Assembly: GCA_015061745.1 (NCBI GenBank)
Contig: SUWB01000030.1
Coordinates: forward strand, 1-41,463
Source of the DNA: Lentisphaerota bacterium
Lineage (GTDB): Bacteria; Verrucomicrobiota; Lentisphaeria; Victivallales; Victivallaceae
Reading direction: 5' to 3'
DNA: 41,463 nucleotides
Within the stretch, counting starts at the first letter, position 1, and each line of letters starts with the position of its first letter. The notes under the pieces are model-generated. The model did not search any database, was not told the origin of the DNA, and saw nothing but the letters and a program-made list of their open reading frames with translations. The translations under genes were made by a program, and so were the position numbers. Positions 1-41,463 of the stretch are shown here, piece by piece.

Positions 1-401
1 ACTTTTGATGACAATTCTGCTCAAAAACAAAAATCTGACAAAATCACTTTTTCAAAACTCAACCTTCTCCCGCTCAAATTTGGCGGGAATGCCTGTTTTT
101 TGAAAAATTATGGGATATCTGTGAATTAGAGGACAAATATTTCCGCCTTCGGATAAATAATCAACTCTGCTATGTTTGTAAAATCAGTTTTTTCAAACCA
201 ACTTTTTTTCGTATGTTACATACATTTTCTTAATTGATTACAATAGAGTGCCGTGAACTTAAAATACATCTGCATTGTTGATATTACAAGCTGTTTTTTT
301 ACTTTATTTTATTTTTTTACCCCTGCTCTTTACAGGCTGTTTCTTTTTAGCAGTTGGGCGATCGGAAGGGGGAGGATTTTATAACTTTTTTGCTTCTATC
401 G
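1..401. other. AT-rich stretch without a visible gene
   Basis: I find no convincing open reading frame here on either strand; the sequence is AT-rich and full of stops. A small inverted repeat (6-bp arms at 68-73 and 83-88, followed by a short T-run near 94) could be the remnant of a terminator for a gene lying to the left of the window. A purine-rich stretch near 367-376 resembles a ribosome-binding site but is not followed by a credible reading frame. Confidence 0.5.
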
Positions 402-431
402 TTGGAAAAAGATAACTTTCGGTTGTATAGT
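402..431 (+). promoter_or_regulatory. Candidate promoter of the 539 glycosyltransferase
   Basis: TTGGAA at 402-407 and TATAGT at 426-431 are separated by 18 bp, about 100 bp before the start codon. The hexamers resemble those found before many other genes of this window, where the spacer is usually 17. This one is weaker and is a guess. Confidence 0.4.
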
Positions 432-538
432 ATACAGAAGAATGCAATACTGTGAAATTCATTTGAGAAAAAGTGGCTCTATCAGGCTCTCAAAGTGGTG
501 TTCCCGGTAAAGGTCGGTAAAATGAAGGATATGTTTCT

Positions 539-1444
539 GTGAAATGCACCTGTGACAACAAAGAAATGCCGCTGATCACGATCGGCGTGTCAGCTTATAA
601 TAGAATGGACTATCTGCCCTTTTGTTTGGATTCACTTCTGGCTCAAACCTATCCCAACTGTGAGATCATCGTTGTCGATGACGGCTCAACAGACGGGACT
701 GCGGAAATGATGAAACAGAAATATCCTCAAATCCAATATTTCCGCAAAGAAAACGGCGGGGATGCTTCGGCTAAAAATTACGCCGCCAATATGGCCAAAG
801 GTAAATATATCGTCTTTAATGACAGCGATGACGTGTTTTTTCCTGACACTGTCGAAAGACTTTATAATGCCCTCGATCACAGTGATGAAACAGCGTGCAG
901 TTACGGAACTTATCAGACGATCGATGCAGACGGTAATGAAATGCCGACCAAACGCAAGATGTCTCTTTATCCTTCCGGCAGCATTACGGCCCCTTTGTTG
1001 ACTCACATTATTATCAATAGTTGTGGAACCCTGATGCCGCGGCAGTTTTTCCTTGATTGCGGCGGATTTGATGCCAGACTGCGGGTTTGTCACGATTGGG
1101 CACTTTTCCTTGAAATGTCGGTGCGCTGCCGCTTTTATGCCATTCAGGAACCGGTTTTTAAGAGGCGGCGTCACTCCAGCAATATTTCTGCGGCTTCTTA
1201 TGACAAAGAAAGGATTGTGTCAGACGTCTTTGAGACCTTTCTCAAAGGGCATCCGGAAGTGGAAAACGCCTATCCTGAGATCGTCCGCAAGCGCAGGGGG
1301 GATTTTCACAGAAAACTCTATCGGGAGGCAAAGAAGGAAAAGCGGCATACGGAAGCCTGTTTTCACGCGAAAGAGGCTTTTAAGTTTTCAAAGACGCTCA
1401 AAAATTTCTTTGCAGTTCTTTACAGTTGTCTGCTTTTGAAATAA
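539..1444 (+). CDS. Family 2 glycosyltransferase (GT-A fold)
   Basis: Predicted 301-residue cytoplasmic or membrane-associated glycosyltransferase that would move a sugar from a nucleotide-sugar donor to a glycan or lipid acceptor. The N-terminal GT-A domain (about residues 10-125) carries the family hallmarks: an ITIGVSAYN first strand, a DDGSTDGT donor-binding motif near residue 48 and an NDSDD metal-binding motif near residue 95. A CHDWALFLEMS segment near residue 185 is the usual acceptor-side acidic motif. There is no transmembrane segment. The start is a GTG, supported by GAAGGAT eight bases upstream; an ATG ten codons in would remove only non-conserved residues. The protein ends at the usual family size. 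Donor and acceptor cannot be told from sequence. The neighbouring amidohydrolase gives no hint of a glycan cluster, so this may be an isolated surface-polysaccharide gene. Confidence 0.85.
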   Translation: MKCTCDNKEMPLITIGVSAYNRMDYLPFCLDSLLAQTYPNCEIIVVDDGSTDGTAEMMKQKYPQIQYFRKENGGDASAKNYAANMAKGKYIVFNDSDDVFFPDTVERLYNALDHSDETACSYGTYQTIDADGNEMPTKRKMSLYPSGSITAPLLTHIIINSCGTLMPRQFFLDCGGFDARLRVCHDWALFLEMSVRCRFYAIQEPVFKRRRHSSNISAASYDKERIVSDVFETFLKGHPEVENAYPEIVRKRRGDFHRKLYREAKKEKRHTEACFHAKEAFKFSKTLKNFFAVLYSCLLLK

Positions 1445-1522
1445 TGCCTCCGGCAAGCCATTGAAAAAATGCTGCATTGAAGTGTTCAAGATCACGGAAA
1501 GAAATATTAAGGAAGAAGTATT

Positions 1523-2404
1523 ATGTTTATAGATGTACACGCACACGCTTATCGTAAAGCTCCTGTATACGGAGCAGAAGGAACACGATCCTGGGTCACT
1601 CCTGAAAAATTGATCGAATTTTATGATAAACATCAGATCGAAACCGGCGTTCTTATGCCGTTGCTGGGACCGGAATTTTATCCGCCTCAGCCCAATGAAG
1701 ATATCCTTGAGGCAGCTGAGAGATTTCCGGGCCGTTTTGTGCCTTTCTGCAATGTTCATCCTTATGCGATGAATTACTCTGCTTCAGCTCCCCTTGAAAT
1801 TCTTTTTGAACGGTACAAGAAACTGGGGTTCAAAGGTGTGGGAGAAGTAACTTTCAACCTTTCTTTTTACGATCCCTTTATGCAAAATTTTTTCCGGGCC
1901 GTTGCTCAAAGCGGTTTGCCTCTGACCTTTCACCTGGCTCACCGGCTGGGGGGATGTTACGGCGTTTACGATGAACCGGGGCTGCCCGGACTGGCGGAAA
2001 CGTTGGAACGTTTCCCCAACTTGCGGATGCTGGGCCACAGTCAGACCTTCTGGGCTGAGATCGGTGAGCTTGATATGGTCTATGACCGGGCAGGATATCC
2101 CACGGGAAAAGTCAGAGAAGGGGCCGTTCCCAAATTAATGCGTCGTTTCCCCAATCTTTACGGCGACCTTTCCGCAGGATCGGGGGCCAATGCCTTGATG
2201 CGTGATGAAGAATATGCGGTAAAATTCCTCAATGAATTTCAGGACAGACTGTGTTTCGGTATGGATGTCTGCCTTGAACCGGTTGATGATACACCGGCTC
2301 AGTTGGCTTATTTTCTGATCCGGCTCCGGGATGAGGGCAAGATTTCTGAAGATGTATTCCGGAAAGTTGCCAGAGAAAATATCAAAAAACTTCTGGATCT
2401 GTAA
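1523..2404 (+). CDS. Amidohydrolase-2 family metal-dependent hydrolase
   Basis: Predicted 293-residue TIM-barrel hydrolase of the amidohydrolase-2 (PF04909-like) group, which includes decarboxylases and lactonases acting on small cyclic or aromatic acids. The N-terminal DVHAHAY gives the two metal-binding histidines (residues 6 and 8). Further barrel signatures are FHLAH near residue 136, LGHSQ near 171 and GMDVC near 251, the last carrying the conserved aspartate. The start is supported by an AAGGAAGAAG ribosome-binding site ending about five bases upstream. It lies 78 bp after the glycosyltransferase with no clear promoter or terminator between, so the two may be cotranscribed. The hairpin at 2430 ends the unit. 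The substrate is unknown; family members in uronate or lactone metabolism are possible but the sequence does not decide. Confidence 0.8.
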   Translation: MFIDVHAHAYRKAPVYGAEGTRSWVTPEKLIEFYDKHQIETGVLMPLLGPEFYPPQPNEDILEAAERFPGRFVPFCNVHPYAMNYSASAPLEILFERYKKLGFKGVGEVTFNLSFYDPFMQNFFRAVAQSGLPLTFHLAHRLGGCYGVYDEPGLPGLAETLERFPNLRMLGHSQTFWAEIGELDMVYDRAGYPTGKVREGAVPKLMRRFPNLYGDLSAGSGANALMRDEEYAVKFLNEFQDRLCFGMDVCLEPVDDTPAQLAYFLIRLRDEGKISEDVFRKVARENIKKLLDL

Positions 2405-2429
2405 AATTTATTCAAGATACGGTCAAGAA

Positions 2430-2475
2430 GGCTGTTGCAAAAACTGCAAAGCGGTTTTGCAACAGCCCCATTTTT
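2430..2475 (+). terminator. Rho-independent terminator after the amidohydrolase
   Basis: Perfect 13-bp stem (2430-2442 with 2455-2467) with an 11-12 nt loop and a short T-run from 2471. The stem starts with GGCTGTTGCA, shared with the terminators at 16829 and 37500, so it belongs to a small dispersed family. Confidence 0.85.
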
Positions 2476-2489
2476 ATTGAGCAAAAGGG

Positions 2490-2527
2490 AAAAAAGCTCC
2501 CGGTCCTTCAAGCAAGGAACCGGGAGC
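2490..2527 (-). terminator. Terminator of the giant-paralog operon
   Basis: Read on the minus strand, a 9-bp GC-rich stem (2519-2527 with 2496-2504) is followed by six T residues (2490-2495). It lies 20 bp past the stop codon of the minus-strand gene and faces the plus-strand terminator at 2430, closing two convergent units. Confidence 0.9.
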
Positions 2528-2546
2528 GGCAACAGATGAAACAAAC

Positions 2547-5500
2547 TTACTTTTCCAAAGTCAGAATGCTTGAGAAAGTAAATGCTGCTCCGCCGGGGGC
2601 CAGTGTGATGTGTTTGAAACTGGGTTCAAAGGTTGCTGCACGCTGATTGCCGCCGTCCCAGACGGCAGCTCCGGCGAGGGCGGATTTGGGTTCTATGACC
2701 AGTTTGACTTTATTATTGCCTTGAATGAACCAGACAATATTGTTGTCCATTTGCCGATTGGGGCTAGTTACTTCAAAGAGCTTGCGAGCCTCCTTTTCAA
2801 AAAGTTTGTCAAGGCCTGTGGTATAAAGTCTGCGGTTCATATCACGCTTGAAGTCAAAGTTTTTTCCTTTGTAATACACCCGGGTAAATCCACCATTTGC
2901 CGCCGGGAAGGTCGGCATAAAATTGTACCGGGCACCGAAGGTGATGCTTCTGTCGGATTCGTTGATGACAGTGGTTGTGACAGCTGCCTTACGGAGCTTG
3001 TCTGTGAGAGTGATCGTTTCTCTGATGACCAACCCGCCCACTGCCGGATTGTCCCGGTCAAGAAGGCGGCGTTCCATTGTAACGGCCAGGCCGCCGGAAA
3101 CTTTTTTCTGCTCAGTGACCACGAAGTCACGGGCAAGCTGCAAACTGGGATACCAGAATGCCACGGCTCCGGCACCGCTGGCTTTGAAGCCGTGAATGAC
3201 CGCTTTGCCGTCCACGTGCCACTGGGCAAGACAGCTTGCGGAAGTTTCCAAAAGAGCTGTGTTGCGGCCGGCTGTGAAAGAAAGAGTCTTTTTCACATTG
3301 TCTGCTTTGCAAAGGATTCCTTCATTGGCAATATCAGTCAAACGGGACTCTTTGATTCCATAGGTTTTTTCATACTTATCGTCCAGAACTTTTGCTTTGA
3401 GCAGTGCGGGACGGGCTTCGTTTTGAGCTTTTGACATCTGTTCAAAAGTAAAGAGAGCAAGTTTTTTGTCAGCAGCTTTTTCGGGAGCGATCTCATAAAC
3501 GGCACAACGGACGGCTCCGGCGTGGAGCGTGATACCGTCGGCAAGCTCTTTGCCGGTAAAGGATTTGCCCCCTTTGCCCGTGAAACGGGTGTCAGCATTT
3601 CTGACCGTATAACGGACTTTTGGAGAAAGACCTTTGACTTTGAGGGTGAAAAAGACTTCTCCGTTACGCCAGAAGTTAAAGGCAGACACAATAAGAGTGT
3701 TATTCAATTCATAGGCTGTATGCTGAAGCAAACTGCTGTAACTGTGAGTGCCGAGCATCCGTTCGATAATGGCTGTATCTGCTGCATAAGGGGGCAGGGG
3801 AGTCAGAGTGACTTTTTCGTCGACCCGTTTTCCCTTGAAAACATATTTGTCATAGCGTGCTGCCATATCTGAGGCTGTGGCAAGAGCTTTCCAGTAGCGG
3901 GCATCGTAGCCTTTGGGGAAGGAATAAACAGTTGCTCCTTCCCAGCCGTTGAAAAGAAAACTTAATATTTCAATGGTAAGGGATTCCGGCTGAGTGACCC
4001 AGTCATTGCCCTGCAATCCGTGGGGGAAGGCCAAAAGTTTGATGTGTTTTTTGTAGTCTTTATTGACTGCGGCACGGACATCTTTGGCTTTGAGGAAGGT
4101 ACGCAGATTGTAGGTCTTGCTGTATACAAAAGGCGTATGTGCGTACCAGAAGGCATAAGGGCCCCAAGGGTCGATCCAATCGAAGTTTCCGGCATAATCA
4201 CTGGGGTGGGTTTCCCGGTCAAAACCGTTCTGCCGCCAGGTGGAGCTCATATTATCGACCTGTACGCCGGGAATAAATCCCAGGGATTTTCCTTTGCCGC
4301 CTGTTGCAGCGGTGATGACTTCATTGAGGGTATTCATCAATTTTGCGTGTTCAAGGCTGCGGAACCTGACGGCTTGTTTGTAGTACTTGCGTCCCATAGC
4401 AAGTTCCTGAGGCCACTCTTTTTTCATCTGAGCAAGAGGAACATTTACAAACTTGGCAAAATTTTTGCAGCAGGTGTCGCAGAAACATCCCCGTCCGGCG
4501 TAGTAGTAAGGTTCCCAGTTGGCCCAGAGACCGTCGGCACCTTTCAGTTCACGCTTGATGTAGGGCACAGTTTTATTCATAAAGAAAGGACGCTTTTCAT
4601 ACACTGCCGCAGGACAGGTGGAACGTTCCATTTCATTTTTGTAAATATCGCCGATATAACGATACTTGTCATTTTCAGGACGTCCTTCAGGGGGACCGAC
4701 ACGGAAGCCGTTGGCGATGAAATACAATTCAGGCGTAATGGTCGTGATTCCGATTTTACGCCAGACAGGATAGGCTTTTTTATCGCCGCTGATCAGCCAG
4801 CGGAGTCCGGCTGCATCAAATATTTTTGCATTACGGGCAATATTTTCCTGTGTTTTATAATCCATATAAATGCCGCCGAAATAAATGCCGGGTTTGAAAA
4901 ACAGGGGCTTTTGAGCTTTGAATTTCGGAATGACTGTATAGTTTACATCAACGATATTGGAAACACGCACTCCCTTGTCTTCGACCCAGGCCTGACCTTT
5001 GGCAAGTTTGCTTCCGGGGGCGGCATTGGTGGAAATAAGCATCGCAAGACGCAAATAACCGTCAAAAGAACTCATCTCAGCCGGACGTTTGCGCCAGGGG
5101 GTGAGGTCGATTTTATACTCAAAACCTGTTTGAGTTGCTTTTTGGCTGACCAGTTTGAGAAGTGCCGCTTCGTGAAAGGAGACTTCTTTGGGCATCGTTA
5201 CCACCAGACGGGGGGCTGTCAGTTTTGCATTGGCAGGGGAACCGTTGCGTTTCCAGACATAGGCAATGGTTCCGGGCAGATCTTGTGCCAGGGCAAAAGT
5301 ATGGTCGAGACGTCCCATAGCTGCCAGCTGCAAGGTGATTTTTTCATTGTTTTGGGCAGCTTTCCCGACAGTGACCGCCATATTGCGGAATGAAAGAAAA
5401 CCTGTTCCGTCGATCCGGGGGACCAGTTCAATGGAACGGGTGCCGGGAGGCAGAAGCACCGCATTTTTGTAGTTCTGATATTCGTCAGAAAGAGTGATCT

Positions 5501-6053
5501 TGTACACTTTGAAAAGGGTACTTTTTCCTTTCCACCATTGTCCTGCGACACTGGAATTTCCTGAAAGAAGCAGATAAGCTCCTCCCGGACCGTTGATCTT
5601 GCCCCGGTATTGGAAAGTGATGTTATAAAGCCCCCCTTTATCATCCGGCAGATTGACTGTTTTTCTCCAGCCGCCGGAGGTGCTCTGAATGACTTTCAAA
5701 GGCAGAAAACTTTTCAGTTCTTCCGGCTTGGTGACGGTAAAAACTCCTTCTTTGACACTCCACTTGACCACCTTGCGGGCTCTGGCCCTGCGGGGATCTT
5801 TACCGGGGATCGCGTTGGTGTGCAAATAGCAGTAATTGGGCTGCCAGCGCAGGGGATCTTTGGGGTTTTCTTTGGCTGAATAATCGGCGTTTGTCACCAG
5901 ATTTTCTGCCTGAGAGACCGCTGCTGCAGGCTTGAAAAGTCCGGCGGAAATCTTTTGAAAGTCAAAAGTAACTCCGCCTTTGTCAAGTACGGCAGCCCCC
6001 AGAGAAGCTGTTGCAGCGGCAGCAGCAAGCAGGAAAAGCGTTTTTTTACTCAT
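2547..6053 (-). CDS. Giant secreted glycosidase-like protein, paralog B
   Basis: Predicted 1,168-residue exported protein. A Sec signal peptide covers about residues 1-20 (KK then a Leu/Ala-rich core). About 50-230 looks like a carbohydrate-binding jelly roll (a NITFQYRG strand, aromatic clusters). About 235-385 is a beta-rich linker domain. About 385-740 looks like a TIM-barrel glycosidase domain with W-A-N-W-E-P, E514 being the likely acid/base. Next to it is a Cys cluster, GRGCFCDTCC (C523, C525, C528, C529). E690, E695 and E705 are candidate nucleophiles. A beta domain (about 750-870) and a supersandwich-like C-terminal domain (about 910-1168) follow. The start has AAGGAG at 6064-6069. 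I recognise the architecture as a clan-A-like glycoside hydrolase but cannot assign a family or substrate. It is the last gene of an operon after paralog A and the M55 gene. Confidence 0.7.
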   Translation of the reverse strand: MSKKTLFLLAAAAATASLGAAVLDKGGVTFDFQKISAGLFKPAAAVSQAENLVTNADYSAKENPKDPLRWQPNYCYLHTNAIPGKDPRRARARKVVKWSVKEGVFTVTKPEELKSFLPLKVIQSTSGGWRKTVNLPDDKGGLYNITFQYRGKINGPGGAYLLLSGNSSVAGQWWKGKSTLFKVYKITLSDEYQNYKNAVLLPPGTRSIELVPRIDGTGFLSFRNMAVTVGKAAQNNEKITLQLAAMGRLDHTFALAQDLPGTIAYVWKRNGSPANAKLTAPRLVVTMPKEVSFHEAALLKLVSQKATQTGFEYKIDLTPWRKRPAEMSSFDGYLRLAMLISTNAAPGSKLAKGQAWVEDKGVRVSNIVDVNYTVIPKFKAQKPLFFKPGIYFGGIYMDYKTQENIARNAKIFDAAGLRWLISGDKKAYPVWRKIGITTITPELYFIANGFRVGPPEGRPENDKYRYIGDIYKNEMERSTCPAAVYEKRPFFMNKTVPYIKRELKGADGLWANWEPYYYAGRGCFCDTCCKNFAKFVNVPLAQMKKEWPQELAMGRKYYKQAVRFRSLEHAKLMNTLNEVITAATGGKGKSLGFIPGVQVDNMSSTWRQNGFDRETHPSDYAGNFDWIDPWGPYAFWYAHTPFVYSKTYNLRTFLKAKDVRAAVNKDYKKHIKLLAFPHGLQGNDWVTQPESLTIEILSFLFNGWEGATVYSFPKGYDARYWKALATASDMAARYDKYVFKGKRVDEKVTLTPLPPYAADTAIIERMLGTHSYSSLLQHTAYELNNTLIVSAFNFWRNGEVFFTLKVKGLSPKVRYTVRNADTRFTGKGGKSFTGKELADGITLHAGAVRCAVYEIAPEKAADKKLALFTFEQMSKAQNEARPALLKAKVLDDKYEKTYGIKESRLTDIANEGILCKADNVKKTLSFTAGRNTALLETSASCLAQWHVDGKAVIHGFKASGAGAVAFWYPSLQLARDFVVTEQKKVSGGLAVTMERRLLDRDNPAVGGLVIRETITLTDKLRKAAVTTTVINESDRSITFGARYNFMPTFPAANGGFTRVYYKGKNFDFKRDMNRRLYTTGLDKLFEKEARKLFEVTSPNRQMDNNIVWFIQGNNKVKLVIEPKSALAGAAVWDGGNQRAATFEPSFKHITLAPGGAAFTFSSILTLEK

Positions 6054-6083
6054 ATAATATATACTCCTTGATAGGTTTTATCA

Positions 6084-6914
6084 TCAGGGGAACATAAAGC
6101 CGTCCATATTGACATCGGCTTCTTTGGACCAGGGCAGAGATTTCCGGTTGGCGGGATAATAGTCGTGCATCGCCTGTGAAATGGTGGGGCGTTCAATGGT
6201 TTCTCCCAGAGGAGACAGGGGGGGCACGTGGGTGTCATTGTCCCACAGCCGCAAACGCACCGGGCCGGGAATGACGTACGGTTTGATTTCGTGACGCCGT
6301 GAAATGCCTTTGCGGGCAGCTTCATAGATCAGTTTGCACGCTTTTGAAGGAATAAGACTGCACGCCTGATAACAGGAAAGGGCCTGTTTGGTCTGGACCT
6401 GTTCGATGTTGGGGATCTTTTCTCTGAATTCGGCACAAATCTTGTCATCGCCGGACATCATTACAGAAGGCACCCCCAAGTCACCGGCAACGGCGGCGGC
6501 CATTGTGCCTTCACTCAAATAAAAATCTCCGTCGTTGACCTCCCAGCGGGAGTGAGGAATAATGGCATTGGGAGTCGCTCCCATTGCGTGCATACCGATC
6601 TGGAGCATACAGTCAAAGGAACTGTCAAGAATGGGCAGCCAGATGCCGCAGGAACCGTTGCGGCCGTGGATGATCTGGCATCTTTCATCCAACTCCTCAA
6701 AAAGAATATTGTATCCGGAACCGTGATTGTCGTTGACATAAACTTCGTCGGCACCTTCGTCAAAGGCGGCTTTGACGGCGGCGTTGACTTCAGCGGTCAG
6801 AAGTTTGTACATCCGGTAACGGTGCTGGACACCTTCAACACCGGTGTTGGCACGGTGTTCGCGGAAACAGAATCCGGCAATGCCTTCAATATCGGTCTGA
6901 ATATAAATTTTCAT
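6084..6914 (-). CDS. dppA: M55 family D-aminopeptidase (DppA-like)
   Basis: Predicted 276-residue cytoplasmic zinc peptidase of family M55, whose known members release N-terminal D-amino acids such as D-Ala from short peptides. The N-terminus MKIYIQTDIEG holds the conserved Asp8 and Glu10 metal ligands. Further family signatures are VNDNHGSGYN, IGMHAMGA with its histidine, and the SEG motif before a GDLG-type strand. I place the start at 6914, not at an in-frame ATG ten codons upstream: AAAGGATC sits at the right distance, and the longer form would overlap the upstream gene. There is no signal peptide. It starts 19 bp after paralog A and ends 30 bp before paralog B, so all three are almost certainly one transcript. 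The symbol is by family resemblance; no dipeptide permease genes adjoin it. Confidence 0.85.
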   Translation of the reverse strand: MKIYIQTDIEGIAGFCFREHRANTGVEGVQHRYRMYKLLTAEVNAAVKAAFDEGADEVYVNDNHGSGYNILFEELDERCQIIHGRNGSCGIWLPILDSSFDCMLQIGMHAMGATPNAIIPHSRWEVNDGDFYLSEGTMAAAVAGDLGVPSVMMSGDDKICAEFREKIPNIEQVQTKQALSCYQACSLIPSKACKLIYEAARKGISRRHEIKPYVIPGPVRLRLWDNDTHVPPLSPLGETIERPTISQAMHDYYPANRKSLPWSKEADVNMDGFMFP

Positions 6915-6933
6915 AAGAAACGATCCTTTATGT

Positions 6934-9900
6934 TTATTTTTCAATGGTCATTGCGGAAGAAATGGTGAAACTCTTTCCGCCGGGACCCAAAGTCAGGAAT
7001 TTGAAACAGGGTTCAAAAGTTCCTGCTGCCTGCCGGCCGCTGTCCCACACGGCGGCACCGGCGAAAAAGGCTGAAGGAGCCAGAGTCATCTTGACTTTGA
7101 GCCCGGGAGCTGCGAAAAAGACAGGAGTTGCATCAATGGGACGGTTGGGCGTTTTGACAGAAAAGAGCTTGCGGACATTTGTTTCATATTCTTTGTCAAT
7201 ACCTGTGGTATACAACGCTCTGGCAAAATCCCGTTTGAATTCCACTGTTTTCCCTTTGGCTGTAATCCGGGTGAAACCGCCATTGGTTCCCGGGGCGGCG
7301 GGAATCAGGTTGTAACGGACGCCGAAACTGATATCCCGGTCAGAACTGTTTACAAGCTGGGTGGTGACGGTGATCTTGTTGAGTTTGTCTGTGATCTTGA
7401 AACTCTGTCTGATGAGGAGCCCCGCCAGCTGGCTGCGGTCACGGTCGAGCATACGTTTTTCGCCGATGATCTCAAGGCCGCCGGGGATTTTTTTCTGTTC
7501 GATAACGGAAAATCCGTTTTTGATTTGAGTGGAAGGCTCCCAGAAAGCCACGCAGCCGAAACCGCTCATCTTGTTGCCGTTGATAACCGCTTTTTTACCA
7601 CTGTTCCAGTAGTTGACGCAGAAAGAAGGAATGTAAAGTTCTGCTTTGTTGATGCCGCAGGTCAATATAAAACGGTTGTTTTTTCTGTCAGCTTTGCAAG
7701 AGATACCGGCATTGGAAATATCTTCCAATTTGGAGTCTTTGATACCGTAGATTTTTTCATACTGCTCATCTGCGGCTTTTGCTTTGAGCAGTGCGGGACG
7801 GGCTGCTTTTTGAGCCTTCAACATTTGTTCGGCAGTAAAGAGAGCAAGTTTTTTGTCGGCAGCTTTTTCGGGAGCGATCTCATAAACGGCACAGCGGACG
7901 GCTCCGGCGTGGAGTGTGATACCGTCGGCAAGCTCTTTGCCGGTAAAGGATTTCCCCCCTTTGCCGGTGAAGCGGGTGTCAGCATTTCTGACTGTATAAC
8001 GGACTTTGGGAGAAAGACCTTTGACCTTGAGGGTGAAAAAGAGTTCTCCGTCCCGCCAGAAGTTGAATGCCGCCACGATCAGCGTGCCGTTGAGTTCATA
8101 GGCATTGTACTGGAGCATTTCAAAGTAGGAGTGAGTTCCAAGCAGAGCTTCGAGGACAGCTGTTTTGGCAGCATAGGGGGCCTGAGGAGTCAGGGAAACT
8201 CTTTCATCAGCCTTTTTTCCCTTGAACACATATTTGTCATAACGGGCAGCCACATTGGAAGCGTCGGCAAAGGATTTCCAGAAACGGGCATCATAGCCTT
8301 TGGGGAAGGCATAAACAGTGGCTCCTTCCCAACCGTTGAACATAAAACTTAAGAGTTCAATGGCAATGGATTCCGGCTGAGTGACCCAGTCCTGAAGCTG
8401 CATCCCGTGGGGGAACGCAAGGAGTTTGATATGCTTTTTATAGTCTTTATTGACGGCAGCACGGACATCTTTGGCCTTGAGGTAGGTACGCAAGTTGAAG
8501 CTTTTGTTGTAAACGTAAGGAGCGTGAGCGTTCCAGAAGGCGTAGGGCCCCCAGGGATCGATCCAGTCAAATTTACCGGCATAGTCAATGGGGTGGGTTT
8601 CTTTGTCGAAACCGTTGAGACGCCAGGTGGAACTCATATTGTCGACCTGCACGCCGGGGATAAAGCCCAGGGATTTTCCTTTGCCGCCTGTGGCAGCTGT
8701 GACAGCTTCATTGACGGTGTGCATCAGTTTTGCGTGTTCAAGGCTGCGGAATTTGACCGCCTGCTTGTGGTATTTGCGGCCCACAGCAAGTTCCTGGGGC
8801 CACTCTTTTTTCATCTGTTCAAGAGGAACATTCACAAACTTGGCAAAGTTTTTGCGGCAGGTGTCGCAGAAACAGCCCCGTCCGGCATAACCGTAAGGCT
8901 CCCAGTTGGCCCAGAGACCGTCAGCTCCCTGAAGATTTTTTGTGATATAGGGCACGGTGCTGTTAAGGTAATAGGGACGTTTTTCGTAGACCGCTGCGGG
9001 ACAGGTGGAACGCTGCATTTCCAAAAGATTGTGAGTGCCGATAGCACGGTATTTGTCCGCTTCGGGACGTCCTTCGGGCAGGCCCACCCGGAAGCCGTTG
9101 GAAACGTAGAAAAGCTCAGGCGTGATGACTTTCACCCCTGCCTTGCGCCAGACAGGGTAGGCAGATTTCTGGCTGGCAACGATCCAGCGGACACCGGCGG
9201 CATCGAACATTTGAGCACAACGTTCAATATTGGGGAGAGTGCTGTAAGCCATATAAACACCGCCGAAATAGATCCCCGGCAGATAGTGCTGAGGTTTGGC
9301 TGCCTTGAATTTGGGGATGACCATAAAATTCACGGGAACGATATTGGAAAGACGTTGTCCGTTTTCCTCCACCCAGGCTTTGCCCTGAGCCAGTTTTGTT
9401 CCGGGAGCAGCCTTGGTGGAAAGTAAAGCTGAGTGACGCAAGTAATTGTCAAAATCTTCCATTTGAGCCGGGCGTCCCCGTCTGCCTCTCAGGTCGATAC
9501 GGTATTCTACACTTTTTGCTCCTTCCCGTTTGGAAAGAAGCTTCAGAAAAGCTGCTTCGTGGAATGTGATCTCTTTGGGCAGTTCCATAACCAGTTGAGG
9601 GCTGGTCAGTTTAGCTTCTGCTTTGCTGCCGTTGCGTTTCCAGATAAAAGCGATGGTGCCGGGCAAATCTTGGGCCAGAGCAAAAGTGTTGTCCAGACGG
9701 CCCATTGGAGAAAGCTGCAGAGTCAATTTTTCGCTGGTGCTCCGGGGAGCAGCGGCGGTGACAGCAGGTTTTCTGAAATCCAGCCGGCCTACGCCGTCGA
9801 TTCTGTAAACGATTTGCAGGGATTTGACACCTTTGGGGAGCAGGATCGCATTTTGATAATTCTGCCACTCGTTGGAAAGTCTAATGCTGTAAACCTTGAA

Positions 9901-10437
9901 AAAAGGAGATTTTGCCTTCCACCATTTTCCTGCAGGTTCAGTAAAGCCCTGAACGATGAGGCAGGCTCCGCCGGGGCCGTCGAGAGTGCCTTTGTACTGA
10001 AATGAAACATTGTAAAGTCCCCCTTTGTCGTCCGGCAGATTGACCGCTTTACGCCAGGCTCCGGAGGTGGAACGGACAACGGTAAGGGGCAGGATCTTTT
10101 TCAGTTCCGCAGGTTTTACAACGGTGAAAACGCCGTCTTTAACACTCCACTTGACCATTTTTCGCACCTGAGCTCGCCGGGGATCTTTGCCGGAGATCTC
10201 TTTGGTGTGCAGGTAACAGTAGTTGTCCTGCCAGGCAAGGGGATCTTTGGGGGAATCCTTGAAATTGTAATCGGCATTGGTGACGAGATTGTCCTTTTGC
10301 GGAATCGCTTTGGCGGGCTTGAAAAGTTCATCTGAACTTTTTTTCAGATCAAAGGTGACTCCGCCTTTGTCCAGTCCGGCTGCTGCCAGAGAAAGGAGCG
10401 TCAGAAAGGCGGCGGCGAAAAAGATTTTACGATGCAT
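6934..10437 (-). CDS. Giant secreted glycosidase-like protein, paralog A
   Basis: Predicted 1,167-residue exported protein, a full-length paralog of the gene at 2547-6053 with the same domain order. It has a signal peptide (about 1-20), a jelly-roll-like domain, a beta linker, a TIM-barrel-like domain with W-A-N-W-E-P (E513) followed by GRGCFCDTC, and a C-terminal supersandwich-like domain. Identity is high across the barrel and patchy in the C-terminal third. One 69-residue stretch (7834-8040) is identical in protein. The fourth Cys of paralog B's cluster is Arg here, so C-x-C-x2-C is the shared core. It is the first gene of the operon, with a TTGACA promoter 82-110 bp upstream, a leader of about 70 bases and an AGGG ribosome site. 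The function is inferred as a polysaccharide- or glycoconjugate-degrading enzyme; family unknown. Confidence 0.7.
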   Translation of the reverse strand: MHRKIFFAAAFLTLLSLAAAGLDKGGVTFDLKKSSDELFKPAKAIPQKDNLVTNADYNFKDSPKDPLAWQDNYCYLHTKEISGKDPRRAQVRKMVKWSVKDGVFTVVKPAELKKILPLTVVRSTSGAWRKAVNLPDDKGGLYNVSFQYKGTLDGPGGACLIVQGFTEPAGKWWKAKSPFFKVYSIRLSNEWQNYQNAILLPKGVKSLQIVYRIDGVGRLDFRKPAVTAAAPRSTSEKLTLQLSPMGRLDNTFALAQDLPGTIAFIWKRNGSKAEAKLTSPQLVMELPKEITFHEAAFLKLLSKREGAKSVEYRIDLRGRRGRPAQMEDFDNYLRHSALLSTKAAPGTKLAQGKAWVEENGQRLSNIVPVNFMVIPKFKAAKPQHYLPGIYFGGVYMAYSTLPNIERCAQMFDAAGVRWIVASQKSAYPVWRKAGVKVITPELFYVSNGFRVGLPEGRPEADKYRAIGTHNLLEMQRSTCPAAVYEKRPYYLNSTVPYITKNLQGADGLWANWEPYGYAGRGCFCDTCRKNFAKFVNVPLEQMKKEWPQELAVGRKYHKQAVKFRSLEHAKLMHTVNEAVTAATGGKGKSLGFIPGVQVDNMSSTWRLNGFDKETHPIDYAGKFDWIDPWGPYAFWNAHAPYVYNKSFNLRTYLKAKDVRAAVNKDYKKHIKLLAFPHGMQLQDWVTQPESIAIELLSFMFNGWEGATVYAFPKGYDARFWKSFADASNVAARYDKYVFKGKKADERVSLTPQAPYAAKTAVLEALLGTHSYFEMLQYNAYELNGTLIVAAFNFWRDGELFFTLKVKGLSPKVRYTVRNADTRFTGKGGKSFTGKELADGITLHAGAVRCAVYEIAPEKAADKKLALFTAEQMLKAQKAARPALLKAKAADEQYEKIYGIKDSKLEDISNAGISCKADRKNNRFILTCGINKAELYIPSFCVNYWNSGKKAVINGNKMSGFGCVAFWEPSTQIKNGFSVIEQKKIPGGLEIIGEKRMLDRDRSQLAGLLIRQSFKITDKLNKITVTTQLVNSSDRDISFGVRYNLIPAAPGTNGGFTRITAKGKTVEFKRDFARALYTTGIDKEYETNVRKLFSVKTPNRPIDATPVFFAAPGLKVKMTLAPSAFFAGAAVWDSGRQAAGTFEPCFKFLTLGPGGKSFTISSAMTIEK

Positions 10438-10518
10438 AAGTTTTCCCTTTTTATTTTATGTTTGGCAATGGTGCATAACATATAATGAAAAAAACGGCAG
10501 CGGAACTACCGCAGACTA

Positions 10519-10547
10519 AAGATACATCCGCAAAAGCGATTTGTCAA
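10519..10547 (-). promoter_or_regulatory. Promoter of the giant-paralog/M55 operon
   Basis: On the minus strand TTGACA (10542-10547) and TATCTT (10519-10524) are 17 bp apart. It is the closest match to a housekeeping consensus in the window. The transcript would have a leader of about 70 bases before the paralog A start. Confidence 0.8.
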
Positions 10548-10621
10548 GGAAAAAAAACCTTTTGGCACAATAATATTAACGGGTAAAAAACAGAGAGCTT
10601 GGGGAGAAAGATACATTCAGG

Positions 10622-10663
10622 AAAAAAATAAAACAGCTTTGAAGAGGGATCTTCAAAGCTGTT
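10622..10663 (-). terminator. Terminator after pepD
   Basis: Perfect 13-bp stem (10632-10644 with 10651-10663) and 6-nt loop; on the minus strand it runs into a T-rich tract (10622-10631). It lies 24 bp beyond the pepD stop codon. Confidence 0.9.
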
Positions 10664-10686
10664 CAGAGAGGTTCGGCAAGCAAAAG

Positions 10687-12144
10687 TTATTTTACTTCCT
10701 GCAATATTCTGACCACTTCACGGAGCCAGAGAGCGACTTTTTCGGTGGAGTCGATCTCAAGATATTCCTCTGTGGTATGACAGTGGTGTTCCGTGGGGGC
10801 AAATGAAAGCATTTCAAGCTGCGGGGCTTTGGGGGTGAAGATTCCCGGTTCAAGACCTGCGTGGATCGCTCTGACGGGGATCCTTGTGCCGTAAACTTTT
10901 TCACACGCCTGCTGGCCTGCTTCAAGAAGTTTTGAATCAGCTTTGAACTTCCAGCCGGGGTAGGGGCCGTGTGATTCAAAGGAACCGCCGAACCTGGCAA
11001 AGTGAGCTTTGCAGTTTTCGCTGATCTGCTGCCATTTGGCATCGTCAAAGGCCCGGGGGTGACACCCCACTTTGATCCTGCCGTCATCCAGAGCGGCAAT
11101 GACACCCAGATTGGTACTGACTGCCACAGCATCAAGTTCTTCAGAAAACTCAAAAACGCCGTCGGGCAATGTATCGAGCATCGTCAGAAAATCCTTTTGG
11201 AATTTTGAACTCCAAACCTTTTCCGGCATCCCGCAGGAAGTGAGGCTGAAACCGAAATCTGCAGCGGCATCAAAGGTGCTTTTGAGTTTTTCAGCAAAAG
11301 CATCCGCTCTTTTCTGCAGTTCCTCAAGGGACAACTCTGTGACAATGACTGCCGCAGATTCCCGGGAGATGGCATTGACAACGCTGCCGCCTGCAATGGA
11401 AGATACAGCGATTGTTTCTCCCAGTCCGGCAAGAAAAGCGGCCATAAACTTATGGGCATTGCCCCGCTTCAGGTGGATATCCGCTCCTGAATGACCGCCT
11501 GCAAGGCCGGTGACTTCAATTTTTACAGCGTTCCATTTGTCGGAAGGTGCTGTGTATTCCGGAACGAAAAATCCGAAGTCTTCTTCTCCCCCTGCACAAC
11601 CGGCATAAAAACAGCTGTCGCATCCGGAGTCCAGATTGAGCAGATATACTCCTTTGAGAAATTCGTCTGCCAGAGCTCTTGCGCCGTTGAGTCCGATTTC
11701 TTCCTCCCGGGTGAACACTGCAGCCAGAGGACCGCACACAATTTGTTTATCAGTGAGAAGATCCATCGCCACTGACAAACCGCTGCCGTCATCGGCACCG
11801 AGGGTCGTTTCTCCGTTGCAGTGGATCTTGTTGCCGGTGACCACTGTTTTGAGGGGATCTTTCAGAAAATCAAAGGTGCTGCCGGGGGCTTTTTGAGGAA
11901 CCATATCCAAATGCGCCTGCAACAGGATGCAGGGCGCATTTTCATATCCCGGAGCAGCTTTGCGGTCGATACGCAAATTGCCGAAATCGTCCCGGCGTAC
12001 TTCAAGGCCTGCGGCTTCTGCTTCCTGAGTCAGCCGTTCGCAGAGTTTATCTTCGTGTCCGGAAGGATGAGGCGTTGAGCAGACCAGATCAAAGTATTTC
12101 CAGACACCGCCCTTTTCCTGAGCAAATTCGTTAAGGGTTTTCAT
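10687..12144 (-). CDS. pepD: Aminoacyl-histidine dipeptidase (PepD, M20C)
   Basis: Predicted 485-residue cytoplasmic zinc dipeptidase of family M20C (PepD/carnosinase type), which hydrolyses unspecific dipeptides including Xaa-His. Metal and catalytic residues are in place: LQAHLDM (H78, D80), LGADDGSG (bridging Asp near 119) and REEEIGLNGA (Glu pair near 149-150). The C-terminal LEPGIF and EHHCHTTEEY motifs give the last histidine. Its length matches the family. The start codon overlaps the stop codon of the upstream TIM-barrel gene in an ATGA, so translation is probably coupled. A strong terminator follows. The pairing of a dipeptidase with a sugar-isomerase-like protein is unusual and may reflect a shared substrate source such as glycopeptides. 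Confidence 0.92.
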   Translation of the reverse strand: MKTLNEFAQEKGGVWKYFDLVCSTPHPSGHEDKLCERLTQEAEAAGLEVRRDDFGNLRIDRKAAPGYENAPCILLQAHLDMVPQKAPGSTFDFLKDPLKTVVTGNKIHCNGETTLGADDGSGLSVAMDLLTDKQIVCGPLAAVFTREEEIGLNGARALADEFLKGVYLLNLDSGCDSCFYAGCAGGEEDFGFFVPEYTAPSDKWNAVKIEVTGLAGGHSGADIHLKRGNAHKFMAAFLAGLGETIAVSSIAGGSVVNAISRESAAVIVTELSLEELQKRADAFAEKLKSTFDAAADFGFSLTSCGMPEKVWSSKFQKDFLTMLDTLPDGVFEFSEELDAVAVSTNLGVIAALDDGRIKVGCHPRAFDDAKWQQISENCKAHFARFGGSFESHGPYPGWKFKADSKLLEAGQQACEKVYGTRIPVRAIHAGLEPGIFTPKAPQLEMLSFAPTEHHCHTTEEYLEIDSTEKVALWLREVVRILQEVK

Positions 12145-12962
12145 ATAAGGGACCTGATAAAGTTGAAGTTTTCTTCAAGGGTTTTGATCCTGCGGGGGAA
12201 GTTGCCCTCCTGATGAGCGATTTCGTAGTTAAAGGGACCTTTGTAGTCGATATCCCGCAGAGCTTCCACAAAACCTTTCCAGTCGATAACGCCGTTACCG
12301 GGCAGCCAGTGACATTCATCAATGCCGTTGTAGTCGGAAATATGGGTGGTAAAAAGCCGTTTGCCGAGTTTTCTGGTTATTTCCGGGATCAGGGGGTATT
12401 GATTCATAATGTGATTGACGTCAAAGCAGACACCGAAAACATCGGGATCCATTCCTTCAAGGATCTGATCCATATCGGCCAGGGTGTTGCCGATGCAGAG
12501 ACGGGGCAGAAATTCAAGGGCGACCTTGACCTTCATTTCTTTCATTTCCGCTTCAATCTCACGCAGGCTTTTTCGGAGCTGGTTGATCCGTTCGTCCCGT
12601 TCTGCTTTGACGTTGGTCTTGATTTCCATTGAGGGATGCAGAACGATGAATTCGCATTCAAATTCACGGACAGCTGCAAGGTGGGCACGGTATCTGGAAA
12701 GGGCCCAGATGCGGGTCGCTTCATCGGGGTGTGAAAGGTCATCGTTTCCGGCAAAAGGAATATGGAACGAGATCACCCGCTTGCCGGTTTCTTTGAGCAT
12801 TGCTTTGAATTCTTTGCGGATGGCTCCGTCGTAGTCAAAAAAGAACATTGCCGCATTAAGTTCAAAGGTTTTTACTTCGGAGTCTCTGAGAGCATTGATA
12901 AGAGACTTGTCAAGGTAATTGGTCAGGGATGAAAGTGAAGTTCCCAAGCCGCAGTCAAACAT
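12141..12962 (-). CDS. Sugar phosphate isomerase/epimerase-like TIM barrel
   Basis: Predicted 273-residue AP-endonuclease-2/xylose-isomerase-like TIM barrel. Such proteins isomerise or epimerise keto sugars, or cleave inositol derivatives, with one or two divalent metals. Candidate metal ligands are the glutamate in VALEFLPR, the Asp/His in CFDVNH, the histidine in THISDYNG and the glutamate in YEIAHQ near the C-terminus. There is no signal peptide. The start has an AAGGAAG ribosome site. It is the first gene of a two-gene operon with pepD from the promoter at 13021-13049, which diverges from the D-aminoacylase operon. The exact substrate cannot be named; sequence of this type alone does not distinguish sugar from polyol enzymes. 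Confidence 0.8.
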   Translation of the reverse strand: MFDCGLGTSLSSLTNYLDKSLINALRDSEVKTFELNAAMFFFDYDGAIRKEFKAMLKETGKRVISFHIPFAGNDDLSHPDEATRIWALSRYRAHLAAVREFECEFIVLHPSMEIKTNVKAERDERINQLRKSLREIEAEMKEMKVKVALEFLPRLCIGNTLADMDQILEGMDPDVFGVCFDVNHIMNQYPLIPEITRKLGKRLFTTHISDYNGIDECHWLPGNGVIDWKGFVEALRDIDYKGPFNYEIAHQEGNFPRRIKTLEENFNFIRSLI

Positions 12963-13020
12963 TTTTTTCTTCCTTATATGTATGATGACAGAAAATTTTT
13001 ATAAAAAGACTATAGGATTT

Positions 13021-13049
13021 AATATACCGTTACCATTTGAAATATTCAA
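13021..13049 (-). promoter_or_regulatory. Promoter of the TIM barrel-pepD operon
   Basis: On the minus strand TTGAAT (13044-13049), 17 bp, TATATT (13021-13026). It is back to back with the plus-strand promoter at 13072, leaving 22 bp between the two -35 boxes. Confidence 0.75.
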
Positions 13050-13071
13050 GCCCTTTTGTTGCAAATGGTGA

Positions 13072-13100
13072 TTGAAATTTTCAACTTTCTGCACTATCTT
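13072..13100 (+). promoter_or_regulatory. Promoter of the D-aminoacylase operon with overlapping palindrome
   Basis: TTGAAA (13072-13077), 17 bp, TATCTT (13095-13100). A perfect inverted repeat CACTAT-CTT-ATAGTG at 13092-13106 straddles the -10 box, a position typical of a repressor operator; that reading is inference. Confidence 0.75.
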
Positions 13101-13158
13101 ATAGTGATGGCGTTTTCTATTCAAAAAACGCCTGGGGCTTTTTGTTTCCGGGGAGACT

Positions 13159-14676
13159 ATGATTGGAACTTTGCTTATAAAAAATGTCTGGATCGCTGAC
13201 GGGCTTGGAACGCCTTTGCGCAAGGGAGGCTGTCTGCTGGACTCCAAAGGCGGCATTGCCGCTGTGGAAAAGGATTTTTCCGCCTGTGCCGCAGAAAAAT
13301 GTATTGACGGCGCAGGATTGATACTTGCACCCGGATTTATTGATGCCCACGGACACTCTGATATGTCTGCTTTGAGTGCTCCTGAGTGCTTCAGCAAGAT
13401 CTCTCAAGGAGTCACCACTGAAATTTGCGGCAATTGCGGTCTTTCGGCTTTTCCGGTGACAAACTGTAATAAAGAGCATTTGCAGCTTCTTTATGAAAAT
13501 TACGGCAAAGAGATCCGCTGGGAAAGCTGCAGCGCATATCTGGATGAAGTGAATCGGGCTGATTGTGCTCTTTCTCTTGTGCCTTTGTGCGGACACAATA
13601 CATTGCGTGCGGCTGTCAGAGGATACGAAGAAGGGGCGTGTTCTCAAAAAGAACTTGAAGAAATGGCTTTTCTTCTTGACCGGGAATTGACCTCCGGGGC
13701 TGCCGGTGTTTCCTTTGGTTTGCTCTATTCTCCGGGGATTTTTGCTTCTCCCGGAGAAATCGTGCACATAATGAAAGTTGCTGCCAGGCATAACAGGATT
13801 TGTGCCGCCCATTTGCGGAGCGAAGGAGATGAACTGCTTGAGAGTGCCGCTGAAATGATTGAACTTTCTTTTGAGTCCGGGCTGAAACATTTTCATTTCA
13901 GCCATTTGAAAACCGCCGGAAAAGAAAATTTCAACAAACTTGATGAGCTGCTGGAACTTTTTGACGAAGCACGGCACAAAGGCATTGAAATCACCTGTGA
14001 CCGTTATCCCTATACGGAATCAATGACCCAGCTCAGTGTGGCTCTGCCGGGGGCGTGGAAAAAAATGGACGATGAAAGTTTGAAGAAAAAACTGCAGTCG
14101 ACCGAAGAAAAACTGCTCCTTATAGCGGATTTGCGTAAGGCAAAGACAACTGATTACTGGGAACGCTGCCGTCTGGTCAACTGTACCCACCCCCGCTTTG
14201 CTTCATTCAGAGGAAAGAAAATCAGCGAGATTCCCGGTGATACCCCGGAGAATGTGACTGAAATCCTTGCTTTTGATCCTGTCAACTGTCAGGCAGCCTT
14301 CAGCGTGATGAGTGAAGAAAATATGAAACGTATTCTTGCTCTGCCTTTTTGTGTGGCAGGCAGTGACGGGAACGCTCTGCCTTCAGATGCCCGTTTCGGA
14401 CATTCTCATCCGAGAGCTTTCGGAGCTGTTGCCAGGTTTATGCGTCTGGGACTGGATATGGGGATCCCCATTGAGGCGTGTGTCAGCAAAGTCTCAGGCA
14501 AAAGTGCCGCCATATTTTCTCTTGATGACCGGGGTGTCATTGCCCCCGGGAAGAGGGGGGATATGGTTCTTTTTGATCCGGATTCTATTGATTGCAGGGC
14601 GGATTTTCTTTCGCCTGAACGGTGTGCCGAAGGAATCAGAATGGTCATAAAAAATGGCCGTGTTGTTTACAACTGA
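13159..14676 (+). CDS. N-acyl-D-amino-acid deacylase (D-aminoacylase)
   Basis: Predicted 505-residue amidohydrolase-superfamily enzyme that removes the acyl group from N-acyl-D-amino acids. The composite beta domain (residues 1-60 and the C-terminus, ending in VIKNGRVVYN) flanks a metal-dependent barrel. Visible ligands are GFIDAHGHSD (two His), EICGNCG (the family's Cys ligand), HLRSEGDELLE (His), FHFSHLK (His) and AGSDGNAL (the catalytic Asp). The length matches D-aminoacylases. The ribosome site is GGGGAGA. It leads a three-gene operon with two acyltransferases, 17 bp before the GNAT gene, and diverges from pepD. Acylation and deacylation enzymes side by side suggest a cycle for modified amino acids, possibly D-residues from peptidoglycan. 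The specific acyl-amino acid is not evident. Confidence 0.85.
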   Translation: MIGTLLIKNVWIADGLGTPLRKGGCLLDSKGGIAAVEKDFSACAAEKCIDGAGLILAPGFIDAHGHSDMSALSAPECFSKISQGVTTEICGNCGLSAFPVTNCNKEHLQLLYENYGKEIRWESCSAYLDEVNRADCALSLVPLCGHNTLRAAVRGYEEGACSQKELEEMAFLLDRELTSGAAGVSFGLLYSPGIFASPGEIVHIMKVAARHNRICAAHLRSEGDELLESAAEMIELSFESGLKHFHFSHLKTAGKENFNKLDELLELFDEARHKGIEITCDRYPYTESMTQLSVALPGAWKKMDDESLKKKLQSTEEKLLLIADLRKAKTTDYWERCRLVNCTHPRFASFRGKKISEIPGDTPENVTEILAFDPVNCQAAFSVMSEENMKRILALPFCVAGSDGNALPSDARFGHSHPRAFGAVARFMRLGLDMGIPIEACVSKVSGKSAAIFSLDDRGVIAPGKRGDMVLFDPDSIDCRADFLSPERCAEGIRMVIKNGRVVYN

Positions 14677-14693
14677 AAGGAGTTGATTGTTTT

Positions 14694-15530
14694 ATGATTA
14701 TCCGTGAAATGAAAATGGAGGATGCAGAAAGGCTTTTTGAACTTTCCGGCGTAGTGGGCTGGAATCAGACCCTTGACGATTGCCGCTTTCTCGTTGAAGC
14801 TGACTGGTGCAAGATGATCTGTGTTGAGGAAAACGGCGAAGTCATCGGTACCGCCGGGGCTCCTGTGTATGATGATATGGGCTTTATCAATATGGTGATC
14901 GTCCACCCGGATCACCGCAAACGGGGGATCGCCACAGCGATGATCCGTCATCTTCTTGATACGATGAAGGTCAAAACATTCCGTCTGCACGCAACTCCCG
15001 CAGGAAGTTTTGTTTACAGCAAGGTCGGCTTTGTTACGACAAGGACGATGAGCTACTTTGTGGCATCCAAGCCGGATTTCCCCCAAAGCGGGAGGACCGT
15101 TCTGCCTGCAACGGCGGCAGATTTGGACGCTATTGCCGCTTTGGATATGAAAAATTCAGGGATGAACAGAAAAAAACTGCTTGAAGACAATTTGCAGCGT
15201 TTCGGTCAGTTTGCTCTCAAGATCGAAGAAAATGGCGAACTTGCCGGTTTCTCTCTGGGACGCAGAGGACGGAAACAACGCCAGATCGCCAACGTGGAAA
15301 CTGTTGACGGCGACTGGGAAAAGGCATTTGCTCTCATTGGTGCTGCGGCTCCTATGGAAAAGGAACTTCCGTCCAATATCATTTTCTTTGATGCCGACAA
15401 GAATGCTATCAAAGAAGCAGAAAAATGCGGTATGGAACGGGTGAGAGAACTTATAGAAATGGAATACGGCGTTCCCGGGACTCCGCCCGGTGCCGGATAT
15501 CACGCCATTTACGGCGGGGATTTCGGTTGA
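14694..15530 (+). CDS. GNAT N-acetyltransferase, likely two-domain
   Basis: Predicted 278-residue acetyltransferase. The N-terminal GNAT domain (about 1-130) carries the acetyl-CoA loop in IVHPDHRKRGIATAMI and the following YSKVGF helix. A second, more divergent acetyltransferase-like half (about 135-278) fits the known GNAT plus Acetyltransf_18-like arrangement. An in-frame upstream start would overlap the D-aminoacylase; AAGGAG at 14678-14683 points to the ATG at 14694 instead. It is the second gene of the D-aminoacylase operon, 29 bp before the next gene. The acceptor is unknown; the context suggests an amine of an amino acid or small peptide. Confidence 0.85.
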   Translation: MIIREMKMEDAERLFELSGVVGWNQTLDDCRFLVEADWCKMICVEENGEVIGTAGAPVYDDMGFINMVIVHPDHRKRGIATAMIRHLLDTMKVKTFRLHATPAGSFVYSKVGFVTTRTMSYFVASKPDFPQSGRTVLPATAADLDAIAALDMKNSGMNRKKLLEDNLQRFGQFALKIEENGELAGFSLGRRGRKQRQIANVETVDGDWEKAFALIGAAAPMEKELPSNIIFFDADKNAIKEAEKCGMERVRELIEMEYGVPGTPPGAGYHAIYGGDFG

Positions 15531-15559
15531 TGCCCGTATAAAACAAGGAATTCAGTGTT

Positions 15560-16804
15560 ATGGAATTGAAAAAATTTTGTGCTGCAATGGAGCTTCAGGA
15601 TGATGCTGTGCAGCTTTTGAAGCCCCATTGGGAAACGATCCTTGAAAAGTGGGACGGCAAACTGCCGGAATTTGTTTCAGAAAGTTATTTAAAAAAATAT
15701 TTCCCTTATTTGCAGATCCCTTCTGAAGAAGCGGAAGTGTTCCGCAGAGCTCAAAGTGTTATCGGCAGCTGCGCGGATAATGAAGCACGGGCTCTTTATA
15801 TGTTTGTGCTTTACTATGGGGCTTTTGTCCTGAAACTTCAAGTCAGTCCCCTGCAAAGTCCCGTCTGGGGAGAAAATGAAGGTATTGCCGCTTTGCTCGC
15901 TTCCTTGAGCTGCGTCCCTTTGATTGAAGATAACTGCCGCAAAAACGGTGTCCCGGAACACTATGCCCTTGACGCTTTACAGTGGATCGGCGGAACGGTG
16001 GTGATTTATAAACTTTCTCACAATAACATCCCTGGGCACTCCCTCAAACAGCTCTACTGGCTGCACTATCACGTTGACGGTGAACTGTACCGTATCGGCA
16101 GATTTGAATATCTGATCCACCGTCTGCCTGAATGGTGTCCCCTGATCTTCCGGAACGACGACGGCGTCATTGCTGTGCTGGCTGCTCCCGGAATGAAATT
16201 CGATGCCAACGGTCTTGTGACGCTTAAAGATGAATTTGTCGTTTCCACCATTGAAGAAGACGGCCCCTTTATTACCGGGATTCCCTGTACGGTGGAAGGC
16301 ATTGCAAGAGTCAACGAAACTTTGACCATAGACCGCCGGGAATTCAGAAGCGTGTTTTCTCCCTGGGATATTGTCCCCAGTATCCATATTCCGGGGGGCT
16401 TGCGTATGAGTTGGGAAGATGCAGTTGCTTCTATGAAAGAAGCCAAAGAATTTTTCAAACGTTATCTCAAGCGTGAAATTCCTGCCATTGTCTGCGGCTC
16501 CTGGATCCTTAATCCGGCATTGGAACGCTTTGCTCCCAAAGGCAATATGGCAAGATTCAGAAAAGAGGTTTTCTGTGTGCCGATGATCCGCTGGGGAGAT
16601 AAAGGACGGGACGGTATGTTCTTTGCTTTCGGCAGAGATGATGTGCCCCCCACTGAGATCGAACCTGTCAACTCACTCCAAAAGGCATTGCAGGAAGTTT
16701 ACAAAGCTGAAGGTACTTTGCGTACCGGAGCAATGTTCGTCCTGGCAGAAGACCTGGAAAAATTGGGGAATATGTATTACAGAACACAGCAGAAAGTGCT
16801 CTGA
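15560..16804 (+). CDS. NAT_N/GNAT_C-type acyltransferase-domain protein
   Basis: Predicted 414-residue protein of the two-domain family annotated as acyltransferase domain-containing (NAT_N then GNAT_C). The N-terminal half is helical. The C-terminal half carries the recognisable HIPGG strand near residue 276, the FFKRY helix, an AIVCGSWILNP strand-turn near 313 and a MARFRKEVF segment, which match my recollection of GNAT_C. The reaction is not established for the family to my knowledge; an acyl-CoA- or acyl-carrier-dependent transfer is inferred. The ribosome site is AAGGAA. It is the last gene of the D-aminoacylase operon, closed by the hairpin at 16827. No membrane segments or signal peptide are seen. 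Confidence 0.7.
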   Translation: MELKKFCAAMELQDDAVQLLKPHWETILEKWDGKLPEFVSESYLKKYFPYLQIPSEEAEVFRRAQSVIGSCADNEARALYMFVLYYGAFVLKLQVSPLQSPVWGENEGIAALLASLSCVPLIEDNCRKNGVPEHYALDALQWIGGTVVIYKLSHNNIPGHSLKQLYWLHYHVDGELYRIGRFEYLIHRLPEWCPLIFRNDDGVIAVLAAPGMKFDANGLVTLKDEFVVSTIEEDGPFITGIPCTVEGIARVNETLTIDRREFRSVFSPWDIVPSIHIPGGLRMSWEDAVASMKEAKEFFKRYLKREIPAIVCGSWILNPALERFAPKGNMARFRKEVFCVPMIRWGDKGRDGMFFAFGRDDVPPTEIEPVNSLQKALQEVYKAEGTLRTGAMFVLAEDLEKLGNMYYRTQQKVL

Positions 16805-16826
16805 GCATATTCAAGGAAAGTCACAA

Positions 16827-16863
16827 AAGGCTGTTGCAGTGATCGTGCTGCAGCAGCCTTTTT
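16827..16863. terminator. Bidirectional terminator between convergent operons
   Basis: 13-bp stem with one G-U (16827-16839 with 16848-16860), 8-nt loop and a T-run on the plus side; the minus side reads into TTTTG. It contains the shared GGCTGTTGCA arm and a trailing TTTTTGATTGGGCAAAAG that resembles the sequence after the 2430 hairpin. Confidence 0.85.
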
Positions 16864-16876
16864 GATTGGGCAAAAG

Positions 16877-18766
16877 TTATTTTTTCAAGTAGAGAATGGC
16901 TCCTGTTTTCTCTGCGATCGTCAAAGTGCTGTCGGCAAAGGTGCCGTTGATGCACTTTTCCACTTGCCAGGGGGCGGCGATCTCAAGGGCAGTTGTGCGG
17001 AGTTCAGTTGAATTATTTACCGCCACAACAGCCATACGGGTGTCATCAATGGGGTGTTCTGTCAGCGTGATCTGGCGGTCAGAGCGTTTGACGATACGTT
17101 TGACACCGGCTTTTTCGGCGGCGATTTCGTAAATGCGGCTGTAATGGGGAGCCTTTTCTGTAAAGGCTCCGGAAGTTCCCAATAATGAACTTTCCAATGG
17201 CGCATTGAGGAAAAGGATCTGCCCCTTACCGTACTTTGCACAGCAGAACGCAGGAGCTCCTGTTTCATCGTGGGCCAGAACTTCAGTTCCGGGGGCACTT
17301 TTTATCATCATATGGGTCGTCCGGGGAATGGTCAGATCAAGGCCCAGTTCCGGGGATTTGACCGTGGCAGGTGAGGCGGCATTGAAAAGGGTTTCAATAA
17401 TGATCCCTGTGGGCTCAAGAGGCTGGAGTCCGGCATTGTCTGAAGTGACCAGCAAGGTGGCTCCTGCCTTGATTTTTTCCAGCAATTGCAGATAACGGTG
17501 TTTGGGCATTACGCAGAAATTGTGGATGGAAGGCAGAATATAAAAGTCTGACTCCGGCAGCAGATCCCGGCACCAGACGGTGCGGATGTCGAATCCCGCC
17601 TGCTTGGCAAGGAGAAAACTCATATAGGCAAGCCCCCAGCAGTCGGTGTCCTGAGAAAGAATGACAGTGGCGTCGATCTTGTGACGGGGCAGGATGTTTT
17701 CAGAAGCGATATCGTTAAATTTTTTCATTTCAATGAGAGCGGGTTTGGGAGAACCGTCCACCCGGAGCAATCCCAGTTCCCGTTCCATTGCCACCCAGTC
17801 ATAGGGCGTCTGAGGCAGTTCTGTCTGGTCGTTGGCACACCACCACAAAGCTCCGTGGCAGCTGTGGGCATAAGCGTTCCAGTAAGCATTACGCAAATAG
17901 GCACTTGAAACAGCTTCAGAAGTATAAGTCGGGCCGAAACTGCCGATTTCTTCCACAAAGGCGGGCTTTTTGCCCATATCAGCGTAGTAAGAAGTTTCAG
18001 CTGCCGCGTGGAAAGCGTTGCGGAAGGAATACAATGGATCGACCCGGCAGTGAGGCGTAAAAGCAGGGTAGGGGTGGGTGCAGAGGATATCTGCCACTTC
18101 ACCCATAGCTGTCTGGTGGGTACGGGATGAACCGTGAAGTCCGGAAACAACAGGGCGGCTTTCATCTTCAAGTTTGATTGCAGCGGTAATGGTATTGCCC
18201 CAGAGCCACATTTCAGCATCCGTATGGTCGCCCAGACAGTTGCATTCATTGCCCCAGTCCCAGGCAACGATGGCGGGTTCATTTTTCAGATTTTTGACGA
18301 AACAGCGGACAAAACGGACCTGCCACTGGATTACAACAGGATCGGTCAGCAGATTGCGCCGTTCAAAGGCGGTGGGGATGTACATACGTCCGGACATCCA
18401 ACCGGTGATCAGACCGACGAGCAATTTAAGGTTGTACTGTTGAGCCAGCCGGGCAAAGTGATGAAATCTGTCAAGCATAACAGGATCAACGGCGGCTCTG
18501 CCTGTTTCCGTATCAGGCAGGGGAACTTCACCCATACGGTATTCCTCAAAGACCTGACCGCATCTTGAGTGTTCTGTCAAGGGCTGAAAATCGGGCCACA
18601 GGGGAAAACAACGCAAAACCGTGACCCCGTGGTCAGAAAGCTGCTTGAAATCCCGTTCAATGGCAGCGGGATCCCATTTGCGCCACATAAAAGTCCCCGC
18701 ATTGGAGGCCCAGTAATTACAGCCGGAAAAAAAGACTTTGCCGTCTGAAAAGATATTTGTATCCAT
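16877..18766 (-). CDS. GH5-like clan-A glycoside hydrolase, cytoplasmic
   Basis: Predicted 629-residue retaining glycosidase. The N-terminal TIM barrel (about 1-340) resembles family 5/mannanase-type enzymes. WDWGNECN places the acid/base at E174 and FVEEIGSFG the nucleophile at E272 or E273, at the ends of strands 4 and 7. The C-terminal part (about 350-560) looks like the trimerisation-type Rossmann domain of family 42 beta-galactosidases, with a small beta domain at the end. There is no signal peptide, so it probably acts on imported oligosaccharides. The start has AAGGA seven bases upstream and a promoter about 30-60 bp upstream. It is monocistronic: a minus-strand terminator lies behind the promoter at 18851. 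The substrate is unknown; beta-mannoside or beta-galactoside is plausible. Confidence 0.75.
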   Translation of the reverse strand: MDTNIFSDGKVFFSGCNYWASNAGTFMWRKWDPAAIERDFKQLSDHGVTVLRCFPLWPDFQPLTEHSRCGQVFEEYRMGEVPLPDTETGRAAVDPVMLDRFHHFARLAQQYNLKLLVGLITGWMSGRMYIPTAFERRNLLTDPVVIQWQVRFVRCFVKNLKNEPAIVAWDWGNECNCLGDHTDAEMWLWGNTITAAIKLEDESRPVVSGLHGSSRTHQTAMGEVADILCTHPYPAFTPHCRVDPLYSFRNAFHAAAETSYYADMGKKPAFVEEIGSFGPTYTSEAVSSAYLRNAYWNAYAHSCHGALWWCANDQTELPQTPYDWVAMERELGLLRVDGSPKPALIEMKKFNDIASENILPRHKIDATVILSQDTDCWGLAYMSFLLAKQAGFDIRTVWCRDLLPESDFYILPSIHNFCVMPKHRYLQLLEKIKAGATLLVTSDNAGLQPLEPTGIIIETLFNAASPATVKSPELGLDLTIPRTTHMMIKSAPGTEVLAHDETGAPAFCCAKYGKGQILFLNAPLESSLLGTSGAFTEKAPHYSRIYEIAAEKAGVKRIVKRSDRQITLTEHPIDDTRMAVVAVNNSTELRTTALEIAAPWQVEKCINGTFADSTLTIAEKTGAILYLKK

Positions 18767-18797
18767 TTTTAATTCCTTAAATTTTAGTCAACGGCAT

Positions 18798-18826
18798 ACT
18801 TTACACCTTAAAAAGAAATATTGCAA
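18798..18826 (-). promoter_or_regulatory. Promoter of the GH5-like gene
   Basis: On the minus strand TTGCAA (18821-18826), 17 bp, TAAAGT (18798-18803), about 30 bp before the start codon. Confidence 0.7.
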
Positions 18827-18849
18827 ATAAAAAAAGCTTCAATCACAGA

Positions 18850-18879
18850 AAAAAAAGCACATCGCAGAAACGATGTGCT
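18850..18879 (-). terminator. Terminator after the small secreted paralogs
   Basis: Perfect 9-bp stem (18856-18864 with 18871-18879), 6-nt loop, and a run of T on the minus strand (18849-18855). It lies 20 bp past the 18900 gene. Confidence 0.9.
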
Positions 18880-18899
18880 CAAGGGAAAACAAGAACAAT

Positions 18900-19439
18900 T
18901 TATTTGTTGATCAGTTTAAAGTTGCTGACAGTGAACTTGAAGTTTTCACCGTGCTTGTAGTGGACTTCGCTGATGTTGAAGCCGATTCCGGAAACATTGG
19001 CAAGATCAGCTACCTTGTTGAGAGGCAGAACGACCTTGTTGACACTGTTGTTTTTCAAGGCAGGCACGGGAATGGTAATGGAAGTAGCCTTTTTGTCCTG
19101 AGGTTTTTTCCAGAAAACGTGGAAGGTCAGAGGATATTTGGCAGTCTTACCGGTGAATTCCAGTTTGAGATCAAAAGAAATGGCTTTGGCTTTGCTCCAG
19201 TCTTTTTCCTGAGCCTGGAATTTACGCATATAAAGCCGGGGCCAGCCAACGAAATAGCCTTTCTGACCGCCTTTGTGATCGACGGGCATATTGACCACCA
19301 GGGCAGTTGCTTCTGTTTTTGCGGTACATTCAGCAATTTCCCAGCGTTTGACATCAGCGGTAAACTTTGACAGATCGGCTGCTGACAGAGAGATGCTTCC
19401 GGCTGCGGCCACGGCAACGAGAGTACGAAAGATTTTCAT
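18900..19439 (-). CDS. Small secreted CBM-like protein, paralog 2
   Basis: Predicted 179-residue exported protein of unknown function. A signal peptide covers about residues 1-20, ending in SLSAAD. The rest is predicted beta-rich, with alternating hydrophobic and charged segments, and ends in FKLINK. The fold suggests a jelly-roll carbohydrate-binding or glycan-recognition domain, but I see no diagnostic motif. It is a close paralog of the protein encoded 20 bp upstream at 19460-19996: both share GWPRLY/GWPRIY, KDWSKAKA, KLEFTGK, HYKHG/RYKHG and a final F-LINK. It is the last gene of the unit, before the terminator at 18850. Confidence 0.7.
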   Translation of the reverse strand: MKIFRTLVAVAAAGSISLSAADLSKFTADVKRWEIAECTAKTEATALVVNMPVDHKGGQKGYFVGWPRLYMRKFQAQEKDWSKAKAISFDLKLEFTGKTAKYPLTFHVFWKKPQDKKATSITIPVPALKNNSVNKVVLPLNKVADLANVSGIGFNISEVHYKHGENFKFTVSNFKLINK

Positions 19440-19459
19440 TTTTTCTTTTCCTTTTTCAG

Positions 19460-19996
19460 TTATTTGTTTATAAGTTTGAAATCACTGACTGTGAATTTGA
19501 CATTGTCTCCGTGTTTGTATCTTTGCTCAGAAATGAAAAAACCGAAGGCTGTTACATTGTTGAGATTTTTGATTTTATCCAGAGGCAGAATCACATCAAC
19601 GGTTTTGTTGTTGACTAATCCTTTTATATCGGGTGAATAGGCAATGGACTTGGCATCTTTGGGGCCCTGGGTGCGGATCTGGAGGAAAATGGGCTGTTTA
19701 GCCGATTTACCGGTAAATTCCAGTTTCATCTTAAAAGTGAGTGCTTTGGCTTTGCTCCAATCTTTTTCAGCAGCAGAGAGTTTCAAAAGATAAATGCGGG
19801 GCCAGCCGACAGGGTACTTTTTTTCGCCTGTTTTGTAGTCAACAGGCATATTGACGGTCATTGCCTTGCCGGTTTGCACAACGGTACATTCCGCAGGACT
19901 CCAGCGTTTGATTTCAGTGACCTTAGAAAGGTCTGCCGCTGAAAGAGCCATAGTTCCGGCGGTTGCACAAGCAAGAAAGAATCGTGTGAATTTCAT
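19460..19996 (-). CDS. Small secreted CBM-like protein, paralog 1
   Basis: Predicted 178-residue exported protein, tandem paralog of the 18900-19439 product. It has a signal peptide of about 20 residues (ALSAAD end) and a single beta-rich domain with GWPRIY, KDWSKAKA, KLEFTGK and RYKHGDN. No cysteines or catalytic motif stand out. The start has AAGGAGTT just upstream. It begins only 21 bp after the stop codon of the M24 peptidase and so is likely read from that promoter, unless a promoter hides inside the peptidase gene. The mixed pairing with a peptidase is odd, as these small proteins look sugar-related. Function is unassigned. Confidence 0.7.
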   Translation of the reverse strand: MKFTRFFLACATAGTMALSAADLSKVTEIKRWSPAECTVVQTGKAMTVNMPVDYKTGEKKYPVGWPRIYLLKLSAAEKDWSKAKALTFKMKLEFTGKSAKQPIFLQIRTQGPKDAKSIAYSPDIKGLVNNKTVDVILPLDKIKNLNNVTAFGFFISEQRYKHGDNVKFTVSDFKLINK

Positions 19997-20017
19997 TTTT
20001 AACTCCTTGTTTTTGGG

Positions 20018-21118
20018 TTACTCGATGATAAATTGATCCTCAATTTCAGTCAGAGTGACAGCTTTGCCCTCTTCATTGAGGTAAATCATATCTTCAAGAC
20101 GGATCCCGCCTTTGTCGGGATAGTAAAGTCCCGGTTCATCGGTGACGACGATCCCCGGTTTCAAAGGCGTATGGGTGCGGGGATTGAGCCGGGGAAACTC
20201 GTGGATATCCAAGCCCACCCCGTGACCGAGGCCGTGGAAGAAGCCATAATCTCCCTTGTCGGAACATCCGGTGGTAAAACCCCGTTTTGCCAATATGTTT
20301 TCGGCACATTTGTGGATCTCTGAGGGAATCGCTCCCGGCCGGATACACTCTTTGGTAAATTCCCGGGCTTCAAAAACGGCATCGTAGGCTTTACGCATAA
20401 AGTCAGAGGGGGTTCCTTTGACCACGGTACGGGTCAGGTCGCCCCAGTAGCCTGTTGCTGCGGATCTCGGAAAAATGTCCAGCACAATGGGATAATCTGC
20501 CGGAAGAACGCCGCTGCCTGTGTTGTGAGGTTGCGCCGCCTGCAATCCGCCTGCACAAATGGTATCTTCGGCGATCATTCCCAGACGGAGCATCGTGCAG
20601 TCAATTTCAGCCCGGAGTATTTCAGAGGTGAGAGGTTTGCCCTGCCAGACCAGAGTGCGTTCTCTGGAAATACCGCTTTCCCGGAGCACTTCAATGGCTC
20701 TGCGGCATCCGGCTTCGGCGGCCCTCAGGGAGGCTGTGATTTTTTGAACTTCACGGAGCGTTTTGAATTCCCGCCGGGGATAAAGGCGTGCTTCAGAAAT
20801 TTCAAGGTTGATCCCTGCTTCTTTGATTTTTTCAGCCATACCCACAGGGAAACTGTCGGGCACGACAACAGTGTTGACTTCACAAAGAGAGCAGAGTTCT
20901 TTGATCGTTTCCAAATGGGACGCCCCTGAACGCCGGACTTCAACGCCCGGAATGACAGAGGCAACAGCCCGGTTGTATTCAAGGGCAGACACCGCACAGA
21001 TTTTTCGTGTCCCGCACTCCATATAAAGGAAGTTGTCAGGAGCGGAAAATCCGCTTGCATAACGCATATCTGTGACGTTTGAACCGTCTCCGAGGAGCAA
21101 TACTGCTTTTTTGTCCAT
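20018..21118 (-). CDS. pepQ: M24 aminopeptidase P/Xaa-Pro dipeptidase-like
   Basis: Predicted 366-residue cytoplasmic metallopeptidase of family M24, which cleaves Xaa-Pro bonds. The N-terminal creatinase-like domain (about 1-120) precedes the pita-bread catalytic domain. Ligands are visible: LDIFPRS (Asp), GDLTRT (Asp), HGLGHGVGLDIHE (His), TDEPGLY (Glu) and RLEDM (Glu). The promoter at 21166 diverges from plsY. The gene is the first of a run with the two small secreted proteins. It is well conserved; whether it prefers dipeptides or longer peptides cannot be said, so the symbol is by resemblance. Confidence 0.88.
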   Translation of the reverse strand: MDKKAVLLLGDGSNVTDMRYASGFSAPDNFLYMECGTRKICAVSALEYNRAVASVIPGVEVRRSGASHLETIKELCSLCEVNTVVVPDSFPVGMAEKIKEAGINLEISEARLYPRREFKTLREVQKITASLRAAEAGCRRAIEVLRESGISRERTLVWQGKPLTSEILRAEIDCTMLRLGMIAEDTICAGGLQAAQPHNTGSGVLPADYPIVLDIFPRSAATGYWGDLTRTVVKGTPSDFMRKAYDAVFEAREFTKECIRPGAIPSEIHKCAENILAKRGFTTGCSDKGDYGFFHGLGHGVGLDIHEFPRLNPRTHTPLKPGIVVTDEPGLYYPDKGGIRLEDMIYLNEEGKAVTLTEIEDQFIIE

Positions 21119-21136
21119 AAAAAATTATAACTTTAT

Positions 21137-21165
21137 TTGCATTTTCTAAACTTGTCTTGTACATT
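21137..21165 (+). promoter_or_regulatory. Promoter of plsY
   Basis: TTGCAT (21137-21142), 17 bp, TACATT (21160-21165). Its -10 box directly abuts the -10 box of the divergent pepQ promoter, so the two polymerases probably compete. Confidence 0.7.
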
Positions 21166-21193
21166 AAGATAGTGCCAAAAAAAATTTTTTCAA
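21166..21193 (-). promoter_or_regulatory. Promoter of pepQ and the small secreted paralogs
   Basis: On the minus strand TTGAAA (21188-21193), 16 bp, TATCTT (21166-21171), face to face with the plsY promoter. Confidence 0.7.
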
Positions 21194-21204
21194 GAGGAAA
21201 AACT

Positions 21205-21855
21205 ATGAATGAAGCAATATTTATAATAATTTTCGCCTTTTTGCTCGGCGGGATCCCTTCCGGGCTGCTGATTGCCAGGCGTTACGGAATTGATATCAGA
21301 ACCGTTGGATCCTGCAATACAGGGGCCACCAATGTGACCCGTTGCGTCGGGAAGGGGCCGGGGATCTTTTGTTTTGTATGCGACTTTCTCAAAGGAGCGA
21401 TCCCCGTGTTTGTTGCAATGAAGTTTTCCCCTCTGGCCTGGGTCGCAATTGCCGCTTTTGCGGCGGCTGTTGCGGGACATATGTTCCCTGTTTACCTTAA
21501 TTTCAAAGGCGGAAAAGGTGTTGCAACTGCTGCCGGCGGTGCTTTTGCCATTGCTCCTTTGCCCCTTTTGGCGGCATTGCTTATCTGGTATGTGGTGTTT
21601 CGTATTTCGCGGTATGTATCTCTCGCCAGCATTATTGCTGCTGTTGCTCTGCCGTTGGGAGCGTTGGGACTGCGGATTTTCTGCAATCCTGTCAGTGCGC
21701 CTTTTTACTTGCGGGTGCAGACAGTGACCGTGATCGCCTTTGCTGTGATCGGAGCTTTGGCAGTCTACCGTCACCGTTCCAATATCGTCCGGCTGCTGAA
21801 CGGTACCGAGAGCCGCTTTGAGAAAAAGGGCAAAACAGAAGAAAAAGCTCAATAA
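21205..21855 (+). CDS. plsY: Glycerol-3-phosphate acyltransferase PlsY
   Basis: Predicted 216-residue inner-membrane enzyme that transfers an acyl group from acyl-phosphate to glycerol-3-phosphate, the first step of phospholipid synthesis. The hallmark motifs are GGIPSGLLIAR, GSCNTGATNVTR and GGKGVATAAG, in the usual order, between hydrophobic helices. The start is set by AAGAGGAAA, with ATG at 21205; an in-frame upstream start lacks a site and would lie in the promoter region. Length fits the family. It runs toward the histidine kinase with only 7 bp between stop codons; I see no obvious terminator. Confidence 0.95.
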   Translation: MNEAIFIIIFAFLLGGIPSGLLIARRYGIDIRTVGSCNTGATNVTRCVGKGPGIFCFVCDFLKGAIPVFVAMKFSPLAWVAIAAFAAAVAGHMFPVYLNFKGGKGVATAAGGAFAIAPLPLLAALLIWYVVFRISRYVSLASIIAAVALPLGALGLRIFCNPVSAPFYLRVQTVTVIAFAVIGALAVYRHRSNIVRLLNGTESRFEKKGKTEEKAQ

Positions 21856-21862
21856 AAGATAT

Positions 21863-23455
21863 TTACCTGTGCAGGGGGATCGTTACGGTAAAAACGGAGC
21901 CTTCCCCCTGAGTGGAAGCCAGATCAATTTCCCAGTGGTGGGCCTTGACAATGGCCTTGACCAGAGAAAGTCCCAATCCGTTGCCCTGTAAGTGGCGGCT
22001 GGCATCGCTGCGGAAAAATCTTTTGAAGACCAGAGCCTGTTCCTCTTGGGGGATTCCGCATCCGGAATCGGCCACAGAGAGTTTGATTTTGTCCCCTTCA
22101 ATACGCAGATCAAGAGCGGCAAAGCCTCTTTCTGTGAATTTCAGGGCATTGCCCAGCAGATTGGAAAGAAGCCGCTGAAACATCTTTTTGTCTGCTTCTA
22201 TGAATATCTCTTTGTCCGGAATCCGGACTGTAAAGTCAAGGCCTTTGTCTTCAAAAGCCACCTGCATAAATTCACAAAAATCAGCTGTCACGGCAACAAT
22301 ATCCATCTTGCTCAACTGCAAAGCCTGAGGCGTTGCATTGGTGCGTGAAATATCCATTATGGTGTTGACCAATTCTTTGAGGCGTGAAATTTCCTCTGCA
22401 ACAGAAGCACAGTCGCTCCGCATATCTTCAGGAAGATCTTTTCTGGTCAAAATAAGCTCAACTGTACCGGCAATCCGGGTGAGGGGCGTCCGCAAATCGT
22501 GAGCAACATTGTCAGAAACAGTACGTAATTCCTTGAGCAGATTTTCAGTTCTTTCATTCATCGCGTTAAAGGTCGCTGTCAATTCCTGGATTTCCCGGTC
22601 GTGGTCAGTGGATTCTCTGAGGCGGTAACTGTAATCTCCGGCAGAGATCCTGTTCATAGCCAGAGTCGTTTCTTTGACGCCCCTGATAAACCGGCGGGTC
22701 AGAAGCCAGGCGATAATGGTTCCGGCAAGTGTCATACAGCCCAGCACGATGGCTCCCACTGAGGTGATATCCGCCAGATAGGCAAGCCGTTGGCTCAGGC
22801 CGGTGGCGATAATAAGTTTCCGGCCGTCTGCAAGGGGAAACAGGGTGTAACGGAATTTGTCAACGTTGGCAGGGAAAGAGTGCTGCTGCATTATTTTTCT
22901 GATTTTTGACGGAATTGCCCCTTGATGGGATTCCAGAAAGAGGGTGTTGTCTTTTTCCAGAATGGCGATTCCGAAATTTTCCTGTCCCCGGTTGAGGAGC
23001 AGATTGGAAAAGTAATTGCGTAAACTGTTTTTGTTGTGTTCCGGATAGATCTTTTTGCGGAATATTCCGCCATTGGCAAGGATACGCATTTCATAGTATT
23101 CGCTGCCTTGCAGAACAAAGGCCGTATAGTAACGTGTTTTGTCTTGAGGGGTTGTGCCGCCGAAGCGGTAGCCGGCAAAGATCACTTTGGAGTCCGGATA
23201 TTTTTCTTCAAGGAGCACTCTTTCTTTTTCCGGATATTGGTCTCCGTGGAGAATTTCGTTGAAACTTCCGATCCGGCGACCGAGGATATAAAGTTCTGCG
23301 GCCCGTTTGGCAATTTGCCGGGCATTGGCATCATAGGCGTTGTTAAGGAGATTATAAACCAGGTAGGAACACAAGGTCATAATCGCCAGACAGGAAACAA
23401 AAAACAAAAGAGCATAGCTCAGAGCAAGGCGGGTTTTCAGGGAGTTGCGGAACAT
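21863..23455 (-). CDS. Sensor histidine kinase
   Basis: Predicted 530-residue inner-membrane sensor kinase. Transmembrane segments at about 11-36 and 230-253 enclose a periplasmic sensor domain of about 190 residues. A HAMP linker follows, then HisKA with phospho-acceptor H319 in NVAHDLRTP, and an ATP-binding domain with NLLGNALKF (N box), DSGCGIP (G1) and GNGLGLSLV (G2). It starts 3 bp after its partner response regulator at 23459 and is coupled to it. The overall form resembles metal- or envelope-stress sensors of the CusS type, but the sensor domain has no signature I recognise, so the signal is unknown. Confidence 0.92.
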   Translation of the reverse strand: MFRNSLKTRLALSYALLFFVSCLAIMTLCSYLVYNLLNNAYDANARQIAKRAAELYILGRRIGSFNEILHGDQYPEKERVLLEEKYPDSKVIFAGYRFGGTTPQDKTRYYTAFVLQGSEYYEMRILANGGIFRKKIYPEHNKNSLRNYFSNLLLNRGQENFGIAILEKDNTLFLESHQGAIPSKIRKIMQQHSFPANVDKFRYTLFPLADGRKLIIATGLSQRLAYLADITSVGAIVLGCMTLAGTIIAWLLTRRFIRGVKETTLAMNRISAGDYSYRLRESTDHDREIQELTATFNAMNERTENLLKELRTVSDNVAHDLRTPLTRIAGTVELILTRKDLPEDMRSDCASVAEEISRLKELVNTIMDISRTNATPQALQLSKMDIVAVTADFCEFMQVAFEDKGLDFTVRIPDKEIFIEADKKMFQRLLSNLLGNALKFTERGFAALDLRIEGDKIKLSVADSGCGIPQEEQALVFKRFFRSDASRHLQGNGLGLSLVKAIVKAHHWEIDLASTQGEGSVFTVTIPLHR

Positions 23456-23458
23456 TTT

Positions 23459-24127
23459 TTATTCCAGAATGTAACCGATACCCCGGACGGTGTGGATCAA
23501 TTCACGATCAAAAGGTTTGTCTACTTTTTCCCGGAGTTTGTAGATGCGTGTTTCAAGCACATTGGTCTGAGGATCGAAGTTGTATTCCCAGACGTGCTCC
23601 ATAATCATCGTTTTTGTGACCACTCTGCCGCTGTTCCGCACCAAATATTCCAGCAGATCATATTCTCTGGGGGGGAGTTCTATTTTTTCTCCGGCACGGA
23701 CAACTTTGCGGGTCAGCAGATTTATGGTCAGATCGGCCACCGTGAGGGTAGTCGGTTCGGCACTCATCGTAGAACGGCGGAGCTGAGCCTGGATATTGGC
23801 AAGGAGTTCGGTGACGGAAAAGGGTTTTTCCAAATATAAATCGCCGCCTGAATGGAGGCCCCGCACTTTGTCGTCAAGGGAATTCCGGGCACTGAGAATG
23901 ATAATGGGAACTGTGATCTGGGCCTGTCTGATGTTTTCAATAACAGTGAACCCGTCGATCAGAGGAAGCATCAAGTCAATGATCGCCAGATCAAAGGTTT
24001 CTGTTTTTGCGGTCATCAGACCTGTTCTGCCGTCGGCGGCGTGGATCGTTGTATAGCCCGCTTCTTTCAGGGCTTTCAGCAGAAAATCCGCTGTTTTTTT
24101 GTCATCTTCTATAACCAGTATCTTCAT
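23459..24127 (-). CDS. OmpR/PhoB-family response regulator
   Basis: Predicted 222-residue DNA-binding regulator. The receiver domain (1-115) has the acidic pocket at IEDD, phosphorylated Asp51 in DLAIIDLML, and Lys101. The segment before the lysine reads GGDLYLEKPF rather than the usual GADDYLxKPF. The winged-helix output domain (125-222) contains LPPREYDLLEYL and the TVRGIGYIL wing. The start at 24127 (MKILVIEDD) is chosen over a form 17 residues longer because GAGGAAC lies just before it. The operon promoter is at 24188. The divergent membrane glycosyltransferase at 24425 is a natural candidate target, but that is inference. Confidence 0.93.
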   Translation of the reverse strand: MKILVIEDDKKTADFLLKALKEAGYTTIHAADGRTGLMTAKTETFDLAIIDLMLPLIDGFTVIENIRQAQITVPIIILSARNSLDDKVRGLHSGGDLYLEKPFSVTELLANIQAQLRRSTMSAEPTTLTVADLTINLLTRKVVRAGEKIELPPREYDLLEYLVRNSGRVVTKTMIMEHVWEYNFDPQTNVLETRIYKLREKVDKPFDRELIHTVRGIGYILE

Positions 24128-24187
24128 AAAAGTTCCTCTTGGCTGAATGCCGGAAAAAAAGCTGATTTCTCCTCTCAACTTTCATAT

Positions 24188-24216
24188 ACTATACATCCGT
24201 TCCGGGGATATTGCAA
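24188..24216 (-). promoter_or_regulatory. Promoter of the two-component system
   Basis: On the minus strand TTGCAA (24211-24216), 17 bp, TATAGT (24188-24193). No clear operator is seen nearby. Confidence 0.75.
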
Positions 24217-24353
24217 ATAAAATAAGAGTGAAAGAATGAAATGGAGCGGTGGGGCTAATATGTTGAGTATTATATTGATAGCAATGAAAATAAAAAAGTT
24301 TAAGATAACTAAAAAGTGTAAAAAACAACTATTTTCCGGTAATTCCGCTGTGC

Positions 24354-24359
24354 TATATT
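24354..24359 (+). promoter_or_regulatory. Possible -10 box of the membrane glycosyltransferase
   Basis: TATATT at 24354-24359 is well placed for a 50-60 base leader, but the -35 region 17 bp upstream is poor. Such a promoter often needs an activator; the divergent response regulator is a candidate. Confidence 0.4.
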
Positions 24360-24424
24360 ATGCAGCAGAGTAAAGTATGAAGATGTCAAGAAAGAGGCAA
24401 ATTGCATTACGGGGAGTGTTTTCT

Positions 24425-25807
24425 ATGAACGAAGCAAAAACAGCAAAAGAAAAGTTGGTTCCCTTTGTTTTGTGGGGGATCACGGCTGCTGTTGTGGTAT
24501 TTTTTTTGTGGCGGTGGAATCTTGAGCCGGCAGTGGATGTGTTGCCCTGGCAGGGATACTTTTTTGCCGCAGTTTCGGCATTTATGCTCCTTTACATTCT
24601 TTTCGGAGCGATCAGTGCCACAGTTTACAGGCCAGCTCCGGCATTGAATGATGAACAATTGCCCGGATGTACTGTTATTGTGCCGGCCTACAATGAAGGA
24701 AAACACGTTGCAGAAACTTTGTTCAGCCTTCTTGAATCCGATTATCCTGCGGAAAAGCTCCAGATCATTGCCATCAATGACGGTTCAAAAGATGATACAA
24801 TGGAGTGGATCCGTCACGCTGAAAGTGCATCAAACGGCCGGATCACCTCGTTGGATCTGCTGAAAAACGGCGGCAAAAAAAATGCACTTTATCAGGGGTT
24901 CCATATGGCAAAGTTTGATATCGTCGTTACAGTTGACAGCGATTCCATTGTGACAAAAGAGAGTTTGCGGAATATGGTGTCCGCCTTTAATAAACCTGAA
25001 ATCGGCGGTGTCGCCGGAAATATCAGAATCAAAAATCTTGCGGACGGAATGATCCCCAGAATGATGGATGTGGGCTTTATGTTCGGCTTTGAGATCATCC
25101 GTTCTGCTCAGAGTCTTATCGGATATGTTATGTGTACTCCCGGAGCTTTGAGTGCTTACCGCAAGAGTATCGTAATGCCCTTTATTGATGAATGGCTCCA
25201 CCAGACTTTTCTGGGAGCTCCCGCCCACATCGGTGAAGACCGGGCGATTGCCACAATGATCCTGCAGCACGGATATAAAGTCACATTTCAAAGCAATTCT
25301 GTGGCTGCCACCTGTATTCCTTTTACTTATGGACGCTTCTGTAAGATGCTGCTGCGCTGGCTCAGAAGCGATGTCCGTGAAAATCTGCTGATGACGGGGT
25401 GTTTTTTCAGAAAATTCAAATTGACCCCGGCCTATGCCGCCTTTGCGTTTCATCTGAGCAGTCTGGCATTGGGAACTGTAATGCCGCTCATATCACTTGT
25501 GGTCTTTCTTGAAATGCTTTGTCAGTTTTCCCCTGCCGGTTTGTTTCACTCCCTTTATTACGGTGCTGTACTGGGGATCATCGGAGCATTGATTCCGGCG
25601 ATGATTTACGCCAAACGGGTTTCTTTTCTTGATGCCGTCTGGGCTCCTGTTTATACGATTTACAGTTTGTTCCTGTTGTGGTGGATCCCCATATATGCTC
25701 TCTTTACGGCCCGCAACAGCAATTGGTTGACCCGCGAACTTGCTCCGCTGCCGCAGAAAGCCGGAAAATATACGAATAACTGCAAGCAGGAACGCTTGCA
25801 CAATTGA
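24425..25807 (+). CDS. Membrane family 2 glycosyltransferase, hyaluronan/chitin-synthase-like
   Basis: Predicted 460-residue processive-type glycosyltransferase in the inner membrane. Two transmembrane helices lie at about 14-31 and 44-62. The GT domain spans 80-320, with VIVPAYNEG, INDGSKDDT, DSDSIV (171-173) and GEDRAI (E271, D272). Several C-terminal helices (about 336-365, 378-400, 415-440) form the channel. The product-binding QxxRW motif of hyaluronan and chitin synthases appears as MLLRW (308-312), with Met for Gln. The start is chosen at 24425 because GGGGAG lies 8 bases upstream; a form 16 residues longer has no good site. It diverges from the two-component system and is closed by the terminator at 25823. 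The polysaccharide made is unknown. Confidence 0.85.
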   Translation: MNEAKTAKEKLVPFVLWGITAAVVVFFLWRWNLEPAVDVLPWQGYFFAAVSAFMLLYILFGAISATVYRPAPALNDEQLPGCTVIVPAYNEGKHVAETLFSLLESDYPAEKLQIIAINDGSKDDTMEWIRHAESASNGRITSLDLLKNGGKKNALYQGFHMAKFDIVVTVDSDSIVTKESLRNMVSAFNKPEIGGVAGNIRIKNLADGMIPRMMDVGFMFGFEIIRSAQSLIGYVMCTPGALSAYRKSIVMPFIDEWLHQTFLGAPAHIGEDRAIATMILQHGYKVTFQSNSVAATCIPFTYGRFCKMLLRWLRSDVRENLLMTGCFFRKFKLTPAYAAFAFHLSSLALGTVMPLISLVVFLEMLCQFSPAGLFHSLYYGAVLGIIGALIPAMIYAKRVSFLDAVWAPVYTIYSLFLLWWIPIYALFTARNSNWLTRELAPLPQKAGKYTNNCKQERLHN

Positions 25808-25822
25808 TAATGCCCCCACCCG

Positions 25823-25872
25823 GCTCCCTGCACCTTTGAATACTCCCGTATAGAGGTGCAGGGAGCTTTTTT
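25823..25872 (+). terminator. Terminator of the membrane glycosyltransferase
   Basis: Perfect 13-bp stem (25823-25835 with 25854-25866), 18-nt loop, followed by six T residues. Confidence 0.9.
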
Positions 25873-25893
25873 CTGGTCTGCAAAAAAGCAGAC

Positions 25894-25924
25894 ATAAAAA
25901 AAGCAGACCCCGAAGGATCTGCTT
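25894..25924 (-). terminator. Terminator of the kinase gene with a UUCG loop
   Basis: On the minus strand a 10-bp stem with one G-U (25915-25924 with 25901-25910) closes a TTCG tetraloop, followed by a T-run (25894-25900). It lies 21 bp after the kinase gene. Confidence 0.9.
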
Positions 25925-25945
25925 GGGAAATAACCGTTGTTCTTA

Positions 25946-27046
25946 TTACCGGTCAACGCGGGCACTTCCGCCGCCCATAAGTTTTTCAACTTCAGAGAGG
26001 AGAGCCATAGAGGTATCGCCGGGGGTTGTCATTGCCAGAGCACCGTGAGCGGCTCCGCAATTGACGGCTTTGTTGAGATCTTTGTAAGTCATCAGTCCGT
26101 AGATCAAGCCGGAAGCGAAACTGTCTCCGCCGCCCACCCGGTCGAGGATTTCCAACCCGTCACGCTGAACAGCCTGTTCAAATTCTCCGCTGCACCAGGC
26201 AATAGCACTCCAGTCGTTGACGGTCGCTGTTTTGACAGAACGCAGTGTGGTGGCTACCACCTGGAAATTGGGGTAGGCTTCAACCACCTGACTGATCATC
26301 GCTTTGAATGAATCCACAGGCAGCGTGCTCAGAGCCGCATTGGTACCCTTGACTTCAAAGCCCAGAGCAGCGGTGAAGTCTTCTTCATTGCCGATCATTA
26401 CATCCACATAGGGCGCAATGGCACGGTTGACTTCGCAAGCCCGTTTCTGACCGCCGATGCTTTTCCAGAGAGAGGGGCGGTAGTTCAGATCGTAACTGGT
26501 GACAGTACCGTATTTCTTTGCGGTTTTAAGGGCTTCAAGGACGACTCCGGGGGTCGTTTCAGAGAGCGCAGCAAAGATACCGCCTGTGTGGAAATGACGG
26601 ACACCCAGGGTGCCGAAAATGTATTCCCAGTCGATATCGCCTTCTTTCAGCTGTGACACAGCCGTATGACCGCGGTCGGAACAGCCTTTGGCACCTCTGA
26701 TTCCGAAACCTCTTTCAGTGAAGTTCAAACCGTTGCGGGCGGCTTTGCCGATACCGTCAAAGGGGACCCAGCGGATCAGAGAGGTGTCAACACCGCCCTG
26801 CATAATGAAATCTTCAATAAGGCGGCCCACCGGATTGTCAACAAAGGCGGTGACGACACCGGCACGAAGTCCGAAACAGCGGCGCAGACCGCGTGCCACA
26901 TTGTATTCGCCGCCTCCTTCCCAGGCCCGGAAAGTACGGGTGGTGTGGATGCGTTCATCACCGGGATCCAGGCGAAGCATAATTTCTCCCAGACTGACAA
27001 TATCATAGCGGCACTCTTCGGCCTTCTTATAAACGGGAAGTGACAT
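25946..27046 (-). CDS. kdgK: PfkB-family sugar kinase, likely 2-keto-3-deoxygluconate kinase
   Basis: Predicted 366-residue cytoplasmic carbohydrate kinase. PfkB signatures are at the N-terminus (DIVSLGEIMLRLDP, then GGEYNVARGL) and the C-terminus (DRVGGGDSFASGLIYG, with the catalytic Asp and anion hole). It is longer than the usual 310-340 residues, mainly from an insert after the first strand pair. The family resemblance is closest to 2-dehydro-3-deoxygluconokinases, which feed uronic acid breakdown into KDPG; fructokinase-type activity cannot be excluded. The ribosome site is AAAGGAGA. Its own promoter lies at 27098-27126, and a strong terminator follows. The CE15 esterase further on would fit uronic acid use. 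Confidence 0.75.
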   Translation of the reverse strand: MSLPVYKKAEECRYDIVSLGEIMLRLDPGDERIHTTRTFRAWEGGGEYNVARGLRRCFGLRAGVVTAFVDNPVGRLIEDFIMQGGVDTSLIRWVPFDGIGKAARNGLNFTERGFGIRGAKGCSDRGHTAVSQLKEGDIDWEYIFGTLGVRHFHTGGIFAALSETTPGVVLEALKTAKKYGTVTSYDLNYRPSLWKSIGGQKRACEVNRAIAPYVDVMIGNEEDFTAALGFEVKGTNAALSTLPVDSFKAMISQVVEAYPNFQVVATTLRSVKTATVNDWSAIAWCSGEFEQAVQRDGLEILDRVGGGDSFASGLIYGLMTYKDLNKAVNCGAAHGALAMTTPGDTSMALLSEVEKLMGGGSARVDR

Positions 27047-27097
27047 TTTATTCTCCTTTGTTTTTTACAAGAAAATTGTAATTTTTTTGAACTCGTT

Positions 27098-27126
27098 AAT
27101 ATAGCTCCGTCAGCCGGATTTTTCAA
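27098..27126 (-). promoter_or_regulatory. Promoter of the kinase gene
   Basis: On the minus strand TTGAAA (27121-27126), 17 bp, TATATT (27098-27103). The -35 box overlaps the stop codon of the upstream TIGR04076 gene. Confidence 0.75.
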
Positions 27127-27434
27127 GTTTCATCTTGGACTGTTTCAACAAGAAAAGAGACCGGCCGGAATCCGTCATTGCACGACAGCAGTGCGGAATG
27201 GGGATTTTTCATCCACTCTCCGTAAAAATGCCCTCCTCCCTGAGAGAGGATTTTTACGAAAGGGAGCAAGGTCTCCCAGGCACTTTCGCAAAATCCTTCA
27301 GGCATAAGAGCATTTTCTGAAATGAAAACTTTTCCCTCAACCATATCACAGGGATTGTCAAGGGGATTTTCATATTGCTCCATTAAATCAAGGTAACTTG
27401 CTTTACGGAGTACTGTAATGCGTACTTTAAGCAT
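27123..27434 (-). CDS. TIGR04076 family protein
   Basis: Predicted 103-residue cytoplasmic protein that matches the uncharacterised TIGR04076 family. The order of elements is typical: a K-V-R-I-T-V-L-R-K start, a P-C-D-M-V-E-G-K-V-F segment, a PEGFCESAW motif and a final CNDGFRPVSF. Many family members have further cysteines in the middle (PEGFCPWAW type); here one is replaced by the ESAW pair. Function is unknown. It starts 2 bp after threonine synthase without its own strong ribosome site and is probably made by translational reinitiation. It is the last gene of the threonine synthase operon. Confidence 0.75.
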   Translation of the reverse strand: MLKVRITVLRKASYLDLMEQYENPLDNPCDMVEGKVFISENALMPEGFCESAWETLLPFVKILSQGGGHFYGEWMKNPHSALLSCNDGFRPVSFLVETVQDET

Positions 27435-27436
27435 CT

Positions 27437-28921
27437 TTATTGGAGGAATTGGCAGATAAAATCAGCCATATCTTCTTTTTTGACACAGCTTTTGTGCCGG
27501 ATTTCCAGAGATTTAAGACTACTCAGGGGGGCGGGAACCGGGACTTTGGACACTTGAGAAAGTTTTTCCAGAAGTTCAAATCCGTCTTCAGGAGCTTTAC
27601 CGGAATCAACCGCGCCCAGCACCGCAGCGGCAAACTTGAACGGCGACGCTGTGGAGGCAATGATGCAAGGGGTTTCATCTCCGCTTTCACGGCGGTAATC
27701 TTCACAGACTTTGACGGCAACAGCGGTGTGAGTGTCACACAGATAGTTGTCATTCTTAAAAAGAGCGGAAATCGTTGTTTGCGTAGATTCCTCATCACAG
27801 AAACCTGCGTAAAACTCATCTTTGAGTGTTGAAAGGATTTCCGGAGCAACTTCATAGCGGCCCTCTTGGGAGAGTTGCTTCATCAGTGCGGCAGTGGCTT
27901 TGGCATCGTTGCCGTAGAGGTGGTAGAGCAGCCGTTCCAGATTTGAAGAAATCAGAATGTCCATAGAGGGACTGCTGGTGGTGTAGAAGGGACGGTTCCG
28001 GTCATAGACCCCTGTGTTGAGAAAATCCGTGAGGATGTTGTTTTTGTTTGAAGCGCAGATGAATTTTTTGACGGGAAGGCCCATTTGCTTTGCGTAATAG
28101 GCTGCCAGAATATTGCCGAAGTTCCCGGTGGGGACGCAGACGTTGACACTGTCGCCCAATTTGATCTTGCCCTCACGGACAAGGTCGCAGTAGGCAGAGA
28201 AATAGTAAACGATCTGCGGGGCAAGACGGCCGAAGTTAATGGAGTTTGCAGAAGAAAACTCCATATTTTTTTCTTCAAGAAACCGTTTCATATTTTCATC
28301 ACCGAAGATTTTTTTGACGCCGGTCTGGGCATCATCAAAATTACCTTCAATGGCACAGACAGCCACATTTTCCCCTTTCTGGGTGGTCATTTGAAGCTGC
28401 TGCATCGGGCTGACGCCGTTTTGCGGGAAAAAGACCACAATAGAGGTTCCCGGCACATCGGCAAAACCGGCAAGAGCAGCTTTGCCCGTATCTCCGGAAG
28501 TTGCTACCAGAATAACGATTTTTTTGTCAGGAGCACTCTTTTTTGCGGAAACTGTCAGCAAAAAGGGCAGTATTTGAAGGGCAAGATCTTTAAACGCACA
28601 AGTGGGACCGTGCCAGAGTTCAAGAATGTGCCGTCCTCCGTTGAGAGAAAAAACAGGGGCAGGAAGCTCATTGTCAAAAGTTCCGGTATAGGCTCCGTTG
28701 ACACAATATTCAACTTCCTCTGCTGTAAATCCTGTCAGATATCCTGAAAGCAGAGCCGAAGCCCGCTCCTTGTAATTCATGCCGACAAGGTTTTCAAGAT
28801 CTTTTGACGAAAGAGCAGGGAAAGCGGAAGGAACAAAAAGTCCTCCTTCGGTGGAAATTCCCTGAGCAATAGCCTGAGCCGCTGTTACGTTCAGATTACT
28901 TCTGGTACTGGTGAAATACAT
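27437..28921 (-). CDS. thrC: Threonine synthase
   Basis: Predicted 494-residue pyridoxal-phosphate enzyme that converts O-phospho-homoserine to threonine. The N-terminus YFTSTRSN and the PLP lysine in GPTCAFKDLALQ (near residue 113) are diagnostic, as are ATSGDTGKAAL and VCVPTGNFGNILAAYYAKQMG. Its length is that of the longer (fungal/enteric-type) class. Its promoter is at 28951, the ribosome site is CAGGAG, and the downstream TIGR04076 gene is coupled. Nothing suggests it is inactive. An HD hydrolase gene ends 67 bp upstream; read-through from it is possible. Confidence 0.95.
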   Translation of the reverse strand: MYFTSTRSNLNVTAAQAIAQGISTEGGLFVPSAFPALSSKDLENLVGMNYKERASALLSGYLTGFTAEEVEYCVNGAYTGTFDNELPAPVFSLNGGRHILELWHGPTCAFKDLALQILPFLLTVSAKKSAPDKKIVILVATSGDTGKAALAGFADVPGTSIVVFFPQNGVSPMQQLQMTTQKGENVAVCAIEGNFDDAQTGVKKIFGDENMKRFLEEKNMEFSSANSINFGRLAPQIVYYFSAYCDLVREGKIKLGDSVNVCVPTGNFGNILAAYYAKQMGLPVKKFICASNKNNILTDFLNTGVYDRNRPFYTTSSPSMDILISSNLERLLYHLYGNDAKATAALMKQLSQEGRYEVAPEILSTLKDEFYAGFCDEESTQTTISALFKNDNYLCDTHTAVAVKVCEDYRRESGDETPCIIASTASPFKFAAAVLGAVDSGKAPEDGFELLEKLSQVSKVPVPAPLSSLKSLEIRHKSCVKKEDMADFICQFLQ

Positions 28922-28950
28922 TTTCGATCTCCTGTTGTATACATCAACGT

Positions 28951-28979
28951 AATATACACCGGAAATCGCCTTTTTGCAA
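28951..28979 (-). promoter_or_regulatory. Promoter of thrC
   Basis: On the minus strand TTGCAA (28974-28979), 17 bp, TATATT (28951-28956), between the HD gene and thrC. Confidence 0.75.
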
Positions 28980-28987
28980 CTTGAAAT

Positions 28988-29623
28988 TTACTGATCCAGC
29001 AGCCATTTCCGCTGAACGGCAAGAGTCATGGTCTTTTCGACCCACTGCCAGACTTCCGGCATGAACTCTTTAAGAGGAGACATTCGTTGAGCGACCTGAC
29101 TCCGGGTGGTGCGTTTGCCTGCAATGGCATTGCGCCAGGTGTACCCTTCGGTCATGATGTTGTGAAAAAAGGGCTGCAGTTTGTCCAAACAGTCGGCATA
29201 ACGTGCGTCGGGCGTTGAACGGGAATCAAACTCTTCCCACAGGGCCCGGATATGTGCCCCCTGTTCAGGAGGGAGGATGGAAAAAAGTTTTTGTGCGGCT
29301 TTTTCTTCCCGGAGGGCTTTGGTTTTATTGCCTTCCACATCATAAGCAAAGGTATCTCCGGCATAGATCTCAATAAGATCATGGACGATGAGCATTTCAA
29401 TGGCATGGTGCAAATTCACCTTTTCCACAGCATACTCCTCAAAAAGCAGCGCCATGACAGCGATATGCCAGGAGTGTTCTGCATCGTTTTCCGCACGGCT
29501 CCGGTCAATGAGAAGGGTTTTCCGGTAAACGGAAGTCATTTTGTCGATTTCTGCTGTGAATTTCAACTGGGCATCCAGACGGCAGTTTCCGCTGGGGATG
29601 AAAAATTTATCAAAATCTGTCAT
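28988..29623 (-). CDS. HD-domain hydrolase (YfbR/HDDC2-like)
   Basis: Predicted 211-residue metal-dependent phosphohydrolase. The HD signature is complete: RAENDAEHSWH (first His), VHDLIEIYAGD (His-Asp) and YADCLDKLQPF (last Asp). YfbR and HDDC2 relatives are 5'-deoxyribonucleotidases, but the substrate here is inferred only. No ribosome-binding site precedes the ATG, and no good promoter is visible between it and the terminator at 29651, so translation may start on a very short or leaderless transcript. It is followed 9 bp on by the promoter of thrC. Confidence 0.85.
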   Translation of the reverse strand: MTDFDKFFIPSGNCRLDAQLKFTAEIDKMTSVYRKTLLIDRSRAENDAEHSWHIAVMALLFEEYAVEKVNLHHAIEMLIVHDLIEIYAGDTFAYDVEGNKTKALREEKAAQKLFSILPPEQGAHIRALWEEFDSRSTPDARYADCLDKLQPFFHNIMTEGYTWRNAIAGKRTTRSQVAQRMSPLKEFMPEVWQWVEKTMTLAVQRKWLLDQ

Positions 29624-29650
29624 AGTTCAATAAGAAATGGTAAAAGCTGC

Positions 29651-29681
29651 AAAAAAAAATCCCGGACAGATGATCCGGGAT
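29651..29681 (-). terminator. Terminator of the PEGA-like lipoprotein gene
   Basis: Perfect 8-bp stem (29674-29681 with 29659-29666), 7-nt loop, and a long T-run on the minus strand (29651-29658), 50 bp beyond the stop codon. Confidence 0.9.
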
Positions 29682-29730
29682 CTTTCGTGTTTTTTCAATC
29701 TGCCTGAGGCAGAAGCTGTCTGCCGGAAAA

Positions 29731-30108
29731 TTATTTTTCAGGAGCCAGAGAATAGAAGAAGTTGGTCTGCTGGTGGTGGAAGGCTCCGGGGGCCAGCAAG
29801 CCCACAAAAGGAACCAGCCAGAAGAAGCCGCCGACAATGTCAAGCATACCCCAGTGGTTGAGAGTCGGACTCTGGGTGATGACATAAGGCGCAAAGCCTT
29901 TCTTGGTGATCCGGATGTTCAAATGGGCGTTGGCAGGGATCTGAACACTTGCCGGTGTGTTCATAAACTGTCCGTTGACGATGACCTCTGCACCGTGGGG
30001 TTTTCCGTTGATCGTGATCGTCTGCTGCTGGGGAGCAATGAGAAATGAACATCCGGAAATACAAAGGATCAACAAACAGCACACTGCAACCTTAAGAAAT
30101 TTTTTCAT
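29731..30108 (-). CDS. PEGA-like lipoprotein
   Basis: Predicted 125-residue lipoprotein. The signal peptide ends in a lipobox (LCISGC, Cys20). A beta domain at about 28-85 resembles a PEGA repeat (TINGKPHGAEVIVNGQFMNTPA), the surface-exposed fold named after its sequence. A hydrophobic stretch at about 92-110 could be membrane-associated. Probably anchored to the outer membrane and facing the periplasm or surface. It has its own promoter and terminator and no partner genes. Function is unknown; the PEGA call is by motif only. Confidence 0.7.
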   Translation of the reverse strand: MKKFLKVAVCCLLILCISGCSFLIAPQQQTITINGKPHGAEVIVNGQFMNTPASVQIPANAHLNIRITKKGFAPYVITQSPTLNHWGMLDIVGGFFWLVPFVGLLAPGAFHHQQTNFFYSLAPEK

Positions 30109-30165
30109 AATGACCTCAAAAAACAGTTAAAAATTATGTGGGTAATTAATTATGGTAACTTTTTT

Positions 30166-30194
30166 AATATAGCATTGAAATGGAAAAATTGCAA
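30166..30194 (-). promoter_or_regulatory. Promoter of the PEGA-like lipoprotein
   Basis: On the minus strand TTGCAA (30189-30194), 17 bp, TATATT (30166-30171). Confidence 0.75.
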
Positions 30195-30263
30195 CTGAAA
30201 TATCAAATACTTTGTTGAAATTATCATTTTTTTTAACTGCCGCTCTCCGTAAAACAACGGATC

Positions 30264-31214
30264 TCAATAAAGAGACTGGGGGAAGTAATGACTGTTTGCA
30301 TTGGCAGGTGTTACGACTTCTGACTTGACGACCACCTCTTTGGGGCCGTCATTTTTCTTGTTATTACGCAAACCTTTGAGAGCCAGATCAACACCGGTTT
30401 CGAGCATTTTCGGCGGATAAGTGACAGTTGCTTTCACAAGAGGATCTTTGTCTTTGACCATCTTGACGATGGTTTTTGAGCCGCCGCCTCCCACAAAAAC
30501 TTTCACATCTTTGCGTTTGGATTCCTTGTACGCTTTCAGAGCTCCGATGAGGACATCGTCATCTCCGGCCCAGACACCGTCCACTTTGGCATATTTCTGA
30601 AGATATTTTTCCATAAGCTTCAGACCTTTTTCCGTGTTCCAGTCAGTGGGCTGGGAATCCAGAATACGAATCTTGGGGAACTTGGCCTTGAGGACTTTTT
30701 TGAAACCGTTGACCCGTTCAGTGTTAATGGGGCACAGGACACCTTCCATAACAAGAATGTCTCCTTTGCCTCCCAAAGCCGCTCCCATTGCTTCGGCGGC
30801 GGCTTCTCCCAGACTGGTGTTGTCGCCGTTGACGAACACATCTTCAGCTTTTGAGGGCAGGGGATTGGAAACCACAACAAGGTAAATGCCCCGCTGTTTG
30901 GCAAGTTTACAGACATTATCAAGAGGTTCCGGCTCCTGACTCAAGATCACAAGGGCATCGGGATTCTGCATCATCAGCTGTTCAATGGCATTGACCTGAG
31001 CCGCTCCGCTGCCGCTGGTGGCGACGGTGACAGCCACATCTTTATTGGCTGCTTCGATCCGTTTTTTAGCTTGTTCAGCGTGCCAGACAACGCCTCCTGT
31101 CCAACCGTGAGTTGCGGCGGGAACGGAAATACCGATTTTCAATTTCTTTTCGCTTTTGCCGCATCCGCAGAGCATTACGGCGCACAATAAAAAGGGAATG
31201 AACAACTTACGCAT
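30264..31214 (-). CDS. rbsB: Sugar ABC importer, periplasmic binding lipoprotein
   Basis: Predicted 316-residue substrate-binding protein of the ribose/galactose type (Peripla_BP_4). The lipobox is LCGC (Cys18), and KIGISVPAATHGW starts the first lobe. Typical inter-lobe signatures are present (QEPEPLDN, and VDGVWAGDDDVLIGALKAY). It would deliver a sugar to the permease encoded 5 bp upstream. The start at 31214 is chosen over a form 22 residues longer, because AAAGG lies upstream and the lipobox is then at the right place. It is the last gene of the pgi-rbsA-rbsC-rbsB run. Which sugar binds is not evident, so the symbol marks type only. Confidence 0.85.
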   Translation of the reverse strand: MRKLFIPFLLCAVMLCGCGKSEKKLKIGISVPAATHGWTGGVVWHAEQAKKRIEAANKDVAVTVATSGSGAAQVNAIEQLMMQNPDALVILSQEPEPLDNVCKLAKQRGIYLVVVSNPLPSKAEDVFVNGDNTSLGEAAAEAMGAALGGKGDILVMEGVLCPINTERVNGFKKVLKAKFPKIRILDSQPTDWNTEKGLKLMEKYLQKYAKVDGVWAGDDDVLIGALKAYKESKRKDVKVFVGGGGSKTIVKMVKDKDPLVKATVTYPPKMLETGVDLALKGLRNNKKNDGPKEVVVKSEVVTPANANSHYFPQSLY

Positions 31215-31219
31215 AATTT

Positions 31220-32140
31220 TTACCTTTCTTTGCGATATTGGGAAAGAACAGCTATAATAATGACGGCACCTTTGACACATTCCTGAAGCCGCGGAGAGAT
31301 TCCCCAGGCGACAAGGGCGTTTGAAATGACCGTCAGGATCAATATACCTGCCACAGTTCCGGTGACAGTGGCTTTGCCGCCTGACATACTGCTGCCGCCG
31401 ACGATGACGGCGGCAATGGCATCAAGTTCACATCCGGTACCGTCGTTGGCGGAGCTGATCCCTCCCAGACGTCCGCCCCAGAGCAAGGCTGCCAGAGCAC
31501 AGAGCATACCGGTGTAAAGATAGGTCTGGAATTGGATGAAGCCGGTATTGATTCCGGAAAAACGGGCGACTTTTTCATTGGAACCTGTTGCCCGGACCCG
31601 GACACCGAAAACGCTTCTGCTCAACAGAAAGGCTCCTGCCGCTCCGGCAAAAATAAATATCCAGACTGTAAAATTACTGTCAAGAGCTGCCAACAGGGGA
31701 TTGTTGAGTCCCACCCGGCCCGCATCTCCGAGATACAACGCAAGGGAGCGGAAAATGGACATCGTGCCCAATGTGACGATAAAAGGAGGCAGTTTTGCAA
31801 AACCTGCCAAAGCTCCGTTAAGGGCTCCGCCTGCGGCTCCTGCCGCCAGAGCAATGGCGATCAGGCAGAGAAACTGTCCCGCAGGAGAAGTACAGCAAAA
31901 AGGAGCCAGCTTGAAGGCAATAACGCCAGACAGGGCAAAAAGAGAGCCTACTGACAGATCAATGCCGCCGGAACCGATGACAAAAGTCATACCCACGGCA
32001 ATGATCCCTGTGTAACAGGCCTGCCGGAGCATTACAGCGTAGTTGGCAGGTATTCTGAAGGATTCACAGGTTGCGGCACAAAGGATCAGCAGCAGAAAAA
32101 GAGCGATCCAGGCGGCATAGGATTCAATAAATTTTTTCAT
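31220..32140 (-). CDS. rbsC: Sugar ABC importer, permease (RbsC type)
   Basis: Predicted 306-residue inner-membrane permease of the BPD_transp_2 family. It has eight to ten hydrophobic helices and the family signature GSGGIDLSVGSLFALSGV near residue 55. A second conserved segment is AAVIVGGSSMSGGKA near 240. It would form the channel for the importer. Its first codons overlap the ATPase stop by 4 bp, so the three importer genes are translated as a unit. A little short for the family (usually 310-340), but the signatures are complete. Confidence 0.88.
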   Translation of the reverse strand: MKKFIESYAAWIALFLLLILCAATCESFRIPANYAVMLRQACYTGIIAVGMTFVIGSGGIDLSVGSLFALSGVIAFKLAPFCCTSPAGQFLCLIAIALAAGAAGGALNGALAGFAKLPPFIVTLGTMSIFRSLALYLGDAGRVGLNNPLLAALDSNFTVWIFIFAGAAGAFLLSRSVFGVRVRATGSNEKVARFSGINTGFIQFQTYLYTGMLCALAALLWGGRLGGISSANDGTGCELDAIAAVIVGGSSMSGGKATVTGTVAGILILTVISNALVAWGISPRLQECVKGAVIIIAVLSQYRKER

Positions 32141-33588
32141 TTTTCCACTCCGGTGGCTTTACGGATAATATGTTGTTCAGTCAATTCTTCTCCGCTGACG
32201 AACCCTGCAAGTGTTCCGTTGCGGATCACCATAATTTTACGGCACAACCCCAGAAGTTCCTCCAGGTCCGAAGAAATCAGCAAACAGGCACACCCTTTTT
32301 CTGCAAGAGAGTGAACAAAGTCATAGATCTCCCTTCTTGCTCCCACATCCACGCCCCGGGTTGGTTCGTCAAAGATGAAAATTTCAGGGGCTGTGTCAAG
32401 ACATTTGGCGATAGCAGTTTTCTGTTGATTGCCGCCGCTCAAATTTTTGACTGTCTGGGCGGGGGAATTGCATTTCAAAGAAAACTCTTTGACATACTCA
32501 ATGGCCTTTTGACGGATGGCTTTGAAGTTGAGAACCCCTTTGGTACCGTATTGAGGCAGAGAGGCAAGAGTCATATTCATATCAATGGGAAATTCAAGGA
32601 GCAAGCCGCTTCCCTGGCGGTCTTCTGTCAAAAAAGCCATCTTGTTTTTCAAGGCATCCCGGACAGAAGAAATATTGACTTTTTGACCATTGATTTTGAT
32701 CGTTCCCGATGTCAGGGGACGGACACCGAAAATGGTTTCAGCAAGTTCACTGCGTCCTGAACCGTTAAGACCGGCTACCCCGAGAATTTCTCCGGAACGG
32801 AGAGTGAAGGAAATGTTTTCAACGCCTTTGGCACAGACATTTTCCAATTCAAGTTTGATGCAGCCTGCACCTTCGGGGAGTTTCGGCGGGAAAATCCCGT
32901 TAAGTTCCCTGCCTACCATTTTTTCAGCCAATGTGCGGGGCGTCAGTTCAGAAGAAGGGTGAAGCCCCGCCATTTCACCGTCTCTCAGGATCAGAACTTC
33001 GTCGCAAAGCTCAAGGACTTCATCAAGTTTGTGGGAAATATAAATGATCCCTGTGCCTTGAGCACTCAGACTGCGAACCAGTTTAAAAAGTTTTTCAGTT
33101 TCTCCCTTGTTGAGCACAGTTGTGGGTTCGTCCATAATGAGGACACCGGCTTTGGCGGCAACAGCTTTGGCAATTTCCACCATCTGCTTTTCAGCGACCG
33201 TGAGTGATGAGATGAGGGCGTCAGGAGCAATCTTCACTTCCAGCGTGTCAAAAAGTTCCCTTGAGGCACTCTGCATTGCAGAAAGCTTGAGAATTCCGCC
33301 CCTTTGCAGTTCCATACCGAGAAAGATATTTTCTGCAGCAGTCAGATGGGGAGCCAGATTGAACTCCTGATGAATTGCCGCAACGGGGACGGCACAATCC
33401 ACCCGGCCGCGGACCGGCTTGAGCAGTCCGCAGATGCTTTTGACCAAAGTGGATTTACCAGCCCCGTTTTCACCGGCAATGCCGAGGATCGAACCGCTTT
33501 TCAGCTGAAAAGAGATTCCGGAAAGCACTTTTACAGGACCGTAGGCACATTCCAGATCCGTGACATTGAGTACGCACTCTTTGCTCAT
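32137..33588 (-). CDS. rbsA: Sugar ABC importer, double ATPase (RbsA type)
   Basis: Predicted 483-residue ATPase with two nucleotide-binding halves. The first has Walker A GENGAGKST, a degenerate signature SLTVAEKQM and Walker B GVLIMDEPTT. The second has GLNGSGRSE in place of a canonical Walker A, LSGGNQQKT, and FIFDEPTRGVD. A degenerate second Walker A is normal in this family. It starts 14 bp after pgi and overlaps the permease by 4 bp. No strong ribosome site precedes it, so coupling to pgi is likely. Confidence 0.92.
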   Translation of the reverse strand: MSKECVLNVTDLECAYGPVKVLSGISFQLKSGSILGIAGENGAGKSTLVKSICGLLKPVRGRVDCAVPVAAIHQEFNLAPHLTAAENIFLGMELQRGGILKLSAMQSASRELFDTLEVKIAPDALISSLTVAEKQMVEIAKAVAAKAGVLIMDEPTTVLNKGETEKLFKLVRSLSAQGTGIIYISHKLDEVLELCDEVLILRDGEMAGLHPSSELTPRTLAEKMVGRELNGIFPPKLPEGAGCIKLELENVCAKGVENISFTLRSGEILGVAGLNGSGRSELAETIFGVRPLTSGTIKINGQKVNISSVRDALKNKMAFLTEDRQGSGLLLEFPIDMNMTLASLPQYGTKGVLNFKAIRQKAIEYVKEFSLKCNSPAQTVKNLSGGNQQKTAIAKCLDTAPEIFIFDEPTRGVDVGARREIYDFVHSLAEKGCACLLISSDLEELLGLCRKIMVIRNGTLAGFVSGEELTEQHIIRKATGVEK

Positions 33589-33602
33589 AAGACAAGAAAA
33601 AC

Positions 33603-35165
33603 TCAGTTGATTGTATAAATCCAGACCGAACCGTTGAATTCAGCTTTGACGCCGCCGTTTGCAGCCATACGTCTCAGCCAGCCTTCCACAGCAGCAGCTT
33701 GTTCCGGAACTCCGGCTTTATCCGCAACGGCGGCGGCATCACCTTTGAAGCCGGACATCGCCTGAAAAGCGGCATCCAGTTTTGATTTAAGTTCCAGCTC
33801 GCCTGTGGCAGCCAGTTTGTAAGCCTGGACACCGGGCTGATGAAAAGCGTTGATATTGATGAATTCAGCGTAAATCGCCACGGCCCGTTCATAGAGGGCA
33901 ATGACCATTCCCAGCTCAAATACGGTGAGTTTGGGGAGCTTGATAGAGATGGTCTGGCGTTTTTTGCTGCGGAGAGCCTCTGTGAGACCTGCACAGAAAC
34001 CGTGGAGATAGTCTCCCATAACCTTTCCGTCGCCCAGATCGATTTTCTGAGCATCGGCCAGAAGCTCGATGAATGTGGCAAAGAAGTCATCCCGGCCGTC
34101 GTTGAGCTGCTGGATGAAGGCGTGAGCATCGGTGCCGCCTTTATTACCGAAAACATTGAGTCCCTGATGACAAACTTTTCCGTCAAGGTCGAGTTCTTTG
34201 CCGAGACTTTCCATAACCAGCTGCTGCAGATAGCGTGAAAGGAGCACCAGACGGTCACTGTAAGGAACGATGACCATATTGCGGTCGCCTTTTCCGGCTC
34301 CTGCGATATACCACATAGCACTGAGCATCATTGCGGGATTTTTGAAAGCATCGGTATTGCGGGTCAGTTCATCCATACGCAGGAATCCTGCGATGAAATT
34401 CTTGAAGTCGATACCGGTAAGAGCGGCGGGAACGTGGCCCACAATGGCACTTTCACTGGTACGGCCGCCAATGGAATCAGCCATTTCAAAGGAGGCCAGG
34501 AATTTCTTTTCAGCAGCATATTTGTCAAGTTTGCTGCCTTTCATTGTGACGGCCACAGCGTGCCGTCCGAAGTCCAGTCCCCGGGCAGCGTAAAAACGCT
34601 CCATAGCGATCATATTGTTCTTTGTTTCCTGGGTGCCGCCTGATTTGGATACCACCAGATGAAGTGTAGTCTCAGGATCCATTACCTGACAGAGGTCGGC
34701 AAATTCTGCAGAATCCGTGTTGTCAAGGAAATAGATTTTCAAACCGTTTTTGCGGACTTCAGCAGAAAGTTCATTCCAGTAGGGGCCGTTGACAGCGAAT
34801 TGCAGCAGCTGGGGGCCCAGAGCTGAGCCGCCGATGCCGTTGACTGCCACTGCCGTGAAGGGACGGCCGGTAGAGCCGGTGATGTTGCCTGAACGGACTT
34901 CTGCTGCAAACTTTTCAACCGCCTCATAGAGAGGGGAAGTACAATAGGTGATACGGTCAGTAAAGTGGGTGACTTTACGCTGTTCATCGGGATTTTTGAT
35001 TTCGCCTTTTTCAATGGCGGCGATACCGGCATTGGCTTTTGCAAAAAGCGGAGTGAGTTTTTCCAGATCCGCATCGGTGAAATTCATACCGGCAAAATTG
35101 ATTTCAAATCCGGTTTTCGCATCGGTGAGGGTGTATTTGCGGCAGCGGTCAAACCATTCAGACAT
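33603..35165 (-). CDS. pgi: Glucose-6-phosphate isomerase
   Basis: Predicted 520-residue cytoplasmic enzyme that interconverts glucose-6-phosphate and fructose-6-phosphate. Signatures: NGIGGSALGPQLL, SKSGGTQETKN (phosphate loop), GNKGGTDAHAF (catalytic His) and INAFHQPGVQAYK, whose last lysine is the ring-opening residue. The ribosome site is CAGGAG. A terminator separates it from yebC, and I see no promoter directly before it, so expression may rely on read-through. Its placement ahead of a sugar importer suggests the imported sugar feeds into glycolysis. Confidence 0.95.
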   Translation of the reverse strand: MSEWFDRCRKYTLTDAKTGFEINFAGMNFTDADLEKLTPLFAKANAGIAAIEKGEIKNPDEQRKVTHFTDRITYCTSPLYEAVEKFAAEVRSGNITGSTGRPFTAVAVNGIGGSALGPQLLQFAVNGPYWNELSAEVRKNGLKIYFLDNTDSAEFADLCQVMDPETTLHLVVSKSGGTQETKNNMIAMERFYAARGLDFGRHAVAVTMKGSKLDKYAAEKKFLASFEMADSIGGRTSESAIVGHVPAALTGIDFKNFIAGFLRMDELTRNTDAFKNPAMMLSAMWYIAGAGKGDRNMVIVPYSDRLVLLSRYLQQLVMESLGKELDLDGKVCHQGLNVFGNKGGTDAHAFIQQLNDGRDDFFATFIELLADAQKIDLGDGKVMGDYLHGFCAGLTEALRSKKRQTISIKLPKLTVFELGMVIALYERAVAIYAEFININAFHQPGVQAYKLAATGELELKSKLDAAFQAMSGFKGDAAAVADKAGVPEQAAAVEGWLRRMAANGGVKAEFNGSVWIYTIN

Positions 35166-35180
35166 AATGTAAAACTCCTG

Positions 35181-35230
35181 AAATTAAAACAGACGGCTGA
35201 ACTTTCACTGGTGAAAGCAAGGCCGCCTGT
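35181..35230 (-). terminator. Long hairpin terminator between yebC and pgi
   Basis: On the minus strand a 9-bp stem with one G-U (35222-35230 with 35189-35197) encloses a smaller internal hairpin and is followed by a T-rich tract (35181-35188). It ends the yebC transcript or attenuates read-through into pgi. Confidence 0.75.
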
Positions 35231-35262
35231 CAGATTTTTGTGTGATGGAAAGAAATCAGAAA

Positions 35263-36021
35263 TTACTCTTCAGATTCCAATTCTTCAGCGATGGCATCGG
35301 CGAGCTCGTAGTTGGCGGTCACCTGCTGCACGTCGTCGAGTTCTTCCATACGGTCCACCAGACGCATAACCTGGCGGGCAATGTTGGCATCGGTGATTTC
35401 CACCACCATATCAGGCTTGCGGACGATACCGGCTTCTTCGGTGGGAACCTGATTGTCTTCAAAGGCCTTTGCGAGGGCTTCAAAGTTTTCGGGAGCGGCC
35501 CAGATTTCGGCGACACCGTCTTCGACCTGGATATCATCGGCACCGGCATCGAGGGTGATTTCCATAAGTTTGTCTTCATCGGCCCATTCACCGGTGATGA
35601 CGAAGTGAGCCTGACGCTGGAACATACGGGCCACAGCACCGGAACCGGCAAGGTTGCCGCCGTTGCGGTCAAAGGTCATACGGACATCGCTGATGGAACG
35701 GTTGCGGTTATCGGTCAGACATTCGACGATAACGGCGACACCGCCTGCGGCATAGCCTTCGTAGACGATTTCTTCAAAAGTGACGTCACCCAGTTCGCCC
35801 ATACCTTTTTTGATGGCACGGTCAATGTTGACGTTAGGCATATTCACAGCTTTGGCAGCGGCCAGAGCGGAACGGAGTTTGGGGTTGGAGTTGGGGTCGG
35901 AACCGCCCATCTTGGCGGCGACCATAATTTCTTTACCGATACGAGAAAACGCTTTACCGCGGACTTTGTCGGCTGCGGCTTTTTTGTTCTTGATGTTTGC
36001 CCATTTACTGTGACCGGACAT
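35263..36021 (-). CDS. yebC: YebC/PmpR-family protein
   Basis: Predicted 252-residue cytoplasmic protein of the YebC/TACO1 family, known as a DNA-binding regulator in some bacteria and as a translation factor for proline-rich stretches in others. The invariant start GHSKWANIKNKKAAAD, AKAVNMPNVNIDRAIKKG, YEGYAAGGVAVIVE and the acidic third domain are all present. The length is standard. The promoter lies at 36068, back to back with the esterase promoter. The ribosome site is AGGAGAAG. A terminator follows before pgi. Confidence 0.95.
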   Translation of the reverse strand: MSGHSKWANIKNKKAAADKVRGKAFSRIGKEIMVAAKMGGSDPNSNPKLRSALAAAKAVNMPNVNIDRAIKKGMGELGDVTFEEIVYEGYAAGGVAVIVECLTDNRNRSISDVRMTFDRNGGNLAGSGAVARMFQRQAHFVITGEWADEDKLMEITLDAGADDIQVEDGVAEIWAAPENFEALAKAFEDNQVPTEEAGIVRKPDMVVEITDANIARQVMRLVDRMEELDDVQQVTANYELADAIAEELESEE

Positions 36022-36067
36022 AATGACTTCTCCTGTATAACATTAAAAGTTGAAATTAAATTTTCAT

Positions 36068-36096
36068 AATATAGTGCAAAAAGTAAAAATTTTCAA
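36068..36096 (-). promoter_or_regulatory. Promoter of yebC
   Basis: On the minus strand TTGAAA (36091-36096), 17 bp, TATATT (36068-36073), divergent from the esterase promoter. Confidence 0.8.
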
Positions 36097-36136
36097 GTCC
36101 GGGAGAGAAATTTTATCAATATTTGACAGAGTGCAG

Positions 36137-36165
36137 TTGAAAAAATGGCTTTCGTGTGATATCTT
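36137..36165 (+). promoter_or_regulatory. Promoter of the CE15-like esterase
   Basis: TTGAAA (36137-36142), 17 bp, TATCTT (36160-36165), with 41 bp between it and the yebC -35 box. Confidence 0.8.
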
Positions 36166-36216
36166 GAATCAGTTGTCGTATTGCAGACAGTGCTCAAACA
36201 TAAAGGTGTATTGATT

Positions 36217-37476
36217 ATGGAAAAGCGTTTTGCTAATGAAAATTTCCCTCCCGATATTCAGGAACGTGCCGACCGGATGAATACAGATGAGTCCAAAGTT
36301 CCTGTTGTTGAACTGCCTCCGCTGCCGATCAGCGATCATACGACGGGCAGTGAATTTCAAACCAATATCCGTCCCCGTTTGATTGCAGCTTTTGAAAAAT
36401 ATATGTACGGAGCTGTGCCGCCCCGCTGCGGGGAATTGATTTTCAAGCAGACGGATGAAGGCCCTGCTTTCGGCGGTTTGGGGATTCGGCGGGAAGTGGA
36501 TATCATCTGCCGTCACAACGGTATGGAGAGAACACTTCATCTGCTGCTTTTTCTTCCTGCAAAGACAGAAGGCAAAGTTCCTGTTTTCTTCGGACTCAAT
36601 TTCAAGGGGAACCACTCAATTTCCACCGATCCTGATGTAATCTATCATCCTTTCGAGCGTTACGCTCCTGTGAATCCCGATTCGCTGCGGCAGGCGGACG
36701 GCCGTCTTGACGAATCCGGCAGAGGAAAGGCCGCCGGAAGGTGGGATGTGGAAAATGTGCTGAAAAGAGGATATGCCACAGCCACGATGTGCTATTTCGA
36801 CATCTATCCTGATGTGCCTGCCGGATTTGAAAAGAGTATTATGCGTATGTTTTACACGCCGGAAGTGTGGAACTCCCCGCAGCGGGATTCCGGAGCCATA
36901 AGTGCCTGGGTCTGGGGCGTGCAGCGTGCTCTGGATTATTTGGAAACTGTGCCCGAGATCGACAGTTCCAAGATGATGGTGCACGGCCATTCCCGGTTGG
37001 GCAAGACCGCTTTGTGGGCGGGGGCGGTGGATCAGCGGATCGCACTTACCATTTCCAATTGTTCAGGCACTTGCGGAGCAAAATTGGCTCACCGCTATTT
37101 CGGAGAGAACTTTGAATGGATCCATTTCTGGAATCCTCACTGGGTGATCCCTGAATTCAAGAAGTATGTACAGCACGATACAGAATATCCTATCGACCAG
37201 CATATGCTTATGGCGGCCATTGCTCCCAGACTTCTTTATGTGGCAAGCGGTTCTCTTGATGAATATGCTGATCCCAGAGGTGAATTTGAAGCTGCCGTTG
37301 CCGCCAGTCCCGCCTGGCGTTTAAGCGGCGGTTCCGGAACAGGGACGGGCCATTTCCCTCCTTGCGGAAAACTTGTGGGCAAGGAGATCGGTTACTATTT
37401 GCGGGAAGGTGAACACGATTTCACCTCCGAAAACTGGCGTGTTCTTATGGACTTTGCCGATGCCAGAATAAAATAA
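36217..37476 (+). CDS. CE15-like glucuronoyl/acyl esterase
   Basis: Predicted 419-residue alpha/beta hydrolase close to bacterial carbohydrate esterase family 15, which cuts esters between lignin or alcohols and glucuronic acid side chains of xylan. The nucleophile elbow GHSRLGKTALWAGA places Ser259. Conserved SNCSG (near 280), a DxxxLMAAIAPRL stretch (near 330), and LREGEHDF with His400 as likely catalytic base complete the picture. There is no signal peptide, unusual for an enzyme on wall xylan; it may act on imported oligosaccharides. The start at 36217 has AAAGGTG upstream; a TTG start 12 codons earlier lies too close to the promoter. Monocistronic, ended by the hairpin at 37498. Confidence 0.78.
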   Translation: MEKRFANENFPPDIQERADRMNTDESKVPVVELPPLPISDHTTGSEFQTNIRPRLIAAFEKYMYGAVPPRCGELIFKQTDEGPAFGGLGIRREVDIICRHNGMERTLHLLLFLPAKTEGKVPVFFGLNFKGNHSISTDPDVIYHPFERYAPVNPDSLRQADGRLDESGRGKAAGRWDVENVLKRGYATATMCYFDIYPDVPAGFEKSIMRMFYTPEVWNSPQRDSGAISAWVWGVQRALDYLETVPEIDSSKMMVHGHSRLGKTALWAGAVDQRIALTISNCSGTCGAKLAHRYFGENFEWIHFWNPHWVIPEFKKYVQHDTEYPIDQHMLMAAIAPRLLYVASGSLDEYADPRGEFEAAVAASPAWRLSGGSGTGTGHFPPCGKLVGKEIGYYLREGEHDFTSENWRVLMDFADARIK

Positions 37477-37497
37477 ACTGTTTCCAACCGGAAAAAA

Positions 37498-37548
37498 CGG
37501 GGCTGTTGCAAAACTCAAACAGTTTTTTGCAGCAGCCCCGTTTTTTTT
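37498..37548. terminator. Bidirectional terminator between the esterase and the 37564 gene
   Basis: 16-bp stem with one G-U (37498-37513 with 37525-37540), 11-nt loop, eight T on the plus strand and six on the minus strand. It shares GGCTGTTGCA with the hairpins at 2430 and 16829. Confidence 0.92.
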
Positions 37549-37563
37549 GTTTCTCCGGTGATT

Positions 37564-38103
37564 TTACTTTTGGAAAACGGTTTTTACGGAACCCTTTTTC
37601 AAATCACGGTGGAGGGGATTTACTTTGCCGTCGCTCCAGTTTTTAACTGCGATGAAACACATCAGTTGGAACAAACCCCAGAAGAAAATCAGTCTGAGAA
37701 AAAGCATTGTAATACGCAGCGGCTCAGAACCGAATCTCTTGAAGATGTAAAAACGCATTACAGCCCAGGAGATTCCGAGAACCAGCAAGTCACACATCCC
37801 CAGAAGCAGAGCTTCACGGTTGCGGGTGAAGTTTTCGATGGTCTGTCCGTCAACTCCTGCCAGACGGATGGTGAACTCAATGAGCTCCATAGGAATATGC
37901 CCCAAAAGAAGCAGAAACCAGACCAGAAAACCATACGGGTCAGCAGAATCCAGTTTGTACGGGTGTCCCATTGCCAAAGCTGCCGCGAAAATAATGACTC
38001 CTGCGACCATAAGTACGCTCAAGTCAAACCGGCGGAACTTGGGGGAGAGAAAAGGCATAGAAACCGGAGCAAAGGGAGAAGTTTTCTTTTTCTTCTTAGC
38101 CAT
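37564..38103 (-). CDS. Small four-helix membrane protein
   Basis: Predicted 179-residue inner-membrane protein of unknown family. After a lysine-rich start (MAKKKKKTSPF) come four hydrophobic segments at about residues 26-45, 55-78, 101-121 and 133-155, and a charged C-terminus. The start at 38103 follows the CorA-like stop by 2 bp, and AAAGGAGCAAG, lying within the end of the CorA-like gene, serves as ribosome site; longer in-frame forms overlap that gene. Cotranscription with a CorA-like transporter suggests a role in transport or its control, but nothing else supports this. Confidence 0.75.
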   Translation of the reverse strand: MAKKKKKTSPFAPVSMPFLSPKFRRFDLSVLMVAGVIIFAAALAMGHPYKLDSADPYGFLVWFLLLLGHIPMELIEFTIRLAGVDGQTIENFTRNREALLLGMCDLLVLGISWAVMRFYIFKRFGSEPLRITMLFLRLIFFWGLFQLMCFIAVKNWSDGKVNPLHRDLKKGSVKTVFQK

Positions 38104-38105
38104 TT

Positions 38106-39077
38106 TTACTTGCTCCTTTTCCGTGCTTTTCCGGTGCGAAGTCCGGCGTTGGTACTCATCTTGCTGATAATAAGGTAGGTGATCAAACCGATAATAATCA
38201 TTCCCACGGTGAGGGCACCGTAGGCGTGAGGCCACCAGATGCCTTCAGTCATTGCTGTGAATTCCGACATACCTCCGATACCGGTGATAACTGTCAACGG
38301 CATAAACACCACATTGATAATGGCAAGATATTTCATAATGACAGCCAGGTTATTGCTGGACACCGACATACGGGCATTGGACATACCGGCAAGGATTTCC
38401 GCATAAATATTGGCAAGGTTGTCACATTGTTCGTTTTCAATGGTGACATCTTCGAGAAAGTCTTTTTCGCTCTCACTGAAACCGATTCTGCCGTTATCAT
38501 TTCTCAAACGCCGTAAAAGCAGCAGATTGGCACTGGTAGCGGATTCATAATAGGTCAAACTTTTCCGCAGGGCAAAGACATTCATCAGAGATTTATTGGT
38601 TACGGCATAGGCGATCTTGCCTTCGATTTCGTCTGAAATATTCCGGATGATCCGCAAGTGCTGCAAAAAGTGCTGAGTTGCGTGGTGCAGCAGCCGGAGC
38701 AGTATTCCCGGGACGGTCGTTCCCCGCAGGGGAATCCTGCCGTGCTCAAAGAGGGGCATTGTATTATCCTGAAGCACGATAATGCGGTCAGGGAAAAGGA
38801 ACGCACCTATGGTGGAGATTGTGAAAGACAAACTCCGTTCCAGCCGGAAGTTCCGGGGGCGTTTCATAATGATGGCAGTATAACGCTCCTCATACTCCAC
38901 ACGGCTGACGGCATCTTCGTCGAGTGCGGATTCCAGGGTATGGGGATCTATACCGCAGATCTTGGTCAAATATTCTTTTTCTTCTGTGGTGGGGGCACTG
39001 TAAATCTGGATCATTCCGGTCTGTCCTTCGGGACAGGACTGTACCCGGCCATCCACAAGGTCGTAGCATCTCAACAT
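38106..39077 (-). CDS. CorA-like divalent cation transporter with altered GMN motif
   Basis: Predicted 323-residue inner-membrane protein of the CorA (2-TM-GxN) superfamily, which forms pentameric Mg2+, Co2+ or Zn2+ channels. The cytoplasmic domain (1-245) has the long helix pair typical of the family. Two helices follow at about 249-267 and 284-305. The Gly-Met-Asn pore loop at the end of the first helix reads GGMSEF (269-273), with Ser in place of Asn, a change that alters ion selection in characterised members. The ribosome site is AAAGGAG. The promoter lies 250-280 bp upstream, giving a long leader. The next gene starts 2 bp after its stop. Confidence 0.82.
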   Translation of the reverse strand: MLRCYDLVDGRVQSCPEGQTGMIQIYSAPTTEEKEYLTKICGIDPHTLESALDEDAVSRVEYEERYTAIIMKRPRNFRLERSLSFTISTIGAFLFPDRIIVLQDNTMPLFEHGRIPLRGTTVPGILLRLLHHATQHFLQHLRIIRNISDEIEGKIAYAVTNKSLMNVFALRKSLTYYESATSANLLLLRRLRNDNGRIGFSESEKDFLEDVTIENEQCDNLANIYAEILAGMSNARMSVSSNNLAVIMKYLAIINVVFMPLTVITGIGGMSEFTAMTEGIWWPHAYGALTVGMIIIGLITYLIISKMSTNAGLRTGKARKRSK

Positions 39078-39169
39078 ATTGAACTCCTTTAGAAGTTATC
39101 TTTAATTTTTTCCGGCAGCAGCCTGGATGCGGAAAAAGGAGTCCTTGAGATGTTGAAAAAGAAAAGGTT

Positions 39170-39244
39170 TTATTTTTCAACAGCGGGGAGCCGATTTTCC
39201 GCAGCCGGCCGCAATCGCGGTCCAGGGTCGTCGCTTGTACTCAT
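39170..39244 (-). CDS. Possible leader peptide of the CorA-like gene
   Basis: A 24-codon reading frame (MSTSDDPGPRLR start, ending in EK) lies inside the long leader. AGGAG precedes it, but at a wide spacing of 14 bases. Its stop codon falls inside a 9-bp stem (39173-39181 with 39152-39160), which is the geometry of a ribosome-sensing leader such as those of some Mg2+ transporter genes. It is proline- and charge-rich. It could be chance; no conservation is available. Confidence 0.3.
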   Translation of the reverse strand: MSTSDDPGPRLRPAAENRLPAVEK

Positions 39245-39280
39245 AAAAAGTGTCTTGGCTCCTGTGTTGATTAATAATAA

Positions 39281-39307
39281 GGTGCGGCAAAGGTTTGATG
39301 CCGCACC
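39281..39307 (-). promoter_or_regulatory. Leader hairpin of the CorA-like transcript
   Basis: Perfect 9-bp stem (39299-39307 with 39281-39289) and 9-nt loop, just after the predicted transcription start. On the minus strand it is followed by a weak T/A tract, so it may be a weak attenuator or a stabilising 5' hairpin. Confidence 0.5.
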
Positions 39308-39325
39308 ACGGCTTTCAATTTTTAC

Positions 39326-39354
39326 AATATATCACAAAAAAAGTGATTCTTCAA
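39326..39354 (-). promoter_or_regulatory. Promoter of the CorA-like operon with central palindrome
   Basis: On the minus strand TTGAAG (39349-39354), 17 bp, TATATT (39326-39331). The spacer holds the inverted repeat ATCAC-N7-GTGAT (39331-39347), a plausible operator. Confidence 0.75.
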
Positions 39355-39381
39355 GTATAGGAAAAAAGAAAAATAAAAAAA

Positions 39382-40398
39382 TTATTTTTCCACTGCATAA
39401 AGTTTGAAAGCAGTTCCCCTGTTGCCTGCCGGGCCGGTATAGGGTGTGGCTTCCATACGGACCTTGTTTTCAAGGATCAATGTTTCGAGGACTCTGTAAG
39501 CACTTCCCACTCTGTAATTAAGGGTATCCGGGGGGAAAAGAGGCTTCAGGGCTTTGTCAGCCACATTAGCAAGCATACATCCGGGATTGGCCTTGATGAA
39601 TTCCAAAGAGGCTTCCAGCATACCGGAAGGGATATCGAGGAGAGTTTCATATTTATCGCTGAGTCTTTCGATTTTAATTTCTTCCGGGGTAATGAGTCCG
39701 ATGCAATTGCAGGGCAGCTCCATACCGCACCGTCCGGGCAGTCCGAGAGCGGTGATGGAAAGATAGACTCCGTCAGCGGTCTGTTTGTAAACGATGTGCT
39801 GATTGGAATTTGAAAATCCGATCAATCCGGGGCGGTCGGCAAAAATAAAGAGGGAAGCGGCTTCAGTGGTCAGTTCAGAAGAGACTTTTCTGATCGCCGC
39901 CATAGGATCGCCCAGTTTTTCATACCAGTATTCGACAGCCTGAACTTCCACTTCTGCGCTGTGGACCTGTCCGCCGTCAGAGAGCACAGGATACCGTTCC
40001 GGCAGGTCCCAGATACCGCTGACGAATTTTTTACCGTTTTTCATCATTTCGTTGCCCCAGCCGGTGAAATCGTTGAGACCTTTGAATACGCCGCCGCATC
40101 CTTGTGAAATGACGGCGACTTTACCGGAAGAAGCGACAAAGGGGTGACTCCACCTGTCATCACCGCCGCTGTTGGTACGGCTGTGGATCAGACCGCAATT
40201 TCCGGGGAAATCGGCAAGATTATATTTTTCGGCCCAGACCTCCATATTTCCGAAGACCTTGCCCATATGGATTTTTCCTTCATTGCAAGTGGCGATCCCG
40301 GTATAGTATCCGGCCCAGATGCCTTCAATTTTTCTCAAAGAATCCCACAAGATAGGGGCTGCGGGACTTTTTCCTGTATAAGCACTCCAAACGCACAT
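39382..40398 (-). CDS. Stand-alone class II glutamine amidotransferase-domain protein
   Basis: Predicted 338-residue Ntn-hydrolase. Cys2 directly after the initiator Met is the expected nucleophile. HSRTNSGGD (near 73), SHPFV (near 84) and GCGGVFKGLND (near 100) resemble the glutamine-binding loops of GlmS- and PurF-type glutaminase domains. The C-terminal 130 residues have no sugar-isomerase or phosphoribosyltransferase signature; they look like a small helical, winged-helix-like region. So ammonia would have to be passed to a separate synthetase, or the protein hydrolyses another amide. The ribosome site is CAGGAG and its own promoter is at 40441. The class is clear; the function is not. 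Confidence 0.7.
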   Translation of the reverse strand: MCVWSAYTGKSPAAPILWDSLRKIEGIWAGYYTGIATCNEGKIHMGKVFGNMEVWAEKYNLADFPGNCGLIHSRTNSGGDDRWSHPFVASSGKVAVISQGCGGVFKGLNDFTGWGNEMMKNGKKFVSGIWDLPERYPVLSDGGQVHSAEVEVQAVEYWYEKLGDPMAAIRKVSSELTTEAASLFIFADRPGLIGFSNSNQHIVYKQTADGVYLSITALGLPGRCGMELPCNCIGLITPEEIKIERLSDKYETLLDIPSGMLEASLEFIKANPGCMLANVADKALKPLFPPDTLNYRVGSAYRVLETLILENKVRMEATPYTGPAGNRGTAFKLYAVEK

Positions 40399-40440
40399 TT
40401 TTCAGACTCCTGTTTCATTGATGTAAAAACATTTTACTTT

Positions 40441-40469
40441 AATGTACCGTAAAAAGAAGTTTTTTTCAA
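40441..40469 (-). promoter_or_regulatory. Promoter of the glutamine amidotransferase gene
   Basis: On the minus strand TTGAAA (40464-40469), 17 bp, TACATT (40441-40446), about 43 bp before the start. Confidence 0.75.
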
Positions 40470-40585
40470 GTTGCCCACTCAATAAATATAATGAAAAATC
40501 TCAAAAGTGTATCAAAAAGCGGGGGGCTTGGGGCAGAAATTCCATAAAACAGCCAAAGAATTTGCAAATAATTTGATTTTTGGGG

Positions 40586-40614
40586 TTGTAAAATTCCCGG
40601 AATGGTGATATTTT
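40586..40614 (+). promoter_or_regulatory. Promoter of tRNA-Ser
   Basis: TTGTAA (40586-40591), 17 bp, TATTTT (40609-40614), 20 bp before the mature tRNA end. Confidence 0.7.
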
Positions 40615-40633
40615 ATAAATACGTAATAAATGC

Positions 40634-40721
40634 GGAAGAATGGTCGAGTGGTTTAAGGCAGCGGTCTTGAAAACCGCCGAGGGGCAACTCTCCGAGGGTT
40701 CGAATCCCTCTTCTTCCGCCA
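40634..40721 (+). tRNA. tRNA-Ser(UGA)
   Basis: An 88-base cloverleaf with a 7-bp acceptor stem (GGAAGAA with TTCTTCC), anticodon loop CTTGAAA giving anticodon TGA, a long class II variable arm, a GGTTCGAATCC T-loop region and an encoded CCA. The class II arm and anticodon identify serine. A T-run directly after it should end the transcript. Confidence 0.97.
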
Positions 40722-41336
40722 TTTTTTTTGTCCCCCTTTTAATCTACCTGAAAAAATCATCCTTGCTATTATTTTGTAAAACTCGTTGACTCAAAGGCTT
40801 TTACAACATTTCTGCCAGTGTGTAAGAAACACACTCAGACTCTGAAATCAGACCGTTTTGCCCCGAATTTCGTCTGAAATCTGTCTGAATTCTGAGTTTT
40901 TCTGAAAAGTGTAAAAATCAAGGTTCTTTTTGTAAGTGCCTGATTATTAACAAAGTCTTGTTTTTGAACCTTGCCGAGCATAGGGGAAGATACGAAAATG
41001 GAGCGTGTTTTTATCAGCCCCCATTTTTGTCTGGAAAATTTACCCTCAAAATTCTTACCTTGCAAACTTACCTTGTGGGGGGAAGAAGTGAAAACGCTGG
41101 CAAGTTTTTATCTTCACCCAACGGTCTATTTGGATTTTTACCGACATTTTACCCTCAAAAATCATCAATTCTTACCGAGGTAATGGGGGAAGATAAAAAA
41201 CGCTGACCATTTTTTCAAGTCTAACAAAAATTCTGTGAAGTTTTTTTCACAAAACCGCTTCACAAGGGCTTTTTCTTTGCTTTTTGCCTCTTACCCGAAC
41301 CTTGTCGTAAACGCCGCGACACGCCCCTGTAAACGC
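40722..41336. other. Gene-free stretch downstream of tRNA-Ser
   Basis: No credible gene is seen; short frames on both strands show repeat-driven composition and no ribosome sites. It holds a T-run after the tRNA, a perfect 7-bp stem at 40819-40837, TCTGAA-rich sequence at 40840-40900 and the degenerate repeat at 40983-41210. Confidence 0.6.
40983..41210. repeat. Degenerate ~100-bp tandem repeat
   Basis: GGGGAAGA recurs at 40983, 41079 and 41186, each followed by an A-rich stretch and a G-C-rich half (gcgtg or cgctg). The first two units also share TTTTTATC, TTACCCTCAAAA (41040 and 41149) and TTCTTACC. So there are two degenerate units and a partial third, spaced 96 and 107 bp. Confidence 0.6.
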
Positions 41337-41365
41337 AAAAAGGCGGCAAGATTTCTCCTGCCGCC
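41337..41365 (-). terminator. Terminator of the partial gene at the right edge
   Basis: On the minus strand a 7-bp GC-rich stem (41359-41365 with 41342-41348) is followed by five T residues (41337-41341). Confidence 0.75.
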
Positions 41366-41380
41366 AAGCGGTTCCCGCTA

Positions 41381-41463
41381 TCACCGTTCCGGGAAACCGA
41401 AAAGCCTCCGCTGTTCGTTCCAGTCTTCCGGAATGTTTTTCATAATTTGTGCGATGGATAACC
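41381..41463 (-). CDS. 3' end of an unidentified gene (partial)
   Basis: The last 26 codons of a minus-strand reading frame enter from the right edge and end in TGA at 41381. The tail contains IMKNIPEDWNEQRRLF, a helical charged sequence, and the frame is followed 16 bp on by a terminator. Too little is visible to name a family. Confidence 0.6.
   Translation of the reverse strand, partial: LSIAQIMKNIPEDWNEQRRLFGFPER

Follow-up and report, generated by a model that had tools for sequence, protein, structure and literature searches.

M55 enzymes are best known from DppA of Bacillus subtilis, whose zinc ligands and catalytic His we take to be D8, E10, H60, H104, E133 and H115. DppA is described as a D-stereospecific aminopeptidase that forms a decamer (PMC2651629), and one protein of the DUF4838 group has been labelled GH163 (PMC9870897). 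Judged by titles and the starts of abstracts, none of the open-access papers listed for M55 enzymes or D-aminopeptidases with glycoside hydrolases or polysaccharide utilization describes a link between the two. Here we describe a 41,463-nt stretch of DNA (the window) in which an M55 gene lies between two genes for large, apparently secreted proteins, P1 and P2. The genome assembly that it comes from, that of a gut-type bacterium of the Lentisphaerota, is 91.6% complete.

Operon layout and expression signals

By their coordinates in the window, P1, M55 and P2 are three minus-strand ORFs that make up one operon, and the region holds the following features.

10631..10664, minus strand: terminator-like hairpin 3' of the upstream dipeptidase gene (z -5.9)
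10519..10547, minus strand: candidate sigma-70 promoter, TTGACA-17-TATCTT (10/12 matches to consensus)
10494..10512, minus strand: short hairpin and T run in the P1 leader, a possible attenuator (consensus scan)
6934..10437, minus strand: P1, predicted secreted protein of 1167 aa from an uncharacterised family, putative glycoside hydrolase (ORF, leader and alignments)
6084..6914, minus strand: M55 metallopeptidase (D-aminopeptidase family), 276 aa, ATG start (PF04951 and DppA alignment)
2547..6053, minus strand: P2, 1168 aa, paralog of P1 (ORF and alignment)
about 2496..2527, minus strand: terminator hairpin 3' of P2, with a T run after it (-24.5 kcal/mol, z -3.6)

The listed M55 ORF begins at an upstream TTG (6944), and we took the gene from the ATG. 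The distance from the P1 stop to this ATG is 19 bp and that from the M55 stop to the P2 ATG is 30 bp; both gaps agree with the initial annotation, which had placed the M55 gene between the pair at these distances. A purine-rich, ribosome-site-like run was seen by eye within 20 bases 5' of each start in the operon. In comparison with two relatives (L037 and L038), dN/dS was 0.05-0.08 for M55, 0.12 for P1 and 0.17 for P2, values that are rough because dS exceeded 1 throughout; on these values, all three genes are under purifying selection.

One operon with one promoter and one terminator had been proposed, and a candidate sigma-70 site and a hairpin with a T run were indeed located. The promoter candidate ties with two others as the top-scoring site of the region scan, and since 11 promoter-like sites were observed against a shuffle mean of 6.5, it is weak by itself. 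It lies downstream of the terminator-like hairpin that ends the upstream dipeptidase gene, and this hairpin would part the dipeptidase transcript from P1. The folding energy of the hairpin after P2 was equalled by 2 of 200 shuffles; the hairpin is absent from the list of the consensus terminator scan, which counted 9 terminators, below the shuffle mean of 12.9.

The P proteins and the M55 enzyme

Pairwise alignment of P1 and P2 gave 68% identity across 1165 residues with no gaps, in line with the earlier description of two paralogs of about 1,167 residues and equal architecture, and the signal-peptide-like leaders at both N-termini support its prediction that the pair is exported. The family was found in 28 of the 148 genomes of the class, as large, multi-copy proteins with unchanging motifs. 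In profile searches, neither P1 nor P2 matched a Pfam or NCBIfam model above its cut-off, including the Pfam glycoside hydrolase families at their curated cut-offs. The profile check suggested in the initial annotation returned no family of known substrate. By sequence, no solved structure in the PDB matched P1 or P2, and PDB searches with the whole P family, its core and a short relative gave chance-like matches only. Core comparisons by hhalign with GH36-, GH20- and GH123-like neighbours and with DUF4838 gave no convincing relationship. The parts of the two proteins that are discussed below are as follows.

9742..10347, minus strand: N-terminal domain of P1, residues 31-232, CBM4/9-like (hhalign)
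8188..9306, minus strand: core of P1, residues 378-750, presumed (beta/alpha)-barrel, with the majority of the invariant columns
8896..8907, minus strand: N511-W512-E513-P514 motif of P1 with the presumed catalytic acid E513 (alignment columns)
7828..8007, minus strand: codons 811-870 of P1, one partner in a likely recent gene conversion (nucleotide identity)
3441..3620, minus strand: matching tract of P2, the other partner in the likely gene conversion (nucleotide identity)

The front domain of P1 matched the C-terminal part of DUF4838 proteins in a single hhalign comparison (prob 88%, E 3e-6), and this part of the DUF4838 protein at locus L063 matches PF02018 (CBM_4_9). The core was also found in a shorter relative (L097). 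In the family alignment, N, W and E of the NWEP motif are conserved in 38/38 rows and P in 35/38, and E689 is present in 37/38, being missing from the short relative. In a CxCxxC motif, the three cysteines are invariant in all 38 rows, as are E513, D716 and R718; this holds even for an 18%-identical relative and fits an active site. The NWEP, CxCxxC and YDxR motifs together with the CBM4/9-like front domain suggest a glycosidase, and we consider it probable that P1 and P2 have such activity. Over codons 811-870, the two genes share 93-96% of nucleotides and 87% of third positions, as against 33-63% of third positions upstream of codon 511 and beyond codon 900, and recent gene conversion is likely.

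The M55 assignment in the initial annotation was borne out by a PF04951 score of 187 bits against a Pfam cut-off of 25. In the alignment with DppA (PDB 1hi9, E 1e-22), D8, E10, H60, H104 and H115 were aligned, and a counterpart of E133 fits after the alignment gap is shifted by hand. No signal peptide was seen by eye. The NCBIfam DppA equivalog model NF058634 scored 120.9 bits, below its cut-off of 430. By these sequence comparisons, the window M55 is a true member of the M55 family and no DppA ortholog.

Recurrence of the pairing

An M55 gene adjoins 12 of the 58 P family genes. By cluster, the pairing occurs in 3 of 26 P clusters against 0.10-0.15 expected if 5-8 M55 genes per 2700 genes are assumed (Poisson p 1.4e-4 to 5.4e-4), and in 2 of 25 without the window's own cluster (p 0.004 to 0.01). 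The initial annotation had named restriction of the pairing to this one genome as refuting its reading; instead, the pairing is present in five named genomes besides that of the window. If the window and L102 inherited one ancestral pairing, only two independent pairings are left, and in one of these, that of L088/L090, one of the two genomes has its M55 gene on the opposite strand. The M55 tree was built from 68 of 73 called M55 genes, the others being left out by locus as copies from overlapping retrievals. Two M55 clades are involved in the pairing, the second a distant one that adjoins another P cluster.

In a sheep-colon genome, the gene order is M55-P-M55-P-GH28. The simplest view is that an M55-P unit was duplicated in tandem and that the window has lost the first M55, in which case the enclosed M55 is a relic of this duplication. 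Thus, the M55 gene does lie between the paralogs as first described, but the arrangement is no special sandwich. The unit sits downstream of an ARMT1-FtsW gene block in relatives; the window genome has this block without the unit, and carries the unit at another site with its gene order kept. Beside the unit, relatives carry a GH28-family gene, a DUF4838 gene and, in a single genome, a GH36-like gene (P, M55 and the GH36-like gene stand in a row in L102). GH28 immediately follows P2 in the sheep, yak and roe-deer genomes, and no GH28 ortholog was found in the window assembly at 91.6% completeness (best match 32%). DUF4838 has 43 matches in the window's genome, and because it is so abundant, its nearness to P says little.

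We rejected M55 as a general CAZyme partner in Lentisphaeria. Of 30 M55 clusters (65% identity), 20 had an upstream gene on the same strand no more than 150 bp away, and this gene was CAZyme-like in 6/20 as against 2/20 controls (Fisher p 0.12), namely P (window), DUF4838 (L062), GH36 (L068), GH78 (L129), a SASA esterase (L140) and PL8 (L149). The count was 5/19 (p 0.18) without the window and 4/18 (p 0.28) also without L062, the second member of an M55 cluster whose first member has no close upstream gene. The controls were the first 20 of 36 shuffled genes, each from a different M55-centred locus and three or more positions away from M55, and therefore share the same gene clusters in part. 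Genes were called with a composition-scored caller, longest-ORF calling having favoured antisense ORFs in GC-rich loci, and 5 of 60 M55-centred loci without a called M55 (L075, L128, L145, L151 and L167) were dropped. A partnership of P with NagA was likewise set aside: the P neighbours in L043/L044 (NagA, PgsA, a methyltransferase and a PurT-like gene) look housekeeping.

Readings of the locus and known systems

Our best reading, which we hold tentatively, is that secreted glycosidases free fragments outside the cell and that M55 hydrolyses amide-linked residues inside it. The locus would be a tandem-duplicated unit of M55 and a secreted glycosidase for external glycan use. P1 and P2 would be exported, their CBM4/9-like front domain would serve in carbohydrate binding, and the barrel-type core would cut glycosidic bonds with E513 as the general acid and E689 or D716 as its partner. 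The two may divide labour, because residues beside the motifs differ between them in fixed ways (G516Y, L681G and Q682N). The released fragments would be imported, and M55, as a cytoplasmic zinc enzyme, would strip them of an amide-linked amino acid or peptide, in the way that DppA acts on D-amino-terminal peptides. In this model we infer export, duplication history, catalytic residues and uptake from sequence; that M55 acts on the product of P1 and P2 is plausible without being probable. Since some related genomes have the pairing as well, P and M55 may form a two-step pathway that acts on a sugar polymer. A bolder version is unlikely, namely a new Lentisphaeria glycoside hydrolase family in a fixed two-compartment relay with M55 as a glycan-processing amidase and not a peptide scavenger, acting on amino acids amide-linked to sugars or on D-amino-acid-bearing glycopeptides.

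A somewhat less likely alternative is that P1 and P2 are secreted glycosidases and M55 a mere co-expressed peptide scavenger that works on another nutrient, such as peptides from the diet or from microbes, and stays in the operon since both functions are needed under the same conditions. The 46 of 58 P genes without an adjacent M55, by which M55 is dispensable for the work of the P family in general, point this way, as do same-clade M55 genes that adjoin other kinds of gene (GDPD in L162, Gfo/Idh and an enolase-superfamily gene in L161 and, by eye, a lipoprotein-like gene in L166) and an M20 peptidase in a similar position beside another P (L042). However, M55 and P were apparently co-duplicated in tandem, their order is kept at a different site, and M55 of the second clade stands next to another P cluster, all of which argues against independent scavenging. 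We think it unlikely that P1 and P2, instead of cutting glycans, serve as large binding or surface proteins whose core is decayed or of another kind, and that M55 is unrelated to them; the searches gave no P sequence relative of known function and E689 is missing from the short relative, but E513, D716, R718 and the CxCxxC cysteines are unchanged even at 18% identity. Peptidoglycan, the substrate put forward in the initial annotation, gained little support, and an attack on it by the P pair outside, with M55 finishing imported D-amino-acid peptides, is improbable: M55 belongs to a D-aminopeptidase family, D-aminoacylase-family and M20 dipeptidase genes lie near the operon, L063 has an M19 dipeptidase gene after M55 and dppA of B. 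subtilis lies among murein-peptide genes, but neither P1 nor P2 matched a lysozyme, transglycosylase, amidase or NlpC-type family in Pfam or NCBIfam, the neighbours in relatives are GH28, DUF4838 and GH36-like genes, and the upstream dipeptidase gene is cut off by its terminator-like hairpin and found no counterpart among the 52 P loci compared.

On the preferred reading, with glycosidases outside and M55 inside, the P family becomes a candidate for a new family of glycoside hydrolases, with large, multi-copy members, from a little-studied gut phylum, and M55 enzymes gain a testable link to glycan use. Among known systems, GH36/Melibiase alpha-galactosidases share with P a weak match to PF16874, their C-terminal domain, around residues 797-842 (19 bits in P2 and 14.8 bits in P1 against a cut-off of 27; seen in 3 of 23 members), whereas their Melibiase catalytic domain is unmatched by P1 and P2. 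DUF4838 proteins resemble P in being large, in occurring in the same genomes and at times the same loci, and in having a common CBM4/9-like domain and CxCxxC motif. In contrast, PF16126 matched none of the 23 members scanned, P1 and P2 among them, whole-length comparison aligns the front domain alone, and the two cores give an hhalign prob of 5% over 47 columns around CxCxxC. Like DppA, the window M55 has PF04951, an N-terminal D-x-E-G motif and the metal ligands, whereas its last 59 residues fall outside the alignment and its partner genes encode large, apparently secreted proteins.

Operon layout and the two paralogs

The M55 peptidase gene (PF04951, D-aminopeptidase family) lies between the genes of two large paralogous putative glycosidases, P1 and P2. 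The initial annotation had placed all three on one strand, separated by 19 and 30 bp, under one promoter and one terminator; the layout was confirmed, with promoter and terminator as consensus and folding calls only.

Features of the P1-M55-P2 operon in the window
10664–10631, minus strand: terminator-like hairpin, behind the M20 dipeptidase and epimerase-like genes and before the candidate promoter
10547–10519, minus strand: candidate promoter (consensus call), downstream of that hairpin
10494–10512, minus strand: possible operon attenuator, a short hairpin and T run just past the candidate -10 box
6934–10437, minus strand: P1, first gene of the operon
6084–6914, minus strand: M55, 19-bp gap to P1
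2547–6053, minus strand: P2, 30-bp gap to M55

A hairpin followed by a T run also lies 3' of P2; the region holds 9 terminator-like sites where shuffles average 12.9, i.e. no overall excess. Two genes upstream of P1 run in its direction, one for an M20 dipeptidase and one for a sugar-epimerase-like protein. Divergent from this pair, a plus-strand gene (13159–14676) encodes a D-aminoacylase-family protein (PDB 1m7j, E 4e-61) that also resembles N-acyl-D-glutamate deacylase and a carbohydrate de-N-acetylase. An amidohydrolase-2 gene occupies 1523–2404, its counterpart at fetched locus L110 (8354–9229) being 81% identical, and such genes repeatedly adjoin genes of the P1/P2 family (P) or M55 genes (window, L110, L148, L155).

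P1 and P2 share 68% identity over 1165 residues aligned without gaps, and each starts with what looks by eye like a signal peptide. No Pfam or NCBIfam model matched either protein above its cut-off, and PDB searches with whole-family and core profiles returned no credible relative; the sole glycosidase trace in Pfam, present in 3 of 23 family members, was a GH36 C-terminal domain below threshold. Residues 31–232 (P1 numbering throughout) are similar to the C-terminal end found in DUF4838 proteins, and in the DUF4838 protein of L063 this end matches PF02018 (CBM_4_9). Across 38 core sequences, N511, W512, E513, C522, C524, C527, D716, and R718 are invariant, which fits a presumed active site, and E689 is substituted in one. 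From architecture and conservation, P1 and P2 are probably glycosidases. Three P1 and three P2 orthologs are separated by 46 fixed differences, several adjoining the presumed active site (G516Y after NWEP; L681G and Q682N before P688-E689), which suggests that the specificities of P1 and P2 differ. Codons 811–870 (window 7828–8007 in P1, 3441–3620 in P2) are 93–96% identical in nucleotides and 87% at third positions, likely through recent gene conversion; the sheep and roe-deer paralog pairs are not alike there. The core (511–750) is also more similar than the remainder, which may reflect constraint or older conversion.

Recurrence and history of the P-M55 pairing

Among 58 P genes at 53 loci (52 fetched, plus the window), around which 100 flanking genes could be examined, M55 was the immediate neighbor of 12, two of them the window's own, and absent beside 46. 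The pairing thus recurs in other genomes, as the initial annotation had proposed to check. The 12 genes fall in 3 of 26 clusters, against 0.10–0.15 expected on an assumed 5–8 M55 genes per 2700 genes (p = 1.4e-4 to 5.4e-4); with the prompting cluster left out, 2 of 25 were paired (p = 0.004 to 0.01). Besides the window's genome, the pairing occurs in sheep colon (L076), yak (L077, L079), roe deer (L078), SI.A25 (L102, L088), and SI.B33 (L090). The M55 start lies about 4 bp past P in L102, counted from a conserved ATG, and about 134 bp past P on the same strand in L090; in L088, M55 is convergent to P. At L173 (1412–8314), a window-type M55 is followed on one strand by a GntR-like regulator gene, a prepilin-like gene (both named by eye), and P, an order like that of a small sugar-use locus. 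A wider association of M55 with CAZymes was not significant (6 of 20 versus 2 of 20 control genes, Fisher p = 0.12).

The sheep-colon contig reads M55-P1-M55-P2-GH28, and two yak contigs are consistent with it, one running M55-P to its end and the other P-M55-P-GH28 from its end; in roe deer, as in the window, the order is P1-M55-P2. In a quick tree (SH-aLRT values), the six M55 genes of these genomes clustered (100), with the upstream sheep and yak copies on one side (97) and the between-paralog copies on the other (97); the L102 M55 fell within the same 20-row clade (99). Gene orders and tree are most simply read as an M55-P unit duplicated in tandem, with later loss of the first M55 in the lines of roe deer and of the window. 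The M55 genes of L088 and L090 are far from the window type, which suggests that M55 was recruited independently there. The sheep and roe-deer units follow an ARMT1-FtsW block, which the window's genome keeps, its own unit lying elsewhere; in the 15 kb fetched around that block, P, M55, and GH28 were unmatched. That the unit keeps its order at two separate locations favors a functional link between its genes.

Family range and neighboring genes

The P family has nine members in the window's genome. With that genome counted, it occurs in 6 of the 40 relatives, in 28 of the 148 genomes of the class, and in 16 of the 288 of the phylum, of which two fall outside the class. By title, the 52 loci from the contig scan are Lentisphaeria, Lentisphaerae, or their subgroups, except L103 and L114 (Kiritimatiellae), and many come from herbivore gut. 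An 893-aa protein at L097 (3755–6436) matches the P core (hhalign 99.8%) and neither the front nor the end domains; it represents a short-form branch of the family. Stand-alone genes of about 212–218 aa matching the P N-terminal domain lie directly upstream of P genes at L088 (9920–10558), L090 (9303–9959), and L093 (1145–1801).

DUF4838 is strongly expanded in the 3.1-Mb window genome (43 matches), so a DUF4838 gene close to the unit in sheep and roe deer proves little; one also immediately precedes P at L080, on a contig with no M55. One DUF4838 protein is labeled GH163 (PMC9870897), and a GH163 of B. thetaiotaomicron acts on complex N-glycans (PMC10154615). A GH28 gene follows P2 in sheep (L037, same contig as L076; 1.4e-16), yak, and roe deer, and a search of the window's assembly for an ortholog found none. 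Elsewhere, a GH36-like gene lies 3' of M55 at L102, PGA_cap and an M20 peptidase precede P at L042, and other P genes have a GntR-type regulator (L040) or prepilin-type genes (L051, L052) nearby; similar genes, identified by eye, occur at L171–L173.

M55 and a possible joint pathway

In the likeliest of the proposed readings, exported P1 and P2 would bind and cut an external glycan, the fragments would be imported, and M55 would remove, within the cell, an amino acid or peptide attached by an amide link. Gene linkage is the basis for this joint pathway, whose probability is put somewhat short of an even chance. Peptidoglycan, the substrate first suggested, is a possible one, its support being limited to the name of the M55 family and to D-amino-acid-type genes in the vicinity. 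Titles and abstract openings in the open-access library searched yielded no link between M55 and a glycan locus. The window's genome also carries tandem M55 genes 21 bp apart at L056 (6703–8292), with a similar pair at L059.

The metal residues of DppA, the Bacillus subtilis M55 enzyme (PDB 1hi9), aligned with residues of M55, E133 being placed by hand. DppA is a D-specific, decameric enzyme (PMC2651629). M55 shares PF04951 membership and the metal residues with DppA but scores far under the DppA equivalog cut-off.
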